The notes under the pieces: generated by a model
Database searches by the model: none
The model's input: the letters and a program-made list of their open reading frames with translations, nothing else
Told to the model about the DNA's origin: nothing
Made by a program: the position numbers and the translations under genes
NCBI RefSeq assembly: GCF_000231055.2
Contig: NZ_CM001466.1
Coordinates: 4,695,720-4,758,332 of the forward strand
Length of the DNA: 62,613 nt
Reading direction: 5' to 3'
From: Saccharomonospora azurea NA-128
Lineage (GTDB): Bacteria > Actinomycetota > Actinomycetes > Mycobacteriales > Pseudonocardiaceae
Part shown: positions 1 to 62,613 of the stretch, one piece after another
Layout: every line of letters begins with the position of its first letter
Numbering within the stretch: the first letter of the stretch is position 1

Positions 1-2084
1 GTGGTGGCCCCGGTGGCGGTCGCGGTGGCGGCGGTCCTCGCGGTGGCGGCGGCGGTGGCTTCCGTCCCGGTGGCGGCGGCCCCGGTGGCGGTTTCCGTCC
101 CGGTCCCGGTGGGGGCGGCGGTTTCCGCGGCGGTCGCGGCGGTCCCGGTGGCCGTGGCGGCACGGCGGGTGCGTTCGGCCGTCCCGGTGGTCCCTCGCGC
201 AAGGGCCGCAAGTCGAAGCGGCAGAAGCGCCAGGAGTACATGGAGAACATGCAGGCGCCGTCGGTCGGCGGCGTGCGTCTGCCCAAGGGCAACGGCGAGA
301 CCATCCGGCTTCCGCGGGGTGCGTCTCTGACCGACTTCGCGGAGAAGATCGACGCGAACCCGGCCTCGTTGGTGCAGGTGCTGTTCCACCTCGGCGAGAT
401 GGTCACCGCGACGCAGTCCGTCTCCGAGGACGTGCTCGAGCTGCTCGGCTCGGAGATGAACTACAACGTCCAGGTGGTCAGCCCCGAGGAGGAGGACCGC
501 GAGCTCCTGGAGACCTTCGACATCACCTACGGCGAGGACGCCGGCGGTGAGGAGGACCTCCAGGCCCGTCCGCCGGTGGTGACCGTCATGGGTCACGTCG
601 ACCACGGTAAGACCCGACTGCTGGACACCATCCGGCAGGCGAAGGTCGCCGAGGGTGAGGCCGGTGGCATCACCCAGCACATCGGCGCCTACCAGGTCGA
701 CACCGAGGTCGACGGCGACCGCAGGGTCATCACCTTCATCGACACCCCGGGTCACGAGGCGTTCACCGCCATGCGTGCCCGTGGTGCGCAGGCCACCGAC
801 ATCGCCGTGATCGTGGTCGCGGCCGACGACGGTGTCATGCCGCAGACGGTGGAGGCCATCAACCACGCTCAGGCCGCCAAGGCGCCGATCGTGGTCGCGG
901 TCAACAAGATCGACGTCGAGGGCGCGAACCCGGCGAAGGTGCGTCAGCAGCTCACCGAGTACAACCTCGTGGCCGAGGAGTACGGCGGCGAGACGATGTT
1001 CGTCGACATCTCCGCCAAGAAGGGCGAGAACATCGACGGTCTGCTCGAAGCGATCGTGCTGACCGCCGACGCGGCGCTGGACCTCCGGGCCAACCCGGAC
1101 ATGGAGGCCCAGGGTGTGGCCATCGAGGCGCACCTCGACCGCGGTCGTGGTCCGGTGGCGACCGTGCTGGTGCAGCGGGGCACGCTGCGCGTGGGTGACT
1201 CGGTGGTGGCCGGCGACGCCTACGGTCGTGTGCGGCGCATGGTCGACGAGTACAACCGCGACGTCACCGAGGCGACGCCGTCGAGGCCGGTGCAGGTCAT
1301 CGGTTTCACGTCGGTGCCTCGGGCGGGTGACACCTTCCTCGTGGTCGAGGAGGACCGCGTCGCCCGGCAGATCGCGGAGCGTCGACAGGCCCGCATCCGG
1401 AACGCGGAGAACGCGGCCCGGCGCAAGCGCGTCAGCCTGGAGGACCTGGACTCCGCGTTGAAGGAGACCAACACCCTCAACCTGATCATCAAGGGTGACA
1501 ACTCGGGTACCGTCGAAGCGCTGGAGGCGTCCCTGCTCCAGATCGACGTCGGTGACGAGGTGGAACTCAACGTGGTCCACCGTGGTGTGGGTGGCGTGAC
1601 CGAGAGCGACATCGACCTCGCCACGGCCTCCGACGCCATCGTGATCGGCTACAACGTGCGAGCGCAGGGCAAGGCCACCGAGCGGGCCACCCGCGAGGGC
1701 GTGGATGTCCGGTACTACACGGTCATCTACCAGGCGATCGAAGAGATCGAGAAGGCCCTCAAGGGCATGCTCAAGCCGATCTACGAGGAGGTGGAGCTCG
1801 GCAAGGCCGAGGTCCGCGATGTGTTCAAGTCCTCCAAGGTCGGCACCATCGCCGGTTGCCTCGTGACGACGGGCGAGATCCGCCGCAACGCGAAGGCGCG
1901 CCTCCTGCGCGACGACGTGGTGGTCGCCGAGAACCTGCCGGTGAACTCGCTGCGCCGGTTCAAGGACGACGTGGTGGAGGTCCGCGAGGGCTTCGAGTGC
2001 GGTCTCACGCTCGGCAAGTTCAGCGACATCAAGGTCGGTGACGTGGTCGAGACGTACGAGCTGCGCGAGAAGCCGCGCGACTGA
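1..2084 (+). CDS. infB: Translation initiation factor IF-2 (5' end outside window)
   Basis: IF-2 is the GTPase that places initiator tRNA in the 30S P site and promotes 50S joining. The frame is open from base 3, so the true start lies upstream. The first 210 or so bases encode a low-complexity Gly/Arg/Pro/Phe stretch (repeated GGG and FRPGG words), then a basic linker ending [10 protein letters not shown]; such tails are usual in actinobacterial IF-2. The G domain follows with the P-loop GHVDHGKT near base 600, DTPGHEAF and NKID, then the beta-barrel and fMet-tRNA binding domains up to the stop at 2082-2084. It leads a unit with the DUF503 gene and rbfA. The ATG at 240 is internal, not the start. 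Identification is certain; only the N-terminus is missing. Confidence 0.98.
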
Positions 2085-2154
2085 TTCGGGGCTGACGGCC
2101 GGGCGGGCGGACATCGACCCGCCCGGCCGTCGGCGTAAGCAGGGGGCGACAACG

Positions 2155-2454
2155 ATGTACGTCGGCACACTGGAACTGGACGTTCTGCTCGGGGACGTGC
2201 GGTCGCTGAAGCAGAAGCGGTCCGCGGTGCGGCCGATCGTCGCCGAGCTCCGGCGCCGCTACGAGGTCTCGGTGGCCGAGGTGGGGCATCTCGACCTGCA
2301 CCGGCGCTCGCTGGTGGGGGTGGCCGTCGTGGCGGCGGACGGTGCTCATGTGCGTGACGTACTGGACTCCTGTGAGCGGCTCGTGGCCGGCCGCCCGGAG
2401 ATCGAGCTGCTGTCGGCGCACCGGCGGTTGCTGGGTCCCGACGACGAAGCGTGA
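2155..2454 (+). CDS. DUF503 family protein (YlxP-like)
   Basis: A 99-residue protein starting [20 protein letters not shown] and ending [15 protein letters not shown]. The LxLxx..SLKxKR opening and overall length are those of the DUF503/YlxP family, which regularly sits between infB and rbfA and is thought to have a ribosome- or RNA-related role, not yet settled. ATG 2155 is chosen because the family starts here; the frame stays open upstream only into the infB tail. A purine-rich AGGGGGCGA lies just upstream. It is 70 bases after infB and 25 bases before rbfA, so it is almost surely co-transcribed with both. Confidence 0.9.
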
Positions 2455-2479
2455 GAGCGAGAAAAGAAGGGGGTGCGTC

Positions 2480-2923
2480 ATGGCCGATCAGGCCCGCGCA
2501 CGACGGTTGGCGAAGCGGATCGCTCAGATCGTGGCGTCCGCGTTGGAACACGACATCAAGGATCCGCGACTCGGCAACGTGACCATCACCGACGCCCGGG
2601 TCACCGGTGACCTCCGCGACGCGACCGTGTACTACACGGTGCTCGGTGACAGCCTCGACGCGAAGCCGGACTTCGCGGGTGCGGCGGCCGCGCTGGAGTC
2701 GGCGCGCGGCGTGCTGCGCACCAAGGTCGGCCAGGGCACGGGTGTGCGGTACACGCCGACGTTGACGTTCGTGGCGGACCAGCTGCCGCAGGACGCGCGA
2801 CACATCGACGACCTGTTGGCGAAGGCTCGGGAGGCCGATGCCGAGGTGGCTCGCCTCGCCACGGGGGCACAGCCTGCCGGCGAGGCCGATCCCTACCGTC
2901 GCAAGGACGACGACGAGGACTGA
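2480..2923 (+). CDS. rbfA: 30S ribosome-binding factor A
   Basis: RbfA is a single KH-like domain protein that helps late maturation of the 30S subunit and 5' processing of 16S rRNA, acting in the cytoplasm. The 147 residues begin [17 protein letters not shown] and contain the family core [19 protein letters not shown] and the C-terminal [19 protein letters not shown] helix. The start ATG 2480 follows AAGAAGGGGG (2464-2473). The C-terminal tail is acidic and Lys/Asp-rich. It is the last gene of the infB unit: a perfect hairpin follows 10 bases after the stop. The gene that usually comes next in actinobacteria (nrnA, a DHH phosphoesterase) is absent. Confidence 0.96.
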
Positions 2924-2932
2924 CGACGAGGA

Positions 2933-2954
2933 GGACTGACGACCACGTCAGTCC
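2933..2954 (+). terminator. Probable terminator of infB-DUF503-rbfA
   Basis: A perfect 9-bp inverted repeat, GGACTGACG and CGTCAGTCC, encloses the tetraloop ACCA, beginning 10 bases after the rbfA stop. There is no T-run, as is common for actinobacterial terminators. Its position at an operon end supports termination or 3' end protection. Confidence 0.7.
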
Positions 2955-3098
2955 GTGGTGGACGTGGTGGCGTTCCTCGTGGAGGGGCGGCGGACACGTC
3001 GCGGAGCGTGTTCGACGGGTCACTGATCGAACGTGCGGGTAACACGGGGCCGGGCGAGACTGTTCGCGGTGCGCATCGACCCGACACGGAGACCCCAC

Positions 3099-4235
3099 GT
3101 GATCACCACAACCCTCGACAGCGCCGCGCTCCGCTCCCGGCTCGTCGACCGTCTCGTGGTCGACGGCTTCCTGCACGAGCGACGCTGGCGGCACGCGTTC
3201 CGCGCCGTTCCGCGCGAAGCGTTGGTCGACGCGTTCACGGTCCGCGACCCACGGACCGGCACTCTCACGCACTACGACGTCGACGTCGACCCGACTCCCG
3301 CGCTCGCCGCCCTCTACAGCAACGTCCCGTTGCTCACCCAGCGGGTCGCGGGGGCGAAGGCCACCCCGAACTCGGCCACGCCCGCGCGGTTGGCCCTGAT
3401 GCTCGAACGCCTCGACGCCCACCCCGGCCACCGGGTGTTGGAGATCGGCACCGGCACCGGCTACCTCACCGCCCTGCTGTGCCACGAACTCGGACATCGC
3501 GCCGTCACCGGTGTCGACCGGGATCCGCAGCTGGTGGAACAGGCGCGAGCCCGGCTCGCCGAACTGGGCTACCGGCCCCGCTTGGTGGCCGGGAACGCCG
3601 CGCACGGCGCCCCGTCGACCGCCCTCTACGACCGCGTCGTCGCCACCGACGGCCTGCCGTGGGTGCCTCCCGCGTGGCTGCCGCAGGTCCGGCCCGGAGG
3701 GGTCATCCTGATCGACGTGGGCTTTCTGATCGTCCGACTGAGCGTCAGCGACGACCGCACGGCGATCGGGCGGTTCACCGACTACGCCGCGTCCATGCAC
3801 CCGCGCGTCGACGCGGGCCACACCGGACTCTCCGTGCGCGACATTCTCGCGGCAGCCAACCGCCGAGGCCGGACCGACCGCGGCCCGCGGCCGTCCTACC
3901 TGGATGAACGCCCGCTGCAGTGCCTGCACGCCATCGTGTTCCCGCACGTGCACAAGGCCATCGTGTACGGCGACGACGACAGCGTTTCCTACGCCTTGAC
4001 CGACTCGGTGTCGGGAGCGTGGGCGCGAGCCTGGCCGGACGGCGACGGGTACGCCACGGTCGTGCACGGAGGCCCGCGGAACCTGTGGTCGGACCTCACC
4101 GGGCTCGCCAGATGGTGGAACGACCGCGGACGCCCGGAACCGACCCGGTTCGGACTCACCGTCGCCGCCGACGGGGCGCACGTGCTGTGGATCGACCGGC
4201 CGGACAGGGTGGTGACGCGGCTACCCGTCGAATGA
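3099..4235 (+). CDS. Protein-L-isoaspartate O-methyltransferase-like SAM methyltransferase, long form
   Basis: A 378-residue SAM-dependent methyltransferase. The PIMT-type core spans about residues 20-220: a pre-core SNVPLLTQ, then SATPARLALMLERL, motif I VLEIGTGTGYLTALL, the acidic GVDRD, and the VRPGGVILIDV strand. Classical PIMTs repair isoaspartate in about 210 residues; this one has a C-terminal extension of some 160 residues (KAIVYGDDDSVSYALTDS through the end) of unknown job. Similar long PIMT relatives are used as peptide-modifying enzymes in some lanthipeptide clusters, but no precursor or dehydratase gene is nearby. GTG 3099 is chosen because GGAG (3088-3091) lies 7 bases before it; GTG 3069 is an alternative. 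It stands alone between the rbfA terminator and a converging gene, so substrate is unknown. Confidence 0.8.
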   Translation: MITTTLDSAALRSRLVDRLVVDGFLHERRWRHAFRAVPREALVDAFTVRDPRTGTLTHYDVDVDPTPALAALYSNVPLLTQRVAGAKATPNSATPARLALMLERLDAHPGHRVLEIGTGTGYLTALLCHELGHRAVTGVDRDPQLVEQARARLAELGYRPRLVAGNAAHGAPSTALYDRVVATDGLPWVPPAWLPQVRPGGVILIDVGFLIVRLSVSDDRTAIGRFTDYAASMHPRVDAGHTGLSVRDILAAANRRGRTDRGPRPSYLDERPLQCLHAIVFPHVHKAIVYGDDDSVSYALTDSVSGAWARAWPDGDGYATVVHGGPRNLWSDLTGLARWWNDRGRPEPTRFGLTVAADGAHVLWIDRPDRVVTRLPVE

Positions 4236-4265
4236 GCGGCCGCCGCCGGTGCCGACTCGCAGGCG

Positions 4266-5297
4266 CTACTTCCGCGCCACGACGACGTCCCGTTCGATGG
4301 ACTGATCGACGCGGTGGGCCAGATCGTCGTAACCGGGCCCGGTCACCACGGTCAGTCCGGCGCGCTCGCAGGTGGCGATGAGCTCCGCCCGGTTCAGCAC
4401 GTGCGTGTTGAACGAGATGCCCATGGCCCCGCCGGTTCGCAGCACCCGGGTCCAGCCGGGGATCGCCGCGGCGAGCAGGTCGCGCGGGCTGCGCGCCAGC
4501 GAGTCGTCCTCGGCGCGACTGCCGTGCTGCACGCCGTACGGTGCGTCGGTGACGACGAGGTGCACCGACCCCTCGCGGACGAGTTCGTCGGTGCGCAGGG
4601 TGTCGGTGTTGTAGTAGACGAGGCTGCGCGTCCGGCCGGCGCGGTAGTCGTCCTTGTCGGCCGCGTACTCGATCTCCAACCGCTGGCCCAGCCGCGTCTT
4701 GTGCCGCCGCAGCACTCCGGACTGCGCCGTGTGCTTGAGCCGCTTGCTGCGCAGCCAGGTCTTGATGAACCGCTCGTAGGCCTCGAAGTCCTTCGCCGAC
4801 ACCTCGACGCCCGTGGCGTCGTGGCCGTACATCATGGCCTGGTTCAGCGTGGTGCCGCGGCCGCACAGCGGGTCGAGGACGTGCAGCGGGGTGTGGTAGC
4901 CCTCGTCGGCCCAGCGGGACGCGAGCAGGGTGAGGTTGAAGACGAGCTGGGTGAACTGCTCGTTGGTCTTGCCCGGGTACTTCTGGATCGTGAGCAGGTC
5001 GGAGTCGAACCGCGCCGCGGGGGTGAGGTGGAGGGGACGCAGCAGCTCGCCGGTGATCTCGAACAGTGCGTACGTGGACGAGACGTTCGACACCAGCGCG
5101 ATGTCGTCGTCGGACAGCGGCTCGTCGGTGGTCAGCGTGACGTAGTCGACACCGCCGAACGCGCGGGTGCCGGTGTCGCGCACCTCGGCCGAGAGCACGG
5201 AGGCGAACGCCGACAGCTCGGCCGACACGAGCGCCGGCGCGGAGCTGGTGTAGACGCGGTTGGCGGAGGGAAGGATGAGGATCGCGTACTCGGGCAT
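4266..5297 (-). CDS. TRM11/THUMP-type RNA methyltransferase-like protein
   Basis: A 343-residue SAM methyltransferase of the class that modifies the exocyclic amine of guanine in tRNA (Trm11-like). The N-terminal 100 residues have a PSANRVYTSSAPALVSAEL opening and a THUMP-like fold region; the Rossmann domain has VLDPLCGRGTTLNQAMMYG (motif I), then GVEVS, and the catalytic loop VTDAPYGVQHG, the D-x-P-Y form of the N-methylase motif IV. Substrate and position are inferred from family only. It reads toward the PIMT-like gene with 30 bases between the two stops, and away from the MATE gene with 50 bases between starts. No Shine-Dalgarno precedes ATG 5297; a TAAACT box sits 9 bases upstream, suggesting a leaderless or nearly leaderless message. 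Confidence 0.78.
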   Translation of the reverse strand: MPEYAILILPSANRVYTSSAPALVSAELSAFASVLSAEVRDTGTRAFGGVDYVTLTTDEPLSDDDIALVSNVSSTYALFEITGELLRPLHLTPAARFDSDLLTIQKYPGKTNEQFTQLVFNLTLLASRWADEGYHTPLHVLDPLCGRGTTLNQAMMYGHDATGVEVSAKDFEAYERFIKTWLRSKRLKHTAQSGVLRRHKTRLGQRLEIEYAADKDDYRAGRTRSLVYYNTDTLRTDELVREGSVHLVVTDAPYGVQHGSRAEDDSLARSPRDLLAAAIPGWTRVLRTGGAMGISFNTHVLNRAELIATCERAGLTVVTGPGYDDLAHRVDQSIERDVVVARK

Positions 5298-5306
5298 CGG
5301 CGAGAC

Positions 5307-5312
5307 AGTTTA
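5307..5312 (-). promoter_or_regulatory. Putative -10 box of the TRM11-like gene
   Basis: On the minus strand TAAACT lies 9 bases before the ATG at 5297, with no Shine-Dalgarno between them. It faces the TACGCT box of the MATE gene, so both promoters fit in a 50-base divergent spacer. Confidence 0.45.
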
Positions 5313-5335
5313 GTCCAGGGCCGAGCAGGGCCGAT

Positions 5336-5341
5336 TACGCT
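5336..5341 (+). promoter_or_regulatory. Putative -10 box, leaderless start of MATE gene
   Basis: TACGCT matches TANNNT and ends exactly 6 bases before the GTG at 5348. No Shine-Dalgarno is present. This spacing places the transcription start at or next to the start codon. Confidence 0.5.
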
Positions 5342-5347
5342 GCTGGC

Positions 5348-6661
5348 GTGACCGACACTCTCTCGCACCGCGTGCCCGCCAGGGACGTGTGGCGGCTCGC
5401 CGTTCCCGCGCTCGGAGTGCTCGCCGCGGAACCGCTGTACGTGCTGGTGGACACCGCGGTGGTCGGCCATCTCGGCGCGTTGCCGCTGGCGGGGCTCGCG
5501 CTCGGTGGCACGTTGCTGTCGCTGGTGTCCACCCAGCTCACCTTCCTGTCGTACGGCACGACGTCGAGGACGGCCCGCCTGCACGGCGCGGGCCGCCGCG
5601 CGGACGCCGTCGGCGAGGGAGTGCAGGCCACGTGGCTCGCGCTCGCGGTCGGTCTCGTGGTGCTGCTGGTCGGGCAGCTGCTCGCCGAACCGGTCGCCCT
5701 GGCGATGTCGGGGGACGAGGAGGTCGCCGAGCGGACGGTGTCGTGGTTGCGTATCGCCCTGTGCGGCGCGCCGATGATCCTCGTGACCATGGCAGGCAAC
5801 GGCTGGATGCGCGGTGTGCAGGACGCCGTGCGGCCACTGCGCTACGTGCTGGCGGGCAACGCGCTGTCGGCTGTGTTGTGTCCCGTGCTGGTGTATCCGG
5901 TGGGCTGGGGCCTGGAGGGCTCGGCGGTCGCGAACGTCGTGGCCCAGGCGGTGTCGGCCACGCTGTTCCTGCGGGCGCTGGTCCGCGAGGGCAGTCTCGT
6001 GCGCCCGAACCTCGGGGTGATGCGCGCGCAGTTGCGGCTCGGTCGCGACCTGGTGTTGCGCAGCCTCGCGTTCCAGGCCTGTTTCGTGTCCGCCACGGCC
6101 GTGGCCGCCCGAACGTCGACCGAGGCCGTCGGAGCGCACCAGGTGGTGTGGCAGCTGTGGACGTTCCTGTCGCTGGTGCTCGACTCCGTGGCCATCGCGG
6201 CCCAGTCGCTCGTGGGGGCCGCGCTGGGGGCGCGCGAGTCGCGCCGGGCGCGCGCCATCGCGTCGCAGATCGTCCGCTACGGACTGATCTTCGGCTGTGC
6301 GCTGGGGGTGGTGTTCGCGGCGCTGTATCCGGTGTTGCCGCACGCGTTCACGACCGACGCCGGGGTGCTCGGCACGATCCCGCACGCGTGGTGGTTCTTC
6401 GTCGCCCTGCAGCCTGTCGCGGGGGTCGTGTTCGCCTTGGACGGTGTCCTGCTCGGTGCGGGCGACGCCGCGTTCCTGCGCAACGCCACCCTGAGCAGCG
6501 CGGTGCTCGGCTACCTGCCGCTCATCTGGGTGTCCCTCGCGGTCGGATGGGGCCTCGTCGGCATTTGGACCGGGCTCACGCTCTTCATGGTGCTGCGCCT
6601 GGCGTTCGTGCTGGTGCGGTGGCGTTCGGGACGCTGGGCGGTGGAAGGCGTCGCGGCGTGA
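5348..6661 (+). CDS. dinF: MATE family efflux transporter, DinF type
   Basis: A 437-residue integral membrane protein of the multidrug and toxic compound extrusion family, exchanging cations (H+ or Na+) for organic solutes across the cytoplasmic membrane. Twelve hydrophobic segments can be counted in two similar halves. The first helix has AVPALGVLAAEPLYVLVDTA followed by VVGHLGALPLAGLALG, the usual MATE opening with the conserved Pro and Asp of DinF-type members. The second half begins near LRLGRDLVLRSLAFQACF. The gene is the expected dinF of this locus (rbfA-nrnA-dinF order in relatives). Start GTG 5348 has no ribosome-binding site. Drug specificity cannot be read from sequence. Confidence 0.9.
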   Translation: MTDTLSHRVPARDVWRLAVPALGVLAAEPLYVLVDTAVVGHLGALPLAGLALGGTLLSLVSTQLTFLSYGTTSRTARLHGAGRRADAVGEGVQATWLALAVGLVVLLVGQLLAEPVALAMSGDEEVAERTVSWLRIALCGAPMILVTMAGNGWMRGVQDAVRPLRYVLAGNALSAVLCPVLVYPVGWGLEGSAVANVVAQAVSATLFLRALVREGSLVRPNLGVMRAQLRLGRDLVLRSLAFQACFVSATAVAARTSTEAVGAHQVVWQLWTFLSLVLDSVAIAAQSLVGAALGARESRRARAIASQIVRYGLIFGCALGVVFAALYPVLPHAFTTDAGVLGTIPHAWWFFVALQPVAGVVFALDGVLLGAGDAAFLRNATLSSAVLGYLPLIWVSLAVGWGLVGIWTGLTLFMVLRLAFVLVRWRSGRWAVEGVAA

Positions 6662-6852
6662 GGGCGCGACCGGCGGCGACCGGGAGGAACCGGCGTCGCC
6701 ACGCGGCGTCGGTCCGTGGTCACTGTGTCGAATCACACCGAGATCACGGGTAAGTATCGAGGTTGCTTAGGCGATACAACTAGTGGGACCCACTGTCGCG
6801 TAGCCCCGGTCCACGTCCACACGCCATCCGGCCCGCCACTGGAGGAGTCTCC

Positions 6853-8193
6853 TTGCCGTCCCGACCCGCCACGACCGCACCGACCTCGTCGCTCCGGTCG
6901 TGGTTGATCTGGTTGACCGCTGCCATCGTCTACGTCCTCGCCGTCTTCCACCGCACCTCGCTCGGGGTCGCGGGTCTCGACGCCGCCGAACGGTTCGGCG
7001 TCGGTTCGACCGCTCTGGCTACGTTCACCTTCCTGCAGATCAGCGTGTACGCGGCCATGCAGGTGCCCACCGGGGTGCTGGTCGATCGGTTCGGTCCACG
7101 CCGGATCCTCATCTGGGCGCTGGTCTTCCTCGGGCTCGGGCAGGTGCTGCTCGCCGTGTCCCACACCTACGCCCTCGCGCTCGTGGCGCGCGGCGTGGTC
7201 GGGCTCGGTGACGCGCTGACCTTCGTGTCGGTCCTCCGCCTGGCCGCCAACCACTTCCCCGGCAAGCAGTACATGCTCGTCACGGCGCTGACCGGCGCGC
7301 TCGGCTTCGTCGGCAACCTGGTCGCGACCCTGCCGCTCACCCTGCTGCTCGCCGGACCCGGGTGGACGCCGACGTTCCTCGTGGCAGGGTTGGCGACGTT
7401 CGTGTTCACGGTGGTGGTGACCCTGCGCGTGCGCGACACTCCCACGTCCCGGCACTCCGTCGTCTCGACCGCCTCGGCGTCGGAGGTCGCGCTCCAGTTC
7501 CGGGAGGCGCTGCGCACGCCGGGGACCCGGCTGGGTTTCTGGACGCACTTCTCCACCCCGTTCTCGCACAACGTGCTGGTGCTGCTGTGGGGCCTGCCGT
7601 TCCTCGTGGACGGGCAGGGCTACTCCGCGACGACGGCGAGTTCCCTGCTCGCCGCGTTCGTGATCGGAGCCCTGGTCAGCAACCCCGTCATCGGCGGTTT
7701 CGTCGGGCGCAGGCCGGAATGGCGCATGCCGATCGTCGTCACCCAGCTCGCGCTGACCGGCGTGGTGTGGGCGGCGCTGCTCGTCTGGCCCGGCCAGGTG
7801 CCCGTCGCCGTGCTGATCCCCGCGTTCGTCATCCTCTCGCTCGGCAACCCGTGCTCCTTGATCGGCTTCGCGCTCGCCCGCGACTACAACCCGGTGTCGC
7901 GTGTCGGGACCGCCACCGGCATCGTCAACGTGGGCGGGTTCGTCGCCACGGCCGTGGCGTCCCTGGCGATCGGCATGCTGCTGGAGGCCAGCGGCGGCAA
8001 CTACCGGATCGCTCTGCTGACGATGGTGGCCGTGCTCGTCTTCGGCGCTTGGCGGATGCTCGTCTGGTGGCGGAGGGCGCGCGCGGTCGTGTTCGCCGCC
8101 GAGGACAGGGGAGAGCCGGTTCCGGTGCGGCTGCGCAGGCACCGCTGGGACTCCGTGCGGGTCCAGGTGGAACGAGCCGCCTCCCCGGTGTGA
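6853..8193 (+). CDS. Major facilitator superfamily transporter
   Basis: A 446-residue MFS permease with about 12 membrane segments. The loop after helix 2 carries VPTGVLVDRFGPRRILI, the MFS signature (G-x-x-x-D-R-x-G-R/P-R). The two six-helix halves are joined by a hydrophilic stretch (RVRDTPTSRHSVVSTAS, about residue 195-215), and the C-terminus is a basic cytoplasmic tail of some 45 residues. TTG 6853 is chosen because a full GGAGGA (6841-6846) lies 6 bases before it. The gene has its own 190-base upstream region and stands alone between dinF and truB. Substrate unknown; nitrate, sugar and drug families share this architecture. Confidence 0.85.
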   Translation: MPSRPATTAPTSSLRSWLIWLTAAIVYVLAVFHRTSLGVAGLDAAERFGVGSTALATFTFLQISVYAAMQVPTGVLVDRFGPRRILIWALVFLGLGQVLLAVSHTYALALVARGVVGLGDALTFVSVLRLAANHFPGKQYMLVTALTGALGFVGNLVATLPLTLLLAGPGWTPTFLVAGLATFVFTVVVTLRVRDTPTSRHSVVSTASASEVALQFREALRTPGTRLGFWTHFSTPFSHNVLVLLWGLPFLVDGQGYSATTASSLLAAFVIGALVSNPVIGGFVGRRPEWRMPIVVTQLALTGVVWAALLVWPGQVPVAVLIPAFVILSLGNPCSLIGFALARDYNPVSRVGTATGIVNVGGFVATAVASLAIGMLLEASGGNYRIALLTMVAVLVFGAWRMLVWWRRARAVVFAAEDRGEPVPVRLRRHRWDSVRVQVERAASPV

Positions 8194-8248
8194 CGAGCGG
8201 GAGGCGACCGCTGAGCGGCCGGGCTGCGGGGTGGTCGGCGACGGCGGT

Positions 8249-8254
8249 TACAGT
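8249..8254 (+). promoter_or_regulatory. Putative -10 box, leaderless start of truB
   Basis: TACAGT (extended TTACAGT) ends 6 bases before GTG 8261 and no Shine-Dalgarno is seen. The spacing also argues for 8261 over the upstream in-frame GTG at 8231, which the box would lie inside. Confidence 0.5.
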
Positions 8255-8260
8255 GCGTGC

Positions 8261-9157
8261 GTGTCCCCCCAAGCTCCACCCCCCGGTCTGCTGATCGTCG
8301 ACAAGCCCGCCGGAATGACCTCACACGACGTCGTCGCCAAGGCCCGTCGGTTCCTGCGCACCCGCAAGATCGGGCACGCGGGAACACTCGACCCGATGGC
8401 CACGGGAGTGCTCGTCCTGGGCGTGGAGCGGGCCACGAAACTGCTCGGCCAGCTGGCGCTCGACCGCAAGACCTACCTGGCCACGATCTCGCTCGGCGTC
8501 GCCACCACCACCGACGACGCCGAGGGCGAGGTCGTGGCCCGCGCCGACGAGTCCGCGCTCGCCGAGGTCGCCGACTCCGCCATCACCGCGGAGATCGCGG
8601 CGCTGACGGGGGACATCCTGCAGAAGCCCAGCGCCGTGAGCGCGGTGAAGGTGGACGGCAAGCGCGCCTACGCCCGGGTCCGTGCGGGTGAGGAGGTCGA
8701 CCTTCCCGCCCGGCCGGTGACGGTGTACCGGTTCGACGTGCTCGCGCAGCGGCGGGAGACCGGCCGCCTCGAACTCGACGTGATGGTGGACTGCTCGTCG
8801 GGCACCTACGTGCGGGCGCTGGCGCGGGACCTCGGCGCGGCGCTGGGCGTCGGCGGTCACCTCGCGGCGCTGCGGCGCACGTCCGTGGGCCCGTTCACCC
8901 TGGCGAAGGCCCGCTCACTGGAGGACGTCGAGCGCGATCCCGGGTTGTCGTTGACGCTGGACGAGGCCGTGGCCGCCGCGTTCCCCCGCGTGGACGTCGA
9001 CGCGCCCGTGGCGGCCGCCGTCCGGCACGGGCAGCGAATCCCCGCCGCGGGGCGCGACGGCACGTACGGCGTCTTCGCGCCGGACGGTCGGGTGCTCGCG
9101 CTCGCCCAGGACACCGGCCGCACCGCCAAACCCGTCGTCGTCCTCGATCCGGCCTGA
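8261..9157 (+). CDS. truB: tRNA pseudouridine(55) synthase
   Basis: TruB converts U55 of the T-loop of nearly all tRNAs to pseudouridine. The 298 residues begin MSPQAPPPGLLIVDKPAGMT, the usual opening, and carry the catalytic Asp in HAGTLDPMATGVLVLG (about residues 41-56), the TYLATISLG strand and VDCSSGTYVRALARDLG. The C-terminal 60 residues (RHGQRIPAAGRDGTYGVF) form the PUA-like RNA-binding end. It is followed 97 bases later by ribF, as in most actinobacteria. The start at 8261 is set by the N-terminal family pattern and the TACAGT box. Confidence 0.96.
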   Translation: MSPQAPPPGLLIVDKPAGMTSHDVVAKARRFLRTRKIGHAGTLDPMATGVLVLGVERATKLLGQLALDRKTYLATISLGVATTTDDAEGEVVARADESALAEVADSAITAEIAALTGDILQKPSAVSAVKVDGKRAYARVRAGEEVDLPARPVTVYRFDVLAQRRETGRLELDVMVDCSSGTYVRALARDLGAALGVGGHLAALRRTSVGPFTLAKARSLEDVERDPGLSLTLDEAVAAAFPRVDVDAPVAAAVRHGQRIPAAGRDGTYGVFAPDGRVLALAQDTGRTAKPVVVLDPA

Positions 9158-9241
9158 CTCGTCTCCCACGTCCGGGTCGCTCGACCGTGTCGTGACCGCC
9201 GTCGGCCCGGCCCACCGGGAGGGTCGCGGGGCCAGAACGGT

Positions 9242-9247
9242 TACCCT
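9242..9247 (+). promoter_or_regulatory. Putative -10 box, leaderless start of ribF
   Basis: TACCCT (extended TTACCCT) ends 7 bases before GTG 9255; no Shine-Dalgarno is present. This fixes ribF translation at 9255, not at the upstream in-frame ATG-like starts. Confidence 0.5.
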
Positions 9248-9254
9248 GCACCAC

Positions 9255-10214
9255 GTGCAGCGATGGCGTGGTGTGGAGGACCTTCCCGGCGACTGGGGCC
9301 GGTGCGTGGTCACGATCGGAGTGTTCGACGGTGTCCACAAAGGGCACCAGGCTCTCATCGCGCAGACCGTGGAGACAGCGCGGCAACGCAACCTCCCGAG
9401 TGTGGTCCTGACCTTCGACCCGCACCCGACCGAGGTCGTCCGTCCCGGCAGCCATCCCGCCCAGTTGACGACGCTGACGCGCAAGGCCGACCTCATCGAA
9501 CAGCTCGGTGTCGACGTCTTCGCGGTGCTGCCGTTCACCCCGGAGCTGTCTCGCCTGAGCCCCGACGAGTTCGTGCACCGCGTCCTGGTCGACCGGCTGC
9601 ACGCCGCCACCGTGATCGTGGGGGAGAACTTCCGCTTCGGCCACAAGGCCGCGGGCACGGTGGACACGTTGAAGATTCTCGGCAAACGGTTCGGGTTCAC
9701 CGCGCACGAGGCCTCGCTGCAGGGGCGCGCGTCGCCCGAGGACGGCGAACACAGCGAGATCACTTATTCCTCCACCTACGTGCGGTCGTGCATCGACGCC
9801 GGTGACGTCGTCGCGGCGGCCGAGGCGCTCGGGCGCCCGCACCGGCTGGAGGGCATCGTGGTCCGCGGTGAGGGTCGGGGACGTGTGCTCGGCTACCCCA
9901 CGGCGAACCTGTCCCTGCCGCGCTACGCCGCCGTGCCCGCCGACGGCGTCTACGCGTGCTGGTTCCTCCGCCAAGGGCACGAGGAGGAGCGCCTGCCCGC
10001 GGCCGTGTCGGTGGGAACGAACCCGACCTTCTCCGGCCGGGAACGCACCGTCGAGGCCTACGTCCTCGACCTCGACACCGACCTGTACGGCCAGCAGGTG
10101 GCACTCGACTTCGTGCAGCGTCTGCGCGGACAGATCACGTTCGAGACCCCGGAGCAGCTGGTCCGCGAGATCGACGAGGACGTCGTCCGTACGCGGGACG
10201 TGCTCGGCGGTTGA
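9255..10214 (+). CDS. ribF: Bifunctional riboflavin kinase / FAD synthetase
   Basis: RibF phosphorylates riboflavin to FMN and adenylates FMN to FAD in the cytoplasm. In 319 residues the N-terminal adenylyltransferase domain shows VTIGVFDGVHKGHQALI (the H-x-G-H-like nucleotidyltransferase motif, about residues 19-35), FDPHPTEV and TYSSTYVRSCIDAGDV; the C-terminal kinase domain shows GRGRVLGYPTANLSL and GVYACWF, then VSVGTNPTF. Both activities therefore look intact. It follows truB. No FMN riboswitch is visible upstream, where only a 97-base spacer exists. An HTH gene follows after 147 bases. Confidence 0.96.
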   Translation: MQRWRGVEDLPGDWGRCVVTIGVFDGVHKGHQALIAQTVETARQRNLPSVVLTFDPHPTEVVRPGSHPAQLTTLTRKADLIEQLGVDVFAVLPFTPELSRLSPDEFVHRVLVDRLHAATVIVGENFRFGHKAAGTVDTLKILGKRFGFTAHEASLQGRASPEDGEHSEITYSSTYVRSCIDAGDVVAAAEALGRPHRLEGIVVRGEGRGRVLGYPTANLSLPRYAAVPADGVYACWFLRQGHEEERLPAAVSVGTNPTFSGRERTVEAYVLDLDTDLYGQQVALDFVQRLRGQITFETPEQLVREIDEDVVRTRDVLGG

Positions 10215-10361
10215 GCCGTCGATCGGTGCCGAACGCGTGCCGACCCGGTGCTAATGCGAATGCCTTGGGGGTTTCGCCCCGGTGGGGTGGCGTGCCTGAC
10301 AAGATGCTGACTGACCGGCACATCCTCCGGTCGGTGTCGTGGAGGGGAGCAGAACTCAGCC

Positions 10362-10841
10362 GTGGATGACCACAAGATCGTCCAGCGGAACATCGCGTTG
10401 CAGCGCGAGTGGTACGGCGAGCCGCTCGGGGATCGCGTGCGCAGGCTTGTGGTCGCCTTCGACGTCTCGCAGGCGTACCTCGCCGAGGTGCTGGGTATCA
10501 GTGCGCCCATGCTCAGTCAGGTCATGAGCGGGCGACGGGCCAAGATCGGCAATCCCGTGGTGCTCGCACGACTCATCATGCTCGAACGGAAGGTCCTCAC
10601 GCCCGAGGTCGCGGCGGGGAGCAAGGAGGCACTGCGCGCCGCGCTGGAGGACGTCAAGGCGTCGCGGCCCACGGTGAACCGGGACAACTTCCCGGTGGGG
10701 GTCGGCCCGGACGACGCGGCGGTGCTCACGGCGTTGCGCGAGGTCGCGGAGGACGAGAGCCTGCTGGAGGCCGCCGACCGCCTCGACGCGGACTTCCCCG
10801 CCATCGCCGATCTTCTGCGCAGGGCGGGCAAGACCCAATAG
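10362..10841 (+). CDS. Helix-turn-helix DNA-binding protein (XRE-like)
   Basis: A 159-residue soluble protein. Residues about 25-50 form a lambda-repressor-type helix-turn-helix: VSQAYLAEVLGISAPMLSQV followed by MSGRRAKIGNP. The rest is helical and acidic with no ligand-binding domain recognised. GTG 10362 has GGAGGGG 14 bases upstream (10341-10347), a rather long gap. The 147-base spacer before it contains an imperfect GACCGG...CCGGTC repeat (10314-10333) that may be its own operator. Regulator with unknown targets; the neighbours (ribF, a 2H phosphoesterase) do not reveal a pathway. Confidence 0.75.
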   Translation: MDDHKIVQRNIALQREWYGEPLGDRVRRLVVAFDVSQAYLAEVLGISAPMLSQVMSGRRAKIGNPVVLARLIMLERKVLTPEVAAGSKEALRAALEDVKASRPTVNRDNFPVGVGPDDAAVLTALREVAEDESLLEAADRLDADFPAIADLLRRAGKTQ

Positions 10842-10861
10842 GCGGTAGGGTGGAGACCGCT

Positions 10862-11425
10862 GTGACGGAGCGGGCTCGGTTGTTCAGCGCGGTGGTGCCT
10901 CCCCCGGAGGTGCTCGCCGGCGTCCGGCGCGAGCTGCGCGATGCCGGGCGTTCGGCGCACTCGCCGGGACGGCTGCGGTGGACCACGGCCGAGCAGTGGC
11001 ACGTCACGTTGGGTTTCTACGGAACGGACGTGCCGGAGACGAGAGCCGAGTGGCTGCGGACCCGGCTGGCCGGTCTCCGGTCACCGGTGGTCCGGATCGA
11101 GGGCTCCGGCTCCTTTCCGGGCGTGCTCTGGCTGGGACTGCGGGGCCGGGGCCTGGCCGAGGTGGCGCAGGCGGCCCGGGTCGACGACGAGACGCGCCCC
11201 TACGTCGCTCATCTCACTCTCGCGTTGGCGAGGCGCGGTCCGCGGGCCGCGCAACGCCGTACGCAGGCGGCCATCGAACACTGGCGGCGGTCGCTGGCCG
11301 AGGTGCGCAGCCCGGAGTGGGACGCGACCGAGGTCGTCCTGATGCGCAGCGACCCCGCGCCCGAGCCCGGCGCCGGGCCGCGCTACAGCGTGGTGCGGCG
11401 GTTCCCGCTCGACTCGCCGTGGTGA
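10862..11425 (+). CDS. thpR: RNA 2',3'-cyclic phosphodiesterase / 2'-5' RNA ligase family
   Basis: A 187-residue member of the 2H phosphoesterase superfamily, named for two H-x-T/S motifs. Both are present: WHVTLGFYG (about residue 50) and VAHLTLALAR (about residue 120). ThpR-type enzymes open 2',3'-cyclic phosphates on RNA; ligase activity has been seen in vitro only. N-terminal RLFSAVVPP is the typical first strand. GTG 10862 is preferred since the preceding bases overlap no other gene; GTG 10850 is in frame too. A TAGGGT box lies at 10846-10851. It ends 119 bases before rpsO. Confidence 0.82.
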   Translation: MTERARLFSAVVPPPEVLAGVRRELRDAGRSAHSPGRLRWTTAEQWHVTLGFYGTDVPETRAEWLRTRLAGLRSPVVRIEGSGSFPGVLWLGLRGRGLAEVAQAARVDDETRPYVAHLTLALARRGPRAAQRRTQAAIEHWRRSLAEVRSPEWDATEVVLMRSDPAPEPGAGPRYSVVRRFPLDSPW

Positions 11426-11544
11426 CCGCGTGCGAGCGCGATCCCGGCGGGTGAGCTGATAGTCTCGACAGTTGAGTCCGGCTGCGGTCCGTGGCGGCCG
11501 GCGCTCGCGAGAACCGACACGGCACATCTACGAGGAGTGAACGC

Positions 11545-11814
11545 GTGGCTCTGTCCACCGAGGAGAAGAAGTCGATCCTGGCCGAGTACGGGCTCCACGA
11601 GTCCGACACCGGATCGCCCGAGGCGCAGATTGCTCTGCTCACCAAGCGGATCACCGGCCTCACCGAGCACCTGAAGACCCACAAGCAGGACCACCACTCG
11701 CGTCGTGGGCTGTTGCTGCTGGTCGGCCGTCGCCGCCGACTGCTCAACTACCTGACGCGGACGGACATCAACCGCTACCGCGCGCTGATCCAGCGACTCG
11801 GCCTGCGTCGATGA
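11545..11814 (+). CDS. rpsO: 30S ribosomal protein S15
   Basis: S15 binds the central domain of 16S rRNA and bridges the subunits. The 89-residue length equals the family norm. It starts [20 protein letters not shown] and has the conserved [16 protein letters not shown] and [21 protein letters not shown] helices. GTG 11545 follows the strong site GAGGAG (11532-11537). A TAGTCT box at 11459-11464 may be its -10. The rpsO-pnp order is conserved in bacteria, and the two are separated by a large hairpin. Confidence 0.98.
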
Positions 11815-11820
11815 CAGACT

Positions 11821-11859
11821 CCGAGGGGGCGTGACCCGACCCGGGTCGCGCCCCCTCGG
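11821..11859 (+). terminator. rpsO-pnp intergenic hairpin (attenuator / RNase III-type site)
   Basis: Arms CCGAGGGGGCG and CGCCCCCTCGG enclose an inner GACCC/GGGTC pair, giving a long GC stem 6 bases after the rpsO stop. In Streptomyces and E. coli the equivalent rpsO-pnp hairpin lets some transcripts through and is cut by RNase III; the same role here is inferred from position. Confidence 0.75.
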
Positions 11860-11877
11860 TACAAGAGAGCAACACCC

Positions 11878-11964
11878 ATGGGCGAACGCAGGAGCGCACG
11901 AGGACGCCGTAGCCGGTCCTCGGTAGTGGCCGCCGGGAGCCATCCCGCCGGCTTCGATCGATGA
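11878..11964 (+). CDS. Possible 28-codon Arg-rich leader ORF before pnp
   Basis: ATG 11878 opens a 28-codon frame starting [17 protein letters not shown], with seven Arg in the first 14 codons. GAGAG (11866-11870) is a modest ribosome site. Its stop TGA (11962-11964) overlaps an ATG at 11961 that is in frame with pnp (26 codons before the annotated pnp start). It may be a leader peptide coupling to pnp, or chance in GC-rich DNA. Conservation has not been tested. Confidence 0.2.
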
Positions 11965-12038
11965 CCGGCCTCGTACCTCGCGCGTACCCCGATGAGCGGG
12001 GAAGCGTCCGCCCGGACGTACGAGGAGTAACAACAGTC

Positions 12039-14468
12039 ATGACCGATGTGAGCGGCACTGCCGCACCCGCCGTCCACGAGACGGAAGCCGTGATCGACAA
12101 CGGACGGTTCGGCAGCCGTACGGTCCGTTTCGAGACCGGAAGGCTCGCCCGCCAGGCGGCCGGAGCCGTCGTCGCCTACCTGGACGACGAGACGATGCTG
12201 CTGTCGGCGACCACCGCGTCCAAGCAGCCGAAGGAGCACTTCGACTTCTTCCCGCTCACGGTGGATGTCGAGGAGCGGATGTACGCGGCGGGGCGCATCC
12301 CCGGCGCCTTCTTCCGCCGTGAGGGCCGTCCGTCGACGGACGCCGTCCTGACCTGCCGGTTGATCGACCGGCCGCTGCGGCCGTCGTTCGCCGACGGGCT
12401 GCGCAACGAGATCCAGATCGTCGTCACCGTGCAGTCCCTGCACCCCGACGACCCGTACGACGTGCTCGCGATCAACGCCGCGTCGGCCTCTACCCAGATC
12501 GGCGGCCTGCCGTTCTCGGGCCCGATCGGCGGGGTGCGCGTCGCGCTGATCGACGACCAGTGGGTCGCGTTCCCGACGTGGTCGCAGCTGGAGCGCGCGA
12601 CGTTCAACATGGTGGTGGCCGGCCGGATCGTCGGCGACCGTCCCGAGGACGTCGCCATCATGATGGTCGAGGCCGAGGGCACCGAGAACACGCTCGACCT
12701 GATCGCGGAGGGCGCCACAGCTCCCACCGAGGAGACGGTCGCGCAGGGTCTCGACGCCGCGAAGCCCTTCATCCGCGTGCTGTGCGAGGCGCAGCAGCGG
12801 CTGGCGGACGCCGCCGCGAAGCCGGTGGGCGACTTCCCGGTGTTCCCGCCCTACCAGACCGACGCCTACGACGCGGTGGCCGCCATCGCGACCGACGACC
12901 TCGCCAAGGCGCTGACCATCGCGGGCAAGCAGGAGCGCGAGGACGCCATCGACGAGGTCAAGGCTGCCGTGCTGGAGCGCGTCGGCATCAACGAGGGCGA
13001 GGCGTTCGAGGGCCGCGACAAGGAGATCGGGGCCGCGTTCCGCTCGCTCACCAAGGATCTGATCCGGCAGCGCATCCTGCGGGACAAGGTGCGCATCGAC
13101 GGTCGTGGTGTCAGCGACATCCGACAGCTGTCCGCCGAGGTCTCCGTGGTGCCGAGGGCACACGGCTCGGCGCTGTTCGAGCGCGGCGAGACCCAGATCC
13201 TCGGTGTCACGACGCTGAACATGCTCCGCATGGAGCAGCAGCTCGACACGCTGTCGCCGGCGACGACGAAGCGCTACCTGCACCACTACAACTTCCCGCC
13301 CTTCTCCACCGGTGAGACCGGTCGGGTCGGGACGCCGAAGCGGCGCGAGATCGGGCACGGCATGCTGGCCGAGCGTGCGCTCGTGCCGGTGGTGCCGAAG
13401 CGCGAGGAGTTCCCGTACGCCATCCGCCAGGTGTCGGAGGCGCTCGGCTCCAACGGCTCCACCTCCATGGGATCGGTGTGCGCGTCCACGATGAGCCTGC
13501 TCAACGCCGGTGTGCCGCTCAAGGCGCCGGTGGCGGGTATCGCGATGGGCCTGGTGTCCGACGAGGTCGAGGGCGAGACCCGGTACGTGGCGCTCACCGA
13601 CATCCTCGGCGCCGAGGACGCGTTCGGCGACATGGACTTCAAGGTGGCGGGCACCAAGGACGTCATCACCGCGCTCCAGCTCGACACCAAGCTCGACGGC
13701 ATCCCGTCGGACGTGCTGGCCGCGGCCCTCAACCAGGCGCGCGACGCCCGGTTGACGATCCTGGAGGTCATGGCCGAGGCCATCGACCAGCCGGACGAGA
13801 TGAGCCCCTACGCGCCGCGGGTGACGAGCGTGAAGGTGCCGGTGGACAAGATCGGCGAGGTCATCGGGCCGAAGGGCAAGATGATCAACTCGATCACCGA
13901 GGAGACCGGCGCCGACATCTCGATCGAGGACGATGGCACGATCTACGTGGGCGCCGCCGACGGCCCGTCGGCCGAGGCCGCGATCGACAAGATCAACGCC
14001 ATCGCCAACCCGCAGCTGCCCAAGGTCGGCGAGCGCTTCCTGGGCACCGTCGTGAAGACGGCGGCGTTCGGCGCGTTCGTGTCGCTGCTGCCCGGCAAGG
14101 ACGGCCTCGTCCACATCTCCAAGCTCGGGAACGGCAAGCGCATCGACAAGGTCGAGGACGTGGTGAACGTCGGCGACAAGCTGCGCGTGGAGATCGCCGA
14201 CATCGACAGCCGCGGCAAGATCAGCCTGATCGTCGTGCGCGAAGAAGCCGCCGAAGGCGAGGCCGAGGGCGAAGCGAAGACCGAGGCCGCGCCCGCCGAG
14301 GAGTCTTCCGACGAGGGCCAGCAGGCGAAGGCGGACAAGGGTTCGCGTTCCGACCGGCCGAGGCAGCGCACCCGCCGGGGTGGCCGTCACCGTGGCGGCG
14401 ACAAGGGTGAGCACTCCGAGAAGGCGGAGAAGCAGGCGGGCGAGGGCGGCCCGGCCGACGTCGAGTAA
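12039..14468 (+). CDS. pnp: Polyribonucleotide nucleotidyltransferase (PNPase) / guanosine pentaphosphate synthetase
   Basis: PNPase degrades RNA 3'-to-5' by phosphorolysis and can add tails; in actinomycetes it is the main tailing enzyme and was first described as guanosine pentaphosphate synthetase. The 809 residues contain two RNase PH-like cores ([21 protein letters not shown] onward, and [20 protein letters not shown] onward), a linking helical domain, a KH domain ([18 protein letters not shown], about residue 600) and an S1 domain ([18 protein letters not shown], about residue 670). The tail is acidic and then Arg/Gly-rich. ATG 12039 follows CGAGGAG (12021-12027). A strong terminator hairpin follows. 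Confidence 0.97.
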
Positions 14469-14516
14469 GAACGCGTCGTCACGCCCAGCACGCTGAATCC
14501 CACAACGAACGATCTC

Positions 14517-14558
14517 GAACGGCCCGTCGCCGACCGCACTGGCGGTGACGGGCCGTTC
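14517..14558 (+). terminator. Terminator after pnp
   Basis: Arms GAACGGCCCGTC and GACGGGCCGTTC (12 bp, perfect) with a further CC/GG pairing inside and an 18-base loop region, 48 bases after the pnp stop and 23 bases before the M16 peptidase start. Confidence 0.75.
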
Positions 14559-14581
14559 GGCTGAGGTGAGTCGACGAAGTC

Positions 14582-17174
<2,593 letters not shown>

Positions 17175-17178
17175 CGCG

Positions 17179-17778
17179 TCAGATCCGGAAGACGTTGGTG
17201 AACACCGCCGGGGCCGCCGCCAGGGTGCTGAAGCGCACGAAGCGACCCGAAAAGCCGATCACCACGAACAACGTGAGCCGCATGCGCACGATGCCGGCGA
17301 GCACGGCCGTGGCCATGTACGGGGGGATGCCGACCACCGAGCTGACACCGTAGGTGACGGTCATCCAGTGCGGGTGACGGTGGCAACGTTCCCGGATCGC
17401 CTCGAGCAGCATGCGTAGGCGTTTGGTGTGCCGCCGTACCCGGTCCCTGGCCGCGGACGGCGGCGTGGGGCGTCGCGGACGGCTGAGCATCGACGGCAGC
17501 TCGATCGTGCCTCGGGCGGCCAGGTAGTAGAGCAGCTTGCCCGCCACTTGACCCAGCGCCGTGGCGGCGCCGATGGCGATCCACGGCAGAGTCGGTTCGG
17601 CCGAGACGAGACCGAGGACGAACAGCTCGACGCTCATGACCGGCAGAACGGACGCGCCGAAGGCGAGTCCGAGCGAAACGCACAGCCAGGCGAGCACCGG
17701 GGGGACCTTTCGACGGCGGCGGGCAAAGATCGGCGACGCGGACGACACGGACGCCGCCCACCGTAGCGAGATCACCAC
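17179..17778 (-). CDS. VTT/DedA-like membrane protein
   Basis: A 199-residue protein with four to five membrane segments and features of the VTT (SNARE-associated, DedA) superfamily: FGASVLPVMSVELFVLGLVS, a re-entrant-like GQVAGKLLYYLAARG, and near the C-terminus GIPPYMATAVLAGIVRMRLT followed by FVVIGFSGRFVRF. DedA relatives act in lipid flipping and envelope proton-motive homeostasis. The central loop is basic. GTG 17778 is the first start; GTG 17748 is an alternative. It lies downstream of the KhtTU-like pair on the same strand, 69 bases away, and may share its message. Confidence 0.7.
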   Translation of the reverse strand: MVISLRWAASVSSASPIFARRRRKVPPVLAWLCVSLGLAFGASVLPVMSVELFVLGLVSAEPTLPWIAIGAATALGQVAGKLLYYLAARGTIELPSMLSRPRRPTPPSAARDRVRRHTKRLRMLLEAIRERCHRHPHWMTVTYGVSSVVGIPPYMATAVLAGIVRMRLTLFVVIGFSGRFVRFSTLAAAPAVFTNVFRI

Positions 17779-17847
17779 GGCTGGGAGCCGGATTCGGAGG
17801 AATCGATCGGCCCGATCACGGGAACGGCGCAGTGCGGCCGGGCGCCG

Positions 17848-19041
17848 TCAGGGCGTTCGGGCGGGCACGCTGGGGGCGGAGCTGCGGCCACCGAGTAGTC
17901 GCGTCACCGGCTCGACCACTCGCGCCGCGATCGGCCCGACGATCGCCATGATCAGCACGTACGTCGCCGCGAGCGCCGCGAGCTCGCCCTCCACGGCACC
18001 GGCCGACACGGCGAACCCGGCGATCACGATGGAGAACTCGCCGCGCGCGACCAGGGCCGCGCCCGCTCTGGCCCGGCCCATGCGGCCGATTCCGGACCGG
18101 CGGGCTGCCCACCAGCCGGTGACGACCTTCGTGGCCGTGGTGACCACGGCGAGCACGACCGCCCACAGCAACACCGGCGGGATGCTGTTCGGGTCGGTGT
18201 TGAGGCCGAACACGACGAAGAACACCGCGGCGAACAGGTCACGCAGCGGTTCGAGCAGCTTGGTGGCGTTCTCGGCCGTCGACCCCGAGATCGCGATGCC
18301 GAGCAGGAACGCGCCGACCGCGGCCGAGACCTGCATGGCCGAGGCCAGTCCGGCCACGAGGAGCGCCGAGCCCAGGACCTTCAGCAGGAAGACCTCGCGA
18401 TCGGGGCTGTCGACGACCGCCGACACGAACCGGCCGTACTTCAGCGCCACGAGCATGACCAGGCTGACGACGGCGAGGGAGATGCCGACGGCCTTCAGCC
18501 CGCCCAGAAGGCTGACCCCGGCGAGGACGGCGGTGAGGATGGGCAGGTACACCGCCATCACGAGGTCCTCGAAGACGAGGATCGAGAGGACCACGGGGGT
18601 CTCCCGGTTGCCCAGCCTGCCGAGGTCGCCGAGCACCTTCGCGATGATGCCCGACGACGAGATGTAGGTGATGCCGCCGAGGGCGAGCGCGCCCAGCGGC
18701 CCCCACCCGAGAATCAGCGCGACCGCCACGCCGGGTGCGGCGTTGAGCACCACGTCCATCAGGCCCGCCATCCACGAACGGCGCAACCCGGTGAAGAGCT
18801 CGTCGGCGGTGTACTCCAATCCGAGCGTGAGCAGCAGGAGCACGACGCCGATCTCGCTGGCGAGCGAGGTGAAGCCGCTGATGTCGCCGAAGGAGAAGAC
18901 GCCGCCGTGGCCGAAGGCGAGACCTCCCAGCAGGTACAGCGGGATCGGTGACATGCCGATCTTGCCCGCGAGCCGGCCCAGCACCCCCAACCCGAAGAAC
19001 ACAGCGCCGAGTTCGAGCAGGGACAGTGCTGTGTGATCCAC
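17848..19041 (-). CDS. khtU: CPA2 family K+/H+ antiporter, KhtU-like
   Basis: A 397-residue monovalent cation:proton antiporter with about 12-13 membrane segments. The conserved ion-site region GITYISSSGIIAKVLGDLG (about 121-139) and VLSILVFEDLVMAV, as well as VFFVVFGLNTDPNSIP and RARAGAALVARGEFSIVIAG, are the KefB/CPA2 marks. There is no C-terminal TrkA-N domain; the regulatory part is the separate gene just upstream, 11 bases away. That two-gene layout is the KhtTU arrangement, which exports K+ and is regulated by nucleotides and pH. GTG 19041 is the start. Confidence 0.88.
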   Translation of the reverse strand: MDHTALSLLELGAVFFGLGVLGRLAGKIGMSPIPLYLLGGLAFGHGGVFSFGDISGFTSLASEIGVVLLLLTLGLEYTADELFTGLRRSWMAGLMDVVLNAAPGVAVALILGWGPLGALALGGITYISSSGIIAKVLGDLGRLGNRETPVVLSILVFEDLVMAVYLPILTAVLAGVSLLGGLKAVGISLAVVSLVMLVALKYGRFVSAVVDSPDREVFLLKVLGSALLVAGLASAMQVSAAVGAFLLGIAISGSTAENATKLLEPLRDLFAAVFFVVFGLNTDPNSIPPVLLWAVVLAVVTTATKVVTGWWAARRSGIGRMGRARAGAALVARGEFSIVIAGFAVSAGAVEGELAALAATYVLIMAIVGPIAARVVEPVTRLLGGRSSAPSVPARTP

Positions 19042-19052
19042 GCGTGTGTGCC

Positions 19053-19535
19053 TCAGCCTTGCTTGAGAATCCTGGCGGCCTCCTCGAGGCCGTCGGCCGT
19101 GCCGACGACGACGAGCACGTCACCACCGGTGAACAGGAAGTCGGGGGTGGGCGAGGGATGGACCTGGCCCGCGCGCATGACGGCGACGACGGAGACACCC
19201 GTGCGGTGGCGGAGGTCGATGTCGCCCAGCGTGTGGCCGTCGTAGGGGGACCCGCTCTTGAGCGGCAGCGTCTTCGTGCTGATGCCGGGGAGTTCGCGAT
19301 GCTCCTCGTTCAGCTGCGCCACCAGTTGGGGCGCTCCGAGCAGGTTCGCCAGGGTGCCGGCCTCCTCCACGGTGAGGGGCAGGGAGGCGAGGCACGCGTC
19401 CGGGTCCTCCGCCTTGGACACGATGAGTTCGATCGTGCCGTCGCGGTGTGTGACGACACCCACGCGCCGTCCGTTGTCCAGAGCGAAGTCCTTACGCACG
19501 CCGATTCCCGGCAGAGGGGTCACGTCGACGTTCAC
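19053..19535 (-). CDS. khtT: TrkA-C domain regulatory subunit of K+/H+ antiporter, KhtT-like
   Basis: A 160-residue soluble protein beginning MNVDVTPLPGIGVRKDFAL, the usual KhtT N-terminus, and ending in a TrkA-C (RCK_C) domain: SGSPYDGHTLGDIDLRHRTG then SVVAVMRAG and FTGGDVLVVVGTADGLE. RCK_C domains bind small ligands such as cyclic di-AMP and gate the partner antiporter. GTG 19535 is chosen over GTG 19544 because a TACCGT box ends 7 bases before it and the family starts here; no Shine-Dalgarno exists. First gene of the leftward unit, divergent from the Mrp operon. Confidence 0.85.
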   Translation of the reverse strand: MNVDVTPLPGIGVRKDFALDNGRRVGVVTHRDGTIELIVSKAEDPDACLASLPLTVEEAGTLANLLGAPQLVAQLNEEHRELPGISTKTLPLKSGSPYDGHTLGDIDLRHRTGVSVVAVMRAGQVHPSPTPDFLFTGGDVLVVVGTADGLEEAARILKQG

Positions 19536-19542
19536 GGCGACC

Positions 19543-19548
19543 ACGGTA
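19543..19548 (-). promoter_or_regulatory. Putative -10 box, leaderless start of khtT
   Basis: On the minus strand TACCGT (extended TTACCGT) ends 7 bases before GTG 19535, with no Shine-Dalgarno. It overlaps the alternative GTG at 19544, which therefore is unlikely to be used. Confidence 0.5.
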
Positions 19549-19713
19549 ACGCACGAGGGTGACCGGGTTCACGGTGGCTGCGGTGTGATCGGAAAGGGGT
19601 CGCGATCGAATCGTGCCGGCGAGCAGCGGCGTGCGCAGGGGTTCGGTGGCGGCGAGGCGACCGCGCCGCAATTCATTGACTTTACTACGACTTCACCGGG
19701 TCAAAACTGAGAA

Positions 19714-19738
19714 GATCATCACGGTACATCGGATGATC
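19714..19738. promoter_or_regulatory. Inverted repeat in the khtT / mnhA divergent control region
   Basis: GATCATC and GATGATC (7-bp perfect arms, 11-base spacer) lie in the 330-base spacer between two divergent cation antiporter operons. This spacer is visibly less GC-rich than the rest of the window, with a TTGACT at 19676-19681 and TAGGAT at 19768-19773. An operator for either side is plausible; the regulator is unknown. Confidence 0.4.
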
Positions 19739-19869
19739 GGGCACTGCGATCGAGAAAGCTCGTTCTGTAGGATGGAACCACGGGGTTGATCGATGATCGC
19801 ACGCTGACGCGGTGGCTGTCCCCTTCGAGCCCGATGACGATGTTCGGACCCGAGACGGCGGTGGAATTT

Positions 19870-22284
19870 ATGCTCGTGGCGATTCTCGCCCATTTCGCCG
19901 TCGCGGCGATGCTGCCCACGATCGCGCGCAGGTGGGGGAGGGTCGCCTTCGTCATCGGAGGCGTGCTGTCAGCGGCTACGCTCGCCACTCTACTACTCTT
20001 TTTCGCCCAGGGGGCGTTCGGCGACCCGGCGGACGCGGTGGAGCAGACGGTCGAGTGGGCACCCGCCATCGGTTTGGAGATCACTCTTCGGATCGATGCA
20101 CTTTCGGTGCTCATGTCGCTGCTCGTGTCGGGAATCGGCGCCCTGGTTCTGTTCTACTACGCGTGCTATGCGAAACGAGGCGACAAGAATGTCGCGCGCA
20201 ATTCTTCGTTACTCGTGACGTTCGCGGGAGCGATGCTCGGCCTCGTTCTCGTCGACGACATCTTCTCCCTGTATCTGTTCTGGGAACTGACGACCGTCTG
20301 CTCGTTCCTGCTCGTCGGCGGCGACGGGACGACGAGGCGGTCCCGCCGTTCCGCCACCCAGGCGCTGCTGGTCACGGCCGCCGGTGGGCTGTCGATGCTG
20401 CTGGGGCTGATCCTGCTCGCGGTGGCGTCGGGCACCGGCCGGGTGTCGGAGATCGTCGCCGACCCGCCGCCCGGGAGTCTGCTGGTCAGCGTCGCGGTGA
20501 TCCTGGTGCTGGCCGGCGCTTTCACGAAGTCGGCCCAGTTCCCGTTCCACTTCTGGCTCCCGGCCGCGATGGTCGCGCCGACCCCGGTGAGTGCCTACCT
20601 GCACGCCGCCGCGATGGTGAAGGCGGGTGTCTACCTCGTCGCCCGCTTCGCGCCCGGCTTCCACCAGCTTCCCGCGTGGTGGATCCCGGTGGTGGTCCTG
20701 GGGCTGTGGACCATGATCCTGGGCGCGGTGCGCGCGCTCCGGCAGAACGACCTCAAGACGTTGCTCGCGTTCGGGACGGTCAGCCAACTGGGCTTTTTGA
20801 TGGTTCTGGTCGGTTCGGGCGGTTTTGTTTCCGCACTGGCCGGCGCGACGCTCATTCTGGCCCACGGTCTCTTCAAGTCGACGCTCTTTCTGGTCACCGG
20901 TGTCATCGACAAGCAGGTCGGCACCCGCGACGTACGGCATTTGTCCGGTCTCGGACGCCGTTGGCCGTTTCTCGCCGGGGTGGCCACGCTCGCGCTGGCG
21001 TCGATGGCCGGTGTGCCTCCGCTGCTCGGATTCGTCGGGAAGGAAGCGGCTCTCGAGGCGTTCCTGCACGGCGGTCCGTTCGGCCCGACAGCGGGCCGGA
21101 TCGTGCTGGTGGGTCTCGCGCTCGGCTCCGCGCTCACCGTCGCCTACAGCCTGCGGTTCCTCGTCGGTGCCTTCGGCACCCGACCCGGTGTCGGCCCGCT
21201 TCGCGTCGACGCGCCCAGTGCCCTGTTCGTGGCGCCCGTCGTCATCCCCGCCGTGGCGAGTCTCGTGCTCGGGCTGGTCCCCGCGTGGGTCGAGCTTTTC
21301 GCCGGGAAGTACGCGGAGGCGTACCCCTCGGAAGGAGTGCGCTACCACCTCGCGTTGTGGCACGGCGTCAACGTGCCTCTCCTGCTGTCGGTGCTGATCC
21401 TCGCGGCCGGATACCTCGTGTACCGGGCGACGTGGATCGTGCGCCGCTTCGCCGGGCGGCTGCCCAGGGCGATGCAGGCCGAGCCGTCCTACCTGGCCAT
21501 CGTGGGGGCGCTGGACCGGCTCGCCCGCTGGTTGACCGGTCGGTTGCAGGTCGGTTCCCTGCCCGTCTACCTGGGCGTCATCGTCGTCACGGTGTCGGTG
21601 GTGCCCACACTGGGACTGCTCGGCGGACTCGGTGGGCCCACGGAACTGCGGTTCGCCGACTCCTGGGTGCAACCCGTCCTGGTGGTGGTGCTGCTGGTCG
21701 CGGCGGGCGCCGTCGTGCTCGCTCGCCGTCGCCTGACCGCTGTCCTGCTGACCGGGCTGGTCGGCTACAGCATCGGTGCCCTGTTCGTCGTCGAAGGCGG
21801 CGTGGATCTCGCGCTCGCGCAGTTCCTCGTCGAGTCGCTGACGCTCGTGGTGTTCGTGTTCGTCCTCCGCCGGTTCCCGTCGTCGTTCGGCAAGGACCGG
21901 CCACGGCCCGGCCGGGTGCGCTGGGTCAAAGGCGCCGTCGCGGCTCTGGGCGGGACCGTCGTCGCGGTACTCGCCGTGCTGGTGTCGGGTTCTCGCAGCG
22001 GCCTGCCGCAGACCAGTCACGAGTACATCGCCCGTGCGGAGCCCGAGGCCGGCGCCACCAACGTCGTGAACTCGATCATCGTCGACTTCCGGGCCTTCGA
22101 CACGCTCGGCGAGGTCACGGTGCTCGCGGTGGCCGCCATCGGCGCGGCCAGCCTCATCCTCGCGGCGCACCGGCAACCTCGCCGGCAGCTCGACGGCCTC
22201 GACGGTCTGGACGGTCTGGACGAGCTCGAGGACGACCTGCCGAACCGGGTCGAGACCGGAGAACACGAAGGGACGAGGTCGTGA
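19870..22284 (+). CDS. mnhA: Mrp Na+/H+ antiporter subunit A
   Basis: The largest Mrp subunit, related to NADH dehydrogenase NuoL, forming a proton/cation path in the membrane complex. About 804 residues with some 20 membrane segments; HAAAMVKAGVYLVARFAPGF and GVPPLLGFVGKEAALEAF are the NuoL/MrpA ion-channel signatures, FWELTTVCSFLLVGGDGTT is the conserved Glu helix, and the C-terminal IIVDFRAFDTLGEVTVL is the MrpA tail domain. ATG 19870 fits the family start (MLVAILAHF) and follows GGTGGA; the frame is open to TTG 19786 and ATG 19834, so the start is uncertain. The C-terminus has tandem LDG words (about bases 22191-22225). It overlaps mnhB by 4 bases. Confidence 0.93.
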   Translation: MLVAILAHFAVAAMLPTIARRWGRVAFVIGGVLSAATLATLLLFFAQGAFGDPADAVEQTVEWAPAIGLEITLRIDALSVLMSLLVSGIGALVLFYYACYAKRGDKNVARNSSLLVTFAGAMLGLVLVDDIFSLYLFWELTTVCSFLLVGGDGTTRRSRRSATQALLVTAAGGLSMLLGLILLAVASGTGRVSEIVADPPPGSLLVSVAVILVLAGAFTKSAQFPFHFWLPAAMVAPTPVSAYLHAAAMVKAGVYLVARFAPGFHQLPAWWIPVVVLGLWTMILGAVRALRQNDLKTLLAFGTVSQLGFLMVLVGSGGFVSALAGATLILAHGLFKSTLFLVTGVIDKQVGTRDVRHLSGLGRRWPFLAGVATLALASMAGVPPLLGFVGKEAALEAFLHGGPFGPTAGRIVLVGLALGSALTVAYSLRFLVGAFGTRPGVGPLRVDAPSALFVAPVVIPAVASLVLGLVPAWVELFAGKYAEAYPSEGVRYHLALWHGVNVPLLLSVLILAAGYLVYRATWIVRRFAGRLPRAMQAEPSYLAIVGALDRLARWLTGRLQVGSLPVYLGVIVVTVSVVPTLGLLGGLGGPTELRFADSWVQPVLVVVLLVAAGAVVLARRRLTAVLLTGLVGYSIGALFVVEGGVDLALAQFLVESLTLVVFVFVLRRFPSSFGKDRPRPGRVRWVKGAVAALGGTVVAVLAVLVSGSRSGLPQTSHEYIARAEPEAGATNVVNSIIVDFRAFDTLGEVTVLAVAAIGAASLILAAHRQPRRQLDGLDGLDGLDELEDDLPNRVETGEHEGTRS

Positions 22285-22853
22285 CCGCCTCCCGAACCGA
22301 TGCCGCCCAGCGCTGGTGGGACACCTGTGACCGACCACGCGAGCACTGGCTGATGCGGGAGAGCGAACAGACCCGCTGGCCGCGTTCGTTGCTGCTCGAG
22401 GTGTGCCTGCGCATCGTCTTCCCCACGGTGCTGCTCATGGCGACCTACCTGCTGTTCGCCGGGCACTCCGAGGCGGGCGGCGGGTTCAGCGCGGGACTCG
22501 TCGCGGGGCTCGCGTTCGTCCTGCGCTACGTCGCCGGCGGGTCGGTGACGGGACTGCGCCGTTCGTGGGTACAGCCACCCGTCGTGATCGGGGCCGGACT
22601 GGTCGTCGTGGTCGCGAGCGCGATCGTCCCGGTGTTGTTCGGGATGCCGGTGCTGTCCAGCGCCGTGTGGGCCGTCGACGTTCCCGTGCTGGGCACGGTG
22701 AAGATCGCGTCGAGCCTGGTGTTCGACACCGGAGTCTTCCTCCTCATCGTCGGGGTGGTGCTGAACCTGCTCCGCACCCTCGGCGAGGGCATTCAAATGG
22801 GCGAACTGGAGAGCGAACTGAACGATCACCACCCGGGGGACACGAGCACGTGA
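22281..22853 (+). CDS. mnhB: Mrp Na+/H+ antiporter subunit B
   Basis: A 190-residue membrane subunit of the Mrp complex. After a hydrophilic 35-residue N-terminus come four hydrophobic segments with the MnhB pattern FPTVLLMATYLLFAGHSEAG followed by GGFSAGLVAGLAFVLRYVAGG, and near the end SSLVFDTGVFLLIVGVVLNLL. GTG 22281 overlaps the mnhA stop; the stop overlaps the mnhC GTG, so coupling is tight throughout. Confidence 0.92.
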   Translation: MTASRTDAAQRWWDTCDRPREHWLMRESEQTRWPRSLLLEVCLRIVFPTVLLMATYLLFAGHSEAGGGFSAGLVAGLAFVLRYVAGGSVTGLRRSWVQPPVVIGAGLVVVVASAIVPVLFGMPVLSSAVWAVDVPVLGTVKIASSLVFDTGVFLLIVGVVLNLLRTLGEGIQMGELESELNDHHPGDTST

Positions 22854-23317
22854 CGATCAATCTGACGATGGCGGTCGCGATCGCCGGGCTCTACACCGTG
22901 GGGTTCTACCTCCTGATGCAGCGATCGCTGATGCGCGTGATCATCGGTATCGCGATCCTCGGGCACGGTGCGAACCTCTTCCTCCAGGTGGCCGGTGGTC
23001 CGCCCGGCGCACCGAGTTTCGTCGGTGAGGCCGCCGCCTCCCTCATGGTGGACCCGTTGCCGCAGGCGCTCGCCCTGACGGCGATCGTCATCACGTTCGC
23101 GCTCACCACGTTCCTCCTGGCGCTCGCGTTCCGCTCGTGGGTGCTGCTCGGCCACGACGAGGTCCAGGACGACGTCGAGGACCGCCGGGTCGCGGTCCGG
23201 GAGGCGCGTGCCGTGGAGGAGACCGCGTCGCCGGACGTCGCCGAGTCCGAGACCCCGGACGAGGCGGAGGAAGCCTCCGAGGACGCTCCCGAGGCGCCGA
23301 GGGAGGTCCGCCGATGA
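22850..23317 (+). CDS. mnhC: Mrp Na+/H+ antiporter subunit C
   Basis: A 155-residue NuoK-like subunit with three membrane helices: TMAVAIAGLYTVGFYLLMQ, LMRVIIGIAILGHGANLFLQ and LPQALALTAIVITFALTTFL, the last carrying the DPLPQALALTAIVI signature of MnhC. About 45 residues of acidic, Glu/Ala-rich tail (from about residue 105) extend beyond the family core and are probably cytoplasmic and disordered. GTG 22850 overlaps the mnhB stop. Confidence 0.92.
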   Translation: MTINLTMAVAIAGLYTVGFYLLMQRSLMRVIIGIAILGHGANLFLQVAGGPPGAPSFVGEAAASLMVDPLPQALALTAIVITFALTTFLLALAFRSWVLLGHDEVQDDVEDRRVAVREARAVEETASPDVAESETPDEAEEASEDAPEAPREVRR

Positions 23318-24846
23318 CCGAGTTGCTCGCTTTGACCGTTCTGCTGCCGCTGCTCGGTGCGGCACTGTCGCTGATCCTCGGACGCAGGCCCGACCTGCAG
23401 CGCGTCATCGGCCTGAGCGTGCTCAGCACCGTGGTCGTCATCGCGTCGGTGCTCGTCTACCACACCGACACCGAGGGGCCGGTGGTGTTGCAGCTCGGCG
23501 GTTACGCCGCACCGTTCGGCATCACGTTGGTGGCCGACCGGCTGGCCGCGTTGTTGCTGCTGGTGTCGGCGGTGGTGACGCTGGCGGTACTCGTGTTCTC
23601 CATCGGGCAGCGCGTCACCGACTACGGCCGGGAGATCGCGTCGACGACCTTCCAACCGGCGTACCTGGTGTTGTGTGCGGGCGTGTCACTGGCCTACATC
23701 ACCGGCGACCTGTTCAACCTGTTCGTCGCGTTCGAGATCATGCTCTCGGCCTCGTACGTCCTGATCACCCGCCGCACCAGCGCCCGCCGCGTCCGGGCCG
23801 GGATGACGTACGTGATCGTGAGTCTCACGTCGTCGCTGCTGTTCATCACGCTCATCGCACTGGTGTACGCGGCGACGGGCACGATCAACCTCGCCGACCT
23901 CTCCGTGGCGTTCCGCGGCCTCGCGCCCGGGGTGCAGACGAGTATCGCGCTGCTCGCGACCGTGGTCTTCGGTATCAAGGCCGCACTGGTGCCGTTGCAC
24001 TTCTGGCTGCCCGACAGCTATCCGACCGCGCCCGCGCCCATCACGGCGGTGTTCGCCGGACTGCTCACCAAGGTCGGCGTCTACGCACTGATCCGCACCC
24101 ACACGCTGGTCTTCCAGAACGACACCGTGTGGAACGTGCTCCTCGTGGTGTCGATGCTGACCATGATCGTCGGTGTCCTCGGCGCGATCGCCCAGGAGGA
24201 CATCAACCGACTGCTGTCGTTCCTGCTGGTGAGCCACATCGGGTTCATGCTGTTCGGGCTCGGGATGGCGACGGTGGTCGGCGTGACCGGGGCGATCCTC
24301 TACGTCGTCCACCACATCATCGTGCAGGCGGCGTTGTTCCTGGTCAGTGGTCTGGTCACCCGGCGAACGGGCACCGTGTCGCTGCGGGAGATGTCCGGCG
24401 TCGCCAAGAGCGCACCGCTGATCGCGGCCCTGTTCGCGGTCCCCGCGCTGAACCTCGCCGGCATCCCGCCGTTCTCCGGGTTCATCGCCAAGATCACCCT
24501 GTTCGAGGCGGGTGCCGAGAGCGGGACCGCGCTCGTCTACACGGCCACCGCCGCGGCGGTGCTCACGAGTTTCCTCACCCTGTACGCGATGACCCGAGTC
24601 TGGGTCAGTGCGTTCTGGGGCGCCGAGCGGGAGCCGTTCCCCGACGCGGACCCGACCGACGAGGTCACCGTGGGGACGGGCCTGATGAACCGGCCGATGG
24701 TGTTCGCCACGAGTGTGCTCGTGGTGGCGGGCGTGGCCATCGCGCTCGCCGCGGGACCGTTGTCGGCGATGAGCGAGCGCGCGGCGGAGGATCTGATGGG
24801 CGGCGACCAGTACCGCACCGTGGTGCTCACGGAAGGGAAGGGCTGA
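23314..24846 (+). CDS. mnhD: Mrp Na+/H+ antiporter subunit D
   Basis: A 510-residue NuoN/NuoM-like subunit with about 14 membrane segments. The ion-path signatures are FNLFVAFEIMLSASYVLI (conserved Glu), KAALVPLHFWLPDSYPTAP and FAGLLTKVGVYALIRTH (conserved Lys), and LNLAGIPPFSGFIAKITLFE. ATG 23314 overlaps the mnhC stop. The stop lies one base before the mnhE ATG. Confidence 0.94.
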   Translation: MTELLALTVLLPLLGAALSLILGRRPDLQRVIGLSVLSTVVVIASVLVYHTDTEGPVVLQLGGYAAPFGITLVADRLAALLLLVSAVVTLAVLVFSIGQRVTDYGREIASTTFQPAYLVLCAGVSLAYITGDLFNLFVAFEIMLSASYVLITRRTSARRVRAGMTYVIVSLTSSLLFITLIALVYAATGTINLADLSVAFRGLAPGVQTSIALLATVVFGIKAALVPLHFWLPDSYPTAPAPITAVFAGLLTKVGVYALIRTHTLVFQNDTVWNVLLVVSMLTMIVGVLGAIAQEDINRLLSFLLVSHIGFMLFGLGMATVVGVTGAILYVVHHIIVQAALFLVSGLVTRRTGTVSLREMSGVAKSAPLIAALFAVPALNLAGIPPFSGFIAKITLFEAGAESGTALVYTATAAAVLTSFLTLYAMTRVWVSAFWGAEREPFPDADPTDEVTVGTGLMNRPMVFATSVLVVAGVAIALAAGPLSAMSERAAEDLMGGDQYRTVVLTEGKG

Positions 24847-24847
24847 C

Positions 24848-25420
24848 ATGCGCGGTGGAATGCGCCGGTTCTCCCCACTGATCGCCCCGTGGCTGTTCCT
24901 GGTGTGGCTGATGCTGTGGCGCTCGGTCGAGCCGCTCGTGCTCGTTTCCGGCGTGGTCGTGTCGGCCGCGGTGCTGTTGATGTTCCCGTTCAGCCCCGTG
25001 CGGTCCCCGCTGCTGTTGCGTCCTCACCGGCTGATCGCCCTCACCCTGTTCCTGCTGTGGGACCTGGTGAGTTCCGGCGTGCGCGTCGGGTGGGACGCCG
25101 CCTTCTTCGGGCCGCGCGCGAAGGCCGTGCTGGTCGAGGTCCCGATCCTGGTGGACCGCGACTTCCTGGTGGCCTCGTCGGCCAACCTCGTGTCGCTGGC
25201 GCCCGGCACGTTCGTCTTGCACATCGACCGGCCCCAGCGCTGCTACTACGTGTACTCGCTGGGCGGGCACCCACCGGATGTGGACTCCGTCGTGCGGGGC
25301 TCGATCAAGATGCAGCTCAGGGTCGTCAAGGCGTTCGGCACCGCCGAGGAAATCAGATCCGTCGTCGAGCGAGTTCAGCAGCTCGGCGAGGCGCCGAGCC
25401 GGGCGGGGGACGGCACATGA
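24848..25420 (+). CDS. mnhE: Mrp Na+/H+ antiporter subunit E
   Basis: A 190-residue subunit with two N-terminal hydrophobic hairpins and a cytoplasmic domain. The marks are LLWDLVSSGVRVGWDAAFFG and SANLVSLAPGTFVLHID, which define the MnhE family. The last 30 residues are variable. ATG 24848 directly follows the mnhD stop, with GAAGGGAAGGG as ribosome site. Confidence 0.9.
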   Translation: MRGGMRRFSPLIAPWLFLVWLMLWRSVEPLVLVSGVVVSAAVLLMFPFSPVRSPLLLRPHRLIALTLFLLWDLVSSGVRVGWDAAFFGPRAKAVLVEVPILVDRDFLVASSANLVSLAPGTFVLHIDRPQRCYYVYSLGGHPPDVDSVVRGSIKMQLRVVKAFGTAEEIRSVVERVQQLGEAPSRAGDGT

Positions 25421-25466
25421 GCCGCACCGCCACCCGCCGACCCGTGCCGACCTGTGAGGGATTGTC

Positions 25467-25733
25467 GTGACCGCCGTCTACATCGCCACCCTGGCCATCC
25501 TGGCGCTCGCCGGGCTGCTCACGCTCGTCCGCCTGGTGCGTGGGCCGTGGATCCTCGACCGGACCATGGCCCTCGACGTGCTCGTGGTCGTCATCGTCGC
25601 GGGATTCGCCGTGAACATGGCGATGACGGACTCCGTGCTGACCGTGCCGATCCTGGTGTGTACGGCGCTGCTCGGCTTCGTCGGCTCCCTCAGCGTCGTG
25701 CGCCTCACCGAGGGCCGGAAGGAGCACCGCTGA
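25467..25733 (+). CDS. mnhF: Mrp Na+/H+ antiporter subunit F
   Basis: An 88-residue protein with three membrane helices and the MnhF signature LVRLVRGPWILDRTMALDVL, ending GFVGSLSVVRLTEGRKEHR. GTG 25467 follows GAGGGA. A 46-base gap separates it from mnhE, the only gap in the operon. The stop overlaps the mnhG ATG by one base. Confidence 0.92.
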   Translation: MTAVYIATLAILALAGLLTLVRLVRGPWILDRTMALDVLVVVIVAGFAVNMAMTDSVLTVPILVCTALLGFVGSLSVVRLTEGRKEHR

Positions 25734-26101
25734 TGGTCCTCGACATCGTGTCCAGCGTGTTGCTGCTCGGCGGAGCCCTCTTCTGCGCCGTGGGGGCGTT
25801 CGGGCTGCTGCGCTTTCCCGATCTGATCAGCCGTTTGCAGGCGGCGACGAAACCCCAGACGATCGGGCTCATCATGGTGCTCGGCGGCGCGGCGCTCCAG
25901 CTGAATGTCGTCGATGCCCTCGGCTTCCTGCTCGTGGCGCTGATCCAGGTGATCACCGCGCCGGTGTTGTCGCAGCTCGTCGGCAGGGCCGGGTACCGGA
26001 TCGGGGCCATCGACAGGACCTCGCTGGTGGAGGATCACCTGGGCGAGCGGCTGCGGCGCGACGGCCTTGCCCCGCCGAAGGGCCGTCCCGGGGACCGGTG
26101 A
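25733..26101 (+). CDS. mnhG: Mrp Na+/H+ antiporter subunit G
   Basis: A 122-residue subunit with three helices; LLGGALFCAVGAFGLLRFPD followed by LISRLQAATKPQTIGLIMVL is the family signature. It completes a seven-gene mnhABCDEFG operon, so the whole Mrp complex can be built. The soluble C-terminus is basic. A 14-bp GGTCTC-AG-GAGACC palindrome follows 4 bases after the stop. Confidence 0.92.
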   Translation: MVLDIVSSVLLLGGALFCAVGAFGLLRFPDLISRLQAATKPQTIGLIMVLGGAALQLNVVDALGFLLVALIQVITAPVLSQLVGRAGYRIGAIDRTSLVEDHLGERLRRDGLAPPKGRPGDR

Positions 26102-26105
26102 GCCG

Positions 26106-26119
26106 GGTCTCAGGAGACC
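26106..26119. repeat. GGTCTC-AG-GAGACC palindrome between mnhG and cmk
   Basis: Perfect 6-bp arms around two bases, too tight a loop for a terminator hairpin, so a protein site is more likely. It lies between the Mrp operon end and the cmk start at 26218. Confidence 0.35.
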
Positions 26120-26217
26120 ACCGGGCACAATAAGAGCCGCACGTACGACCCGCGCCGGCGAGGCGGGGTCGGCGGACGAACCGAGAACGGTCCTGGAAAC
26201 GGCAAGGAGTTGACCCG

Positions 26218-26943
26218 GTGGCTCGAGCCCTGTGTGGCGTGGTGGCGTTGGACGGCCCGTCGGGAACCGGAAAGACGACGGCGGCGCGGAGGCTGGCCAC
26301 CGAGTTGAACGCCGGGTACCTGGACACCGGCGCCATGTATCGCGTGGCCACGTTGGCCGTCCTGCGGGCGGGCCTCGACCCGACCGACCCGAGCGCGGTC
26401 GCGGCCGCGGTGCGGCGCACGCGAGTCGAGGTCGCCACGGACCCGGCCGCGCCGACGGCGCTGCTGAACGGCGAGGACGTGGGTGCGGCGATCCGCACGG
26501 AGGAGGTCAACCGGGCGGTCTCGCCGGTGTCGGCCGTCCCCGAGGTCAGGGAGCTGCTCGTCGCCGAACAGCGCCGGGTGATCCGCGAGGCCCTCGCGGT
26601 CCGGGGCGGCATCGTGGTGGACGGCCGGGACATCGGCACGGTGGTCACGCCGGACGCCCCGCTGAAGGTCTTCCTCACGGCGTCGTCCGACGTGCGGGCA
26701 CGGCGACGGAGCGCGCAGGACTCGGCGGAGGGCCGGGCGGCGACGTTCGAGGACGTGAAGGCGTCGGTCGAACGCCGGGACCAGCTGGACTCGACCCGGG
26801 CGGTCTCACCGCTGCGCGCCGCCGAGGACGCGGTGCTGCTCGACACCTCCGAGCTGACGATCGACGAGGTGACCGCGAAGCTTTCCGAGCTGGCCGACGG
26901 GCGGGGGCTGCTCGGCGGCGAGGTCGCGGGAATGTGCCGGTGA
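26218..26943 (+). CDS. cmk: Cytidylate kinase
   Basis: Cmk phosphorylates CMP and dCMP, recycling cytidylate from RNA turnover and lipid synthesis. The 241 residues open MARALCGVVALDGPSGTGKTT with the P-loop at about 13-20, then GYLDTGAMYRVATLAVL, the CMP-binding insert, and VDGRDIGTVVTPDAPLKVFL followed by TASSDVRARRR, the lid region. GTG 26218 is preceded by CAAGGAG (26202-26208). It overlaps the acyltransferase gene by 4 bases (GTGA), and der follows, the usual cmk-der linkage with one inserted gene. Confidence 0.96.
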   Translation: MARALCGVVALDGPSGTGKTTAARRLATELNAGYLDTGAMYRVATLAVLRAGLDPTDPSAVAAAVRRTRVEVATDPAAPTALLNGEDVGAAIRTEEVNRAVSPVSAVPEVRELLVAEQRRVIREALAVRGGIVVDGRDIGTVVTPDAPLKVFLTASSDVRARRRSAQDSAEGRAATFEDVKASVERRDQLDSTRAVSPLRAAEDAVLLDTSELTIDEVTAKLSELADGRGLLGGEVAGMCR

Positions 26944-27614
26944 CTCCGGTGTCACGGCAGGTCGGGCAGGGCCTGCCTCCCGGTGCGGTACCGTGGCTGC
27001 ACGATCTGGGCAGGTTCATCGGCCGCTGGCTCTACCGGCCCGCCTACCGGGTGCGGGTACGGGGCGTGGAGCGGGTGCCGCGTACCGGTCCCGTCGTGCT
27101 CGTGGCCAACCACAGCACGATGATCGAGCCGCAGCTGATCTTCGGAATGTTGCCGAGGCGTTCGGTGTTCCTCGTCAAGGACGAGATGTTCGTCGGCGTC
27201 GCGGGCTGGGGCCTGCGACGCATCGGTCAGGTGCCGGTGCGCCGTGGCACACCCGACCGCACCGCGCTGGCGACCCTCACGGAGGTGCTCGCCGACGGGG
27301 GCCTGGTCGGTGTGTTCCCGGAGGGCACTCGCGGCGCGGGCGACGTCGACCAGGCGCAACAGGGCGCCGCGTGGCTGGTGCGCAAGGCAGGCGCCGTGGT
27401 GCTTCCGGTCGCGGTGCGCGGAACGCTGCGGCCTCCGGGCTCACGCCGACGCCTGCGTCCGGTGGTCGACGTGGTGGTCGGGGAGCCGTTCACCCTGGAC
27501 GTCGGGAAGGGTCGGGCCGGGCTCTCGCAGGCCACCGAGCAGCTCCGGGACACGCTCGCCGCACTCGTGCGTGCCGTCGACGACGAGCGCGCACGACGTG
27601 ACCGCGACATCTGA
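26940..27614 (+). CDS. 1-acyl-glycerol-phosphate acyltransferase-like protein (PlsC family)
   Basis: A 224-residue acyltransferase of the LPLAT/PlsC superfamily, which transfers acyl groups to lysophosphatidate-type acceptors at the membrane face. Motif III is intact, VGVFPEGTRGAG (about residue 125), and the acceptor-site segment VFLVKDEMF is present. Motif I reads VANHSTMIEPQL: the catalytic H-x4-D is H-x4-E here, since the fourth residue after the His is followed by Glu where Asp is expected. GTG 26940 overlaps the cmk stop. No strong membrane helix. Lipid substrate unknown. Confidence 0.85.
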   Translation: MTPVSRQVGQGLPPGAVPWLHDLGRFIGRWLYRPAYRVRVRGVERVPRTGPVVLVANHSTMIEPQLIFGMLPRRSVFLVKDEMFVGVAGWGLRRIGQVPVRRGTPDRTALATLTEVLADGGLVGVFPEGTRGAGDVDQAQQGAAWLVRKAGAVVLPVAVRGTLRPPGSRRRLRPVVDVVVGEPFTLDVGKGRAGLSQATEQLRDTLAALVRAVDDERARRDRDI

Positions 27615-27665
27615 CGACCTGGGGGAGTGCCCCCGGCAGGACAGGCAGACAGAGGAAAGAGACGT

Positions 27666-29081
27666 ATGACCGAACTGGACGGAACCTGGTCCGACGAGGC
27701 GGAGTTCCTCCGGCTCGACGCTGCCGCCGCCGAGGGATCGCAGGCGGAGGACGGCGAGCCTCCCCAGCCCGTGGTGGCCGTCGTCGGGAGGCCCAACGTC
27801 GGCAAGTCCACGCTCGTCAACCGCATCCTGGGTCGCCGGGAGGCGGTCGTGCAGGACACGCCCGGCGTGACGCGCGACCGCATCGCCTACGACGCCACCT
27901 GGCGAGGCCGCCGGTTCACCCTCGTGGACACCGGCGGTTGGGAACCCAACGCCTCCGGCTTGCAGGCCTCGGTGGCGGCGCAGGCCGAGCTGGCGATGGC
28001 CACGGCCGACGTCGTGTTGCTCGTGGTGGACGCCACCGTGGGGGCGACGTCGGCGGACGAGGCGGTGGCGAAGGTGCTGCGCCGGTCGAAGCGCCCGGTG
28101 GTCCTGGCGGCGAACAAGGTGGACGACGAGCGGCTGGTGGCCGAGACGGCGTCGCTGTGGTCCCTGGGGCTGGGCGAGCCGCAGCCGGTGAGTGCCCTGC
28201 ACGGGCGGAGCTCCGGCGACCTGCTCGACGTTCTCGTGGACGCGCTGCCCGAGGCGCCCCGGGAGACCGACGCGGTCGCGGGCGGGCCCCGGCGCGTGGC
28301 GCTGGTCGGCAAGCCCAACGTCGGGAAGTCGAGCCTGCTCAACAAGCTGACCGGCGAGGAGCGCGCCGTGGTGGACTCCGTGGCGGGCACCACGGTCGAC
28401 CCGGTGGACTCGCTGGTCGAGCTCGACGGCGAGCCGTGGCGTTTCGTCGACACCGCGGGCCTGCGCAAGCGGGTCCAGACCGCGAGCGGTGCCGAGTACT
28501 ACGCCTCGCTGCGGACCAAGAGCGCCATCGACTCGGCCGAGGTCGCCATCGTGCTCCTCGACGCGAGCGAGCCGCTGTCGGAGCAGGATCTGCGCATCGT
28601 GACCACCGTCGTCGACGCGGGCCGTGCGCTGGTGCTGGCCTTCAACAAGTGGGACCTCGTGGACGAGGAGCGCCGGCGCCAGCTCGACCGGGAGATCGAT
28701 CGCGGACTGGTGCGGGTGCCGTGGGCGGAGCGGGTGAACGTGTCCGCGCTCACCGGCCGCGCGGTGCGCAAGCTCGCCCCCGCGCTGCGGACCGCGTTGA
28801 CGTCGTGGGACCAGCGGGTGCCCACCGGGCAGCTCAACAGCTGGTTGTCCGATCTGATCGCCGCGACGCCGCCCCCGGTGCGGGGCGGTAAGCAGCCGAA
28901 GGTGCTGTTCGCCACGCAGGCCGGTGTGCGGCCGCCGACGCTGGTGCTGTTCACGACCGGCTTCCTGGAGGCGGGCTACCGGCGGTTCGTCGAGCGCAAG
29001 TTCCGCGAGCGGTTCGGTTTCACGGGCACGCCCGTGCGCATCAACGTCCGCGTGCGGGAGAAGAAGCCCAGAAAGAAGTGA
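27666..29081 (+). CDS. der: Ribosome assembly GTPase Der (EngA)
   Basis: Der is the double-GTPase needed for 50S subunit assembly. The 471 residues show G domain 1 with [17 protein letters not shown] (about 39-55), [14 protein letters not shown] and NKVD; G domain 2 with [30 protein letters not shown] and NKWD; and a KH-like C-terminus ending [14 protein letters not shown]. An acidic 35-residue N-terminal extension precedes the first G domain. ATG 27666 is set by GAGGAAAG (27652-27659); the frame is open upstream to 27627 with no site. Confidence 0.97.
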
Positions 29082-29090
29082 CCCGGAGGT

Positions 29091-29111
29091 GGCCACCGTC
29101 GTGCGGTGGCC
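29091..29111 (+). terminator. Probable terminator after der
   Basis: GGCCACC and GGTGGCC (7-bp perfect arms, 7-base loop) begin 10 bases after the der stop, in the spacer toward the converging ROK gene. Confidence 0.55.
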
Positions 29112-29114
29112 GCC

Positions 29115-29150
29115 GTCGCGGTGTCCGTCGCGGTGTCCATCGCGGTGTCC
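29115..29150. repeat. Three 12-bp tandem repeats in the der/ROK convergent spacer
   Basis: GTCGCGGTGTCC occurs twice and ATCGCGGTGTCC once, head to tail without spacers, between two converging genes. The GTGTCC word is shared with the larger 21-bp repeats at 41.3 and 58.6 kb, though the units are otherwise different. Confidence 0.8.
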
Positions 29151-29167
29151 ACTGTCGAGCCGGAACG

Positions 29168-30498
29168 TCAGAGCACGGCAGTGCGCAGCGGCACGTCGAC
29201 CAGTGCGGGTCGGCCCGCAGGGCTGCCGTCGTCCACCCACCGGGCGAGCCGTTCCGGCGTGAACAGCTCGTCGATGGCCATGAACGCGGCGCCGACGAGA
29301 CCGGCGCGGTCACTGAGGGCGGAGCGCGTGATGCGAAGTTCGCGCGTCGCGAGTGGCAGCGAGCGCCGGTAGACGGTCTGCGGACGGCCGCCAGCAGCAG
29401 ATCGCCCGCCCCCGACACGCCACCACCGATGATCACCAGGGCGGGGTTGAAGAAGCTCACGAGCGTCGCGAGCAGGGTGCCCACGAGCCGGCCCGCGCGG
29501 GTCAGCAACTCGACCGACGTACGGTCGCCGCTCTGTGCCGCGCGGGAGACGTCGGCGGCCGTCACCGTGCCCGTGGTGGCGAGCACGTCGGCGAGGAACC
29601 GGCTGCGCCCCTCCTTGGCGGCGACCAGTCCGTCCCTGGCCAGCGCCGCACCACCCGCGTACGCCTCCAGGCAGCCCGTGTTGCCGCACCGGCACACCAC
29701 GTCGTCCTCCTCGGACGTGGCCGCGTGCCCGATGTCGCCCGCGCAACCCTGGCTGCCGCGGTGCAACGTGCCGTTGGAGATCAGCCCCGCGCCGATACCG
29801 GTGCCGATCTTGACGTACAGGATGTCGCGCTGCCCGCGTGCCGAGCCCGCGCGGAGCTCACCGAGGGCCATGGTGTTGACCTCGTTGTCCACCCACACCG
29901 GAGTGTCGTAGCGGCGGGCGAAGCGATCACGCACGGGGTAGCCGTCCCACCCCGGCATGATCGGGGGCGCGCTGGGCCGTCCGGTGGCGAACTCCACGGG
30001 CCCCGGCAGTCCGACGCCCACACCCCACACGGGAAGCTCCGGCGAGCCGAGCTCGGCACGGACGCGGGGCAGCAGGTCGTCGAACACCTCCTCGACCCGC
30101 GAGAGCACGGTCTCCGGTCCCGCGGCGATGTCGGCCGTCTCGGTGTGTTCGGCCAGCACGACTCCGGCGAGGTCGGTGACGCCCACGCTGATGCTCGTGG
30201 CCCCGAGCTCCGCGGCGAGGATCACACCCGCCCTCGCGCGGAACCTCAGCTCGCGCGGCGCACGGCCACCGCTGGACGGGCCGAGCGCACCCTCCTCCAG
30301 CAGCCCGGAGGCTGTGAGTTGAGTCACGCGCTGCGTCACGACCGTGCGGCCGAGGCCTGCATGTCTGCCGATCTCCGGCCGGGTCCTCGCGATACCCGAC
30401 CGCACCAGGTCGAGCACCGTGGACAGGCTGTCGGCGTGCTCGCCGACGGGAGTCGTCGTGGTCGTCTGGTCGGAATGGAACGCCTGCACCTCTCCCAT
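29168..30498 (-). pseudogene. ROK family transcriptional regulator, frameshifted near its C-terminus
   Basis: A ROK (repressor, ORF, kinase) protein with a MarR-like N-terminal helix-turn-helix (TRPEIGRHAGLGRTVVTQRV) and a sugar-kinase fold: LAAELGATSISVGVTDLAG, the catalytic-site GVGLPGPVEF, VWVDNEVNTMALGE, GTGIGAGLI and the zinc motif CRCGNTGCLEAYAG. After GDLLLAAVR the frame breaks at about 29379-29385; the expected continuation QTVYRRSLPLATRELRITRS lies in the -1 frame and ends at 29168. Total length 1331 is one short of a multiple of three, so a single-base loss explains it. One more base would give about 443 residues. True mutation or a sequencing error cannot be told apart here. Sugar-responsive regulation is the family role. 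Confidence 0.8.
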
Positions 30499-30623
30499 CT
30501 TTCCATCACGCCTCCACCGCGCGTTGCCTCCAGTCGGCCGGCTTCCGTGGTGTGGTGGGATTGAACGGGCGCCAGTAGGCGTTATGCCTGTGAGGCAGAA
30601 GTGGTGAGGTCAGGAGGTTGACG

Positions 30624-31547
30624 GTGGATCGCAATCCGGAGCAGCTGTACGACCTGGATTCCGGCGTGTCGGTTCCGGAGGAGGCGGTGCTGCTCTACCA
30701 CTTCGACGGGTTCGTCGACGCGGGATCGGCGGGAAGGATTCTCGTCGACCACCTGCGCTCGGAGTTCGACGGGCCTGTGGTGGCGCGGTTCGACGTCGAT
30801 CGTCTGCTCGACTACCGGTCGCGGCGGCCCACGATGACGTTCGCGGCGGACCACTGGGCCGGCTACGAGGACCCCGAGCTGGTGGTGCGCCTGCTGCACG
30901 ACGTCGAGGGGACGCCGGTGCTGCTGTTCACCGGGCCCGAACCCGACGTGCAGTGGGAGACGTTCATCGCGGCGGTGCGGGAGCTCATCCAGCGCTGGCG
31001 GGTCCGGCTGTCGGTCACCGCGCACGGCATCCCGATGGGCGTCCCGCACACCAGACCGTTGGGACTGACGGCGCACGCGACGCGCCCGGAGCTCGTGCGC
31101 AGCTACCGGTCCGCGTTCACCCACGTGCAGGTTCCGGGCAGCGCGGGTGCCCTGCTGCAGTACCGCTTGGGACAGGCCGGGCACGACGCCCTGGGCTTCG
31201 CCGCGCACGTCCCGCACTACCTCGCGCAGTCGCGGTACCCGGCTGCGGCATTGCGCCTGTTCGACGCCGTGACCGAGGCGACCGGGCTGCACGTCCCGCT
31301 GGCCGACCTGCGTGAGGCCGCGCACGCCGCGAACCTGGAGATCGACCGGCAGGTGGAGGACAGCACCGAGGTCGCCGAGGTCGTCACGGCGTTGGAGCGG
31401 CAGTACGACGCCTTCACCGAGGCGAGCCCCGAGAGCAACCTGCTGGCGGACACCGACGAGATGCCGAGCGGCGACGAGTTGGCGGCGGATTTCGAGCGCT
31501 TCCTCGCCGAACAGCAGCAGGGACGTTCGGAACCGGGGGAGGGCTGA
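30624..31547 (+). CDS. PAC2 family protein (proteasome assembly chaperone-like)
   Basis: A 307-residue soluble protein of the PAC2 superfamily, named for a eukaryotic proteasome assembly chaperone; actinobacteria have both proteasomes and several PAC2 paralogues. The family opening VLLYHFDGFVDAGSAGRILV (about residues 21-40) is clear, with VARFDVDRLLDYRSRRP, then SVTAHGIPMGVPHTRP and the GSAGALLQYRLGQAGHDALG segment. The last 60 residues are acidic and helical. GTG 30624 is chosen because AGGAGG (30612-30617) is 6 bases away; TTG 30618 would touch the site. Divergent from the ROK gene. Role unproven. Confidence 0.85.
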   Translation: MDRNPEQLYDLDSGVSVPEEAVLLYHFDGFVDAGSAGRILVDHLRSEFDGPVVARFDVDRLLDYRSRRPTMTFAADHWAGYEDPELVVRLLHDVEGTPVLLFTGPEPDVQWETFIAAVRELIQRWRVRLSVTAHGIPMGVPHTRPLGLTAHATRPELVRSYRSAFTHVQVPGSAGALLQYRLGQAGHDALGFAAHVPHYLAQSRYPAAALRLFDAVTEATGLHVPLADLREAAHAANLEIDRQVEDSTEVAEVVTALERQYDAFTEASPESNLLADTDEMPSGDELAADFERFLAEQQQGRSEPGEG

Positions 31548-31576
31548 CCCGGCGGCGGTGACCGTGCGCAGCGTCG

Positions 31577-32236
31577 TCAGCGAAACAGCGGTGCCGCCAG
31601 CCAGGCCGCCACTCCGACGAGGACGGCGGCGAAGCCGTAGTCGATCCAGCGCTTCGACCGCTCACTGCGAAACAGAGCGGTGAGTGCCCGGCCGCCGAGT
31701 GCCCAGGCGACGAAGGCGACGAGGTTGTTCAGTGTGAACACGATCGTGATCACCAGCACCGCGACGACGCCGCCGCCGTCGGGCGGCCTGAGGAACTGGG
31801 TGAACATCACCGCGATGATGTAGTAGGCCTTGGGGTTCAGCAGGAGGACGATCGCGCCGGACCGGAAGCCGATTCGCTGGTCCTGCCTCGTCGCGGCCGT
31901 CGTCCTGGAGCCGCCCTTCGTGCGAGCTGAACGGACGATCGTCACCGCAAGCCACAGCACGTAGAGGCTCCCGACTGCGCTGAGCACCGTCGCGAGCAAC
32001 GGATGTTCGAGGACGGTGACGCCCATTCCGAGCCCGATGGACGCGGCCACGACGAAGGTCGCGACGTGGTAACCGGCGAGGGCCGGCAGGGCGGCGCGCA
32101 GCCCCCGCGCCGCACCGAGCGCCGCGAAGAACGCGTTTCCCGGGCCCGGACTGTAGGCGAGCGGGAACAGGAAGACCAGGAGTGCGACGAGCGTGGCCGC
32201 GCTCGTCGCGGGCGTCAGGACGGTCGAGAAGATCAC
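31577..32236 (-). CDS. LysE/RhtB family amino acid exporter
   Basis: A 219-residue membrane protein with six hydrophobic segments. The LysE/RhtB mark near the N-terminus is present as FPLAYSPGPGNAFFAALGAA, and the mid-protein FRSGAIVLLLNPKAYYIIAV is the second conserved segment (family G-x-x-x-N-L-x-N-P-K). It would export amino acids or homoserine lactone-like compounds. GTG 32236 is taken as start because the frame upstream runs into the tRNA operon. It converges on the PAC2 gene with 29 bases between stops. Confidence 0.85.
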   Translation of the reverse strand: MIFSTVLTPATSAATLVALLVFLFPLAYSPGPGNAFFAALGAARGLRAALPALAGYHVATFVVAASIGLGMGVTVLEHPLLATVLSAVGSLYVLWLAVTIVRSARTKGGSRTTAATRQDQRIGFRSGAIVLLLNPKAYYIIAVMFTQFLRPPDGGGVVAVLVITIVFTLNNLVAFVAWALGGRALTALFRSERSKRWIDYGFAAVLVGVAAWLAAPLFR

Positions 32237-32321
32237 AGACCGAGTCTCGGAAGCCGTGGCCGCCCGTGCTGGCGGAGATCGGCCATGGTGATCCACGGCG
32301 CGGCAACCGAGTTGGGCAACG

Positions 32322-32362
32322 AAAAAGGCCCCCCATCCCGAGTGTTCTGGAAAGGGGGCCTT
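32322..32362 (-). terminator. Intrinsic terminator of the Gly-Cys-Val tRNA operon
   Basis: Read on the minus strand, AAGGCCCCC and GGGGGCCTT pair and are followed by a run of five T. This is a textbook rho-independent terminator, starting 2 bases after the CCA end of the Val tRNA. Confidence 0.9.
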
Positions 32363-32364
32363 GG

Positions 32365-32439
32365 TGGTGCGCGATACTGGGATCGAACCAGTGACCTCTA
32401 CCGTGTCAAGGTAGCGCTCTCCCGCTGAGCTAATCGCGC
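32365..32439 (-). tRNA. tRNA-Val (anticodon GAC), CCA encoded
   Basis: Minus-strand cloverleaf: acceptor GCGCGAT pairs with ATCGCGC, D arm GCTCAGCGGGAGAGC, anticodon loop TTGACAC between CTACC and GGTAG, T arm CTGGTTCGATCCCAG, discriminator A and an encoded CCA. GAC reads GUC and GUU codons. It is the last tRNA before the terminator and shares D and T arms exactly with the Val tRNA at 33527. Confidence 0.97.
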
Positions 32440-32440
32440 G

Positions 32441-32512
32441 AGGCGGAGACGGGAATCGAACCCGTGTACAGGGCTTTGCAGGCCCTTGCCTGAACCACTC
32501 GGCCACTCCGCC
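32441..32512 (-). tRNA. tRNA-Cys (anticodon GCA)
   Basis: Minus-strand cloverleaf: acceptor GGCGGAG with CTCCGCC, anticodon loop CTGCAAA between AGGGC and GCCCT, T arm CGGGTTCGATTCCCG, discriminator T as in Cys tRNAs. CCA is not encoded. It lies one base from the Val tRNA and 55 bases from the Gly tRNA. Confidence 0.97.
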
Positions 32513-32567
32513 GTTGGTGTGGATCAAGCGCGAGCTCGATCCAACTGCGGAATGCCCGCCGCAGTCG

Positions 32568-32640
32568 AGCGGACGACGGGATTCGAACCCGCGACCCTCA
32601 CCTTGGCAAGGTGATGCGCTACCAGCTGCGCTACGTCCGC
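32568..32640 (-). tRNA. tRNA-Gly (anticodon GCC)
   Basis: Minus-strand cloverleaf: acceptor GCGGACG with CGTCCGC, anticodon loop TTGCCAA between TCACC and GGTGA, T arm CGGGTTCGAATCCCG, discriminator T. CCA is not encoded. First tRNA of the Gly-Cys-Val operon. Confidence 0.97.
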
Positions 32641-32702
32641 AATTTGCGACTCCGTGTCGCTCGGCCTTCCGGTCGGTGACCCGTCGTCGTCGTGTGGAAA
32701 GA

Positions 32703-32732
32703 ACTGTATCGGATGGCCGAAACGCCCTTCAC
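32703..32732 (-). promoter_or_regulatory. Possible promoter of the tRNA operon
   Basis: On the minus strand GTGAAG (32732-32727) and TACAGT (32708-32703) are 18 bases apart, about 60 bases before tRNA-Gly. The -10 matches well; the -35 is weak. Confidence 0.4.
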
Positions 32733-32767
32733 GCGGGGGGTGGTCATGCTTCGGTGCACGTCCATGA

Positions 32768-33193
32768 TCAGCCCAAATCGTGCGGGATGAGCCGCGTGAG
32801 CGCGTCGTCGACGTCGACCCACAGGTGCTCGTTGCCCGGCAGGACCACGTCGTAGGTCTGGTCGAGGAAGTCGGCCAGCTCCTGAGCCGACGCCTCGAAC
32901 ATCGCGTGACCCGACGGGGAGTTCAGCTCCACGAAGACCGAGTCGGGGTCCTCGATCGACGGCTTGAGGCGCACGTCGCCGTCGCCTGCTTCACCGAGCA
33001 GTCCGTCGGCCAGGAGGTCGCGGGCGAAGACCCACTCGACCCAGCCGGCCCGGCCGGTGCGGAACGCGGCCACGACCGCGTACGGGTCACGGGTGTCGTA
33101 CCGCAGTTCGACCTTCACCGGGACCGGAGGCGTGCGCGGTGCCAGAAGGTCGAAGACCGCCGTGGACCGGAGCGTGACGTGTTCGTTTCGCAT
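32768..33193 (-). CDS. ssgB: SsgA/SsgB family sporulation and cell division regulator
   Basis: A 141-residue SsgA-like protein. In Streptomyces SsgB recruits FtsZ to future septum sites during sporulation. The family marks are VKVELRYDTRDPYAVVAAF (about residues 27-45), VEWVFARDLLADGL (about 52-65), GDVRLKPS and the C-terminal AQELADFLDQTYDVVLPGNE. Such genes occur only in morphologically complex actinobacteria, which makes this a lifestyle marker. ATG 33193 follows GAAGGG on the minus strand. Which of the SsgA-G branches it belongs to is a guess; the length and lack of extra domains favour SsgB. It lies between two tRNA loci. Confidence 0.88.
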   Translation of the reverse strand: MRNEHVTLRSTAVFDLLAPRTPPVPVKVELRYDTRDPYAVVAAFRTGRAGWVEWVFARDLLADGLLGEAGDGDVRLKPSIEDPDSVFVELNSPSGHAMFEASAQELADFLDQTYDVVLPGNEHLWVDVDDALTRLIPHDLG

Positions 33194-33526
33194 GGTCGTT
33201 ACCCTTCTGCTCCCTTCCGGCCGGTTCGGCCGTGTCCTATGGGTGAGACGCGCAGGGGCGTCGGTTCGCTCTCTACGAACCTGAACATCACCCGAACGTG
33301 TTCTCCGTGGTGGGGCCCCGGTACATCCTGCTCACATCAACGAGCAGAAGGACAGGTAAGTCGCGCGAATGTTGCAGCAGTCGCGACCTCCGGTTCGGAT
33401 CCGCCCCGCGGGGCGAATGGCACCGACTCCGTGTGTCACCAGCCGAAATCCCGCCGCCACTCACGAAAGGGGACCCCACTGACGGGGCTCGATCAGCCTC
33501 CGCTACAGTGGTTTCCACAACGCAAG
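33194..33526. other. Intergenic region ssgB / tRNA-Val, no gene seen
   Basis: 333 bases upstream of ssgB (leftward) and tRNA-Val (rightward). It holds a GGTTCG-7-CGAACC inverted repeat at 33263-33281, 70 bases before the ssgB start and a candidate operator, a 12-bp GCCCCGCGGGGC palindrome near 33402, and the tRNA promoter at its right end. No coding frame with a ribosome site was found. Confidence 0.5.
33479..33509 (+). promoter_or_regulatory. Promoter of tRNA-Val(CAC)
   Basis: CTGACG (33479-33484) and TACAGT (33504-33509) with a 19-base gap; the -10 ends 17 bases before the tRNA 5' end. Confidence 0.5.
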
Positions 33527-33601
33527 GGGCGATTAGCTCAGCGGGAGAGCGCTTCGTTCACACCGAAGAGGTCACTGGTTCGATCCCAGTATCGCCCACC
33601 A
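33527..33601 (+). tRNA. tRNA-Val (anticodon CAC), CCA encoded
   Basis: Acceptor GGGCGAT with ATCGCCC, D arm GCTCAGCGGGAGAGC, anticodon loop TTCACAC between CTTCG and CGAAG, T arm CTGGTTCGATCCCAG, discriminator A and encoded CCA. CAC reads GUG. The D and T arms are identical to those of the GAC tRNA on the other strand, so the pair probably arose by duplication. Confidence 0.97.
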
Positions 33602-33627
33602 CGAATATTGAGTTGTTTTTCCTGAAG

Positions 33628-33652
33628 GACCCGGCCAACCGCCGGGTCTTTC
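33628..33652 (+). terminator. Terminator of tRNA-Val(CAC)
   Basis: GACCCGGC and GCCGGGTC (8-bp perfect arms, loop CAACC) followed by TTTC. Confidence 0.85.
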
Positions 33653-34145
33653 TCATGTTCCCGTCGCCATTGGTTCCAACCGGCCACGATGGGGCGCGGA
33701 CCCCGTCCCGGGTGAACGGTTCGGGCACTGTCTGCGGCTGACCTCGCGACTCTGGTCGGCCAGTCGTCCACGACCGGGCGGCGTGGACTTCCGAGACCCA
33801 CCTGTTACGGTGGGTGCCCGATCACTCACGGCGACAAACGATGTTGCGTGATTGATTCCCTGCCGCGACAAATCTGTGTCGGGGTGTCGCGGGGTGTGGC
33901 CGCCGCCGGGGGCCGCTGGTCACACGGGTCGGGAACCTTCGTTCTCCAGCTCTCCCCAAGGTAGCGACGGTTCGCGTCGTTGTGACCTCCCTGTAACCAT
34001 GCCCACCTTGTGTCCGGCATCACGGTTTGTTCGCCGGTCGTTGTGGTGTCCTGGGGAGCTGTCCTCGTGACCCGGAGCCGGGTCGAGGAGCGCGGCGACT
34101 AGCATCGTGCCTGCACGTCAAACCACGTCCGCAAGGGAGTTCCCC
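33653..34145 (+). other. Long non-coding region upstream of thrS with two hairpins
   Basis: About 490 bases without a credible gene. TGGACT (33785-33790) and TACGGT (33806-33811) could form a promoter, which would give thrS a leader of some 325 bases. Hairpins: ACCCACC/GGTGGGT at 33796-33815 and CCGCGACA/TGTCGCGG at 33863-33892. A second -10-like TAGCAT is near 34099. No T-box core (TGGNACCGCG) is present. Confidence 0.45.
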
Positions 34146-36224
34146 GTGTCGCAGTCGTCGTCCGCCGCAGTCTCGTCCGCCTCGCGCGTGGTGGTGCGAG
34201 CAGGCACTACGGCGGGTGCCGCGGTGCGCGAGGCGGGTCACCCGAGCAAGGGTCCGCAGGCCGTCGTGGTCGTGCGGGATCCCGAGGGGACGCTTCGCGA
34301 CCTCGCGTGGGTTCCGGAGACCGACGTCGAGGTGGAGCCGGTCGCCGCCGACACCGAGGACGGTCGCAGTGTGATCCGGCACTCGGCGGCACACGTTCTC
34401 GCTCAGGCGGTGCAGCAGCAGTTCCCCGAGGCGAAGCTCGGCATCGGACCGCCGATCAAGGACGGCTTCTACTACGACTTCGCGGTCGACCGCCCGTTCA
34501 CCCCGGAGGACCTCCAGGCGCTCGAGAAGCGCATGAAGCAGATCATCAAGAGCGCCCAGCAGTTCTCGCGCCGGGTCGTCGAGTCGGTCGAGGCGGCCAG
34601 GGCCGAACTCGCCGACGAGCCCTTCAAGCTCGAACTGGTGGATCTGAAGTCCAGCGACGGTGCGGACGCCGTCGATACCTCCGAGGTCATGGAGGTCGGT
34701 GCGGGCGAGCTGACCATCTACGACAACCTCGACCCGCGCACCAAGGAACGCGTGTGGGGCGACCTGTGCCGCGGGCCTCACGTGCCGACGACGAAGTACA
34801 TCCCCGCGTTCAAGCTCACCCGGGTGGCCGCCGCGTACTGGCGTGGTGACGAGAAGAACCCCCAGCTGCAGCGCATCTACGGCACGGCGTGGGAGTCGTC
34901 GGAGGCGCAGGACGCCTACCTGGAGATGCTGGCGGAGGCCGAGCGCCGTGATCACCGCAAGCTCGGCGCGGAGCTCGACCTGTTCTCCTTCCCCGAGGAG
35001 ATCGGTTCGGGCCTGCCCGTGTTCCACCCCAAGGGCGGCGTGATCCGCCGGGAGATGGAGGACTATTCCCGGCGTCGGCACGAGGAGGCGGGCTACGAGT
35101 TCGTCAACACGCCGCACATCACCAAGGGGCAGTTGTTCGAGACTTCCGGTCACCTGCACTGGTACCGCGAGGGCATGTACCCGGGCATGCACCTCGACGC
35201 CGAGTACGACGACGACGGCACCGTGCGCAAGCCCGGCCAGGAGTACTTCCTGAAGCCGATGAACTGCCCGATGCACAACCTCATCTACCGCTCGCGTGGG
35301 CGCAGCTACCGGGAGCTGCCGCTGCGGCTGTTCGAGTTCGGCACGGTGTACCGCTACGAGAAGTCGGGCGTCGTGCACGGCCTCACCCGGGCGCGGGGCT
35401 TCACCCAGGACGACGCGCACATCTACTGCACCGTCGACCAGATGCACGACGAGATCAAGTCGTTGCTGCAGTTCGTGCTCGACCTGCTGCGCGACTACGG
35501 TCTCGACGACTTCTACCTCGAACTGTCCACGCGCGACCCGGAGAAGTCGATCGGCAGCGACGAGGACTGGGAGCGGGCCACCAACGCGCTGCGGGAGGCG
35601 GCCGAGTCGAGTGGTCTGGAGCTGGTGCTCGACCCCGGTGGTGCCGCGTTCTACGCGCCGAAGATCAGCGTGCAGGTCAAGGACGCCATCGGGCGGAGCT
35701 GGCAGATGTCGACCATCCAGGTCGATCTGATGGAGCCGGAGCTCTTCGACCTGGAGTACCAGGCGGCCGACGGGTCGCGGCAGCAGCCGGTGATGATCCA
35801 CCGGGCGCTGTTCGGGTCGATGGAGCGGTTCTTCGGTGTGTTGACCGAGCACTACGCCGGTGCGTTCCCAGCGTGGCTGGCTCCCGTGCAGGTCGTGGGC
35901 ATCCCGATCGCCGACGCGCACGTCGAGCACCTGCGCGGTGTCGAGAAGGCGCTGCGCGACCGCGGAATCCGGGTCGACATCGACACCAGTGACGACCGCA
36001 TGCAGAAGAAGATCCGCACGCACACCACGCAGAAGGTGCCGTTCCTGCTGCTCGCGGGCGCCAAGGACGTGGAAGCCGGAGCCGTGTCGTTCCGCTTCCG
36101 CGACGGCAGCCAGATCAACGGCGTTCCCGTGGCGAAGGCCGTGGAGGCGGTGGCCGACTGGGTTGCGCGCAGGGAGAACGCCTCGCCGACCGCGGAGGCC
36201 TTGGGAGCGTTCGTTGGCCAGTGA
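34146..36224 (+). CDS. thrS: Threonyl-tRNA synthetase
   Basis: ThrRS charges tRNA-Thr and clears Ser-tRNA-Thr by editing. The 692 residues have an N-terminal TGS domain, the second-additional editing domain with [20 protein letters not shown] (H-x3-H type) and the later Cys/His pair in [12 protein letters not shown], then the class II core: motif 2 region and zinc ligands in [29 protein letters not shown], motif 3 [20 protein letters not shown], and the anticodon-binding domain at the C-terminus. GTG 34146 follows AGGGAG with a 6-base gap. It overlaps the HIT gene by 11 bases. Confidence 0.97.
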
Positions 36225-36780
36225 CGACGAGTCGCGCGAGGAACCGCGCGAGGAGTTCGTGGAGCAGGACGGTGTGGGCGTCACGGACCAGCTGCAGCGG
36301 CTGTGGACCCCGCACCGTCTCGCCTACATCAAGGGCGAGAACAAGCCCGACGGCGACGGCGAGAGCGGCTGCCCGTTCTGCCGTCTCGCGGGGCTGGACG
36401 ACGAGAGTGCGCTGATCGTCGCGCGCGGTGAGTCGGTGTACGCGGTGCTCAACCTGTACCCGTACAACCCGGGGCACCTCATGGTGGTGCCCTACCGGCA
36501 CGTCGCCGACTACACCGACCTCACGGCCGAGGAGACCGCGGAGGTCGCCGACTTCACCAAGCACGCCATGCGGGTGATCAGATCGGTGTCGGGCGCGCAC
36601 GGCTTCAACATCGGTCTGAACCAGGGCGTGGCCGCCGGAGCGGGAATCGCCGCCCACTTGCACCAGCACGTGGTGCCGAGGTGGGGCGGCGACTCCAACT
36701 TCATGCCGGTCGTCGGGCACACCAAGGTGTTGCCGCAGCTCCTCGGGGAGACCCGCACGCTGCTCGCCGACGCCTGGTGA
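36214..36780 (+). CDS. HIT family nucleotide hydrolase/phosphorylase
   Basis: A 188-residue histidine-triad protein, the counterpart of Rv2613c (diadenosine tetraphosphate phosphorylase) by position next to thrS and pgsA. The active site is [15 protein letters not shown] (H-x-H-x-H-x-x, about residue 150), the nucleotide-binding half has [16 protein letters not shown], and a CPFC pair near residue 48 resembles the zinc-binding start of HIT enzymes. TTG 36214 is preferred because GGAG lies about 7 bases upstream and it gives the usual overlap with thrS; GTG 36274 is an alternative. Confidence 0.88.
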
Positions 36781-36799
36781 CCCGGCGGGCCCGACGGGG

Positions 36800-37348
36800 T
36801 CAGCCCTGCCGGACCGCTTCGATGTCGAGCTCGATGACGACCTTCTCGCTGACGACGGCCGTGGGGATGTTGGTGCCCACGCCGAAGTCGGAACGCTTGA
36901 TCTCCGTGCGGGCGGAGACACCGAGGACCTTGCTGCCCTCGGTCATGCCGTCGCCGAAGCCGCCGAGCTCGGCGATCAGGGTGACGGGCCGCGTGACGCC
37001 ACGCAGGGTCAGCTCGCCGTCGATCAGGTAGTCCTCGCCATCGACGCGCACGCCCGTGGAGCGAAAGCTCAGTGTGGGGTGGTTCTCGGCGTCGAGGAAG
37101 TCGGCGCTGCGCACGTGTTCGTCACGCTGCTGGTTCGTGGTGTCGATGCTCGCGGCCTGCATGGTCGCGGTCACCGACGAGTCGGCGACGTCGTCCGCCG
37201 TGACGATCTCGCCGGCCAGGTCGGTGAACCGGCCGCGGACCCGCGTCACGCCGAGGTGGCGTACGACGAAGCTGACGTTGGAGTGCACCGGGTCGATGGA
37301 CCAGGTGCCGGTGAGATAGCCGGGGATCTCGGTCGTGCTGGTGGTCAT
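36800..37348 (-). CDS. yceI: YceI family lipocalin-like protein
   Basis: A 182-residue beta-barrel protein of the YceI family, which binds polyisoprenoid or other amphipathic lipids. The marks are GTWSIDPVHSNVSFVVRHLG (about residues 11-30), the S-F-R-S-T-G strand, GELTLRGVTRPVTLIAELG and SARTEIKRSDFGVG. No signal peptide, so it appears cytoplasmic, as is common in actinobacteria. ATG 37348 follows AGGGGAAA. Divergent from the MarR gene with a 96-base shared control region, indicating that MarR controls it. The pair is inserted between the HIT gene and pgsA, adjacent genes in mycobacteria. Confidence 0.92.
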   Translation of the reverse strand: MTTSTTEIPGYLTGTWSIDPVHSNVSFVVRHLGVTRVRGRFTDLAGEIVTADDVADSSVTATMQAASIDTTNQQRDEHVRSADFLDAENHPTLSFRSTGVRVDGEDYLIDGELTLRGVTRPVTLIAELGGFGDGMTEGSKVLGVSARTEIKRSDFGVGTNIPTAVVSEKVVIELDIEAVRQG

Positions 37349-37399
37349 GGGGTTTCCCCTCTGTGATCGATCTTGCAGGCGCACTCTAACGCACGAATA

Positions 37400-37413
37400 G
37401 TTGAGAGCTCAAC
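37400..37413. promoter_or_regulatory. MarR-type operator between yceI and marR
   Basis: GTTGAG-AG-CTCAAC is a 14-bp inverted repeat with a 2-base centre, the size and TTGA..TCAA form typical for MarR-family sites. It lies about 20 bases upstream of the -10 of the MarR gene and 52 bases from the yceI start. Confidence 0.6.
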
Positions 37414-37431
37414 CAGTCTGGGGGAGGTGGC

Positions 37432-37437
37432 TAGACT
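37432..37437 (+). promoter_or_regulatory. Putative -10 box, leaderless start of marR
   Basis: TAGACT ends 7 bases before ATG 37445. A G-run in the gap is not placed as a good Shine-Dalgarno. Confidence 0.45.
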
Positions 37438-37444
37438 GGGGGCC

Positions 37445-37957
37445 ATGTCGACACCCCGATGGCTCACGGAGGAGCAGCAACGCGTGTGGCGCGAATTCTC
37501 GGCCGCCGTCGACATGGTCCGTGGGCACATCGAGAACCAGCTGCAGCGCGACGCGGGGATGCCCACGACCTACTACGCGGTCCTCGTCGCGCTGTCCGAG
37601 GCGCCCGGCCGGGTGCTGCGGATGAGTGATCTCGCGCGGGCCACCCGCTCGTCCCGGAGCAGGCTCTCGCACGCCGTCGCTCGCATGGAGGCCAGCGGAT
37701 GGATCCGCAGGGAGGCCTGCCCCACCGACAAGCGAGGTGCGTTGGCCCACCTCACCGACGCCGGGTTGGCGGCCATCCGAGACGCCGCTCCCGGGCACGT
37801 CGACGCCGTGCGCGAGGCCTTGTTCGACGCCCTCACCCCGGAACAGGTGCGCGAGTTGGGTGCGATCAGCGTCGCCATCCGCACCCGGTTGGAACCGGAG
37901 TGCGACCGCGTCGCGGAGGCGAGCACCGACGGCGGCGAGACCGTCGAACCGAGGTGA
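37445..37957 (+). CDS. MarR family transcriptional regulator
   Basis: A 170-residue winged-helix repressor. The HTH is at about residues 58-85 (LRMSDLARATRSSRSRLSHA), followed by the wing VARMEASGWIRREACPTDKR with the D-x-R-G family mark (TDKRGALAHLTDAG). Dimer helices lie at both ends. It probably represses itself and yceI through the GTTGAG..CTCAAC site; ligands of such regulators are often phenolic or oxidising compounds, unknown here. Confidence 0.9.
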   Translation: MSTPRWLTEEQQRVWREFSAAVDMVRGHIENQLQRDAGMPTTYYAVLVALSEAPGRVLRMSDLARATRSSRSRLSHAVARMEASGWIRREACPTDKRGALAHLTDAGLAAIRDAAPGHVDAVREALFDALTPEQVRELGAISVAIRTRLEPECDRVAEASTDGGETVEPR

Positions 37958-38019
37958 GCGAACGGACGCGGGACACACCCGAAGGGGCACGGAACGCCGA
38001 CATCGCGACGGCTCGATAG

Positions 38020-38058
38020 GGTTTGCTTGCCGAGTCGACCCCTACTCGCCAGCAAACC
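38020..38058. repeat. Inverted repeat in the pgsA promoter region
   Basis: GGTTTGCT (38020-38027) and AGCAAACC (38051-38058), perfect 8-bp arms 23 bases apart. The left arm overlaps a TAGGGT -10-like box (38017-38022) and the right arm ends 9 bases before the pgsA ATG, so it could be an operator or a hairpin hiding the start. Confidence 0.5.
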
Positions 38059-38067
38059 TAGGATCAG

Positions 38068-38682
38068 ATGCTCAACATCTTCGCGCGCGCGTCCGTGTCT
38101 CGTGTCACCGACCCGATCGGTGCCGCCCTGGTGCGCGCCGGGCTCACCCCGAACGCGATGACGCTCATCGGTACCGCGGGCGCCATCGCCGGGGCACTGA
38201 TCTTCTTCCCGACCGGGATGCTGCTCGCGGGCACCTTCGTGGTGTGGGGCTTCGTCATGCTCGATCTCCTCGACGGAGCGATGGCGCGCGCGAAGGGCAG
38301 TACGCCCTTCGGGGCGGTGCTCGACGCGACCTGTGACCGGCTGGTCGACGGCGCGCTGTTCGCCGCCATCGCCTGGTGGGGGTTCGCCGTGGCCGACAAC
38401 CCGCGCGTGGCGGCGGCCGCGCTCGTGTGTCTGGTGCTCGCGCAGGTCATCTCGTACGTCAAGGCCCGCGCCGAGGCGTCCGGTTTCGGTGACGCCGCCA
38501 ACGGCGGACTCGTCGAACGTGCCGAGCGGTTGATCATCGCGTTGGTCGGAACGGGACTGCAGGGACTGGGACTGCCGTACACCGTCGAGGTGTCGCAGTG
38601 GCTGCTCGCCGCGCTGTCGGTGATCACCCTGGTCCAGCGGATCGGGGCGGTGGCCACGGCGGCCGGAAAGGCGCGACAGTGA
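38068..38682 (+). CDS. pgsA: Phosphatidylinositol phosphate synthase
   Basis: A CDP-alcohol phosphatidyltransferase making phosphatidylinositol phosphate from CDP-diacylglycerol and inositol phosphate, the first step toward PIMs. Among 204 residues with about six membrane helices the catalytic motif is complete: DLLDGAMARAKG followed by G and the D-A-T-C-D pair (D-x2-D-G-x2-A-R-x8-G-x3-D-x3-D, about 68-91). Position next to the PatA- and PimA-like genes makes this the inositol enzyme, not the PgsA of phosphatidylglycerol synthesis. ATG 38068; the weak AGGAT site is close. Confidence 0.93.
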   Translation: MLNIFARASVSRVTDPIGAALVRAGLTPNAMTLIGTAGAIAGALIFFPTGMLLAGTFVVWGFVMLDLLDGAMARAKGSTPFGAVLDATCDRLVDGALFAAIAWWGFAVADNPRVAAAALVCLVLAQVISYVKARAEASGFGDAANGGLVERAERLIIALVGTGLQGLGLPYTVEVSQWLLAALSVITLVQRIGAVATAAGKARQ

Positions 38683-39644
38683 GCAGGCAGCGACTCGTGG
38701 ACTGGGGCTACGCGGCTGGCTGGCGGCTCGTGCCGAAGCTGCCGGACGCGTTCGTCACCACCGCCTTCGCCGTCGGGGCCGACATCGCCGCGAAGCGCAA
38801 CCGCGGCGGCGTCGCCCGGCTGCGCCGCAACCTCGCCAGGGTGGTGCCGCAGGCGGGCCCCGTCGAGCTGGAGGACCTGACCCGACGAGCCATGCGGTCC
38901 TACGCCCGGTACTGGCAGGAGGCGTTCTGCCTGCCGTCGATGAGCGCCGACGACGTGCGCGAGCGGGTCGACTTCACCGGCATCGAGTACCTCGACGCGG
39001 CCCTGGAGGAGGGCAACGGCGCGGTGATCGCGCTGCCGCACACCGGCAACTGGGACGTCGCCGGGGTCTGGCTGGTCGCGCACTCCGGCAGCTTCACCAC
39101 GGTGGCGGAGCGGCTGCGGCCCGAATCGCTGTACGAAAGGTTCGTCGCCTACCGCGAGTCGCTCGGGTTCGAGGTCATCCCCGCCGACGGCAGTGTGTCC
39201 TTCCGGACCCTGCTGCGCCGGTTGCGGGAGAACAAGGTGGTGTGCCTGGTCGGCGACCGCGACATCAACGGCTCGGGTGTGCCCGTGACGTTCTTCGGCG
39301 AGAAGGCGACCTTCCCAATGGGGCCGGCGCGCTTGGCTCTCAGCACCGGCGCGGCGCTGCTGCCCGCCGGGTGCTGGTTCACCGAACGGGGCTGGGCCGT
39401 GCGGGTGCACCCCCGGATCAGGGTCAGCAGCCGGGAGGAGGTGCCCGCCGCCACCCAGGCCATCGCCGACGTCTTCGCGGGCGACATCGCCGCGCACCCC
39501 ACGGACTGGCACATGTTGCAGCCGTTCTGGCTGGCCGACCGTGCTGCCGCCGAGGACGGGACGGCCGCCGCCGACGGGGCGGAGCGGAGCGCGACGTCCG
39601 CCGGTGGCTCCGAGGTCGGAGCCGACGAACGGAGTGCGTCATGA
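38679..39644 (+). CDS. Phosphatidylinositol mannoside acyltransferase, PatA-like
   Basis: A 321-residue acyltransferase of the LpxL/HtrB-like family. In mycobacteria PatA adds palmitate to the mannose of PIM1/PIM2 on the inner face of the membrane. The catalytic H-x4-D is seen in ALPHTGNWDVAGVW (about residues 122-135), and the conserved VVCLVGDRDINGSGVPVTF then FFGEKATFPMGPARLAL follow. The C-terminus is an Ala/Glu-rich tail of about 40 residues. GTG 38679 overlaps the pgsA stop and its stop overlaps pimA (ATGA). Confidence 0.93.
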   Translation: MSRQRLVDWGYAAGWRLVPKLPDAFVTTAFAVGADIAAKRNRGGVARLRRNLARVVPQAGPVELEDLTRRAMRSYARYWQEAFCLPSMSADDVRERVDFTGIEYLDAALEEGNGAVIALPHTGNWDVAGVWLVAHSGSFTTVAERLRPESLYERFVAYRESLGFEVIPADGSVSFRTLLRRLRENKVVCLVGDRDINGSGVPVTFFGEKATFPMGPARLALSTGAALLPAGCWFTERGWAVRVHPRIRVSSREEVPAATQAIADVFAGDIAAHPTDWHMLQPFWLADRAAAEDGTAAADGAERSATSAGGSEVGADERSAS

Positions 39645-40786
39645 GGATCGGGATCGTGTGCCCGTACTCGTTCGACGTGCCCGGGGGAGTGCAGGGACAC
39701 GTCGTGGACCTCGCCAAGGCGCTGCGTTCACTCGGCCACACCGTCTCGGTGCTGGCGCCCGGTGACGACGGCGCCGCGCATCTTCCCGACTTCGTGCAGC
39801 CCGCCGGGCGTTCCCTCGGCATCCCCTACAACGGCTCGGTGGCGAGGCTGCAGTTCGGGCCGGTGTCCTACGCGCGGGTACGGCGTTGGCTCCGCGACAA
39901 CGAGTTCGACGTCCTGCACCTGCACGAGCCGACGGCGCCGAGCCTGTCGCTGCTCGCGCTCATGGTGGCCGAGGGACCCATCGTCGCGACGTTCCACACC
40001 TCCACGCCGCGGTCGCGCACGCTGGCGGCGTTCGAACCGGTGCTGCGCCCGCTACTGGAGAAGGTGACCGCACGGATCGCCGTGTCCGCGCTCGCGCGGC
40101 GCGTCCAGGTCGAACACCTCGGCGGGGACGCCGTGGAGATCCCCAACGGCGTCGACACGTCGTTCTTCTCCGGCGCCGAGCCGCTGGAGGGCTACCCCCG
40201 CGACGGGGGCACGATCGGATTCGTCGGCCGCTACACCGAACCCCGCAAGGGGATGGGCGTGCTCCTCGACGCGCTGCGTGTCCTCGCGCCGGAGCTGCCG
40301 GCGCTGCGGCTGCTCGTCGTCGGCCGCGGCGAGGCGGAGACGCTCCACCGCGAAGCGGGCCCCGAACTCGCGTCCCGGCTCGATCTGCTCGGCCAGGTGG
40401 ACGACGAGACCAAGGCGCGGGCTCTGCGCAGCGTGGACGTCTACTGCGCGCCGAACACCGGCGGCGAGAGCTTCGGCATGATCCTCACCGAGGCCATGGC
40501 GGCGGGCACTCCCGTCGTGGCCAGTGCGCTCGACTCCTTCCGCCGCGTGCTCGATGACGGCAAGGCGGGCGTGCTGGTGCCCACCGGCGACTCCGACGCG
40601 CTCGCGGACGTGCTGCGCGGGCTTCTCGCCGACCCGGTGCGGCGTGCCAGGCTCTCCGACGCGGCGACGGAACACGTCGCGCGCTACGACTGGGGCACCG
40701 TCGTGCGACAGGTTGTCCGGGTCTACGAGACGGCGATCGCGGCCGATCCGCGCAAGGTCGGCGCCGAGACCGGCGTCCTGCGATGA
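39641..40786 (+). CDS. pimA: Phosphatidylinositol alpha-mannosyltransferase
   Basis: A GT-B fold, GT4 family enzyme that transfers mannose from GDP-mannose to phosphatidylinositol, starting PIM and lipoarabinomannan-type lipids. In 381 residues: MRIGIVCPYSFDVPGGVQGH with the Gly-Gly loop, HLHEPTAPSLSLLAL, then the C-terminal domain with IGFVGRYTEPRKGMGVLLDA and the donor-site E-x7-E in GESFGMILTEAMAAGTPVV (about 284-302). ATG 39641 overlaps the PatA-like stop. The next gene overlaps its stop too. Confidence 0.95.
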   Translation: MRIGIVCPYSFDVPGGVQGHVVDLAKALRSLGHTVSVLAPGDDGAAHLPDFVQPAGRSLGIPYNGSVARLQFGPVSYARVRRWLRDNEFDVLHLHEPTAPSLSLLALMVAEGPIVATFHTSTPRSRTLAAFEPVLRPLLEKVTARIAVSALARRVQVEHLGGDAVEIPNGVDTSFFSGAEPLEGYPRDGGTIGFVGRYTEPRKGMGVLLDALRVLAPELPALRLLVVGRGEAETLHREAGPELASRLDLLGQVDDETKARALRSVDVYCAPNTGGESFGMILTEAMAAGTPVVASALDSFRRVLDDGKAGVLVPTGDSDALADVLRGLLADPVRRARLSDAATEHVARYDWGTVVRQVVRVYETAIAADPRKVGAETGVLR

Positions 40787-41292
40787 CCACACTGCTCGTG
40801 CTGGCGCTCGTCGCCGCACTGGTGATGGCGGGCGCGCTGTGGTTGGTCGCGACGGCCAACCGCCTCGACCGCCTGCACGTGCGGATGGACGCGGGCTGGG
40901 CCGCGCTCGACGCCGCGCTCGCGCGCCGAGCGGTGGTGGCGAGGGCGGTGACGGCGAGCGCACTGCGAGGCGACGACGCCGCGGCGTTGCGGGCCGCGGC
41001 GGACACGGCCGAGTCCGCCGCCCGGCCGGAGCGTGAGGCCGCGGAGAACGAGCTGACCCGCCGGCTCGCCGACGTCGACCGGAGCGTGTTGCCGGCCGCG
41101 CTCACCGACGAGTTGAACGACGCCGAGGAGCGCGTGGTCATCGCCCGGCGGGTCTACAACGACGCGGTGCGCGACGCCCTGGCGTTGCGGCGGCGTCGCC
41201 GCGTGCGGTACTTCCGCCTGGCGGGAACGGCCCCCACCCCGGAGTACTTCGAGATCGCCGAGCCAGATCTGGCGAACCCGCCGACCTCCTGA
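40783..41292 (+). CDS. LemA-like small membrane-anchored protein of the PIM cluster
   Basis: A 169-residue protein with one N-terminal membrane helix (LLVLALVAALVMAGALWLVA, residues about 4-23) followed by a long helical region, NRLDRLHVRMDAGWAALDAA and a second set of Ala/Glu/Arg helices with VARRVYNDAVRD, which resembles LemA-type bundles (the N-R-x-x-x-L and Y-N-x-x-V marks). The mycobacterial gene after pimA (Rv2609c) joins a similar membrane part to a NUDIX domain; no G-x5-E-x7-R-E-U-x-E-E NUDIX box occurs here or downstream. ATG 40783 overlaps the pimA stop. Function unknown. Confidence 0.7.
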   Translation: MTTLLVLALVAALVMAGALWLVATANRLDRLHVRMDAGWAALDAALARRAVVARAVTASALRGDDAAALRAAADTAESAARPEREAAENELTRRLADVDRSVLPAALTDELNDAEERVVIARRVYNDAVRDALALRRRRRVRYFRLAGTAPTPEYFEIAEPDLANPPTS

Positions 41293-41307
41293 CCCCCACT
41301 GCCCGCC

Positions 41308-41521
41308 CCCCGACATCGTGTCCGCGCTTCCCGTACGCGTGTCCGCACTTCCGGTACGCGTGTCCGCGTTTCCCGCACGGGTGTCGCCGGTGTCTGCGAC
41401 GCCGGGACGTCTCCGACGACACGACGTGCGTACGCGAACTGCCAACACGTGAACGCAGGCCGCGGACACGCGTACGCGAGGTGCGGACACGCGTGCGCAG
41501 GTCGCGGACACGATGTCGGGG
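41308..41521. repeat. 21-bp repeat element A (3 direct and 4 inverted units)
   Basis: The unit is GTGTCCGC, six variable bases, then CGYACGC, exactly 21 bp. Direct copies: 41318-41338, 41339-41359, 41360-41380. Inverted copies: 41428-41448, 41449-41469, 41470-41490, 41491-41511. All abut without spacers. The ends are CCCCGACATC (41308-41317) and its reverse complement (41512-41521), so the whole forms one long inverted structure around a 47-base centre. It lies between the converging LemA-like and EF-G2 genes. The same family recurs at 58600. Confidence 0.92.
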
Positions 41522-41548
41522 TTCCCAGGTGGGGGTGGGGCAGGCCGG

Positions 41549-43681
41549 TCAGGCCTTGGCGTGCTCCCGCGCCGCCGACTTCTGCGGGGCCGGCTCGTAG
41601 CGCGCGTGGCGGCGGGTGAAGCTCGCCCGGCCCGAGGTGAGGGACCGCAGGTCCACCGCGTATCGGACGAGCTCCTCCGCCGGCACCTCGGCGCGGATGA
41701 GGGTCGATCCGCCCTCCAGGGACTCGGTGCCGAGTACCCGTCCTCGCCGCGACGACAGATCGCCCAGCACGGTGCCCAGGTAGGAGTCGGGGAGTCGGAC
41801 GACGACCTCGTCGAGCGGTTCGAGCGCCACGAGCCCGGCCTTGGCGGCGGCGTCCTTCACGGCGAGGGCGCCGGCGGTCTGGAACGCCGCGTCGGAGGAG
41901 TCGACGCTGTGCGCCTTGCCGTCGAACAGGGTCACCCGCACGTCGACGACGGGATCGTCGCTGCCGATGCCGTTGCGCAGTTGCGCGCGCACGCCCTTCT
42001 CCACGCTGGGGATGAACTGGTGCGGCACGACACCGCCGACGATGCGGTCGACGAACTCCACTCCGGCGCCGCGTTCGACGGGTTCGACCGTGACGTCGCA
42101 GACCGCGTACTGCCCGTGCCCTCCGGACTGCTTGACGTGCCGCCCGTGCCCGTCGGCTCGGGTGCGGAACGTCGTCTTCCGGCTGGTCCGGACGGGTTCG
42201 GTGGTCACGTCGGCGCCGCCGGAGCGCAGCATCGACAGCACGACGTCGGCGTGGGCCTCGCCCATGCACCACAGCACGAGCTGGCGCGTTTCCGGGTTGC
42301 GTTCCAGCCGTAGCGTCGGGTCGCCCGCGACGAGCCGGGACAGGTTGCGGGCGAGCACGTCCTCGTCACTGCGGTTGCCTGCCACGACGGCGACGGGCAG
42401 CAGCGGCTCCGGCATCGCCCACGGTGTCATGAGCAGTGGGTCGCCGGGCTCGGACACGGTGTCGCCGGTCTCGGCGGACGTGAGCTTGGTCAGCGCGCAG
42501 AGGTCGCCGGCGACGCAGTGGGGCACCTCGCGGAGAGCGGCGCCGAGGGGCGAGTACAGGTGGGCGACGCGTTCGTCGGCGTCGTGGTCGTCGTGGCCTC
42601 GGTCGGTGAGGCCATGGCCGCTGATGTGCACGGTGCGTTCGGGGCGCAGTGTCCCCGAGAACACGCGCACCAGCGACACGCGGCCGACGTAGGAGTCGAC
42701 GGCCGTGTGCACGACCTCGGCGGCGAGGGGCCCGTCGGGATCGGACGACAACCGGGGGTGGGGGATGCCGTCGGGTGTGGTGGCGACGGGCGGTGCGTGT
42801 TCCAGCGGCGACGGGAAGGCGCGGGCGATGCCGTCGAGGATCTCCGCCGTGCCTACTCCGGTCTCCGCGCAGGCCGGGATGACCGGATGGAACGAGCCTC
42901 GGGCCACCGCTTTCTCGAGGTCGGTGACGAGGGTGTCCTCGGAGATCGGTTCGCCCGCGAGGTAACGCTCCATCAGCGACTCGTCCTCGCTCTCCGCGAT
43001 GATCCCCTCGATCAGTGCGTCGCGTGCGGCGGTCAGTCGCTCGGCGTCGTCGGAGCCGACGTCGCCGATCCGCGGGGGAGAGCCGTGGGAGTAGTCGTAG
43101 CGCCGCCCGGTCACGAGCCCGACCAGCGCGGGCTCACCGTCGCCGGTCGGGAGGTAGAGCGGCGAGACTCCGGCCCCGAAGGCCTCCTGGCAGGCCGTGA
43201 TCGTCGCGTCGACGTCCGCGCGCGCGTGGTCGAGGCGCGAGACGACGACGGCGCGGGGGAGTTCCACGGCGGCGCACTCCTCCCACAGGGACACGGTCGC
43301 GGGATCGACTCCGTGGCCTGCGCTGACCACGAACAACGCGGCGTCGGCGGCGCGCAGTCCCGCGCGGACCTCCCCGACGAAGTCGGCGTAGCCGGGGGTG
43401 TCGATGAAGTTGATCTTGACGTTGCCGTGGACGACGGGGGCGACGGCGAGCCCGACGGAACGTTGCTGGCGGATGGCGGCCTGGTCGTGGTCGCACACCG
43501 TGGTGCCCTCGACGACGGATCCGGCTCGGTTGATGGCGTTCGCCGCGACGAGCAGGGCCTCGGTGAGGGTGGTCTTCCCGGATCCGGAGGGACCCACGAG
43601 TGCGACGTTGCGTACCTTGCCGGGGTCGTCCACGGCGAACCCGGCCGCCGAGCCGCTGGTCTTGACGGTCTTCTCGGCCAT
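41549..43681 (-). CDS. fusA2: Elongation factor G-like protein (EF-G2)
   Basis: A 710-residue EF-G paralogue with all five EF-G domains but divergent GTPase motifs. G1 is VGPSGSGKTTLTEALL (about 28-43) where EF-G has A-H-x-D-x-G-K-T; G3 is DTPGYADFVG; and in place of N-K-x-D there is SRLDHA. Domain IV has GHGQYAVCDVTVEP and the C-terminus FTRRHARYEPAP. Such EF-G2 proteins (Rv0120c-like) in mycobacteria do not support normal translocation, so role is unclear. ATG 43681 follows AGGAGG; the frame stays open 90 bases upstream without a better start. Alone, divergent from pdxS. Confidence 0.9.
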   Translation of the reverse strand: MAEKTVKTSGSAAGFAVDDPGKVRNVALVGPSGSGKTTLTEALLVAANAINRAGSVVEGTTVCDHDQAAIRQQRSVGLAVAPVVHGNVKINFIDTPGYADFVGEVRAGLRAADAALFVVSAGHGVDPATVSLWEECAAVELPRAVVVSRLDHARADVDATITACQEAFGAGVSPLYLPTGDGEPALVGLVTGRRYDYSHGSPPRIGDVGSDDAERLTAARDALIEGIIAESEDESLMERYLAGEPISEDTLVTDLEKAVARGSFHPVIPACAETGVGTAEILDGIARAFPSPLEHAPPVATTPDGIPHPRLSSDPDGPLAAEVVHTAVDSYVGRVSLVRVFSGTLRPERTVHISGHGLTDRGHDDHDADERVAHLYSPLGAALREVPHCVAGDLCALTKLTSAETGDTVSEPGDPLLMTPWAMPEPLLPVAVVAGNRSDEDVLARNLSRLVAGDPTLRLERNPETRQLVLWCMGEAHADVVLSMLRSGGADVTTEPVRTSRKTTFRTRADGHGRHVKQSGGHGQYAVCDVTVEPVERGAGVEFVDRIVGGVVPHQFIPSVEKGVRAQLRNGIGSDDPVVDVRVTLFDGKAHSVDSSDAAFQTAGALAVKDAAAKAGLVALEPLDEVVVRLPDSYLGTVLGDLSSRRGRVLGTESLEGGSTLIRAEVPAEELVRYAVDLRSLTSGRASFTRRHARYEPAPQKSAAREHAKA

Positions 43682-43879
43682 GACGGCCTCCTGCGACGCT
43701 GGCGGATGTGTGCTTTCGAGGACACACCCGATCGGCACGCGTGGCAAGGCGGGCGGTGAGTGGGGGGCCATCGAGGTGAAGTGGCCTTCTGGAATCGGCC
43801 GCGAATGGACGCCTTCGGCAGTCCACGTCCGACCTACGCTGGGACCGTCAGCTCAGCAAACAGTGTGGAAGGAACTGCT

Positions 43880-44794
43880 GTGTCGAACGAGCGCTCCAGT
43901 GGCTCTGCCGAGGTTCGGACCGGTACCGCGCGGGTCAAGCGGGGCATGGCGGACATGCTGAAGGGCGGTGTGATCATGGACGTGGTCACGCCCGAGCAGG
44001 CCCGGATCGCCGAGGACGCCGGCGCAGTGGCCGTCATGGCCCTCGAACGCGTTCCCGCCGACATCCGTGCGCAGGGCGGTGTGGCGCGCATGAGCGACCC
44101 TGACCTGATCGACGGCATCATCTCCGCGGTGTCGATCCCGGTGATGGCGAAGGCGCGGATCGGACACTTCGTCGAGGCGCAGGTGCTGCAGTCGCTCGGC
44201 GTGGACTACGTCGACGAGTCCGAGGTGCTCACCCCCGCCGACGAGGCCAACCACATCGACAAGTGGGCGTTCACGGTGCCGTTCGTGTGTGGCGCGACGA
44301 ACCTGGGCGAGGCGTTGCGGCGGATCAACGAGGGCGCCGCGATGATCCGCTCCAAGGGCGAGGCGGGCACCGGCGACGTGTCCAACGCGACCACGCACAT
44401 GCGGCGCATCCGTTCGGAGATCCGTGCGCTCGCGGCCCTGCCCGAGGACGAGCTGTACGTGGCGGCGAAGGAGTTGCAGGCCCCGTACGAGTTGGTGCGG
44501 GAGGTCGCCGACACCGGCAGGCTGCCCGTGGTGCTGTTCACGGCGGGTGGCATCGCCACCCCCGCCGACGCGGCGATGATGATGCAGCTCGGCGCCGAGG
44601 GCGTCTTCGTCGGTTCCGGCATCTTCAAGTCCGGTGACCCGGCCAAGCGGGCCGAGGCCATCGTGAAGGCCACCGCGTTCCACGACGACCCGGACGTCCT
44701 GGCCAAGGTGTCGCGGGGCCTCGGTGAGGCCATGGTGGGCATCAACGTCGACGAGCTGCCCGCACCTCACCGGCTCTCCGAGCGCGGGTGGTGA
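43880..44794 (+). CDS. pdxS: Pyridoxal 5'-phosphate synthase subunit PdxS
   Basis: PdxS condenses ribose 5-phosphate, glyceraldehyde 3-phosphate and ammonia to PLP; ammonia comes from PdxT. The 304-residue TIM barrel has [19 protein letters not shown], the first catalytic Lys region [15 protein letters not shown] and the second in [16 protein letters not shown], and phosphate-site [16 protein letters not shown] then [13 protein letters not shown] 43880 follows GGAAGGA (43867-43873). A TACGCT box at 43835-43840 may be its -10. Its partner pdxT is 1.75 kb downstream behind a regulator and two transport genes. Confidence 0.97.
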
Positions 44795-44804
44795 CGCGGC
44801 CGGA

Positions 44805-45374
44805 TCACGCCTGTTCGGAGATCAGCACGGCCATCGTGTGCGGTTCCAGCGCCCGGAAGACGTGCGGCACGTCGCCGGGGTAGGCGATGTAGTCGCCCGG
44901 ACCGAGCTCCACGGGGTCGTCGAGGAGTCCCACGAGTGCGCGCCCGCTGCTCAGCACGACGTGTTCGACGATGCCGGGCATGTGCGGCGCGGACTCCCGG
45001 GGGCGGTCGGGCTCGGCCTGGACGAGGTAGACGTCGCGGCGGGTGTGGGGTGGCGAGGGGGACAGCAGCGTGGCGACGTAGTCGGCGCGCTCGGCGGAGA
45101 ACCGTGGTCCCTCTCCCGCCCGCACGACCTGCACCTTCGGCTTGACGGGTTCGACGAGCTGGGCGAAGGAGACGCCGAGGGCCGTGCTGATCGCCCACAT
45201 CGTCTCGACGCTCGGGTTGCCGGTGCCGGATTCGAGCTGTGACAGGGTCGACTTCGCCACACCGGCGCGGCGGGCGAGTTCGGTGAGCGACAACCCCGCC
45301 TTCAGCCGTTCGCGCTGCAGCGACGCCGCGATGGCCGCGAGTGGGGCGCCGCCGTTGTCCCTGGTCTCCGTCAT
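44805..45374 (-). CDS. XRE family regulator with cupin domain
   Basis: A 189-residue regulator: an XRE helix-turn-helix at about residues 18-55 (AGLSLTELARRAGVAKSTLS then QLESGTGNPSVETMW), a linker, and a cupin barrel (MPGIVEHVVLSSGRALVGLL, GPGDYIAYPGDVPHVFRALE). HTH-cupin proteins sense small molecules, often amino acids or polyamines. ATG 45374 is chosen on GGAG 8 bases upstream; the frame reaches an ATG at 45422 with no site. Divergent from azlCD, which it likely controls. It converges on pdxS with 10 bases between stops. Confidence 0.9.
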   Translation of the reverse strand: MTETRDNGGAPLAAIAASLQRERLKAGLSLTELARRAGVAKSTLSQLESGTGNPSVETMWAISTALGVSFAQLVEPVKPKVQVVRAGEGPRFSAERADYVATLLSPSPPHTRRDVYLVQAEPDRPRESAPHMPGIVEHVVLSSGRALVGLLDDPVELGPGDYIAYPGDVPHVFRALEPHTMAVLISEQA

Positions 45375-45376
45375 GT

Positions 45377-45415
45377 TGTTCGCTCCACAAGTCCGCTTGT
45401 TCGGCTTGACGAACA
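45377..45415. promoter_or_regulatory. Operator candidate with TGTTCG half-sites upstream of the XRE-cupin gene
   Basis: TGTTCG at 45377-45382 and 45398-45403 (21 bp apart, two helix turns) with the reverse CGAACA at 45410-45415, the last two forming a 6-6-6 inverted repeat. A TGTTCA at 45426-45431 may be a further half-site. The first overlaps the ribosome site of the XRE-cupin gene, fitting autoregulation. Confidence 0.5.
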
Positions 45416-45440
45416 CGGTCATCCATGTTCAGTCTAGAAG

Positions 45441-46193
45441 GTGATGCGTTCGATATGGCGAACTTTGGATCGAGACCTCGCGCGGGACATCGCGCTGGTG
45501 TGTCTCGCGGACGGCCTCGTGGGGCTGTCGTTCGGGGCGATCACGGTCGGCTCGGGCCTTCCGGTGTGGTTGCCCATGCTGCTGTCGGTGGCCGTCTTCG
45601 CGGGCGCCGCCCAGTTCATGTTCGTCGGGCTGGTGGCCTCGGGCGGTAATCCCGTGGCGGCCGTCGTCGCCGGCCTGCTCATCAACGCACGGCACGTGCC
45701 GTTCGGCTTCGCCGTCGCCGACGCCCTCGGGTCGTCCTGGGCGAAGCGACTGCTCGGTACGCACCTCATGATCGACGAGACGGTCGCCTTCGCGCTGGCC
45801 CAGCGCGAGCGCGAACGTCGCAAGGCGGCGTACTGGGCCTGCGGCATCGGGCTGTTCGTGATGTGGAACGTCGGTGTCGTGGTCGGGGCGCTCGTCGGCA
45901 CGGTCGTGGGCGACACCGGCGCGCTCGGGCTCGACGCCGCGTTCCCGGCGGTGCTGCTCGCGCTGGTGCTGCCTGCTCTGCGGGACGCGGACACCCGTCG
46001 GGCGGTGCTGGTGGGCGTGGCCGTCGCTCTGGCCTCCTCCCCGTTCGTCCCGGCCGGGCTGCCGGTTCTCTTCGGGCTCGTGGGCGTGGTCGTGGCATGG
46101 CGCCGAGGCCAGTCCGGGGATCCGCAGGAGGCGGAGCCGTCCGAGGCGGCGCAGTCGGTCCGAGCCGACAGTGGGAGGGAGGACGCATGCTGA
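45441..46193 (+). CDS. azlC: Branched-chain amino acid exporter large subunit AzlC
   Basis: AzlC with AzlD exports branched-chain amino acids or analogues. The 250 residues contain about 6-7 membrane segments; family marks include GLSFGAITVGSGLPVWLPML, then FAGAAQFMFVGLVASGGNP and INARHVPFGFAVADALG. The C-terminal 40 residues are acidic and cytoplasmic. GTG 45441 or ATG 45444 may be used. It overlaps azlD by 7 bases. Divergent from a cupin regulator, a frequent pairing. Confidence 0.92.
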   Translation: MMRSIWRTLDRDLARDIALVCLADGLVGLSFGAITVGSGLPVWLPMLLSVAVFAGAAQFMFVGLVASGGNPVAAVVAGLLINARHVPFGFAVADALGSSWAKRLLGTHLMIDETVAFALAQRERERRKAAYWACGIGLFVMWNVGVVVGALVGTVVGDTGALGLDAAFPAVLLALVLPALRDADTRRAVLVGVAVALASSPFVPAGLPVLFGLVGVVVAWRRGQSGDPQEAEPSEAAQSVRADSGREDAC

Positions 46194-46510
46194 CCGCCAC
46201 CACGCTCATCGCCTGCACGGCCGTGCTCGCCGTGGGCACGTTCGCGTTCCGGGTCGCGGGTCCGCTGCTGAAGACGCGCGTGACACTGTCACCGCAGGTC
46301 GAGAAGCTGTTCGCCGTGGCGGCCGTGGTCCTGCTCGCCTCGCTCGTGGCGACGTCGTCGCTGCTGGAGGGAGCGGAGTTCGCCGGCTGGGCGCGGCCCG
46401 CGGGAGTCGCCGTGGGTGGTGTCCTCGCGTGGAAGAAGGCGCCGTTCGTGGTCGTCGTCCTGGCCGCCGGGGCGACGGCGGCGGGTCTGCGGCTGCTCGG
46501 TGTGCCCTGA
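46187..46510 (+). CDS. azlD: Branched-chain amino acid exporter small subunit AzlD
   Basis: A 107-residue membrane protein with three to four helices, starting MLTATTLIACTAVLAVGTFA and containing FRVAGPLLKTR and the ending WKKAPFVVVVLAAGATAAGL. These fit the AzlD family, obligatory partner of AzlC. ATG 46187 follows GGGAGGGAGG and overlaps the azlC stop. Confidence 0.9.
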   Translation: MLTATTLIACTAVLAVGTFAFRVAGPLLKTRVTLSPQVEKLFAVAAVVLLASLVATSSLLEGAEFAGWARPAGVAVGGVLAWKKAPFVVVVLAAGATAAGLRLLGVP

Positions 46511-46550
46511 TCCACCTTCACGCCCGCGCGCCCACTAGGCTTGACCAGCA

Positions 46551-47192
46551 ATGATCGCGGGAAAGGTGACGTACGTGCCGCAGCGACCCGTCGTCGGTGT
46601 CCTCGCTCTGCAGGGTGATGTGCGCGAGCACGCCGCTCTGCTCGAGCGCGCCGGTGCGCGGGCTCTCGCGGTGCGCCGGGTGTCCGAACTCGCCGAGGTC
46701 GACGGCCTCGTGCTGCCCGGCGGCGAGTCCACCACGATGTCCCGCCTTCTCGACTCGTTCGCACTGCTCGAGCCGTTGCGGCACCGCATCCGCGACGGCT
46801 TGCCGGTGTTCGGGTCCTGTGCCGGAATGGTGCTGCTGGCTCGTCAGGTACTCGACGGCAGGCCCGACCAGCGGCAGCTCGACGCGCTCGACGTCGTGGT
46901 CCGGCGCAACGCGTTCGGACGGCAGGTCGACTCGTTCGAGACCGAACTGGAGGTCGCGGGCGTCGAGGGACGTGTCCAGGCGGTGTTCATCCGCGCGCCC
47001 TGGGTGGAGAAGGTGGGCCACGACGTGCAGGTGCTTGCCACGGTGGTCGACGACCCTCTCGCCGACCCGGCTGCGGATAGGATCGTGGCCGTTCGGCAGG
47101 GGAGGGTGTTCGCCACCGCGTTCCATCCCGAGTTGACCGGCGACGAGCGGATTCACCGTCTGTTCGTGCGCACCGTTTCTGAGGTCGCGTAG
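46551..47192 (+). CDS. pdxT: Pyridoxal 5'-phosphate synthase glutaminase subunit PdxT
   Basis: PdxT hydrolyses glutamine and channels ammonia to PdxS. The 213 residues contain the class I amidotransferase triad: Cys in [13 protein letters not shown] (about residue 92), His-Glu in [16 protein letters not shown] (about 190-192), plus [16 protein letters not shown] and [14 protein letters not shown] 46551 (or GTG 46566) is the start; a TAGGCT box lies 9 bases before the ATG with no Shine-Dalgarno. It is followed by yebC after 24 bases, as in mycobacteria. Confidence 0.95.
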
Positions 47193-47216
47193 ACGCGATA
47201 GGAAGTTGGAGGAGAG

Positions 47217-47966
47217 ATGGCCGGCCACTCCAAGTGGGCCACCACCAAGCACAAGAAGGCCGCCCTCGACGCCAAGCGTGGCAAGCTGTTCGCGAAGCTC
47301 ATCAAGAACATCGAGGTCGCCGCGCGGACTGGCGGGGGCGACCCCGAAGGCAACCCCACCCTGTACGACGCCATCCAGAAGGCGAAGAAGAACTCCGTTC
47401 CGCAGGACAACATCGAGCGTGCGCGCAAGCGCGGCGCCGGTGAGGAGGCGGGCGGTGCCGAGTGGCAGACCATCACGTACGAGGGGTACGCGCCCGGTGG
47501 GGTCGCGGTGCTCATCGAGTGCCTGACCGACAACAAGAACCGGGCGGCCTCCGAGGTCCGCACCGCGCTGAGCCGCAACGGCGGCTCGCTCGCCGACCCG
47601 GGCTCGGTGTCGTACCTGTTCAACCGCAAGGGCGTCGTCATCATGCCGAAGAACGGTTTGTCCGAGGACGACGTGCTGATGGCCGTGCTCGACGCCGGTG
47701 CCGAGGAGGTCAACGATCTCGGCGACAACTACGAGATCATCTCCGAGGCCGGCGACATGGTGGCGGTGCGGACGGCGCTGCAGGAGGCGGGTTACGACTA
47801 CGAGTCCGCCGACATGAGCTTCCTGCCGACGGTCAGCGTGCCCCTCGACGCCGAGAACGCGCGGAAGGTGTTCCGCCTGATCGACGCGTTGGAGGACTGC
47901 GACGACGTGCAGAACGTCTACTCGAACTTCGACGTCAGCGACGAGGTGCTCGCCGAGGTCGGCTGA
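47217..47966 (+). CDS. yebC: YebC/PmpR family transcriptional or translational regulator
   Basis: A 249-residue protein of the YebC family (TACO1 in mitochondria), long listed as a DNA-binding regulator; recent work on relatives points to help for ribosomes stalled at proline runs. It begins [20 protein letters not shown], the nearly invariant start, and contains [38 protein letters not shown] and the C-terminal [14 protein letters not shown] 47217 follows TTGGAGGAGAG. Linked to pdxT and ruvCAB as in other actinobacteria. Confidence 0.95.
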
Positions 47967-48031
47967 GCGATGCGGGGCACACTACCGGCGTGGCGCGTCG
48001 GTGGTGTGCCCGCGCGGCCACATACGGCACA

Positions 48032-48598
48032 ATGTCGGCCGTGACTGCGGAGACCGCCCTCGACTACCAGAATCCTTCCGACAACAGCACCGACGGCACC
48101 GAGCTGGATTCCGACCAGGAGCTGCGGGAGTGGATCGTCGCGCAGGCCGAGCAACGCGGCAACGCGGTGGTCGCCGTCGCTCCCGACGAACACGGCGCGG
48201 GCTACGCGTTCACGGTCTGCGCGTGGGCCATGCACAGCATCCCCGAGGCGGTCGTCGTCGGGCTGCCCCAGGAGATGGCGACGGTCCTGCTGGACGCCTA
48301 TGTGGACCGTGCGGCCACGGGCGAGCGGTTCGTCTGCGGCAAGCTCTACGACGACTTCTTCGACGGCGTGCCCGTGACGTTCGAGAAGGTCGCGCAGGCC
48401 CACTATCTCGAGTACTTCGGCAGCGCGTTCCTGGTGTATCCCGAGGGCGACTTCCCCGCGGTGCAGATCATCGTGCCCTCGACGGACGGCAGCTGGCCGT
48501 GGAGCGCCGACGCTCCCGAGGGGTTCGCCGAGTGGCAGCCCGTCCTGACGGCCAGCGGCGCGCCCGAGAACTGGACTCCCGGCGTCGACGGGCCCTGA
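48032..48598 (+). CDS. DUF4262 domain protein
   Basis: A 188-residue soluble, acidic protein with the DUF4262 pattern: AYAFTVCAWAMHSIPEAVVVGLPQ-type core (here GYAFTVCAWAMHSIPEAVVV), a FVCGKLYDDFFDGVPVTFEK stretch, HYLEYFGSAFLVYPEG and the VQIIVPSTDGSWPWSAD end. The family is common in actinobacteria and has no assigned function. ATG 48032 or GTG 48041 could start it; no strong ribosome site precedes either. It sits between yebC and ruvC with gaps of 65 and 144 bases. Confidence 0.75.
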   Translation: MSAVTAETALDYQNPSDNSTDGTELDSDQELREWIVAQAEQRGNAVVAVAPDEHGAGYAFTVCAWAMHSIPEAVVVGLPQEMATVLLDAYVDRAATGERFVCGKLYDDFFDGVPVTFEKVAQAHYLEYFGSAFLVYPEGDFPAVQIIVPSTDGSWPWSADAPEGFAEWQPVLTASGAPENWTPGVDGP

Positions 48599-48742
48599 GT
48601 CCACACCGGACACTCACTGTTTCTGCGCACTACTGTGAGAGGGCGTCGCCTCACAGTGGTGCCTCGGCGTGTTCGTCGCGGTGCGACGGGTGCGGGGCGG
48701 TAGCCTTCGCGTCGAACTGGTGTTCGCGGAAAGGACTGCCTC

Positions 48743-49330
48743 GTGCGCGTGCTGGGTGTGGACCCCGGGCTGACCCGGTGCGGCCTCGGGGTCGTCGACG
48801 GCGCGCTCGGCAGGTCCGTGTCGTGTGTGGCCGTCGGCGTGGTCCGCACACCCGTCGAAGCTCCGCTTCAGCAGCGGCTGCTGCAGGTCAGTGAGGCCGT
48901 CGACGACTGGCTCGACACCCACCGGCCGGACGTGGTGGCCGTCGAGCGGGTCTTCAGCCAGCACAACGTCCGCACCGTGATGGGAACCGCCCAGGTCAGC
49001 GGCGTGGTCGCCGTCTGCGCGGCCCGGCGCGACCTACCGGTGGCCTTCCACACGCCGAGTGAGGTCAAGGCCGCGGTCACGGGGTCCGGCCGCGCCGACA
49101 AGGCGCAGGTGACGACGATGGTGACCCGGCTGCTGCGGCTCCGGAAGGCGCCCAGCCCCGCCGACGCCGCCGACGCGCTCGCTCTGGCGATCTGTCACCT
49201 GTGGAGGGAGCCGATGCGGGCCCGGCTCGCGGAGGCCGAGGCGAAGGCCGCCGAACTGGCCCGCGCCCACAAGGCCCGGCTGGCCGCCGCGGCGAAGCGG
49301 CGTGACGACAAGACAGGATTGACATCATGA
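48743..49330 (+). CDS. ruvC: Holliday junction endonuclease RuvC
   Basis: RuvC cuts Holliday junctions moved by RuvAB. The four acidic residues are present: Asp in [16 protein letters not shown], Glu in [15 protein letters not shown], and the two Asp of [16 protein letters not shown]. The 195-residue protein is about 20 residues longer than E. coli RuvC, the excess being a basic Ala/Lys/Arg C-terminal tail. GTG 48743 follows AAAGGA. Its stop overlaps ruvA (ATGA). Confidence 0.96.
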
Positions 49331-49926
49331 TTTCGTCGGTACGCGGTGAGGTGCTGTCGGTGGCGCTCGATCACGCGGTGATCGAGGTCGGCGGTGTCGG
49401 GCTCGCCGTCCAGGCGACTCCCGGCACGCTCGGGACGTTGCGCAGGGGCACGGAGGCGCGGCTCTTCACGACTCTCGTGGTGCGGGAGGACGCGCTGACC
49501 CTCTACGGGTTCGCCGACGCGGATTCGCGCGAGCTCTTCGTGCTGCTGCAGACGGTGTCCGGAATCGGGCCCCGGTTGGCGCTCGCGGCGTTGGCCGTGC
49601 TGGAGCCCGAGAAACTGCGGCGCGCGTTGACCGACGGCAACATCACCATGCTCACCCAGGTGCCCGGCATCGGCCGGAAGGGCGCCGAGCGGTTGATCAT
49701 CGAGCTGCGCGACAAGGTGGCCGCGGTCTCGGCGGTCGACGGTGAGTCGGACGGTGTGCAGCCGGCGAGCAGTACCGTGCGGGAGGACGTGGTCGACGCG
49801 CTGCTGGGGCTGGGGTTCCCGGCGAAGCAGGCCGAGAAGGCTGTCGAGCAGGTCGCGGGCGACGTGCCCGACGACACGTCGAGGATGCTGCGGGCGGCGC
49901 TGGCCGTTCTCGGCCGGAACAAGTGA
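49327..49926 (+). CDS. ruvA: Holliday junction branch migration protein RuvA
   Basis: RuvA binds four-way junctions and loads RuvB. The 199 residues have the N-terminal OB fold ([20 protein letters not shown]), two helix-hairpin-helix motifs, [16 protein letters not shown] (about 76-91) and [19 protein letters not shown] (about 111-129), and the C-terminal RuvB-contact domain ([18 protein letters not shown]). ATG 49327 overlaps ruvC. Confidence 0.96.
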
Positions 49927-49936
49927 GGCGGTGGGC

Positions 49937-51016
49937 GTGCACGACGAGACGATCGAGCAGCCCTGGGAGCCGGAGCCGGACGAGACACCGTTGTCGGCGT
50001 CGGTGCAGACGGGCGAGCGGGAGATCGACACGGCTCTGCGGCCTCGCAGGCTGGCGGAGTTCGTAGGCCAGCCACGGGTGCGGGAACAGCTCGAACTGGT
50101 GCTGGAGAGCGCGCGGAAACGGGGTGTGGCACCGGACCACGTGCTGCTCTCCGGGCCTCCCGGCCTCGGCAAGACGAGCCTCGCCATGATCATCGCGTCG
50201 GAGCTGGACGCCGCCATCCGCATCACCTCGGGTCCCGCGCTGGAGCGAGCGGGCGACCTCGCCGCGATGCTGTCCAACCTCGCCGAGGGCGACGTGCTCT
50301 TCATCGACGAGATCCACCGGATGGCCCGCCCGGCCGAGGAGATGCTCTACCTCGCGATGGAGGACTTCCGGGTCGATGTGGTGGTGGGCAAGGGGCCGGG
50401 CGCCACGAGCATCCCGCTGGAGATCCCGCCGTTCACCCTGGTCGGCGCCACGACGCGGTCGGGTGCGCTCACAGGCCCGCTGCGCGACCGGTTCGGTTTC
50501 ACGGGACAGATGGAGTTCTACAGTCCCGCCGAGCTGGAGCAGGTGTTGCGGAGGTCGGCGTCGATCCTCGGCATCGACATGGACGCCGAGGGCGGGGCGG
50601 AGATCGCTCGGCGCTCGCGGGGAACACCGCGGATCGCCAACCGGCTCCTGCGCCGGGTACGCGATTACGCTGAGGTGCGTGCCGACGGCGTGGCCACCCT
50701 TCCCGTGGTGCGGGCCGCGTTGGAGGTGTACGACGTGGACGAACTCGGCCTCGACCGGCTCGACCGGGAGGTGCTGGGCGCGCTCGTGCGGTCGTTCAAC
50801 GGCGGTCCGGTCGGCGTGTCCACGCTCGCGGTGGCGGTGGGTGAGGAACCCACCACAGTCGAAGAGGTGTGTGAGCCGTATCTCGTTCGTGCGGGTATGC
50901 TCGCGCGGACGCCGCGGGGGCGGGTCGCGACCGCGCAGGCGTGGGAGCACCTCGGTTTGCGGCCTCCGGAGAACACGGGAGGGCTTGACGCCACGTCACA
51001 GTCCCTGTTCGACTGA
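49937..51016 (+). CDS. ruvB: Holliday junction branch migration helicase RuvB
   Basis: The hexameric AAA+ motor of branch migration. In 359 residues: [20 protein letters not shown], Walker [17 protein letters not shown] (about 63-78), Walker [12 protein letters not shown], sensor [11 protein letters not shown], the Arg finger region GPLRDRFGF and sensor II in [19 protein letters not shown]. The winged helix ends it. GTG 49937 is chosen with GAGG 8 bases upstream; GTG 49931 is possible. Ten bases after ruvA. Confidence 0.96.
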
Positions 51017-51144
51017 GGGGACGCCGAGGTGTGCGCCACCGGTGCGTGAAATCCCGACGGCACCTGGCACACTCGAAAACAGCACATCCGGACACAACTC
51101 GGACGTCACGCTCCACCACAGGCGGCGTCTGCGAATGGAGAACC

Positions 51145-51537
51145 ATGGACGGCCTTATCCTGCCGCTGCTGTTGATGCTCGTTGTCGCGCTGCCGCTCAT
51201 CCTGAGCACGCGCAAGCAGAAGAAGCTCATGGCCGAGCAGCAGGAGATGCAGAGCAGCCTGACCGAGGGCGACCGCGTGATGACCACGTCCGGTCTGTAC
51301 GCCACGGTGGCCGACGCGAGCGACGACACCACCATCGACCTCGAGATCGCCGAGGGCGTGGTGACGACCTGGCTGCGTCAGGCGGTGCGCGAGCGCATCG
51401 TGGCGGACACCGACGAGGACATCGTGGACACCGAGACCTCGGCGGACGCGGACTCGGCACAGGAAGAGCTGGTCGGTGCCGAGAAGTCCGACGAGGGTGC
51501 GCAGGTCGCTCCTCCGATCGAGCAGAGCAAGAAGTAA
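51145..51537 (+). CDS. yajC: Preprotein translocase subunit YajC
   Basis: A 130-residue Sec accessory protein with one N-terminal membrane helix (LILPLLLMLVVALPLILSTR) then the conserved RKQKKLMAEQQEMQSSLTEG and DRVMTTSGLYATVADAS. The acidic tail of 40 residues is typical for actinobacteria. ATG 51145 follows ATGGAG; the upstream extension has no site. It precedes secD and secF with a 192-base gap that holds no other gene. Confidence 0.92.
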   Translation: MDGLILPLLLMLVVALPLILSTRKQKKLMAEQQEMQSSLTEGDRVMTTSGLYATVADASDDTTIDLEIAEGVVTTWLRQAVRERIVADTDEDIVDTETSADADSAQEELVGAEKSDEGAQVAPPIEQSKK

Positions 51538-51729
51538 CGACGGTCGTCACGAGACCGTGGACGTCCGGCGTCGTCGACAGGGGGAGTCGAGACGTCGGTA
51601 CGGGTAGTCTGTTGCGCTCGCCCAGCGCCGAGTAAGGTCTCGGTGCTGGGCGCGTTCGCTACCTCGCGGTGAGTGACCCGCCTGCCGACTCGTCAAGCCG
51701 TCGTACCAGTTCGAGGAGAGCGACCGACC

Positions 51730-53562
51730 GTGGCACCTCCGGCCGGGCAGATTCGCCCGGGACGCTACTTCGCGTTTTTCGTCGTGATCGTCGCCGCGCT
51801 GTATTCGCTGGTGTTCTTCACCGGTGACGGCAGCCCGACGCCCAAACTCGGGATCGACCTCAAAGGCGGTACACGGGTCACCCTGACGGCGCGGACGGCG
51901 GACGGCTCGGATCCGTCGCGCGAGCAGCTTCAGCAAGCCCGTCAGATCATCGAGAACCGGGTCAACGGCATCGGCGTCAGCGGCGCCGAGGTGTTGCTCG
52001 ACGGCAGCAACGTCGTCATCACGGTTCCGGGCGACCAGGGCGAGCAGGCGAAGACGCTCGGCCAGACGGCGCAGCTCGGTTTCCGCCAGGTGATCGCGGC
52101 GGTCCCGGCGGGTCAGCCCGGCGGGCAGCAGCCCGACGCCGGCGCGGGCGCCGGGGACGGCGGCGACCAGTCCGGTGAGGACCAGAGCGGCGGAGACCAG
52201 GGTTCCGAGGGCGCACCGGCCGACGAGAACCAGGATTCGGGTGGTGCCGAAGGCGAGGACGCCACCGGCGACAACCAGGGTGGCGGCGGCAGCCCCGCCG
52301 GAGTCGCACCCGCGCAGCAGTCCGACGGCGACAGTGCCGACGGTGCTGACAACGCCGACAGTGCCGGGAACGCCGGCCGGGACGACGACAGGACTCTGCA
52401 GGAAGAAGCCGCCGAGCAGATCCGCAAGGCCAAGGAGTGGCGCCAGAACCCGGCGCTGCTCCCCATGGACCCGTCCGACCAGGCGGCCATGCAGCAGGCG
52501 CAGCAGTTGCAGCAGGAGGCCCTGGCGCGCCTGAACTGCGATCCGAACGACCTCGATCCGCTGGCCGGCAACGACGATCCGAAGTTGCCGCTCGTGGCGT
52601 GCAACCAGGACGGCACCGAGAAATACGTGCTGTCGCCGGTGTTCCTCAAGGGCACGGCCATCAACGACGCGTCGTCCGTCTACAACGCACAGGAGGGCGG
52701 CTGGGTCGTCAACCTGTCGTTCACGCCGCAGGGCGCGGACACCTGGGCCGACTTCACGGCGCAGAACATCGGTCAGCGCGCGGCCTTCGTGCTCGACACC
52801 GAGGTGGTGTCCGCGCCGACGATCAACCAGGCGATCGCCGGCGGTGACACGCAGATCACCGGCCAGTTCACGCAGAGCGAGGCGAAGAACCTCGCCGACG
52901 TGTTGAAGTACGGCTCGCTGCCGCTGTCGTTCGAGTCCTCCGACGCCACCACGGTGTCGGCCACGCTGGGCCTGGCCACGCTGGAGGCCGGACTGATCGC
53001 AGGCGCCGTGGGTCTCGCGCTCGTGTTCCTGTACTGCCTGTTCTACTACCGCATCCTGGGCGTGCTGACGATCCTGTCGCTCGCCCTCTCGGCGATGATC
53101 GTGTACGCCGTGCTCGTCCTGCTTGGCCGGTGGATCGGTTACACGCTCGACATCGCGGGCGTGGTCGGCTTCATCGTCGGTGTGGGTGTCACCGCCGACT
53201 CGTTCGTCGTCTACTTCGAGCGATTGAAGGACGAGATGCGGGAAGGGCGGACCTTCCGCTCGGCCGTGCCGCGCGGGTGGCAGAAGGCGCGCCGCACGAT
53301 TCTCGCCTCGGACGCCATCATGTTCCTCGCCGCGGGAGCGCTGTACGTGCTCGCGGTGGGCGAGGTGAAGGGCTTCGCGTTCACACTGGGAATGACGACG
53401 GTGCTCGACCTGATCGTCGTGTTCCTGGTGACCCACCCACTGGTGGCGGTCGTGTCCCGGTCGAAGAAACTGTCGAGTCCCAAGCTCTCCGGCCTCGGTG
53501 CGGTACAACGCATCGGCGAAAGCCGTCGAGCCGCGGTCCGCACTGCCGTGAAGGAGGCGTGA
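51730..53562 (+). CDS. secD: Protein translocase subunit SecD with acidic low-complexity insert
   Basis: SecD with SecF uses the proton gradient to pull secreted proteins across the membrane. Of 610 residues, the first helix is at about 13-32 (YFAFFVVIVAALYSLVFF), followed by KLGIDLKGGTRVTLTA, the P1 base and, at about 127-221, an insert of some 95 residues rich in Gly, Asp, Gln and Ala (for example GAGDGGDQSGEDQSGGDQGS). The head region and five C-terminal helices follow, with GVGVTADSFVVYFERLKDE. GTG 51730 follows GAGGAG at 51713; the frame is open to 51673. Two bases before secF. Confidence 0.95.
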   Translation: MAPPAGQIRPGRYFAFFVVIVAALYSLVFFTGDGSPTPKLGIDLKGGTRVTLTARTADGSDPSREQLQQARQIIENRVNGIGVSGAEVLLDGSNVVITVPGDQGEQAKTLGQTAQLGFRQVIAAVPAGQPGGQQPDAGAGAGDGGDQSGEDQSGGDQGSEGAPADENQDSGGAEGEDATGDNQGGGGSPAGVAPAQQSDGDSADGADNADSAGNAGRDDDRTLQEEAAEQIRKAKEWRQNPALLPMDPSDQAAMQQAQQLQQEALARLNCDPNDLDPLAGNDDPKLPLVACNQDGTEKYVLSPVFLKGTAINDASSVYNAQEGGWVVNLSFTPQGADTWADFTAQNIGQRAAFVLDTEVVSAPTINQAIAGGDTQITGQFTQSEAKNLADVLKYGSLPLSFESSDATTVSATLGLATLEAGLIAGAVGLALVFLYCLFYYRILGVLTILSLALSAMIVYAVLVLLGRWIGYTLDIAGVVGFIVGVGVTADSFVVYFERLKDEMREGRTFRSAVPRGWQKARRTILASDAIMFLAAGALYVLAVGEVKGFAFTLGMTTVLDLIVVFLVTHPLVAVVSRSKKLSSPKLSGLGAVQRIGESRRAAVRTAVKEA

Positions 53563-53563
53563 C

Positions 53564-54790
53564 GTGGCGAAGTCCGACCCCACCACCTCACCCGACGTGA
53601 AGAAGGAATCGGTCTTCCAGCGCCTCTACACCGGTACCGGCGCCTTCGACATCGTCGGACAGCGCAAGCGGTGGTTCGCGCTGTTCGCCGCGCTCGTCCT
53701 GGCGTGCATCGCGGCGATGGGCGTGCGCGGATTCAACCTCGGCATCGAGTTCGAGGGCGGAACCCAGATCCAGCTGCCCGCGACGGGCGCCCAGGGCCCG
53801 ATCACCACCGACGAGGCGAGCGACGCCTTCGCCGACGCTCTCGGCGGCAGCCCGGCCGAGGCGCAGCAGGTCGGTACCGGCAACTCCGCCACCATCCAGC
53901 TGCGGTCGGAGACGTTGGAGCCGAACGAGGTCCAGCAGGTCAAGCAGGTCCTGTTTGACCGCCTGCAACCCCTCGACAGCTCGGGGCAACCCAGCGAGCA
54001 GGTGATCAGCGACAGCCGCGTGAGCGCCACCTGGGGTGGTGAGATCTCCAAGCAGGCCCTGATCGCCCTCGGGGTGTTCCTGGTCCTCGTCGCGATCTTC
54101 TTGATCTTCTACTTCGAGACGTGGATGGCGGTCTCGGCGCTGGTGGCACTGCTGCACGACGTCGTGGTCACGGCGGGTGTGTACGCGCTGGTGGGCTTCG
54201 AGGTCACACCCGCGACGGCCATCGGACTGCTGACGATCCTCGGCTATTCGCTGTACGACACGGTGGTCGTGTTCGACAAGGTCAAGGAGAACACCCGCGG
54301 CATCCTGAACCTCACGCGCCGCACCTACGCCGAGGCCGCGAACCTGGCGCTCAACCAGACGCTGATGCGGTCGATCAACACGTCGGTCATCGCGCTGCTT
54401 CCGGTGCTGGGCCTGCTGGTCATCGGCAACCTGCTGCTCGGCTCCGGCACGCTGCAGGACCTCGCGCTGGTACTGTTCGTCGGCATGCTCGTCGGCACCT
54501 TCTCGTCGGTCTGCCTGGCGACCCCGCTGCTCGTCGCGTTCAAGCTGCGCGATCCGCGGTACGTCAAGCAGCAGGAGAAGGTGCTGGCACGCCGGGAGGC
54601 TCAGGCTCGCAAGGCCGGTGCCGAGAACGGTGCGCGCGCGGACGACGACTTCAATCCCGGTGACGACGAGCAGCTGGAGGCCGAGCTCCGACGCGAGAAG
54701 GCGTACGCCGCCGCGGCGAGCGTCCCGGCACGGCATCCCAAGACGAGCGGTCGCCGCACCACACGTCCGACAGGGAAGCGCAAGCGGTGA
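53564..54790 (+). CDS. secF: Protein translocase subunit SecF
   Basis: The SecD partner. In 408 residues with six membrane helices: FNLGIEFEGGTQIQLPA (first periplasmic strand), VTPATAIGLLTILGYSLYDT followed by VVVFDKVKENTRG (the conserved proton-path Asp region), and NQTLMRSINTSVIALLPVL. The C-terminal 70 residues are charged and cytoplasmic, ending in a basic RTTRPTGKRKR. GTG 53564 follows AAGGAGG. The stop overlaps the apt GTG. Confidence 0.96.
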   Translation: MAKSDPTTSPDVKKESVFQRLYTGTGAFDIVGQRKRWFALFAALVLACIAAMGVRGFNLGIEFEGGTQIQLPATGAQGPITTDEASDAFADALGGSPAEAQQVGTGNSATIQLRSETLEPNEVQQVKQVLFDRLQPLDSSGQPSEQVISDSRVSATWGGEISKQALIALGVFLVLVAIFLIFYFETWMAVSALVALLHDVVVTAGVYALVGFEVTPATAIGLLTILGYSLYDTVVVFDKVKENTRGILNLTRRTYAEAANLALNQTLMRSINTSVIALLPVLGLLVIGNLLLGSGTLQDLALVLFVGMLVGTFSSVCLATPLLVAFKLRDPRYVKQQEKVLARREAQARKAGAENGARADDDFNPGDDEQLEAELRREKAYAAAASVPARHPKTSGRRTTRPTGKRKR

Positions 54791-55311
54791 GCCGAGAACT
54801 CGAACGGGCGCTGGACCTCGTCACGGAGATCCGCGACTTCCCGGAACCCGGTGTGCTGTTCCGTGACCTCACCCCGCTCTTCGGCGACGCGGACGCGTTC
54901 CGGCACGTCATCGACGCGCTCGGGGAGGCGGTCGGCGAGGGTGTCGATCGTCTCGCGGCGGTGGAGGCCCGCGGGTTCGTGCTCGCCGCCGCCCTCGGCT
55001 ACGCCCGGGGGCTCGGTGTGGCGCTCGTCCGCAAGCCCGGCAAGCTGCCCAACGTCGCCGGTCGCGTGGACTACGAACTCGAGTACGGGACGGCGACCCT
55101 CGAGCTGCCCATGGGGTCGGTCAACAAGGGTGAGCGTGTCGCGATCGTGGACGACGTCCTCGCCACCGGCGGTACGGTGGCGGCGACGGCCGAACTGCTC
55201 GCCAGTGCCGGCGCCGAGGTCACCGGAGTGACGGTGGTGCTGGAGCTGACCGAACTCGATGGTCGGTCGCGGCTCGGCTCGGTGCCGGTGCACGCGCTGC
55301 GCAAGGTCTGA
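54787..55311 (+). CDS. apt: Adenine phosphoribosyltransferase
   Basis: Apt salvages adenine with PRPP to AMP. The 174 residues contain IRDFPEPGVLFRDLTPLF (adenine-side segment), the AVEARGFVLAAALGYARG flexible loop, and the PRPP motif VAIVDDVLATGGTVAAT (about 119-135). GTG 54787 overlaps secF by 4 bases, so it is coupled to secretion genes, an order shared with mycobacteria (secF-x-apt-rel). The purine link to the following rel gene is common. Confidence 0.96.
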   Translation: MSRELERALDLVTEIRDFPEPGVLFRDLTPLFGDADAFRHVIDALGEAVGEGVDRLAAVEARGFVLAAALGYARGLGVALVRKPGKLPNVAGRVDYELEYGTATLELPMGSVNKGERVAIVDDVLATGGTVAATAELLASAGAEVTGVTVVLELTELDGRSRLGSVPVHALRKV

Positions 55312-55393
55312 CGCGAGGTCCGGCGAGCCGACGTTCGTCGGGTAAACCGACGGTGGTCGGCGCCCACGGGCATAGTGACGGCCCCCGGCGCGT

Positions 55394-55399
55394 TACGCT
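55394..55399 (+). promoter_or_regulatory. Putative -10 box of rel
   Basis: TACGCT in GTTACGCTTG, 36 bases before GTG 55436; with GGAGG at 55424-55429 as ribosome site this gives a conventional leader of about 30 bases, unlike the leaderless genes in the window. Confidence 0.4.
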
Positions 55400-55435
55400 T
55401 GACGTCATCAGTCGCGTGACGAGCTGGAGGTTCGG

Positions 55436-57781
55436 GTGAGCCAGGAGCTTGATTCCGTGGTCGCTGCCCGTTCGGACGCCGGTGCGCCCACGCGATCCGA
55501 TCAGGACGCGGCCCCAGGTGCCGCCGTACGGGCGCCGTCGGCCACCCGGCGGGTGCGGGCCCGGTTGGCGCGCCGGATCACCGCGCAGCGGCCGGCCTCG
55601 GTCAAGCAGGTGCTGGAGCCGTTGGCGGTCATCCACCGCGAGCTGCACCCCAGCGCCGACCTGGCGTTGTTGCAGCGTGCCTACGACGTGGCCGAGGAGC
55701 TGCACCGCGAGCAGCGGCGCAAGTCCGGCGACCCCTACATCACCCACCCCCTCGCCGTGGCCACGATCCTGGCCGAGTTGGGGATGGACACGACCACGCT
55801 CGTGGCGGCGCTGCTGCACGACACGGTCGAGGACACCGACTACTCCGTCGAGCAGCTCACCAACGAGTTCGGCGAGAAGGTCGCCCAGCTCGTCGACGGC
55901 GTCACGAAGCTCGACAAGGTGAAGCTCGGTACCGCCGCCGAGGCGGAGACCATCCGCAAGATGGTCATCGCAATGGCGCGTGACCCGCGGGTGCTGGTCA
56001 TCAAACTCGCCGACCGGCTCCACAACATGCGGACCATGCGGTTCCTGCCGCCGGAGAAGCAGGCGCGCAAGGCGAAGGAGACCCTGGAGGTCCTGGCGCC
56101 GCTGGCCCACCGGTTGGGCATGGCCACCGTCAAGTGGGAGCTGGAGGACCTCGCCTTCGCGATCCTGCAGCCGAAGAAGTACGACGAGATCGTGCGGCTG
56201 GTGGCCGACCGCGCGCCGTCCCGGGACACCTACCTGCGCTGGGTCATCGGCGAGCTGACGAACCAGCTCGGGGAGTCCCGCATCAACGCCAAGGTCGAGG
56301 GACGACCCAAGCACTACTACTCGATCCACCAGAAGATGATCGTGCGGGGGCGCGACCTGGACGACATCCATGACCTCGTGGGTGTGCGCATCCTGGTGGA
56401 GGAGGTCCGCGACTGCTATGCGGCCATGGGTGTGGTGCACGCGCTGTGGCAACCCATGCCGGGGCGGTTCAAGGACTACATCGCCCAGCCGCGCTTCGGC
56501 GTCTACCAGTCGCTGCACACCACCGTGATCGGCCCGGACGGCAAACCGCTGGAAGTGCAGATCCGGACGCATGAGATGCACCGCACCGCCGAGTACGGGA
56601 TCGCGGCGCACTGGCGGTACAAGGAGACCAGGGGAACGCACCGCGGCAACGCCGTGGACATCGACGAGATGGCGTGGATGCGTCAGCTCCTCGACTGGCA
56701 GCGGGAGGCTGCGGACCCGGGCGAGTTCCTCGAATCGCTGCGCTACGACCTCGCCACCCGGGAGATCTTCGTCTTCACGCCCAAGGGCGACGTGATCACC
56801 TTGCCGGTGGGGTCGACGCCCGTGGACTTCGCCTACGCCGTACACACCGAGGTGGGCCACCGATGCATCGGCGCGCGGGTGAACGGCCGACTCGTCGCCC
56901 TGGAGCGCAAGCTCGACAACGGTGAGGTCGTCGAGATCTTCACCTCGAAGGCGGAGGGTGCGGGCCCGAGCCACGACTGGATGGCGTTCGTGGCCTCGCC
57001 CAAGGCCAAGGCGAAGATCCGCCAGTGGTTCGCCAAGGAGCGGCGCGACGAGGCCATCGAGGGCGGCAAGGAGGCCATCGCCAAGGAGGTCCGCAAGATC
57101 GGCCTGCCTCTGCAGCGACTGGTCTCGGCCGACACGATGGGCGCGGTCGCCAAGGAGCTGCGGCACAACGACATCAGCTCGCTGTACGCGGCCGTGGGCG
57201 AGCACCAGGTCGGTGCGAAACACGTCGTGCAGCGCCTGGTGGCCCTCATCGGCGGTGTCGAGGAGGCCGAGGAGGAGCTCGCCGAGCGGGCCACTCCGTC
57301 CACCGTCACCCGCAGGCGGGGAACCGGCGACGTCGGCGTGGTCGTCAAGGGCCAGACCGACATCTGGACCAAGCTCGCGCGCTGCTGCACGCCGGTGCCC
57401 GGCGACGAGATCCTGGGCTTCGTGACCCGCGGCGGCGGCGTCAGCGTGCACCGCACGGACTGCACGAACGCCGACGAACTGCGCAAGCAGCCGGAGCGGT
57501 TGCTCGACGTCGAGTGGGCGCCCACCGAGTCGTCGGTGTTCCTCGTGGCGATCCAGGTCGAGGCGCTCGACCGGCACCGGTTGCTGTCCGACATCACGAA
57601 GGTGCTGGCCGACGAGAAGGTCAACATTCTGTCCGCGTCGGTGACGACGTCCCGCGACCGCGTGGCCGTCAGCCGGTTCACCTTCGAGATGGGGGATCCG
57701 AAGCACCTCGGCCACGTGCTCAAGGTGGTGCGCAACGTCGAGGGCGTGTACGACGTCTACCGCGTGACGTCGGCCTCGTGA
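55436..57781 (+). CDS. rel: Bifunctional (p)ppGpp synthase/hydrolase Rel
   Basis: Rel makes and degrades (p)ppGpp in the stringent response. The 781 residues contain the HD hydrolase domain ([35 protein letters not shown], about 100-145), the synthetase domain ([40 protein letters not shown] with RFKD as in bifunctional enzymes, [20 protein letters not shown]), a TGS domain ([20 protein letters not shown]), a helical domain, the zinc-finger [13 protein letters not shown], and a C-terminal ACT domain. All catalytic motifs look intact. GTG 55436 follows TGGAGG. A 40-residue Arg/Ala N-terminal extension precedes the HD domain. Confidence 0.97.
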
Positions 57782-57807
57782 CGATCCGGCCGAGGCCGTC
57801 GACGCCG

Positions 57808-57813
57808 TACTGT
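57808..57813 (+). promoter_or_regulatory. Putative -10 box of the crotonase-like gene
   Basis: TACTGT ends 8 bases before ATG 57822, with no Shine-Dalgarno in between; a probable leaderless start. Confidence 0.4.
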
Positions 57814-57821
57814 GCTTGATC

Positions 57822-58595
57822 ATGAGCGACGGGTTCGAGTTCCGCAGGCACGGTGAGATCGCGAGGCTCACGTTCGCACGGCCGGAGAAGATGAACGCCA
57901 TCCGCCACGAGATGTGGTCGGCCATCCCGGATGTGGTCGCCGAGGTCGAGGCGGACGCCGCGGTGAAGGTGCTGGTCGTGACCGGTGCCGGGGAGCACTT
58001 CTCGGCGGGTGCGGACATCGGCGAGTTCCGCGCGTTGCGGTCGACGGCCGAGGGAGCGGTGAACTATGACCGCGCGGTGACCGCTGCGGTGGAGGCGCTC
58101 GGCAGCATGCGCAAGCCGAGCATCGCGATGATCCAGGGCAACTGCATCGGCGGTGGGTGCCAGGTCGCGGTGGCGTGCGACGTGCGGTTCGCGGCGGCGG
58201 ACGCACGGTTCGGCATCACGCCCGCGAAGCTCGGGATCGTCTACGACTTCCTGTCCACGCGGCAGCTCGTCGCGCTCGTCGGACCGGCCCACGCTCGGTA
58301 CCTGCTGCTGTCGGCGCGTCTGGTGGGCGCGGACCGCGCCGCGGAGATGGGGCTGGTCAACGAGGTGGTCGATCGGGAGCTGCTCGAGAAGACCACGATG
58401 GAGTTCGCGGAGACTGTGTGCTCGCGCTCTCAGACGGCCGTGCGGAGCATGAACGAGATCATCGGGCGCATCCTCGCAGGTCAGCGGGAGTCCGACGCGG
58501 AGATCGAGCGGCTTCGGAGCGACGCGGTCCGCAGCGCCGACTACGCCGAAGGGGTCGCCGCCTTCCTGGAACGCCGCCCGCCCCGCTTCGCCTGA
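57822..58595 (+). CDS. Crotonase-fold protein (enoyl-CoA hydratase/isomerase family)
   Basis: A 257-residue crotonase-superfamily protein. The CoA-binding and oxyanion segments are present: LTFARPEKMNAIRHEMW, VTGAGEHFSAGADIGEFRAL, and QGNCIGGGCQVAVACDVRFA. Both acid-base glutamates of true hydratases are missing: GGGC is followed by Gln where Glu144 is expected, and FGITPAKLGIVYDF has Ala where Glu164 is expected. It may be an isomerase, decarboxylase-like or other crotonase. ATG 57822 is chosen; TTG 57816 is 6 bases upstream. It lies 40 bases after rel. The stop is followed 4 bases later by repeat element B. Confidence 0.85.
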   Translation: MSDGFEFRRHGEIARLTFARPEKMNAIRHEMWSAIPDVVAEVEADAAVKVLVVTGAGEHFSAGADIGEFRALRSTAEGAVNYDRAVTAAVEALGSMRKPSIAMIQGNCIGGGCQVAVACDVRFAAADARFGITPAKLGIVYDFLSTRQLVALVGPAHARYLLLSARLVGADRAAEMGLVNEVVDRELLEKTTMEFAETVCSRSQTAVRSMNEIIGRILAGQRESDAEIERLRSDAVRSADYAEGVAAFLERRPPRFA

Positions 58596-58599
58596 CACC

Positions 58600-58750
58600 G
58601 TGTCCGCGTGCTGCGCACGCGTGTCCGCACTTCGCGTACGCCTGTCGGGGGCTTTGACATCGTGTCCGCGGTCTGTGCACGCATGTTCGCGTCGCACGGC
58701 GCGGACACGCGTACGGGAAGTGCGGACACGCGTACGGGAAGTGCGGACAC
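58600..58750. repeat. 21-bp repeat element B
   Basis: Same unit as element A. Direct copies at 58600-58620, 58621-58641 and, after a 20-base piece ending GACATC, 58662-58682; a degenerate copy at 58683-58700; then inverted: an 8-base partial (58701-58708) and two identical full copies at 58709-58729 and 58730-58750. It fills the spacer between the converging crotonase-like and cyclophilin genes, just before a strong terminator. Confidence 0.92.
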
Positions 58751-58757
58751 GATGCAC

Positions 58758-58789
58758 AAGGGCCGCACCCGCGGGCGGGTGCGGCCCTT
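58758..58789. terminator. Bidirectional terminator between crotonase-like and cyclophilin genes
   Basis: AAGGGCCGCACCCG and CGGGTGCGGCCCTT are 14-bp perfect arms with loop CGGG. On each strand the stem ends in TT. Its place between two converging genes suits termination in both directions. Confidence 0.88.
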
Positions 58790-58800
58790 GACAGACGTCG

Positions 58801-59667
58801 TCAGCCCTCGACGGTGACGTCGGTGAACGTCACCTCGGTGAGCGGCTTGCCGCCACCCGGGCTCGGGTCGAAGGCGCCGTCGTGGCCTGCGCGGGCGACC
58901 TCGTCGATCACTTTCAGGCCCTCGTCGTCGATGGCGCCGAACACGGTGTAGTCCGGGGGCAGCGGCGCGTCGCCGAACACCATGAAGAACTGGCTGCCGT
59001 TCGTGTCCGGGCCGCTGTTGGCCATCGCGAGGACGCCGCGGCCGTAGGTCAGCTCGTCGAACGTCTCGTCGGCGAACGTGTAGCCGGGGCCACCGGTGCC
59101 CTGGCCGGTCGGGTCGCCGCACTGGAGCATCTGCAGGCCCTCGGTACCGATGCGGTGGCAGCTCGTGTCGGTGTAGTAGCCCTCTTCGGACAGGTGCACG
59201 AAGCTGTTCACGGTGCACGGCGCGAGCGCCCGGTCGAGCTCGAGGCCGATGTCGCCGACGTTGCTGTGCAGCGTGACGTACACGGTGCCCTCGGAGGACA
59301 CGTCGTCGCCGTCCGGCACGCTGACGTCCTTGGCGGGCTCGCCCGACTTCGTGTACTCGCACGACGTCGGGTTCGGCAACGGCTCGGGCCGCGAGGCGAG
59401 CTCGACGCGTTCGGTGGGGATCTGGATGTCCTGGGACTGCCCGTCCGGCGTGGAGGCCGACGACGAGCCGTCGGCCGCGTCGGCGTTGTCCGCCGCGCCG
59501 TCGCCGCGCGTTGCCAGGATCACGATGAGCCCGGCGACCACGACCACGGCACCCACCGTGACCCCGACTCCGACGATCCTGCGTCGCTTCGCCCGCTCGG
59601 CACGGCGGGCGAGCTGCCGTTCGAGCTTGCGTTTCGCGGCCTCGCGGCGCTGCTGGTTGGTCGCCAC
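58801..59667 (-). CDS. ppiB: Membrane-anchored cyclophilin-type peptidyl-prolyl isomerase
   Basis: A 288-residue PPIase placed outside the membrane. A basic N-terminal segment (MATNQQRREAAKRKLERQLA) is followed by one helix (VGVGVTVGAVVVVAGLIVIL, about 33-52), an acidic Ser/Asp linker and the cyclophilin domain with VGDIGLELDRALAPCTVNSF, CHRIGTEGLQMLQCGDPTGQ and GSQFFMVFGDAPLPPDYTVF. The active-site Arg of the F-H-R-V motif is retained while Phe is Cys; three further Cys suggest disulfides. GTG 59667 follows AGGAGGG. Position next to rel and an MBL hydrolase equals Rv2582 in mycobacteria. Confidence 0.92.
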   Translation of the reverse strand: MATNQQRREAAKRKLERQLARRAERAKRRRIVGVGVTVGAVVVVAGLIVILATRGDGAADNADAADGSSSASTPDGQSQDIQIPTERVELASRPEPLPNPTSCEYTKSGEPAKDVSVPDGDDVSSEGTVYVTLHSNVGDIGLELDRALAPCTVNSFVHLSEEGYYTDTSCHRIGTEGLQMLQCGDPTGQGTGGPGYTFADETFDELTYGRGVLAMANSGPDTNGSQFFMVFGDAPLPPDYTVFGAIDDEGLKVIDEVARAGHDGAFDPSPGGGKPLTEVTFTDVTVEG

Positions 59668-59789
59668 CTGCCCTCCTTGAAGTCTCGACACACCCGCTGC
59701 GGGTGGCGGCAGTCTATGGGCACTGTCTGTGAGGAGGCTGTGTAGGGGCGGCTAGGGTGAGACCGATCCCAGATCCCGGAGGTGTTGTC

Positions 59790-60440
59790 GTGCTGGTCGT
59801 CGGGTTCCCGGCAGGCGCGTTCCGGGCGAACTGCTACCTCGTCGCCGCCGGTGCGGGGCGTGAGTGCGTCGTCGTCGATCCCGGTGAGGGAGCCGAGGAC
59901 GGGATCGAGAAGGCGTTGCGGGATCACGACCTGACGCCGGTGGCCGTCCTCGCGACGCATGGGCACTACGACCACGTGGCGTCCGCGGCCGCCGTGTCGG
60001 AGGCACACGGTGTCGCCGTCCACATCCGGTCGGAGGACCGCCACCTGCTGACGGACCCGGCGGCGGGGCTGGGCCCGGAGCTGTCCGCCGCGGTCGGTTC
60101 GGTGTCCCTGCCCGAGCCCCGCGGGGTCGAGCCGCTCGGGGAGGGCCCGCTCGATCTGGCGGGGCTGCGCATCGAGGTGCTGCACACCCCGGGGCACACG
60201 CCGGGTTCGGTGGTGTTCTCGTTGCGGGCCGAGGAAGGTGGGCGGCTCGCGTTGACCGGCGACACGCTGTTCGCGGGTTCGGTGGGCCGCACGGACCTGC
60301 CCGGGGGCGATCCGGCCGCGCTGGCGACCTCGTTGCGCGGCACCGTGCTGTCACTCGCCGACGACACGGTCGTGCTGCCGGGCCACGGGGACAGCACCAC
60401 GATCGGCCGGGAACGGGCGGGCAACCCGTTCCTGACCTGA
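59790..60440 (+). CDS. Metallo-beta-lactamase fold hydrolase (glyoxalase II-like)
   Basis: A 216-residue zinc hydrolase. The metal site is ATHGHYDHVASAAAV (H-x-H-x-D-H, about 62-68), then LHTPGHTPGSVVFSL, LTGDTLFAGSVGRTDLPGG and VLPGHGDSTTIGRE, giving all metal ligands of glyoxalase II-type enzymes. The short C-terminus lacks the helical substrate domain of classical GloB, so substrate may not be S-lactoylglutathione; actinobacteria use mycothiol. GTG 59790 follows GGAGG with 7 bases. Same order as Rv2581c in mycobacteria, but no hisS follows. Confidence 0.92.
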   Translation: MLVVGFPAGAFRANCYLVAAGAGRECVVVDPGEGAEDGIEKALRDHDLTPVAVLATHGHYDHVASAAAVSEAHGVAVHIRSEDRHLLTDPAAGLGPELSAAVGSVSLPEPRGVEPLGEGPLDLAGLRIEVLHTPGHTPGSVVFSLRAEEGGRLALTGDTLFAGSVGRTDLPGGDPAALATSLRGTVLSLADDTVVLPGHGDSTTIGRERAGNPFLT

Positions 60441-60517
60441 CGAGCTGACGAGCGCGGCCACACGGGTACGTCGGAACAGCACGGCACGTAAGGGCAGCAG
60501 AGGGTACGAGGCGCAAC

Positions 60518-61186
60518 ATGACTGAACAGGAACCGACGTCGGCCGGCGAGACGCGTGATCCGGAGCGGGTGCCGCTTTCGGGAGACGACGGCAAGGCGGG
60601 CCGGAAGCGGGTGGTCTCGGGCCTCGTCGCGGTGGCCCTGCTGGCCGCGGCCTTCGGCGGGGTGGCCGGGTTCATCGGCGGCCAGGTCGCCGGCCTCGTC
60701 GTGGCGGGGGTCGTCGCCGCGCCGTTGCTGTTGCTGGTGCTGTCGGCGGCCCGCCGCCGGATGTGGCTGGAGGGCACCACGGTCACCGTCCGGACCTGGG
60801 GCTCGCGTCGTCTGGATCTCGCGACGGTGTCGCGCATGGACCTGCTGATCACCGACGTGCGGGGCACGCGGACCGTCAGTCTCCTGGTGACGGGTGGGCA
60901 GCGCGCCGCGATCAAGATCGACCTCGCCGTCTACGCGGGCACGGGAGGCCGGGAGCTCGGCATCCTGCCGCTGCGCAAACTCGCCGACGCGGTGGTGAAC
61001 AACCTGGACGCGGGCGGCCTCGTGTTCTCGCAGTTGCTCGTGGCGCAGCTGCGTTCCGAGGCCCGCGGTGACGCCGCGGCCGACCGGCCGCTCTACCGCC
61101 TCGCGTCGGCGGCGCCGTCGGGCAAGCTCGCGCAGCGGTTCAGCATGGAGGCCGTCAGCCGGTTCGTGGCGACGCTGGAGGGCTGA
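60518..61186 (+). CDS. Membrane protein of unknown function
   Basis: A 222-residue protein. After 30 hydrophilic residues come two hydrophobic segments (VVSGLVAVALLAAAFGGVAG and GQVAGLVVAGVVAAPLLLLV, about 31-75) and a cytoplasmic domain of about 145 residues that looks PH-like (MWLEGTTVTVRTWGSRRLDL). No family recognised. ATG 60518 has a weak GAGG (60508). Its end overlaps the converging YibE/F gene by 32 bases. Confidence 0.75.
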   Translation: MTEQEPTSAGETRDPERVPLSGDDGKAGRKRVVSGLVAVALLAAAFGGVAGFIGGQVAGLVVAGVVAAPLLLLVLSAARRRMWLEGTTVTVRTWGSRRLDLATVSRMDLLITDVRGTRTVSLLVTGGQRAAIKIDLAVYAGTGGRELGILPLRKLADAVVNNLDAGGLVFSQLLVAQLRSEARGDAAADRPLYRLASAAPSGKLAQRFSMEAVSRFVATLEG

Positions 61187-62613
61187 GCTCGGCGTCGGGG
61201 GCATCGGTGGTGTCGGTGGTGTCGCCGGCGTCGTGTGCGTCGTCCCCGCCCGGCTCCGCCTCGACCGGCTCGTCGCGCACGGCGACGAGGGCCGCCAGCA
61301 CCGTGGTCAGGGGTACGGCGGCGATGATGCCGATGCTGCCCGCCAACGTCCGGACCAGCTCCTGCGCCACGTCCTGCGACTGCAGGATCGGGGACAGGCC
61401 GACGTCGGCCAGCGACGAGAGCAGCAGCAGGGGCAGGGCGGCTCCGGCGTAGGCGAGGACCAGCGTGTTCACCGCCGAGCCCACGTGGGCACGCCCGATC
61501 CGCAATCCGGCGGCGTACAGGCTGCGCCAGCTCAGGGCGGGGTTGGCGCGCCGCAGTTCCCACACCGCGCTCGCCTGCGCGACCGTCACGTCGTCGAGCA
61601 CTCCGAGCGCGCCGATCACGATGCCGGCCAGCAACAGACCGCGTGCGTCGATGCTGCCGCCCAACGCGCCGATGAGTGTGCTCGTGTCCGTGTCCAACCC
61701 GGTCAGATCGGCGGCCGCCGAGAACACGGCCGACAACACGCCGATGAGGGTGAGGCTCACGATCGTGCCGAGGACCGCCACGGACGTGCGCGCGGAGAAA
61801 CCGTGGGTGACGTACAGGGCGATGAACATGATGAGCCCGGCGGCCGCGATCGCCACCAGCAGGGGATCGCGGCCCGCGAGGATGGCGGGCAGCACGAACA
61901 GGGCGATCACCGCGAAGGTGATGCCGAGCGCGACGAGCGAGGCGAGCCCCTGCCAGCGGCCGAGCAGCAGGACGGCGGCCGCGAAGAGCACTCCCAGCAG
62001 CAGGAGCGGAACCCCGCGCTGGAAGTCGCGGAGCTGGTACGACCCGGCATCGGTGGGGTCGGCGCCGCCGTAGGCGAGCACGACCTCGTCGCCCACGGCG
62101 AACCGGGGGCTGCTGGGTTCGATCGGCAGGATCTTGGTGATCGTCGACCCCTGGCCGGGGCCGTCGTCCAACCGCACGTCCACGGAGAGACAGCGCCGGT
62201 CGTCCGGCGCGGGCTCACCGACCTGCACCTGCCCCGGCGAGAGGCACGGCCCGGCGGCCGCGGCCGTCACCACCCCGTCGACGGGAGTGCCGCCCGAGCC
62301 CGAGTGCTCGGGCCCGCCACCCCACGGGAAGAGCACTCCCACGGCCACGAGGGTCGCCAGCGCGAGAGGCGCGAGCAGGAACAGCAGGAGGCGTCGCACC
62401 CGAGTCGACGCCGGTGCGGCCTCGCTGTGTCCGTGTCCATGGCCGTGTCCATGGCCGTGCCCGTGTTCGAGCGCCTGCTCCGGGGTGCGGGAACGCTTGG
62501 CCGTGCGGCCGGAGGTCGTCCGGCTCGTCGCGGCGGCCGCCGTGCGCGGGCGCGGGGAGCCGGTCTTCGCTCCCAGCGACGTCTCGGCGTCCTGGGTGGG
62601 TGCCTTCCGGTCG
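61155..62613 (-). CDS. YibE/F family membrane protein with His-Gly tail (5' end outside window)
   Basis: The frame is open to the window edge. From the N-terminal side: a basic Ser/Thr/Arg/Pro-rich stretch, then EHGHGHGHGHGHGHSE (bases 62468-62421; seven His alternating with Gly), one membrane helix (LLLFLLAPLALATLVAVGVL), an extracytoplasmic domain with two Cys (GPCLSPGQVQ and DDRRCLSVDV), and about seven more helices with ALGVLDDVTVAQASAVWELR, the YibE/F family signature. The His run may bind metal. GTG 62399 could start a shorter protein, but the coding character upstream favours a longer one. Family function unknown. It ends inside the tail of the opposite gene. Confidence 0.85.
   Translation of the reverse strand, partial: DRKAPTQDAETSLGAKTGSPRPRTAAAATSRTTSGRTAKRSRTPEQALEHGHGHGHGHGHGHSEAAPASTRVRRLLLFLLAPLALATLVAVGVLFPWGGGPEHSGSGGTPVDGVVTAAAAGPCLSPGQVQVGEPAPDDRRCLSVDVRLDDGPGQGSTITKILPIEPSSPRFAVGDEVVLAYGGADPTDAGSYQLRDFQRGVPLLLLGVLFAAAVLLLGRWQGLASLVALGITFAVIALFVLPAILAGRDPLLVAIAAAGLIMFIALYVTHGFSARTSVAVLGTIVSLTLIGVLSAVFSAAADLTGLDTDTSTLIGALGGSIDARGLLLAGIVIGALGVLDDVTVAQASAVWELRRANPALSWRSLYAAGLRIGRAHVGSAVNTLVLAYAGAALPLLLLSSLADVGLSPILQSQDVAQELVRTLAGSIGIIAAVPLTTVLAALVAVRDEPVEAEPGGDDAHDAGDTTDTTDAPDAELSPPASPRTG

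What the first reader, a model, noticed from the sequence alone, without database searches (positions are those of the whole stretch)
41308..41521. Exact 21-bp units arranged as a large direct-then-inverted element between converging genes
Seven abutting units (3 direct, 4 inverted) keep a strict 21-bp period with conserved GTGTCCGC and CGYACGC ends around six variable bases. The array is closed by the terminal inverted repeat CCCCGACATC. Such a two-armed tandem layout is unlike ordinary REP sequences, which are single palindromes. Two helix turns per unit suggests a protein that reads one DNA face, or an extended RNA cruciform. Placement between two stops suggests a role in insulating or terminating converging transcription. 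I know of no named element with this build, though I could not search.
Basis: partly seen in the sequence, partly recalled or inferred. Interest (0 to 1): 0.75.

Follow-up and report, generated by a model that had tools for sequence, protein, structure and literature searches.

The report
Gene-end tandem repeat family in Saccharomonospora
A 21-letter DNA motif, repeated head to tail and then mirrored around a centre, sits just after the ends of many genes in one group of actinomycete bacteria; it behaves like the known REP/BIME repeats of other bacteria but has its own sequence and build.

Summary
The array is real: three direct and four inverted 21-bp units (0-2 mismatches, so not exact) around a 47-bp centre, inside a perfect 10-bp inverted repeat, between convergent genes. 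It belongs to a family: the genome holds 223 exact units (reversed control 0) and 347 at up to one mismatch (control 5). The window has a second array at 58600-58750. Relatives occur in Saccharomonospora sp. NB11, Prauserella shujinwangii, Amycolatopsis arida and Qaidamihabitans albus. The commonest build is direct units, a 26-bp core, inverted units.

Of 125 arrays read, 48 lie between convergent genes, 60 tandem, 11 divergent. Of the 108 convergent or tandem ones, 92 have a stop codon within 30 nt. Several array positions are shared between species; distant genus members carry an unrelated repeat at the same junction.

Arms grow by unit duplication. Hexamers and core stem show no pairing-type covariation, although whole arrays fold strongly. 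Single units are weak imperfect palindromes. Three unit-rich genomes lack a Y1 (RAYT-type) transposase.

Best reading: a REP/BIME-like extragenic repeat family, spread and homogenised by an unknown process, kept at gene 3' ends, where it may act as a structured transcript end. New variant of a known kind; function untested.

The parts
41308..41317 (.). left outer tip CCCCGACATC
   Evidence: exact inverted repeat with 41512-41521; related tips recur in part of the family
41318..41380 (+). direct arm: three abutting 21-bp units
   Evidence: 0, 1, 1 mismatches to GTGTCCGC-N6-CGYACGC
41381..41427 (.). degenerate 47-bp centre, in size the 26-bp core plus one decayed unit (inferred)
   Evidence: sequence; of 76 direct-to-inverted gaps read, 40 are 26 bp and 7 are 45-47 bp
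41428..41511 (-). inverted arm: four abutting 21-bp units
   Evidence: 2, 2, 0, 0 mismatches
41512..41521 (.). right outer tip GATGTCGGGG
40783..41292 (+). upstream gene, 169 aa, no Pfam match at E <= 0.001
41549..43681 (-). convergent gene, elongation factor G-like
   Evidence: EFG_IV 7e-36, GTP_EFTU 8e-35
58600..58641 (+). second array: two direct units
58662..58682 (+). second array: direct unit beside the core
58683..58708 (.). 26-bp core ATGTTCGC-GTCGCACGGC-GCGGACAC
58709..58750 (-). second array: two inverted units
57822..58595 (+). enoyl-CoA hydratase-like gene ending 4 nt before the second array
   Evidence: ECH_1 9e-50; distance
58801..59667 (-). cyclophilin-type isomerase gene converging on the second array
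   Evidence: Pro_isomerase 5e-27

Best explanation
It is one copy of a REP/BIME-like extragenic repeat family of Saccharomonospora and a few other Pseudonocardiaceae. The commonest module is 68 bp: direct unit, 26-bp directional core (GTGTTCGC-GTCGCACGGC-GCGGACAC, in either orientation), inverted unit. Arms lengthen by tandem duplication of the 21-bp unit. Shown: the build, abundance, position just after stop codons, scarcity between divergent genes, sharing of positions between species, and between-genome differences in the variable hexamer. Inferred: copies spread and are homogenised by an unknown process (a lost or unrecognised transposase, or gene conversion) and are kept where they disturb neither coding sequence nor promoters. 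Also inferred: when transcribed, the two arms fold into a long GC-rich hairpin that may work in both directions as a transcript-end structure (pausing or termination, shielding from 3' exonucleases, perhaps slowing ribosomes at the stop), as proposed for REPs.
For: Units: 223 exact, 347 at <=1 mismatch; reversed-pattern controls 0 and 5. Of 12 genus members 5 have 64-223 exact units and 7 have 0-3. Build: 40 of 76 direct-to-inverted gaps are exactly 26 bp; of 79 two-armed arrays 70 are outer >..<, 5 outer <..>, 4 other; 46 of 125 are one-armed. Arm growth: 44 of 294 abutting pairs have identical hexamers against 2.5% of random pairs. Position: chi-square p = 2e-13 against junction counts and 1e-22 against intergenic bp; 50 of 60 tandem arrays nearer the stop; 92 of 108 with a stop within 30 nt. 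Fold z = -9.3 and -7.2. Inheritance: 14 of 33 NB11 arrays have both flanks in fetched own-genome loci, and 13 of these 14 have an array there (those loci were mostly fetched because they hold arrays).
Against: No RAYT-type gene in three of five rich genomes. No target duplication seen, in a coarse fixed-offset test. Core-stem Watson-Crick counts lie within 2.4 of shuffled means at all eight pairs, and mirrored hexamers match less than random ones (0.385 vs 0.429), against selection on a precise hairpin. Core orientation is balanced in tandem contexts (F++ 4, F-- 4, R++ 4, R-- 6). Single units fold only a little better than shuffled. 11 of 119 intergenic arrays lie between divergent predicted starts. 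No GTAG or CGTC tag as a fixed end. No RNA data.
Confidence: 0.6

Rival explanations
1. Dedicated bidirectional terminator or insulator of converging genes: arrays are selected at convergent junctions to end transcription, as an untailed hairpin or by loading Rho on the C-rich first arm.
For: Convergent enrichment and stop proximity. Fold z = -9.3 and -7.2. In the first 30 nt after the stop C minus G is 0.144 in array genes (118) against 0.032 in controls (117), p = 6e-8; at 30-60 nt 0.048 vs -0.021, p = 7e-5; at 60-100 nt no difference. One-armed arrays near stops have GTGTCC first in 13 of 16 tandem and 14 of 22 convergent cases.
Against: 60 of 125 arrays are tandem; none of 38 convergent junctions in the evenly spaced stretches was scored with an array (one array abuts such a junction, L146). 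Two of four rich relatives lack the array at this junction. No T-tailed hairpin. No pairing covariation.
Confidence: 0.2
2. Protein-binding array: a sequence-specific DNA-binding protein reads the block CGYACGCGTGTCCGC every two helical turns and forms a nucleoprotein boundary at gene ends.
For: Primary sequence is what is conserved: block identity 127 of 140, core 95 of 130, hexamer 34 of 60 in five orthologous modules (detection favours the block). 294 of 323 same-strand neighbours abut exactly and 15 more are 19-21 bp apart.
Against: Period and register also follow from simple tandem duplication. No candidate protein was found or sought systematically. The oriC region has TTGTCCACA boxes and no GTGTCCGC, so DnaA is not suggested.
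Confidence: 0.12
3. Miniature transposon (MITE or REPIN) currently moved by a transposase encoded in the genome.
For: Dispersed, directional 68-bp module in both orientations; inverted ends; patchy distribution.
Against: Y1_Tnp absent from G001, G009 and G010. The only rve-domain gene of the own genome has no unit within its fetched locus. No target duplication seen. Other transposase families were not searched.
Confidence: 0.08

Closest known systems
REP sequences and BIMEs (GTAG- and CGTC-tagged super-families)
   Same: High copy number, extragenic, downstream of coding regions in unidirectional and convergent spaces, units often paired in opposite orientation, some families species-specific, CGTC group said to lack a dedicated transposase (PMC3733652, abstract and part 1 of 8 read). 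The unit has an imperfect 7-bp dyad.
   Different: No fixed GTAG or CGTC end; unit only weakly palindromic; head-to-tail arms at exact 21-bp period; 26-bp core; actinomycete host. 'Actinobacteria' and 'Actinomycet' do not occur in the main text of PMC3733652. PMC12306157 does list tool-predicted REPs for three Actinomycetota genomes, none of them Saccharomonospora (passages).
REPINs (REP doublets forming hairpins) with RAYTs
   Same: Inverted doublet with spacer, predicted to form a hairpin; evenly spaced tandem REP arrays also reported (PMC3116915, abstract and section 12)
   Different: Y1_Tnp absent from three rich genomes; long head-to-tail arms are common
Intergenic stem-loop families at CDS 3' ends (Bor, Ype, Efa)
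   Same: Stem-loops prefer convergent spaces and the 50 bp after stop codons (PMC1590033, passages)
   Different: Other hosts and sequences; no 21-bp tandem arms in the passages seen
   Same: Gene-end position and direct-then-inverted layout; at the orthologous junction in G006, G007 and G011
   Different: Unrelated sequence, 30-bp period; exact pattern absent from the five rich GTGTCCGC genomes

Membership tests
REP / BIME | high copy number, mainly extragenic | tested here: met
   223 exact units; 4 of 125 arrays scored inside predicted genes
REP / BIME | downstream of coding regions, in unidirectional and convergent spaces | tested here: met
REP / BIME | 20-40 bp unit that is itself a palindrome | tested here: inconclusive
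   Six of seven symmetric position pairs can pair in 94-100% of 349 units, one (a G-T pair in the consensus) by wobble, and the fifth never. Stability is barely above shuffled: -4.46 vs -4.09, 43% of shuffles as stable; other strand -5.70 vs -4.45, 30%
REP / BIME | unpaired GTAG or CGTC tag at one end | tested here: not met
   logo of 190 outer ends has no fixed tetranucleotide; only the last base (C, 94%) is nearly fixed
REP / BIME | units in opposite orientation forming larger structures | tested here: met
   70 of 79 two-armed arrays outer >..<; fold z -9.3, -7.2
REPIN | RAYT-type (Y1) transposase in the genome | tested here: not met
   PF01797: one match each in G000 and G003, none in G001, G009, G010 (98, 82, 107 units); G006 one and G008 two matches with 0 and 3 units
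MITE | terminal inverted repeats with target-site duplication | tested here: inconclusive
   inverted arms present; direct flank similarity 0.268 vs 0.248 shuffled, 107 of 1000 shuffles as high, one fixed offset only
intrinsic terminator | GC-rich hairpin followed by a T tract | tested here: not met
   0 terminator-like sites in 40800-42000, both strands
functional terminator or 3'-end stabiliser | RNA ends or stability change at arrays | not testable with these tools
   no RNA data

The most novel reading that the evidence does not exclude
Gene ends in this clade carry a nucleoprotein boundary: a sequence-specific protein binds the 15-bp block once every two helical turns along both arms and marks the border between neighbouring transcription units. 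Sister lineages keep such gene-end sites but use another repeat there (family 2), so the boundary function outlives the sequence that carries it.
Probability: 0.1. Interest if true: 0.75.

Novelty: new variant of a known kind. Interest (0 to 1): 0.45.

Why it matters
The REP families in the papers seen are mostly proteobacterial. A high-copy actinomycete family with a regular 21-bp build, no RAYT in three rich genomes, positions shared between species and an unrelated counterpart at the same junction in distant genus members makes it possible to ask why bacterial gene ends collect such repeats, and whether they shape transcript ends where canonical terminators are few (reported for M. tuberculosis, another actinomycete; PMC10937400, passages).

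Tried and rejected
RAYT/REPIN mobilisation as the general cause: three of five rich genomes lack Y1_Tnp. Composite transposon (one-armed arrays on both sides of a gene): five such or neighbouring genes tested encode oxidoreductase, two methyltransferases, YjbR and hydrolase domains. Tn7/Mu/IS21-like parent (idea recalled): the only rve-domain gene found in the own genome has no unit in its 3.4-kb locus. DnaA-box titration (recalled resemblance): an 8-kb oriC stretch has TTGTCCACA and no GTGTCCGC. Pairing covariation in the core stem: none beyond shuffled (49 oriented cores used, 11 of unclear orientation dropped). Terminal inverted repeat or target duplication beyond the tip: none on average. 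Rfam at gathering thresholds: no family over the array. Sequence strings in print: 1 paper matched one 12-letter string, an rRNA-processing paper on Sinorhizobium seen as a listing only. Text searches listed no paper that by title or abstract start names this family; most subscription papers are not in that library. One search was a failed script, rerun. My note said 54 of 60 tandem arrays were nearer the stop; the checked count is 50 of 60.

Full report
OBSERVATION. The seven units are present: three direct at 41318-41380 and four inverted at 41428-41511, period 21 within each arm, 0-2 mismatches, a degenerate 47-bp centre, and an exact 10-bp inverted repeat outside (41308-41317 / 41512-41521). 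The predicted genes on both sides end towards the array, 25 and 37 nt from the outer units.

ABUNDANCE. The window is 4695720-4758332 of a single 4763852-base contig. That genome has 223 exact units (102 forward, 121 reverse; reversed-pattern control 0) and 347 at up to one mismatch (control 5). Of 12 genus members, own included, five are rich (G000 223, G010 107, G001 98, G009 82, G003 64) and seven have 0-3. Of 298 genomes drawn from the family, 60 have a match; as I read the list, besides the five rich ones only G031 (19), G089 (14), both of genus g21, and G020 (9) exceed three, and the rest have one or two (G008 three); the reversed control gives 0 or 1 per strand. In the named genome collection, 50 stretches carry a unit directly followed by another GTGTCCGC, all of them in Saccharomonospora sp. 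NB11, Prauserella shujinwangii, Amycolatopsis arida and Qaidamihabitans albus; the tool warns that near relatives of the source may be left out, and unit-rich G001, G009 and G010 do not appear there by a name I can match, so this list is partial.

SAMPLE. I read 125 distinct arrays with 535 units: 60 own genome, 33 NB11/G003, 10 P. shujinwangii, 9 Q. albus, 6 A. arida, 3 G009, 3 G010, 1 G001. They come from the window, L031-L080 and L121-L200; identical copies were dropped. Most loci were fetched because they hold a unit; the syntenic stretches and 14 evenly spaced own-genome stretches were not. An array had to contain a unit with at most one mismatch. Genes were called with a codon-usage script of my own.

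ANATOMY. The unit logo (535 units) is GTGTCCGC, six variable bases, CGYACGC; the base before an outermost unit is C in 94% of 190 ends. Of 323 same-strand neighbours 294 abut exactly and 15 more are 19-21 bp apart, about one missing unit. Of 76 direct-to-inverted gaps 40 are exactly 26 bp and 7 are 45-47 bp. The 26-bp core reads GTGTTCGC-GTCGCACGGC-GCGGACAC or its reverse complement; of 60 cores collected more loosely, 28 are F, 21 R and 11 unclear. In this genome, after orienting the cores, the left unit's hexamer ends in TG in 17 of 23 and the right one has C at hexamer position 5 in 20 of 23; in the other genomes the right side is mixed (11 and 13 of 26). Arms grow by tandem duplication: 44 of 294 abutting pairs have identical hexamers against 2.5% of random pairs, mean identity 0.51 against 0.429; hexamers mirrored across the core match less than random (0.385, 123 pairs). 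Hexamer preferences differ between genomes: position 9 is A in all units read from the syntenic stretches of G009, G001 and G010 (6, 6 and 13 units), A or G in G000 and NB11, C or G in P. shujinwangii; the genome-wide listing of G009 is mostly A with a minority of G. A single unit is a weak imperfect palindrome: six of seven symmetric position pairs can pair in 94-100% of 349 units and the fifth in none, but it folds only a little better than shuffled (-4.46 vs -4.09; other strand -5.70 vs -4.45).

POSITION. 48 arrays lie between convergent, 60 between tandem and 11 between divergent predicted genes, 4 inside predicted genes, 2 at edges. The junction proportions in the evenly spaced stretches are 38:172:40 (chi-square p = 2e-13; for the 58 intergenic own-genome arrays alone p = 5e-5). 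In tandem spaces 50 of 60 are nearer the stop, 35 within 0-15 nt of it, and 1 within 0-15 nt of a start. Of 156 stop-facing array ends 91 lie 0-15 nt from the stop, with a peak of 19 at exactly 4 nt; of 118 ends within 30 nt, 104 have GTGTCC facing the stop, which partly follows from the two-armed layout. Among one-armed arrays near stops this holds in 13 of 16 tandem and 14 of 22 convergent cases. TGA is followed by C in 80 of 111 array-bearing genes against 263 of 546 controls (p = 4e-6), while stop-codon choice itself does not differ (p = 0.2). Whether this is insertion preference or a C-rich tip of the element is open; a tip resembling CCCCGACATC recurs mainly in this genome (22 of 68 far tips fit YGA[CA]RYC, other genomes 4 of 66).

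COMPARATIVE HISTORY. At the junction of the finding, G000, G009 and G010 have arrays of different size, G003 and G001 have 7-8 bp, and G006, G007 and G011 carry the unrelated repeat GTGAAGGNCYCCTTCNCTGCGT. That second family has 59, 29 and 29 exact units in G006, G007 and G011, 5 in G026 and none in the other 57 of 61 genomes; 21 clusters read in loci fetched for it in G006 lie 12 convergent, 6 tandem, 3 divergent. At the second junction all five rich genomes have arrays of different unit number, and a third, tandem junction has units in G009 and G010 only at the detection threshold, with decayed remains in G001. Of 33 NB11 arrays 14 have both flanks in fetched own-genome loci and 13 of these have an array there; of 25 arrays of the three other named species, one (Q. 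albus) does. The fetched loci were mostly chosen for arrays, so 13 of 14 overstates conservation, while 13 of 33 is a floor. In five orthologous 68-bp modules identity is 127 of 140 in blocks, 95 of 130 in the core and 34 of 60 in hexamers (detection favours the blocks).

MECHANISM. Whole arrays fold strongly (window junction -178 kcal/mol, z = -9.3; second array z = -7.2; DNA strand of the first z = -9.0), but tests for selection on pairing are negative: core-stem Watson-Crick counts lie within 2.4 of shuffled means at all eight pairs, mirrored hexamers do not match, and core orientation relative to tandem genes is balanced. What is conserved is primary sequence and order. This fits a repeat family that multiplies or homogenises by sequence and is retained at gene ends. 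[quoted passage not shown] The C-rich first 60 nt after the stop would suit Rho loading. None of this is shown here. Against a dedicated insulator: none of 38 convergent junctions in the evenly spaced stretches was scored with an array, although one array (L146) abuts such a junction and runs into the predicted gene end.

CLASSIFICATION. It works like REP/BIME repeats in distribution and layout. Of the features tested, extragenic abundance, 3'-end position and inverted arrangement are met, palindromic unit is inconclusive, the GTAG/CGTC tag is not met, and the RAYT association of REPINs is not met. I therefore call it a new variant of a known kind, extragenic 3'-end repeats, and do not file it as a REP.

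LIMITS. Gene calls are unsupervised, so some of the 11 divergent and 4 in-gene cases may be errors. Genome-wide place lists were cut off, so own-genome arrays were sampled mainly through forward-strand exact units. No expression data.

Noticed in passing
L099, L100, L102 (G006, G007, G011); L209-L228: A second, unrelated gene-end repeat family (GTGAAGGNCYCCTTCNCTGCGT, 30-bp period, containing GAAGG/CCTTC) in distant genus members, at the junction that holds the window array.
   Followed up: partly
L115 (G005), about 1358-1501: A third tandem repeat (about 22 bp, CGAGTCGCCCCGAGGCGTCCGG-like) directly after a stop codon in another genus member.
   Followed up: no
L047 4389-4564 and L064 6608-6759 (Prauserella shujinwangii): Two arrays lie inside predicted reading frames near their 3' ends; 21 bp is seven codons, so an array can be read through as protein repeats, or the gene calls are wrong.
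   Followed up: no
window 58758-58789: A separate GC-rich hairpin (AAGGGCCGCACCC...GGGTGCGGCCCTT) beside the second array; G003 has a diverged hairpin at the same place.
   Followed up: partly
window 11912-11969 and 32368-33598: Actino-pnp cis-regulatory RNA (RF01688, 65.1 bits) and four tRNA genes.
   Followed up: no
G001 genome (one search counts): Exact units are more strand-skewed (26 forward, 72 reverse) than in G000, G003, G009 or G010.
   Followed up: no
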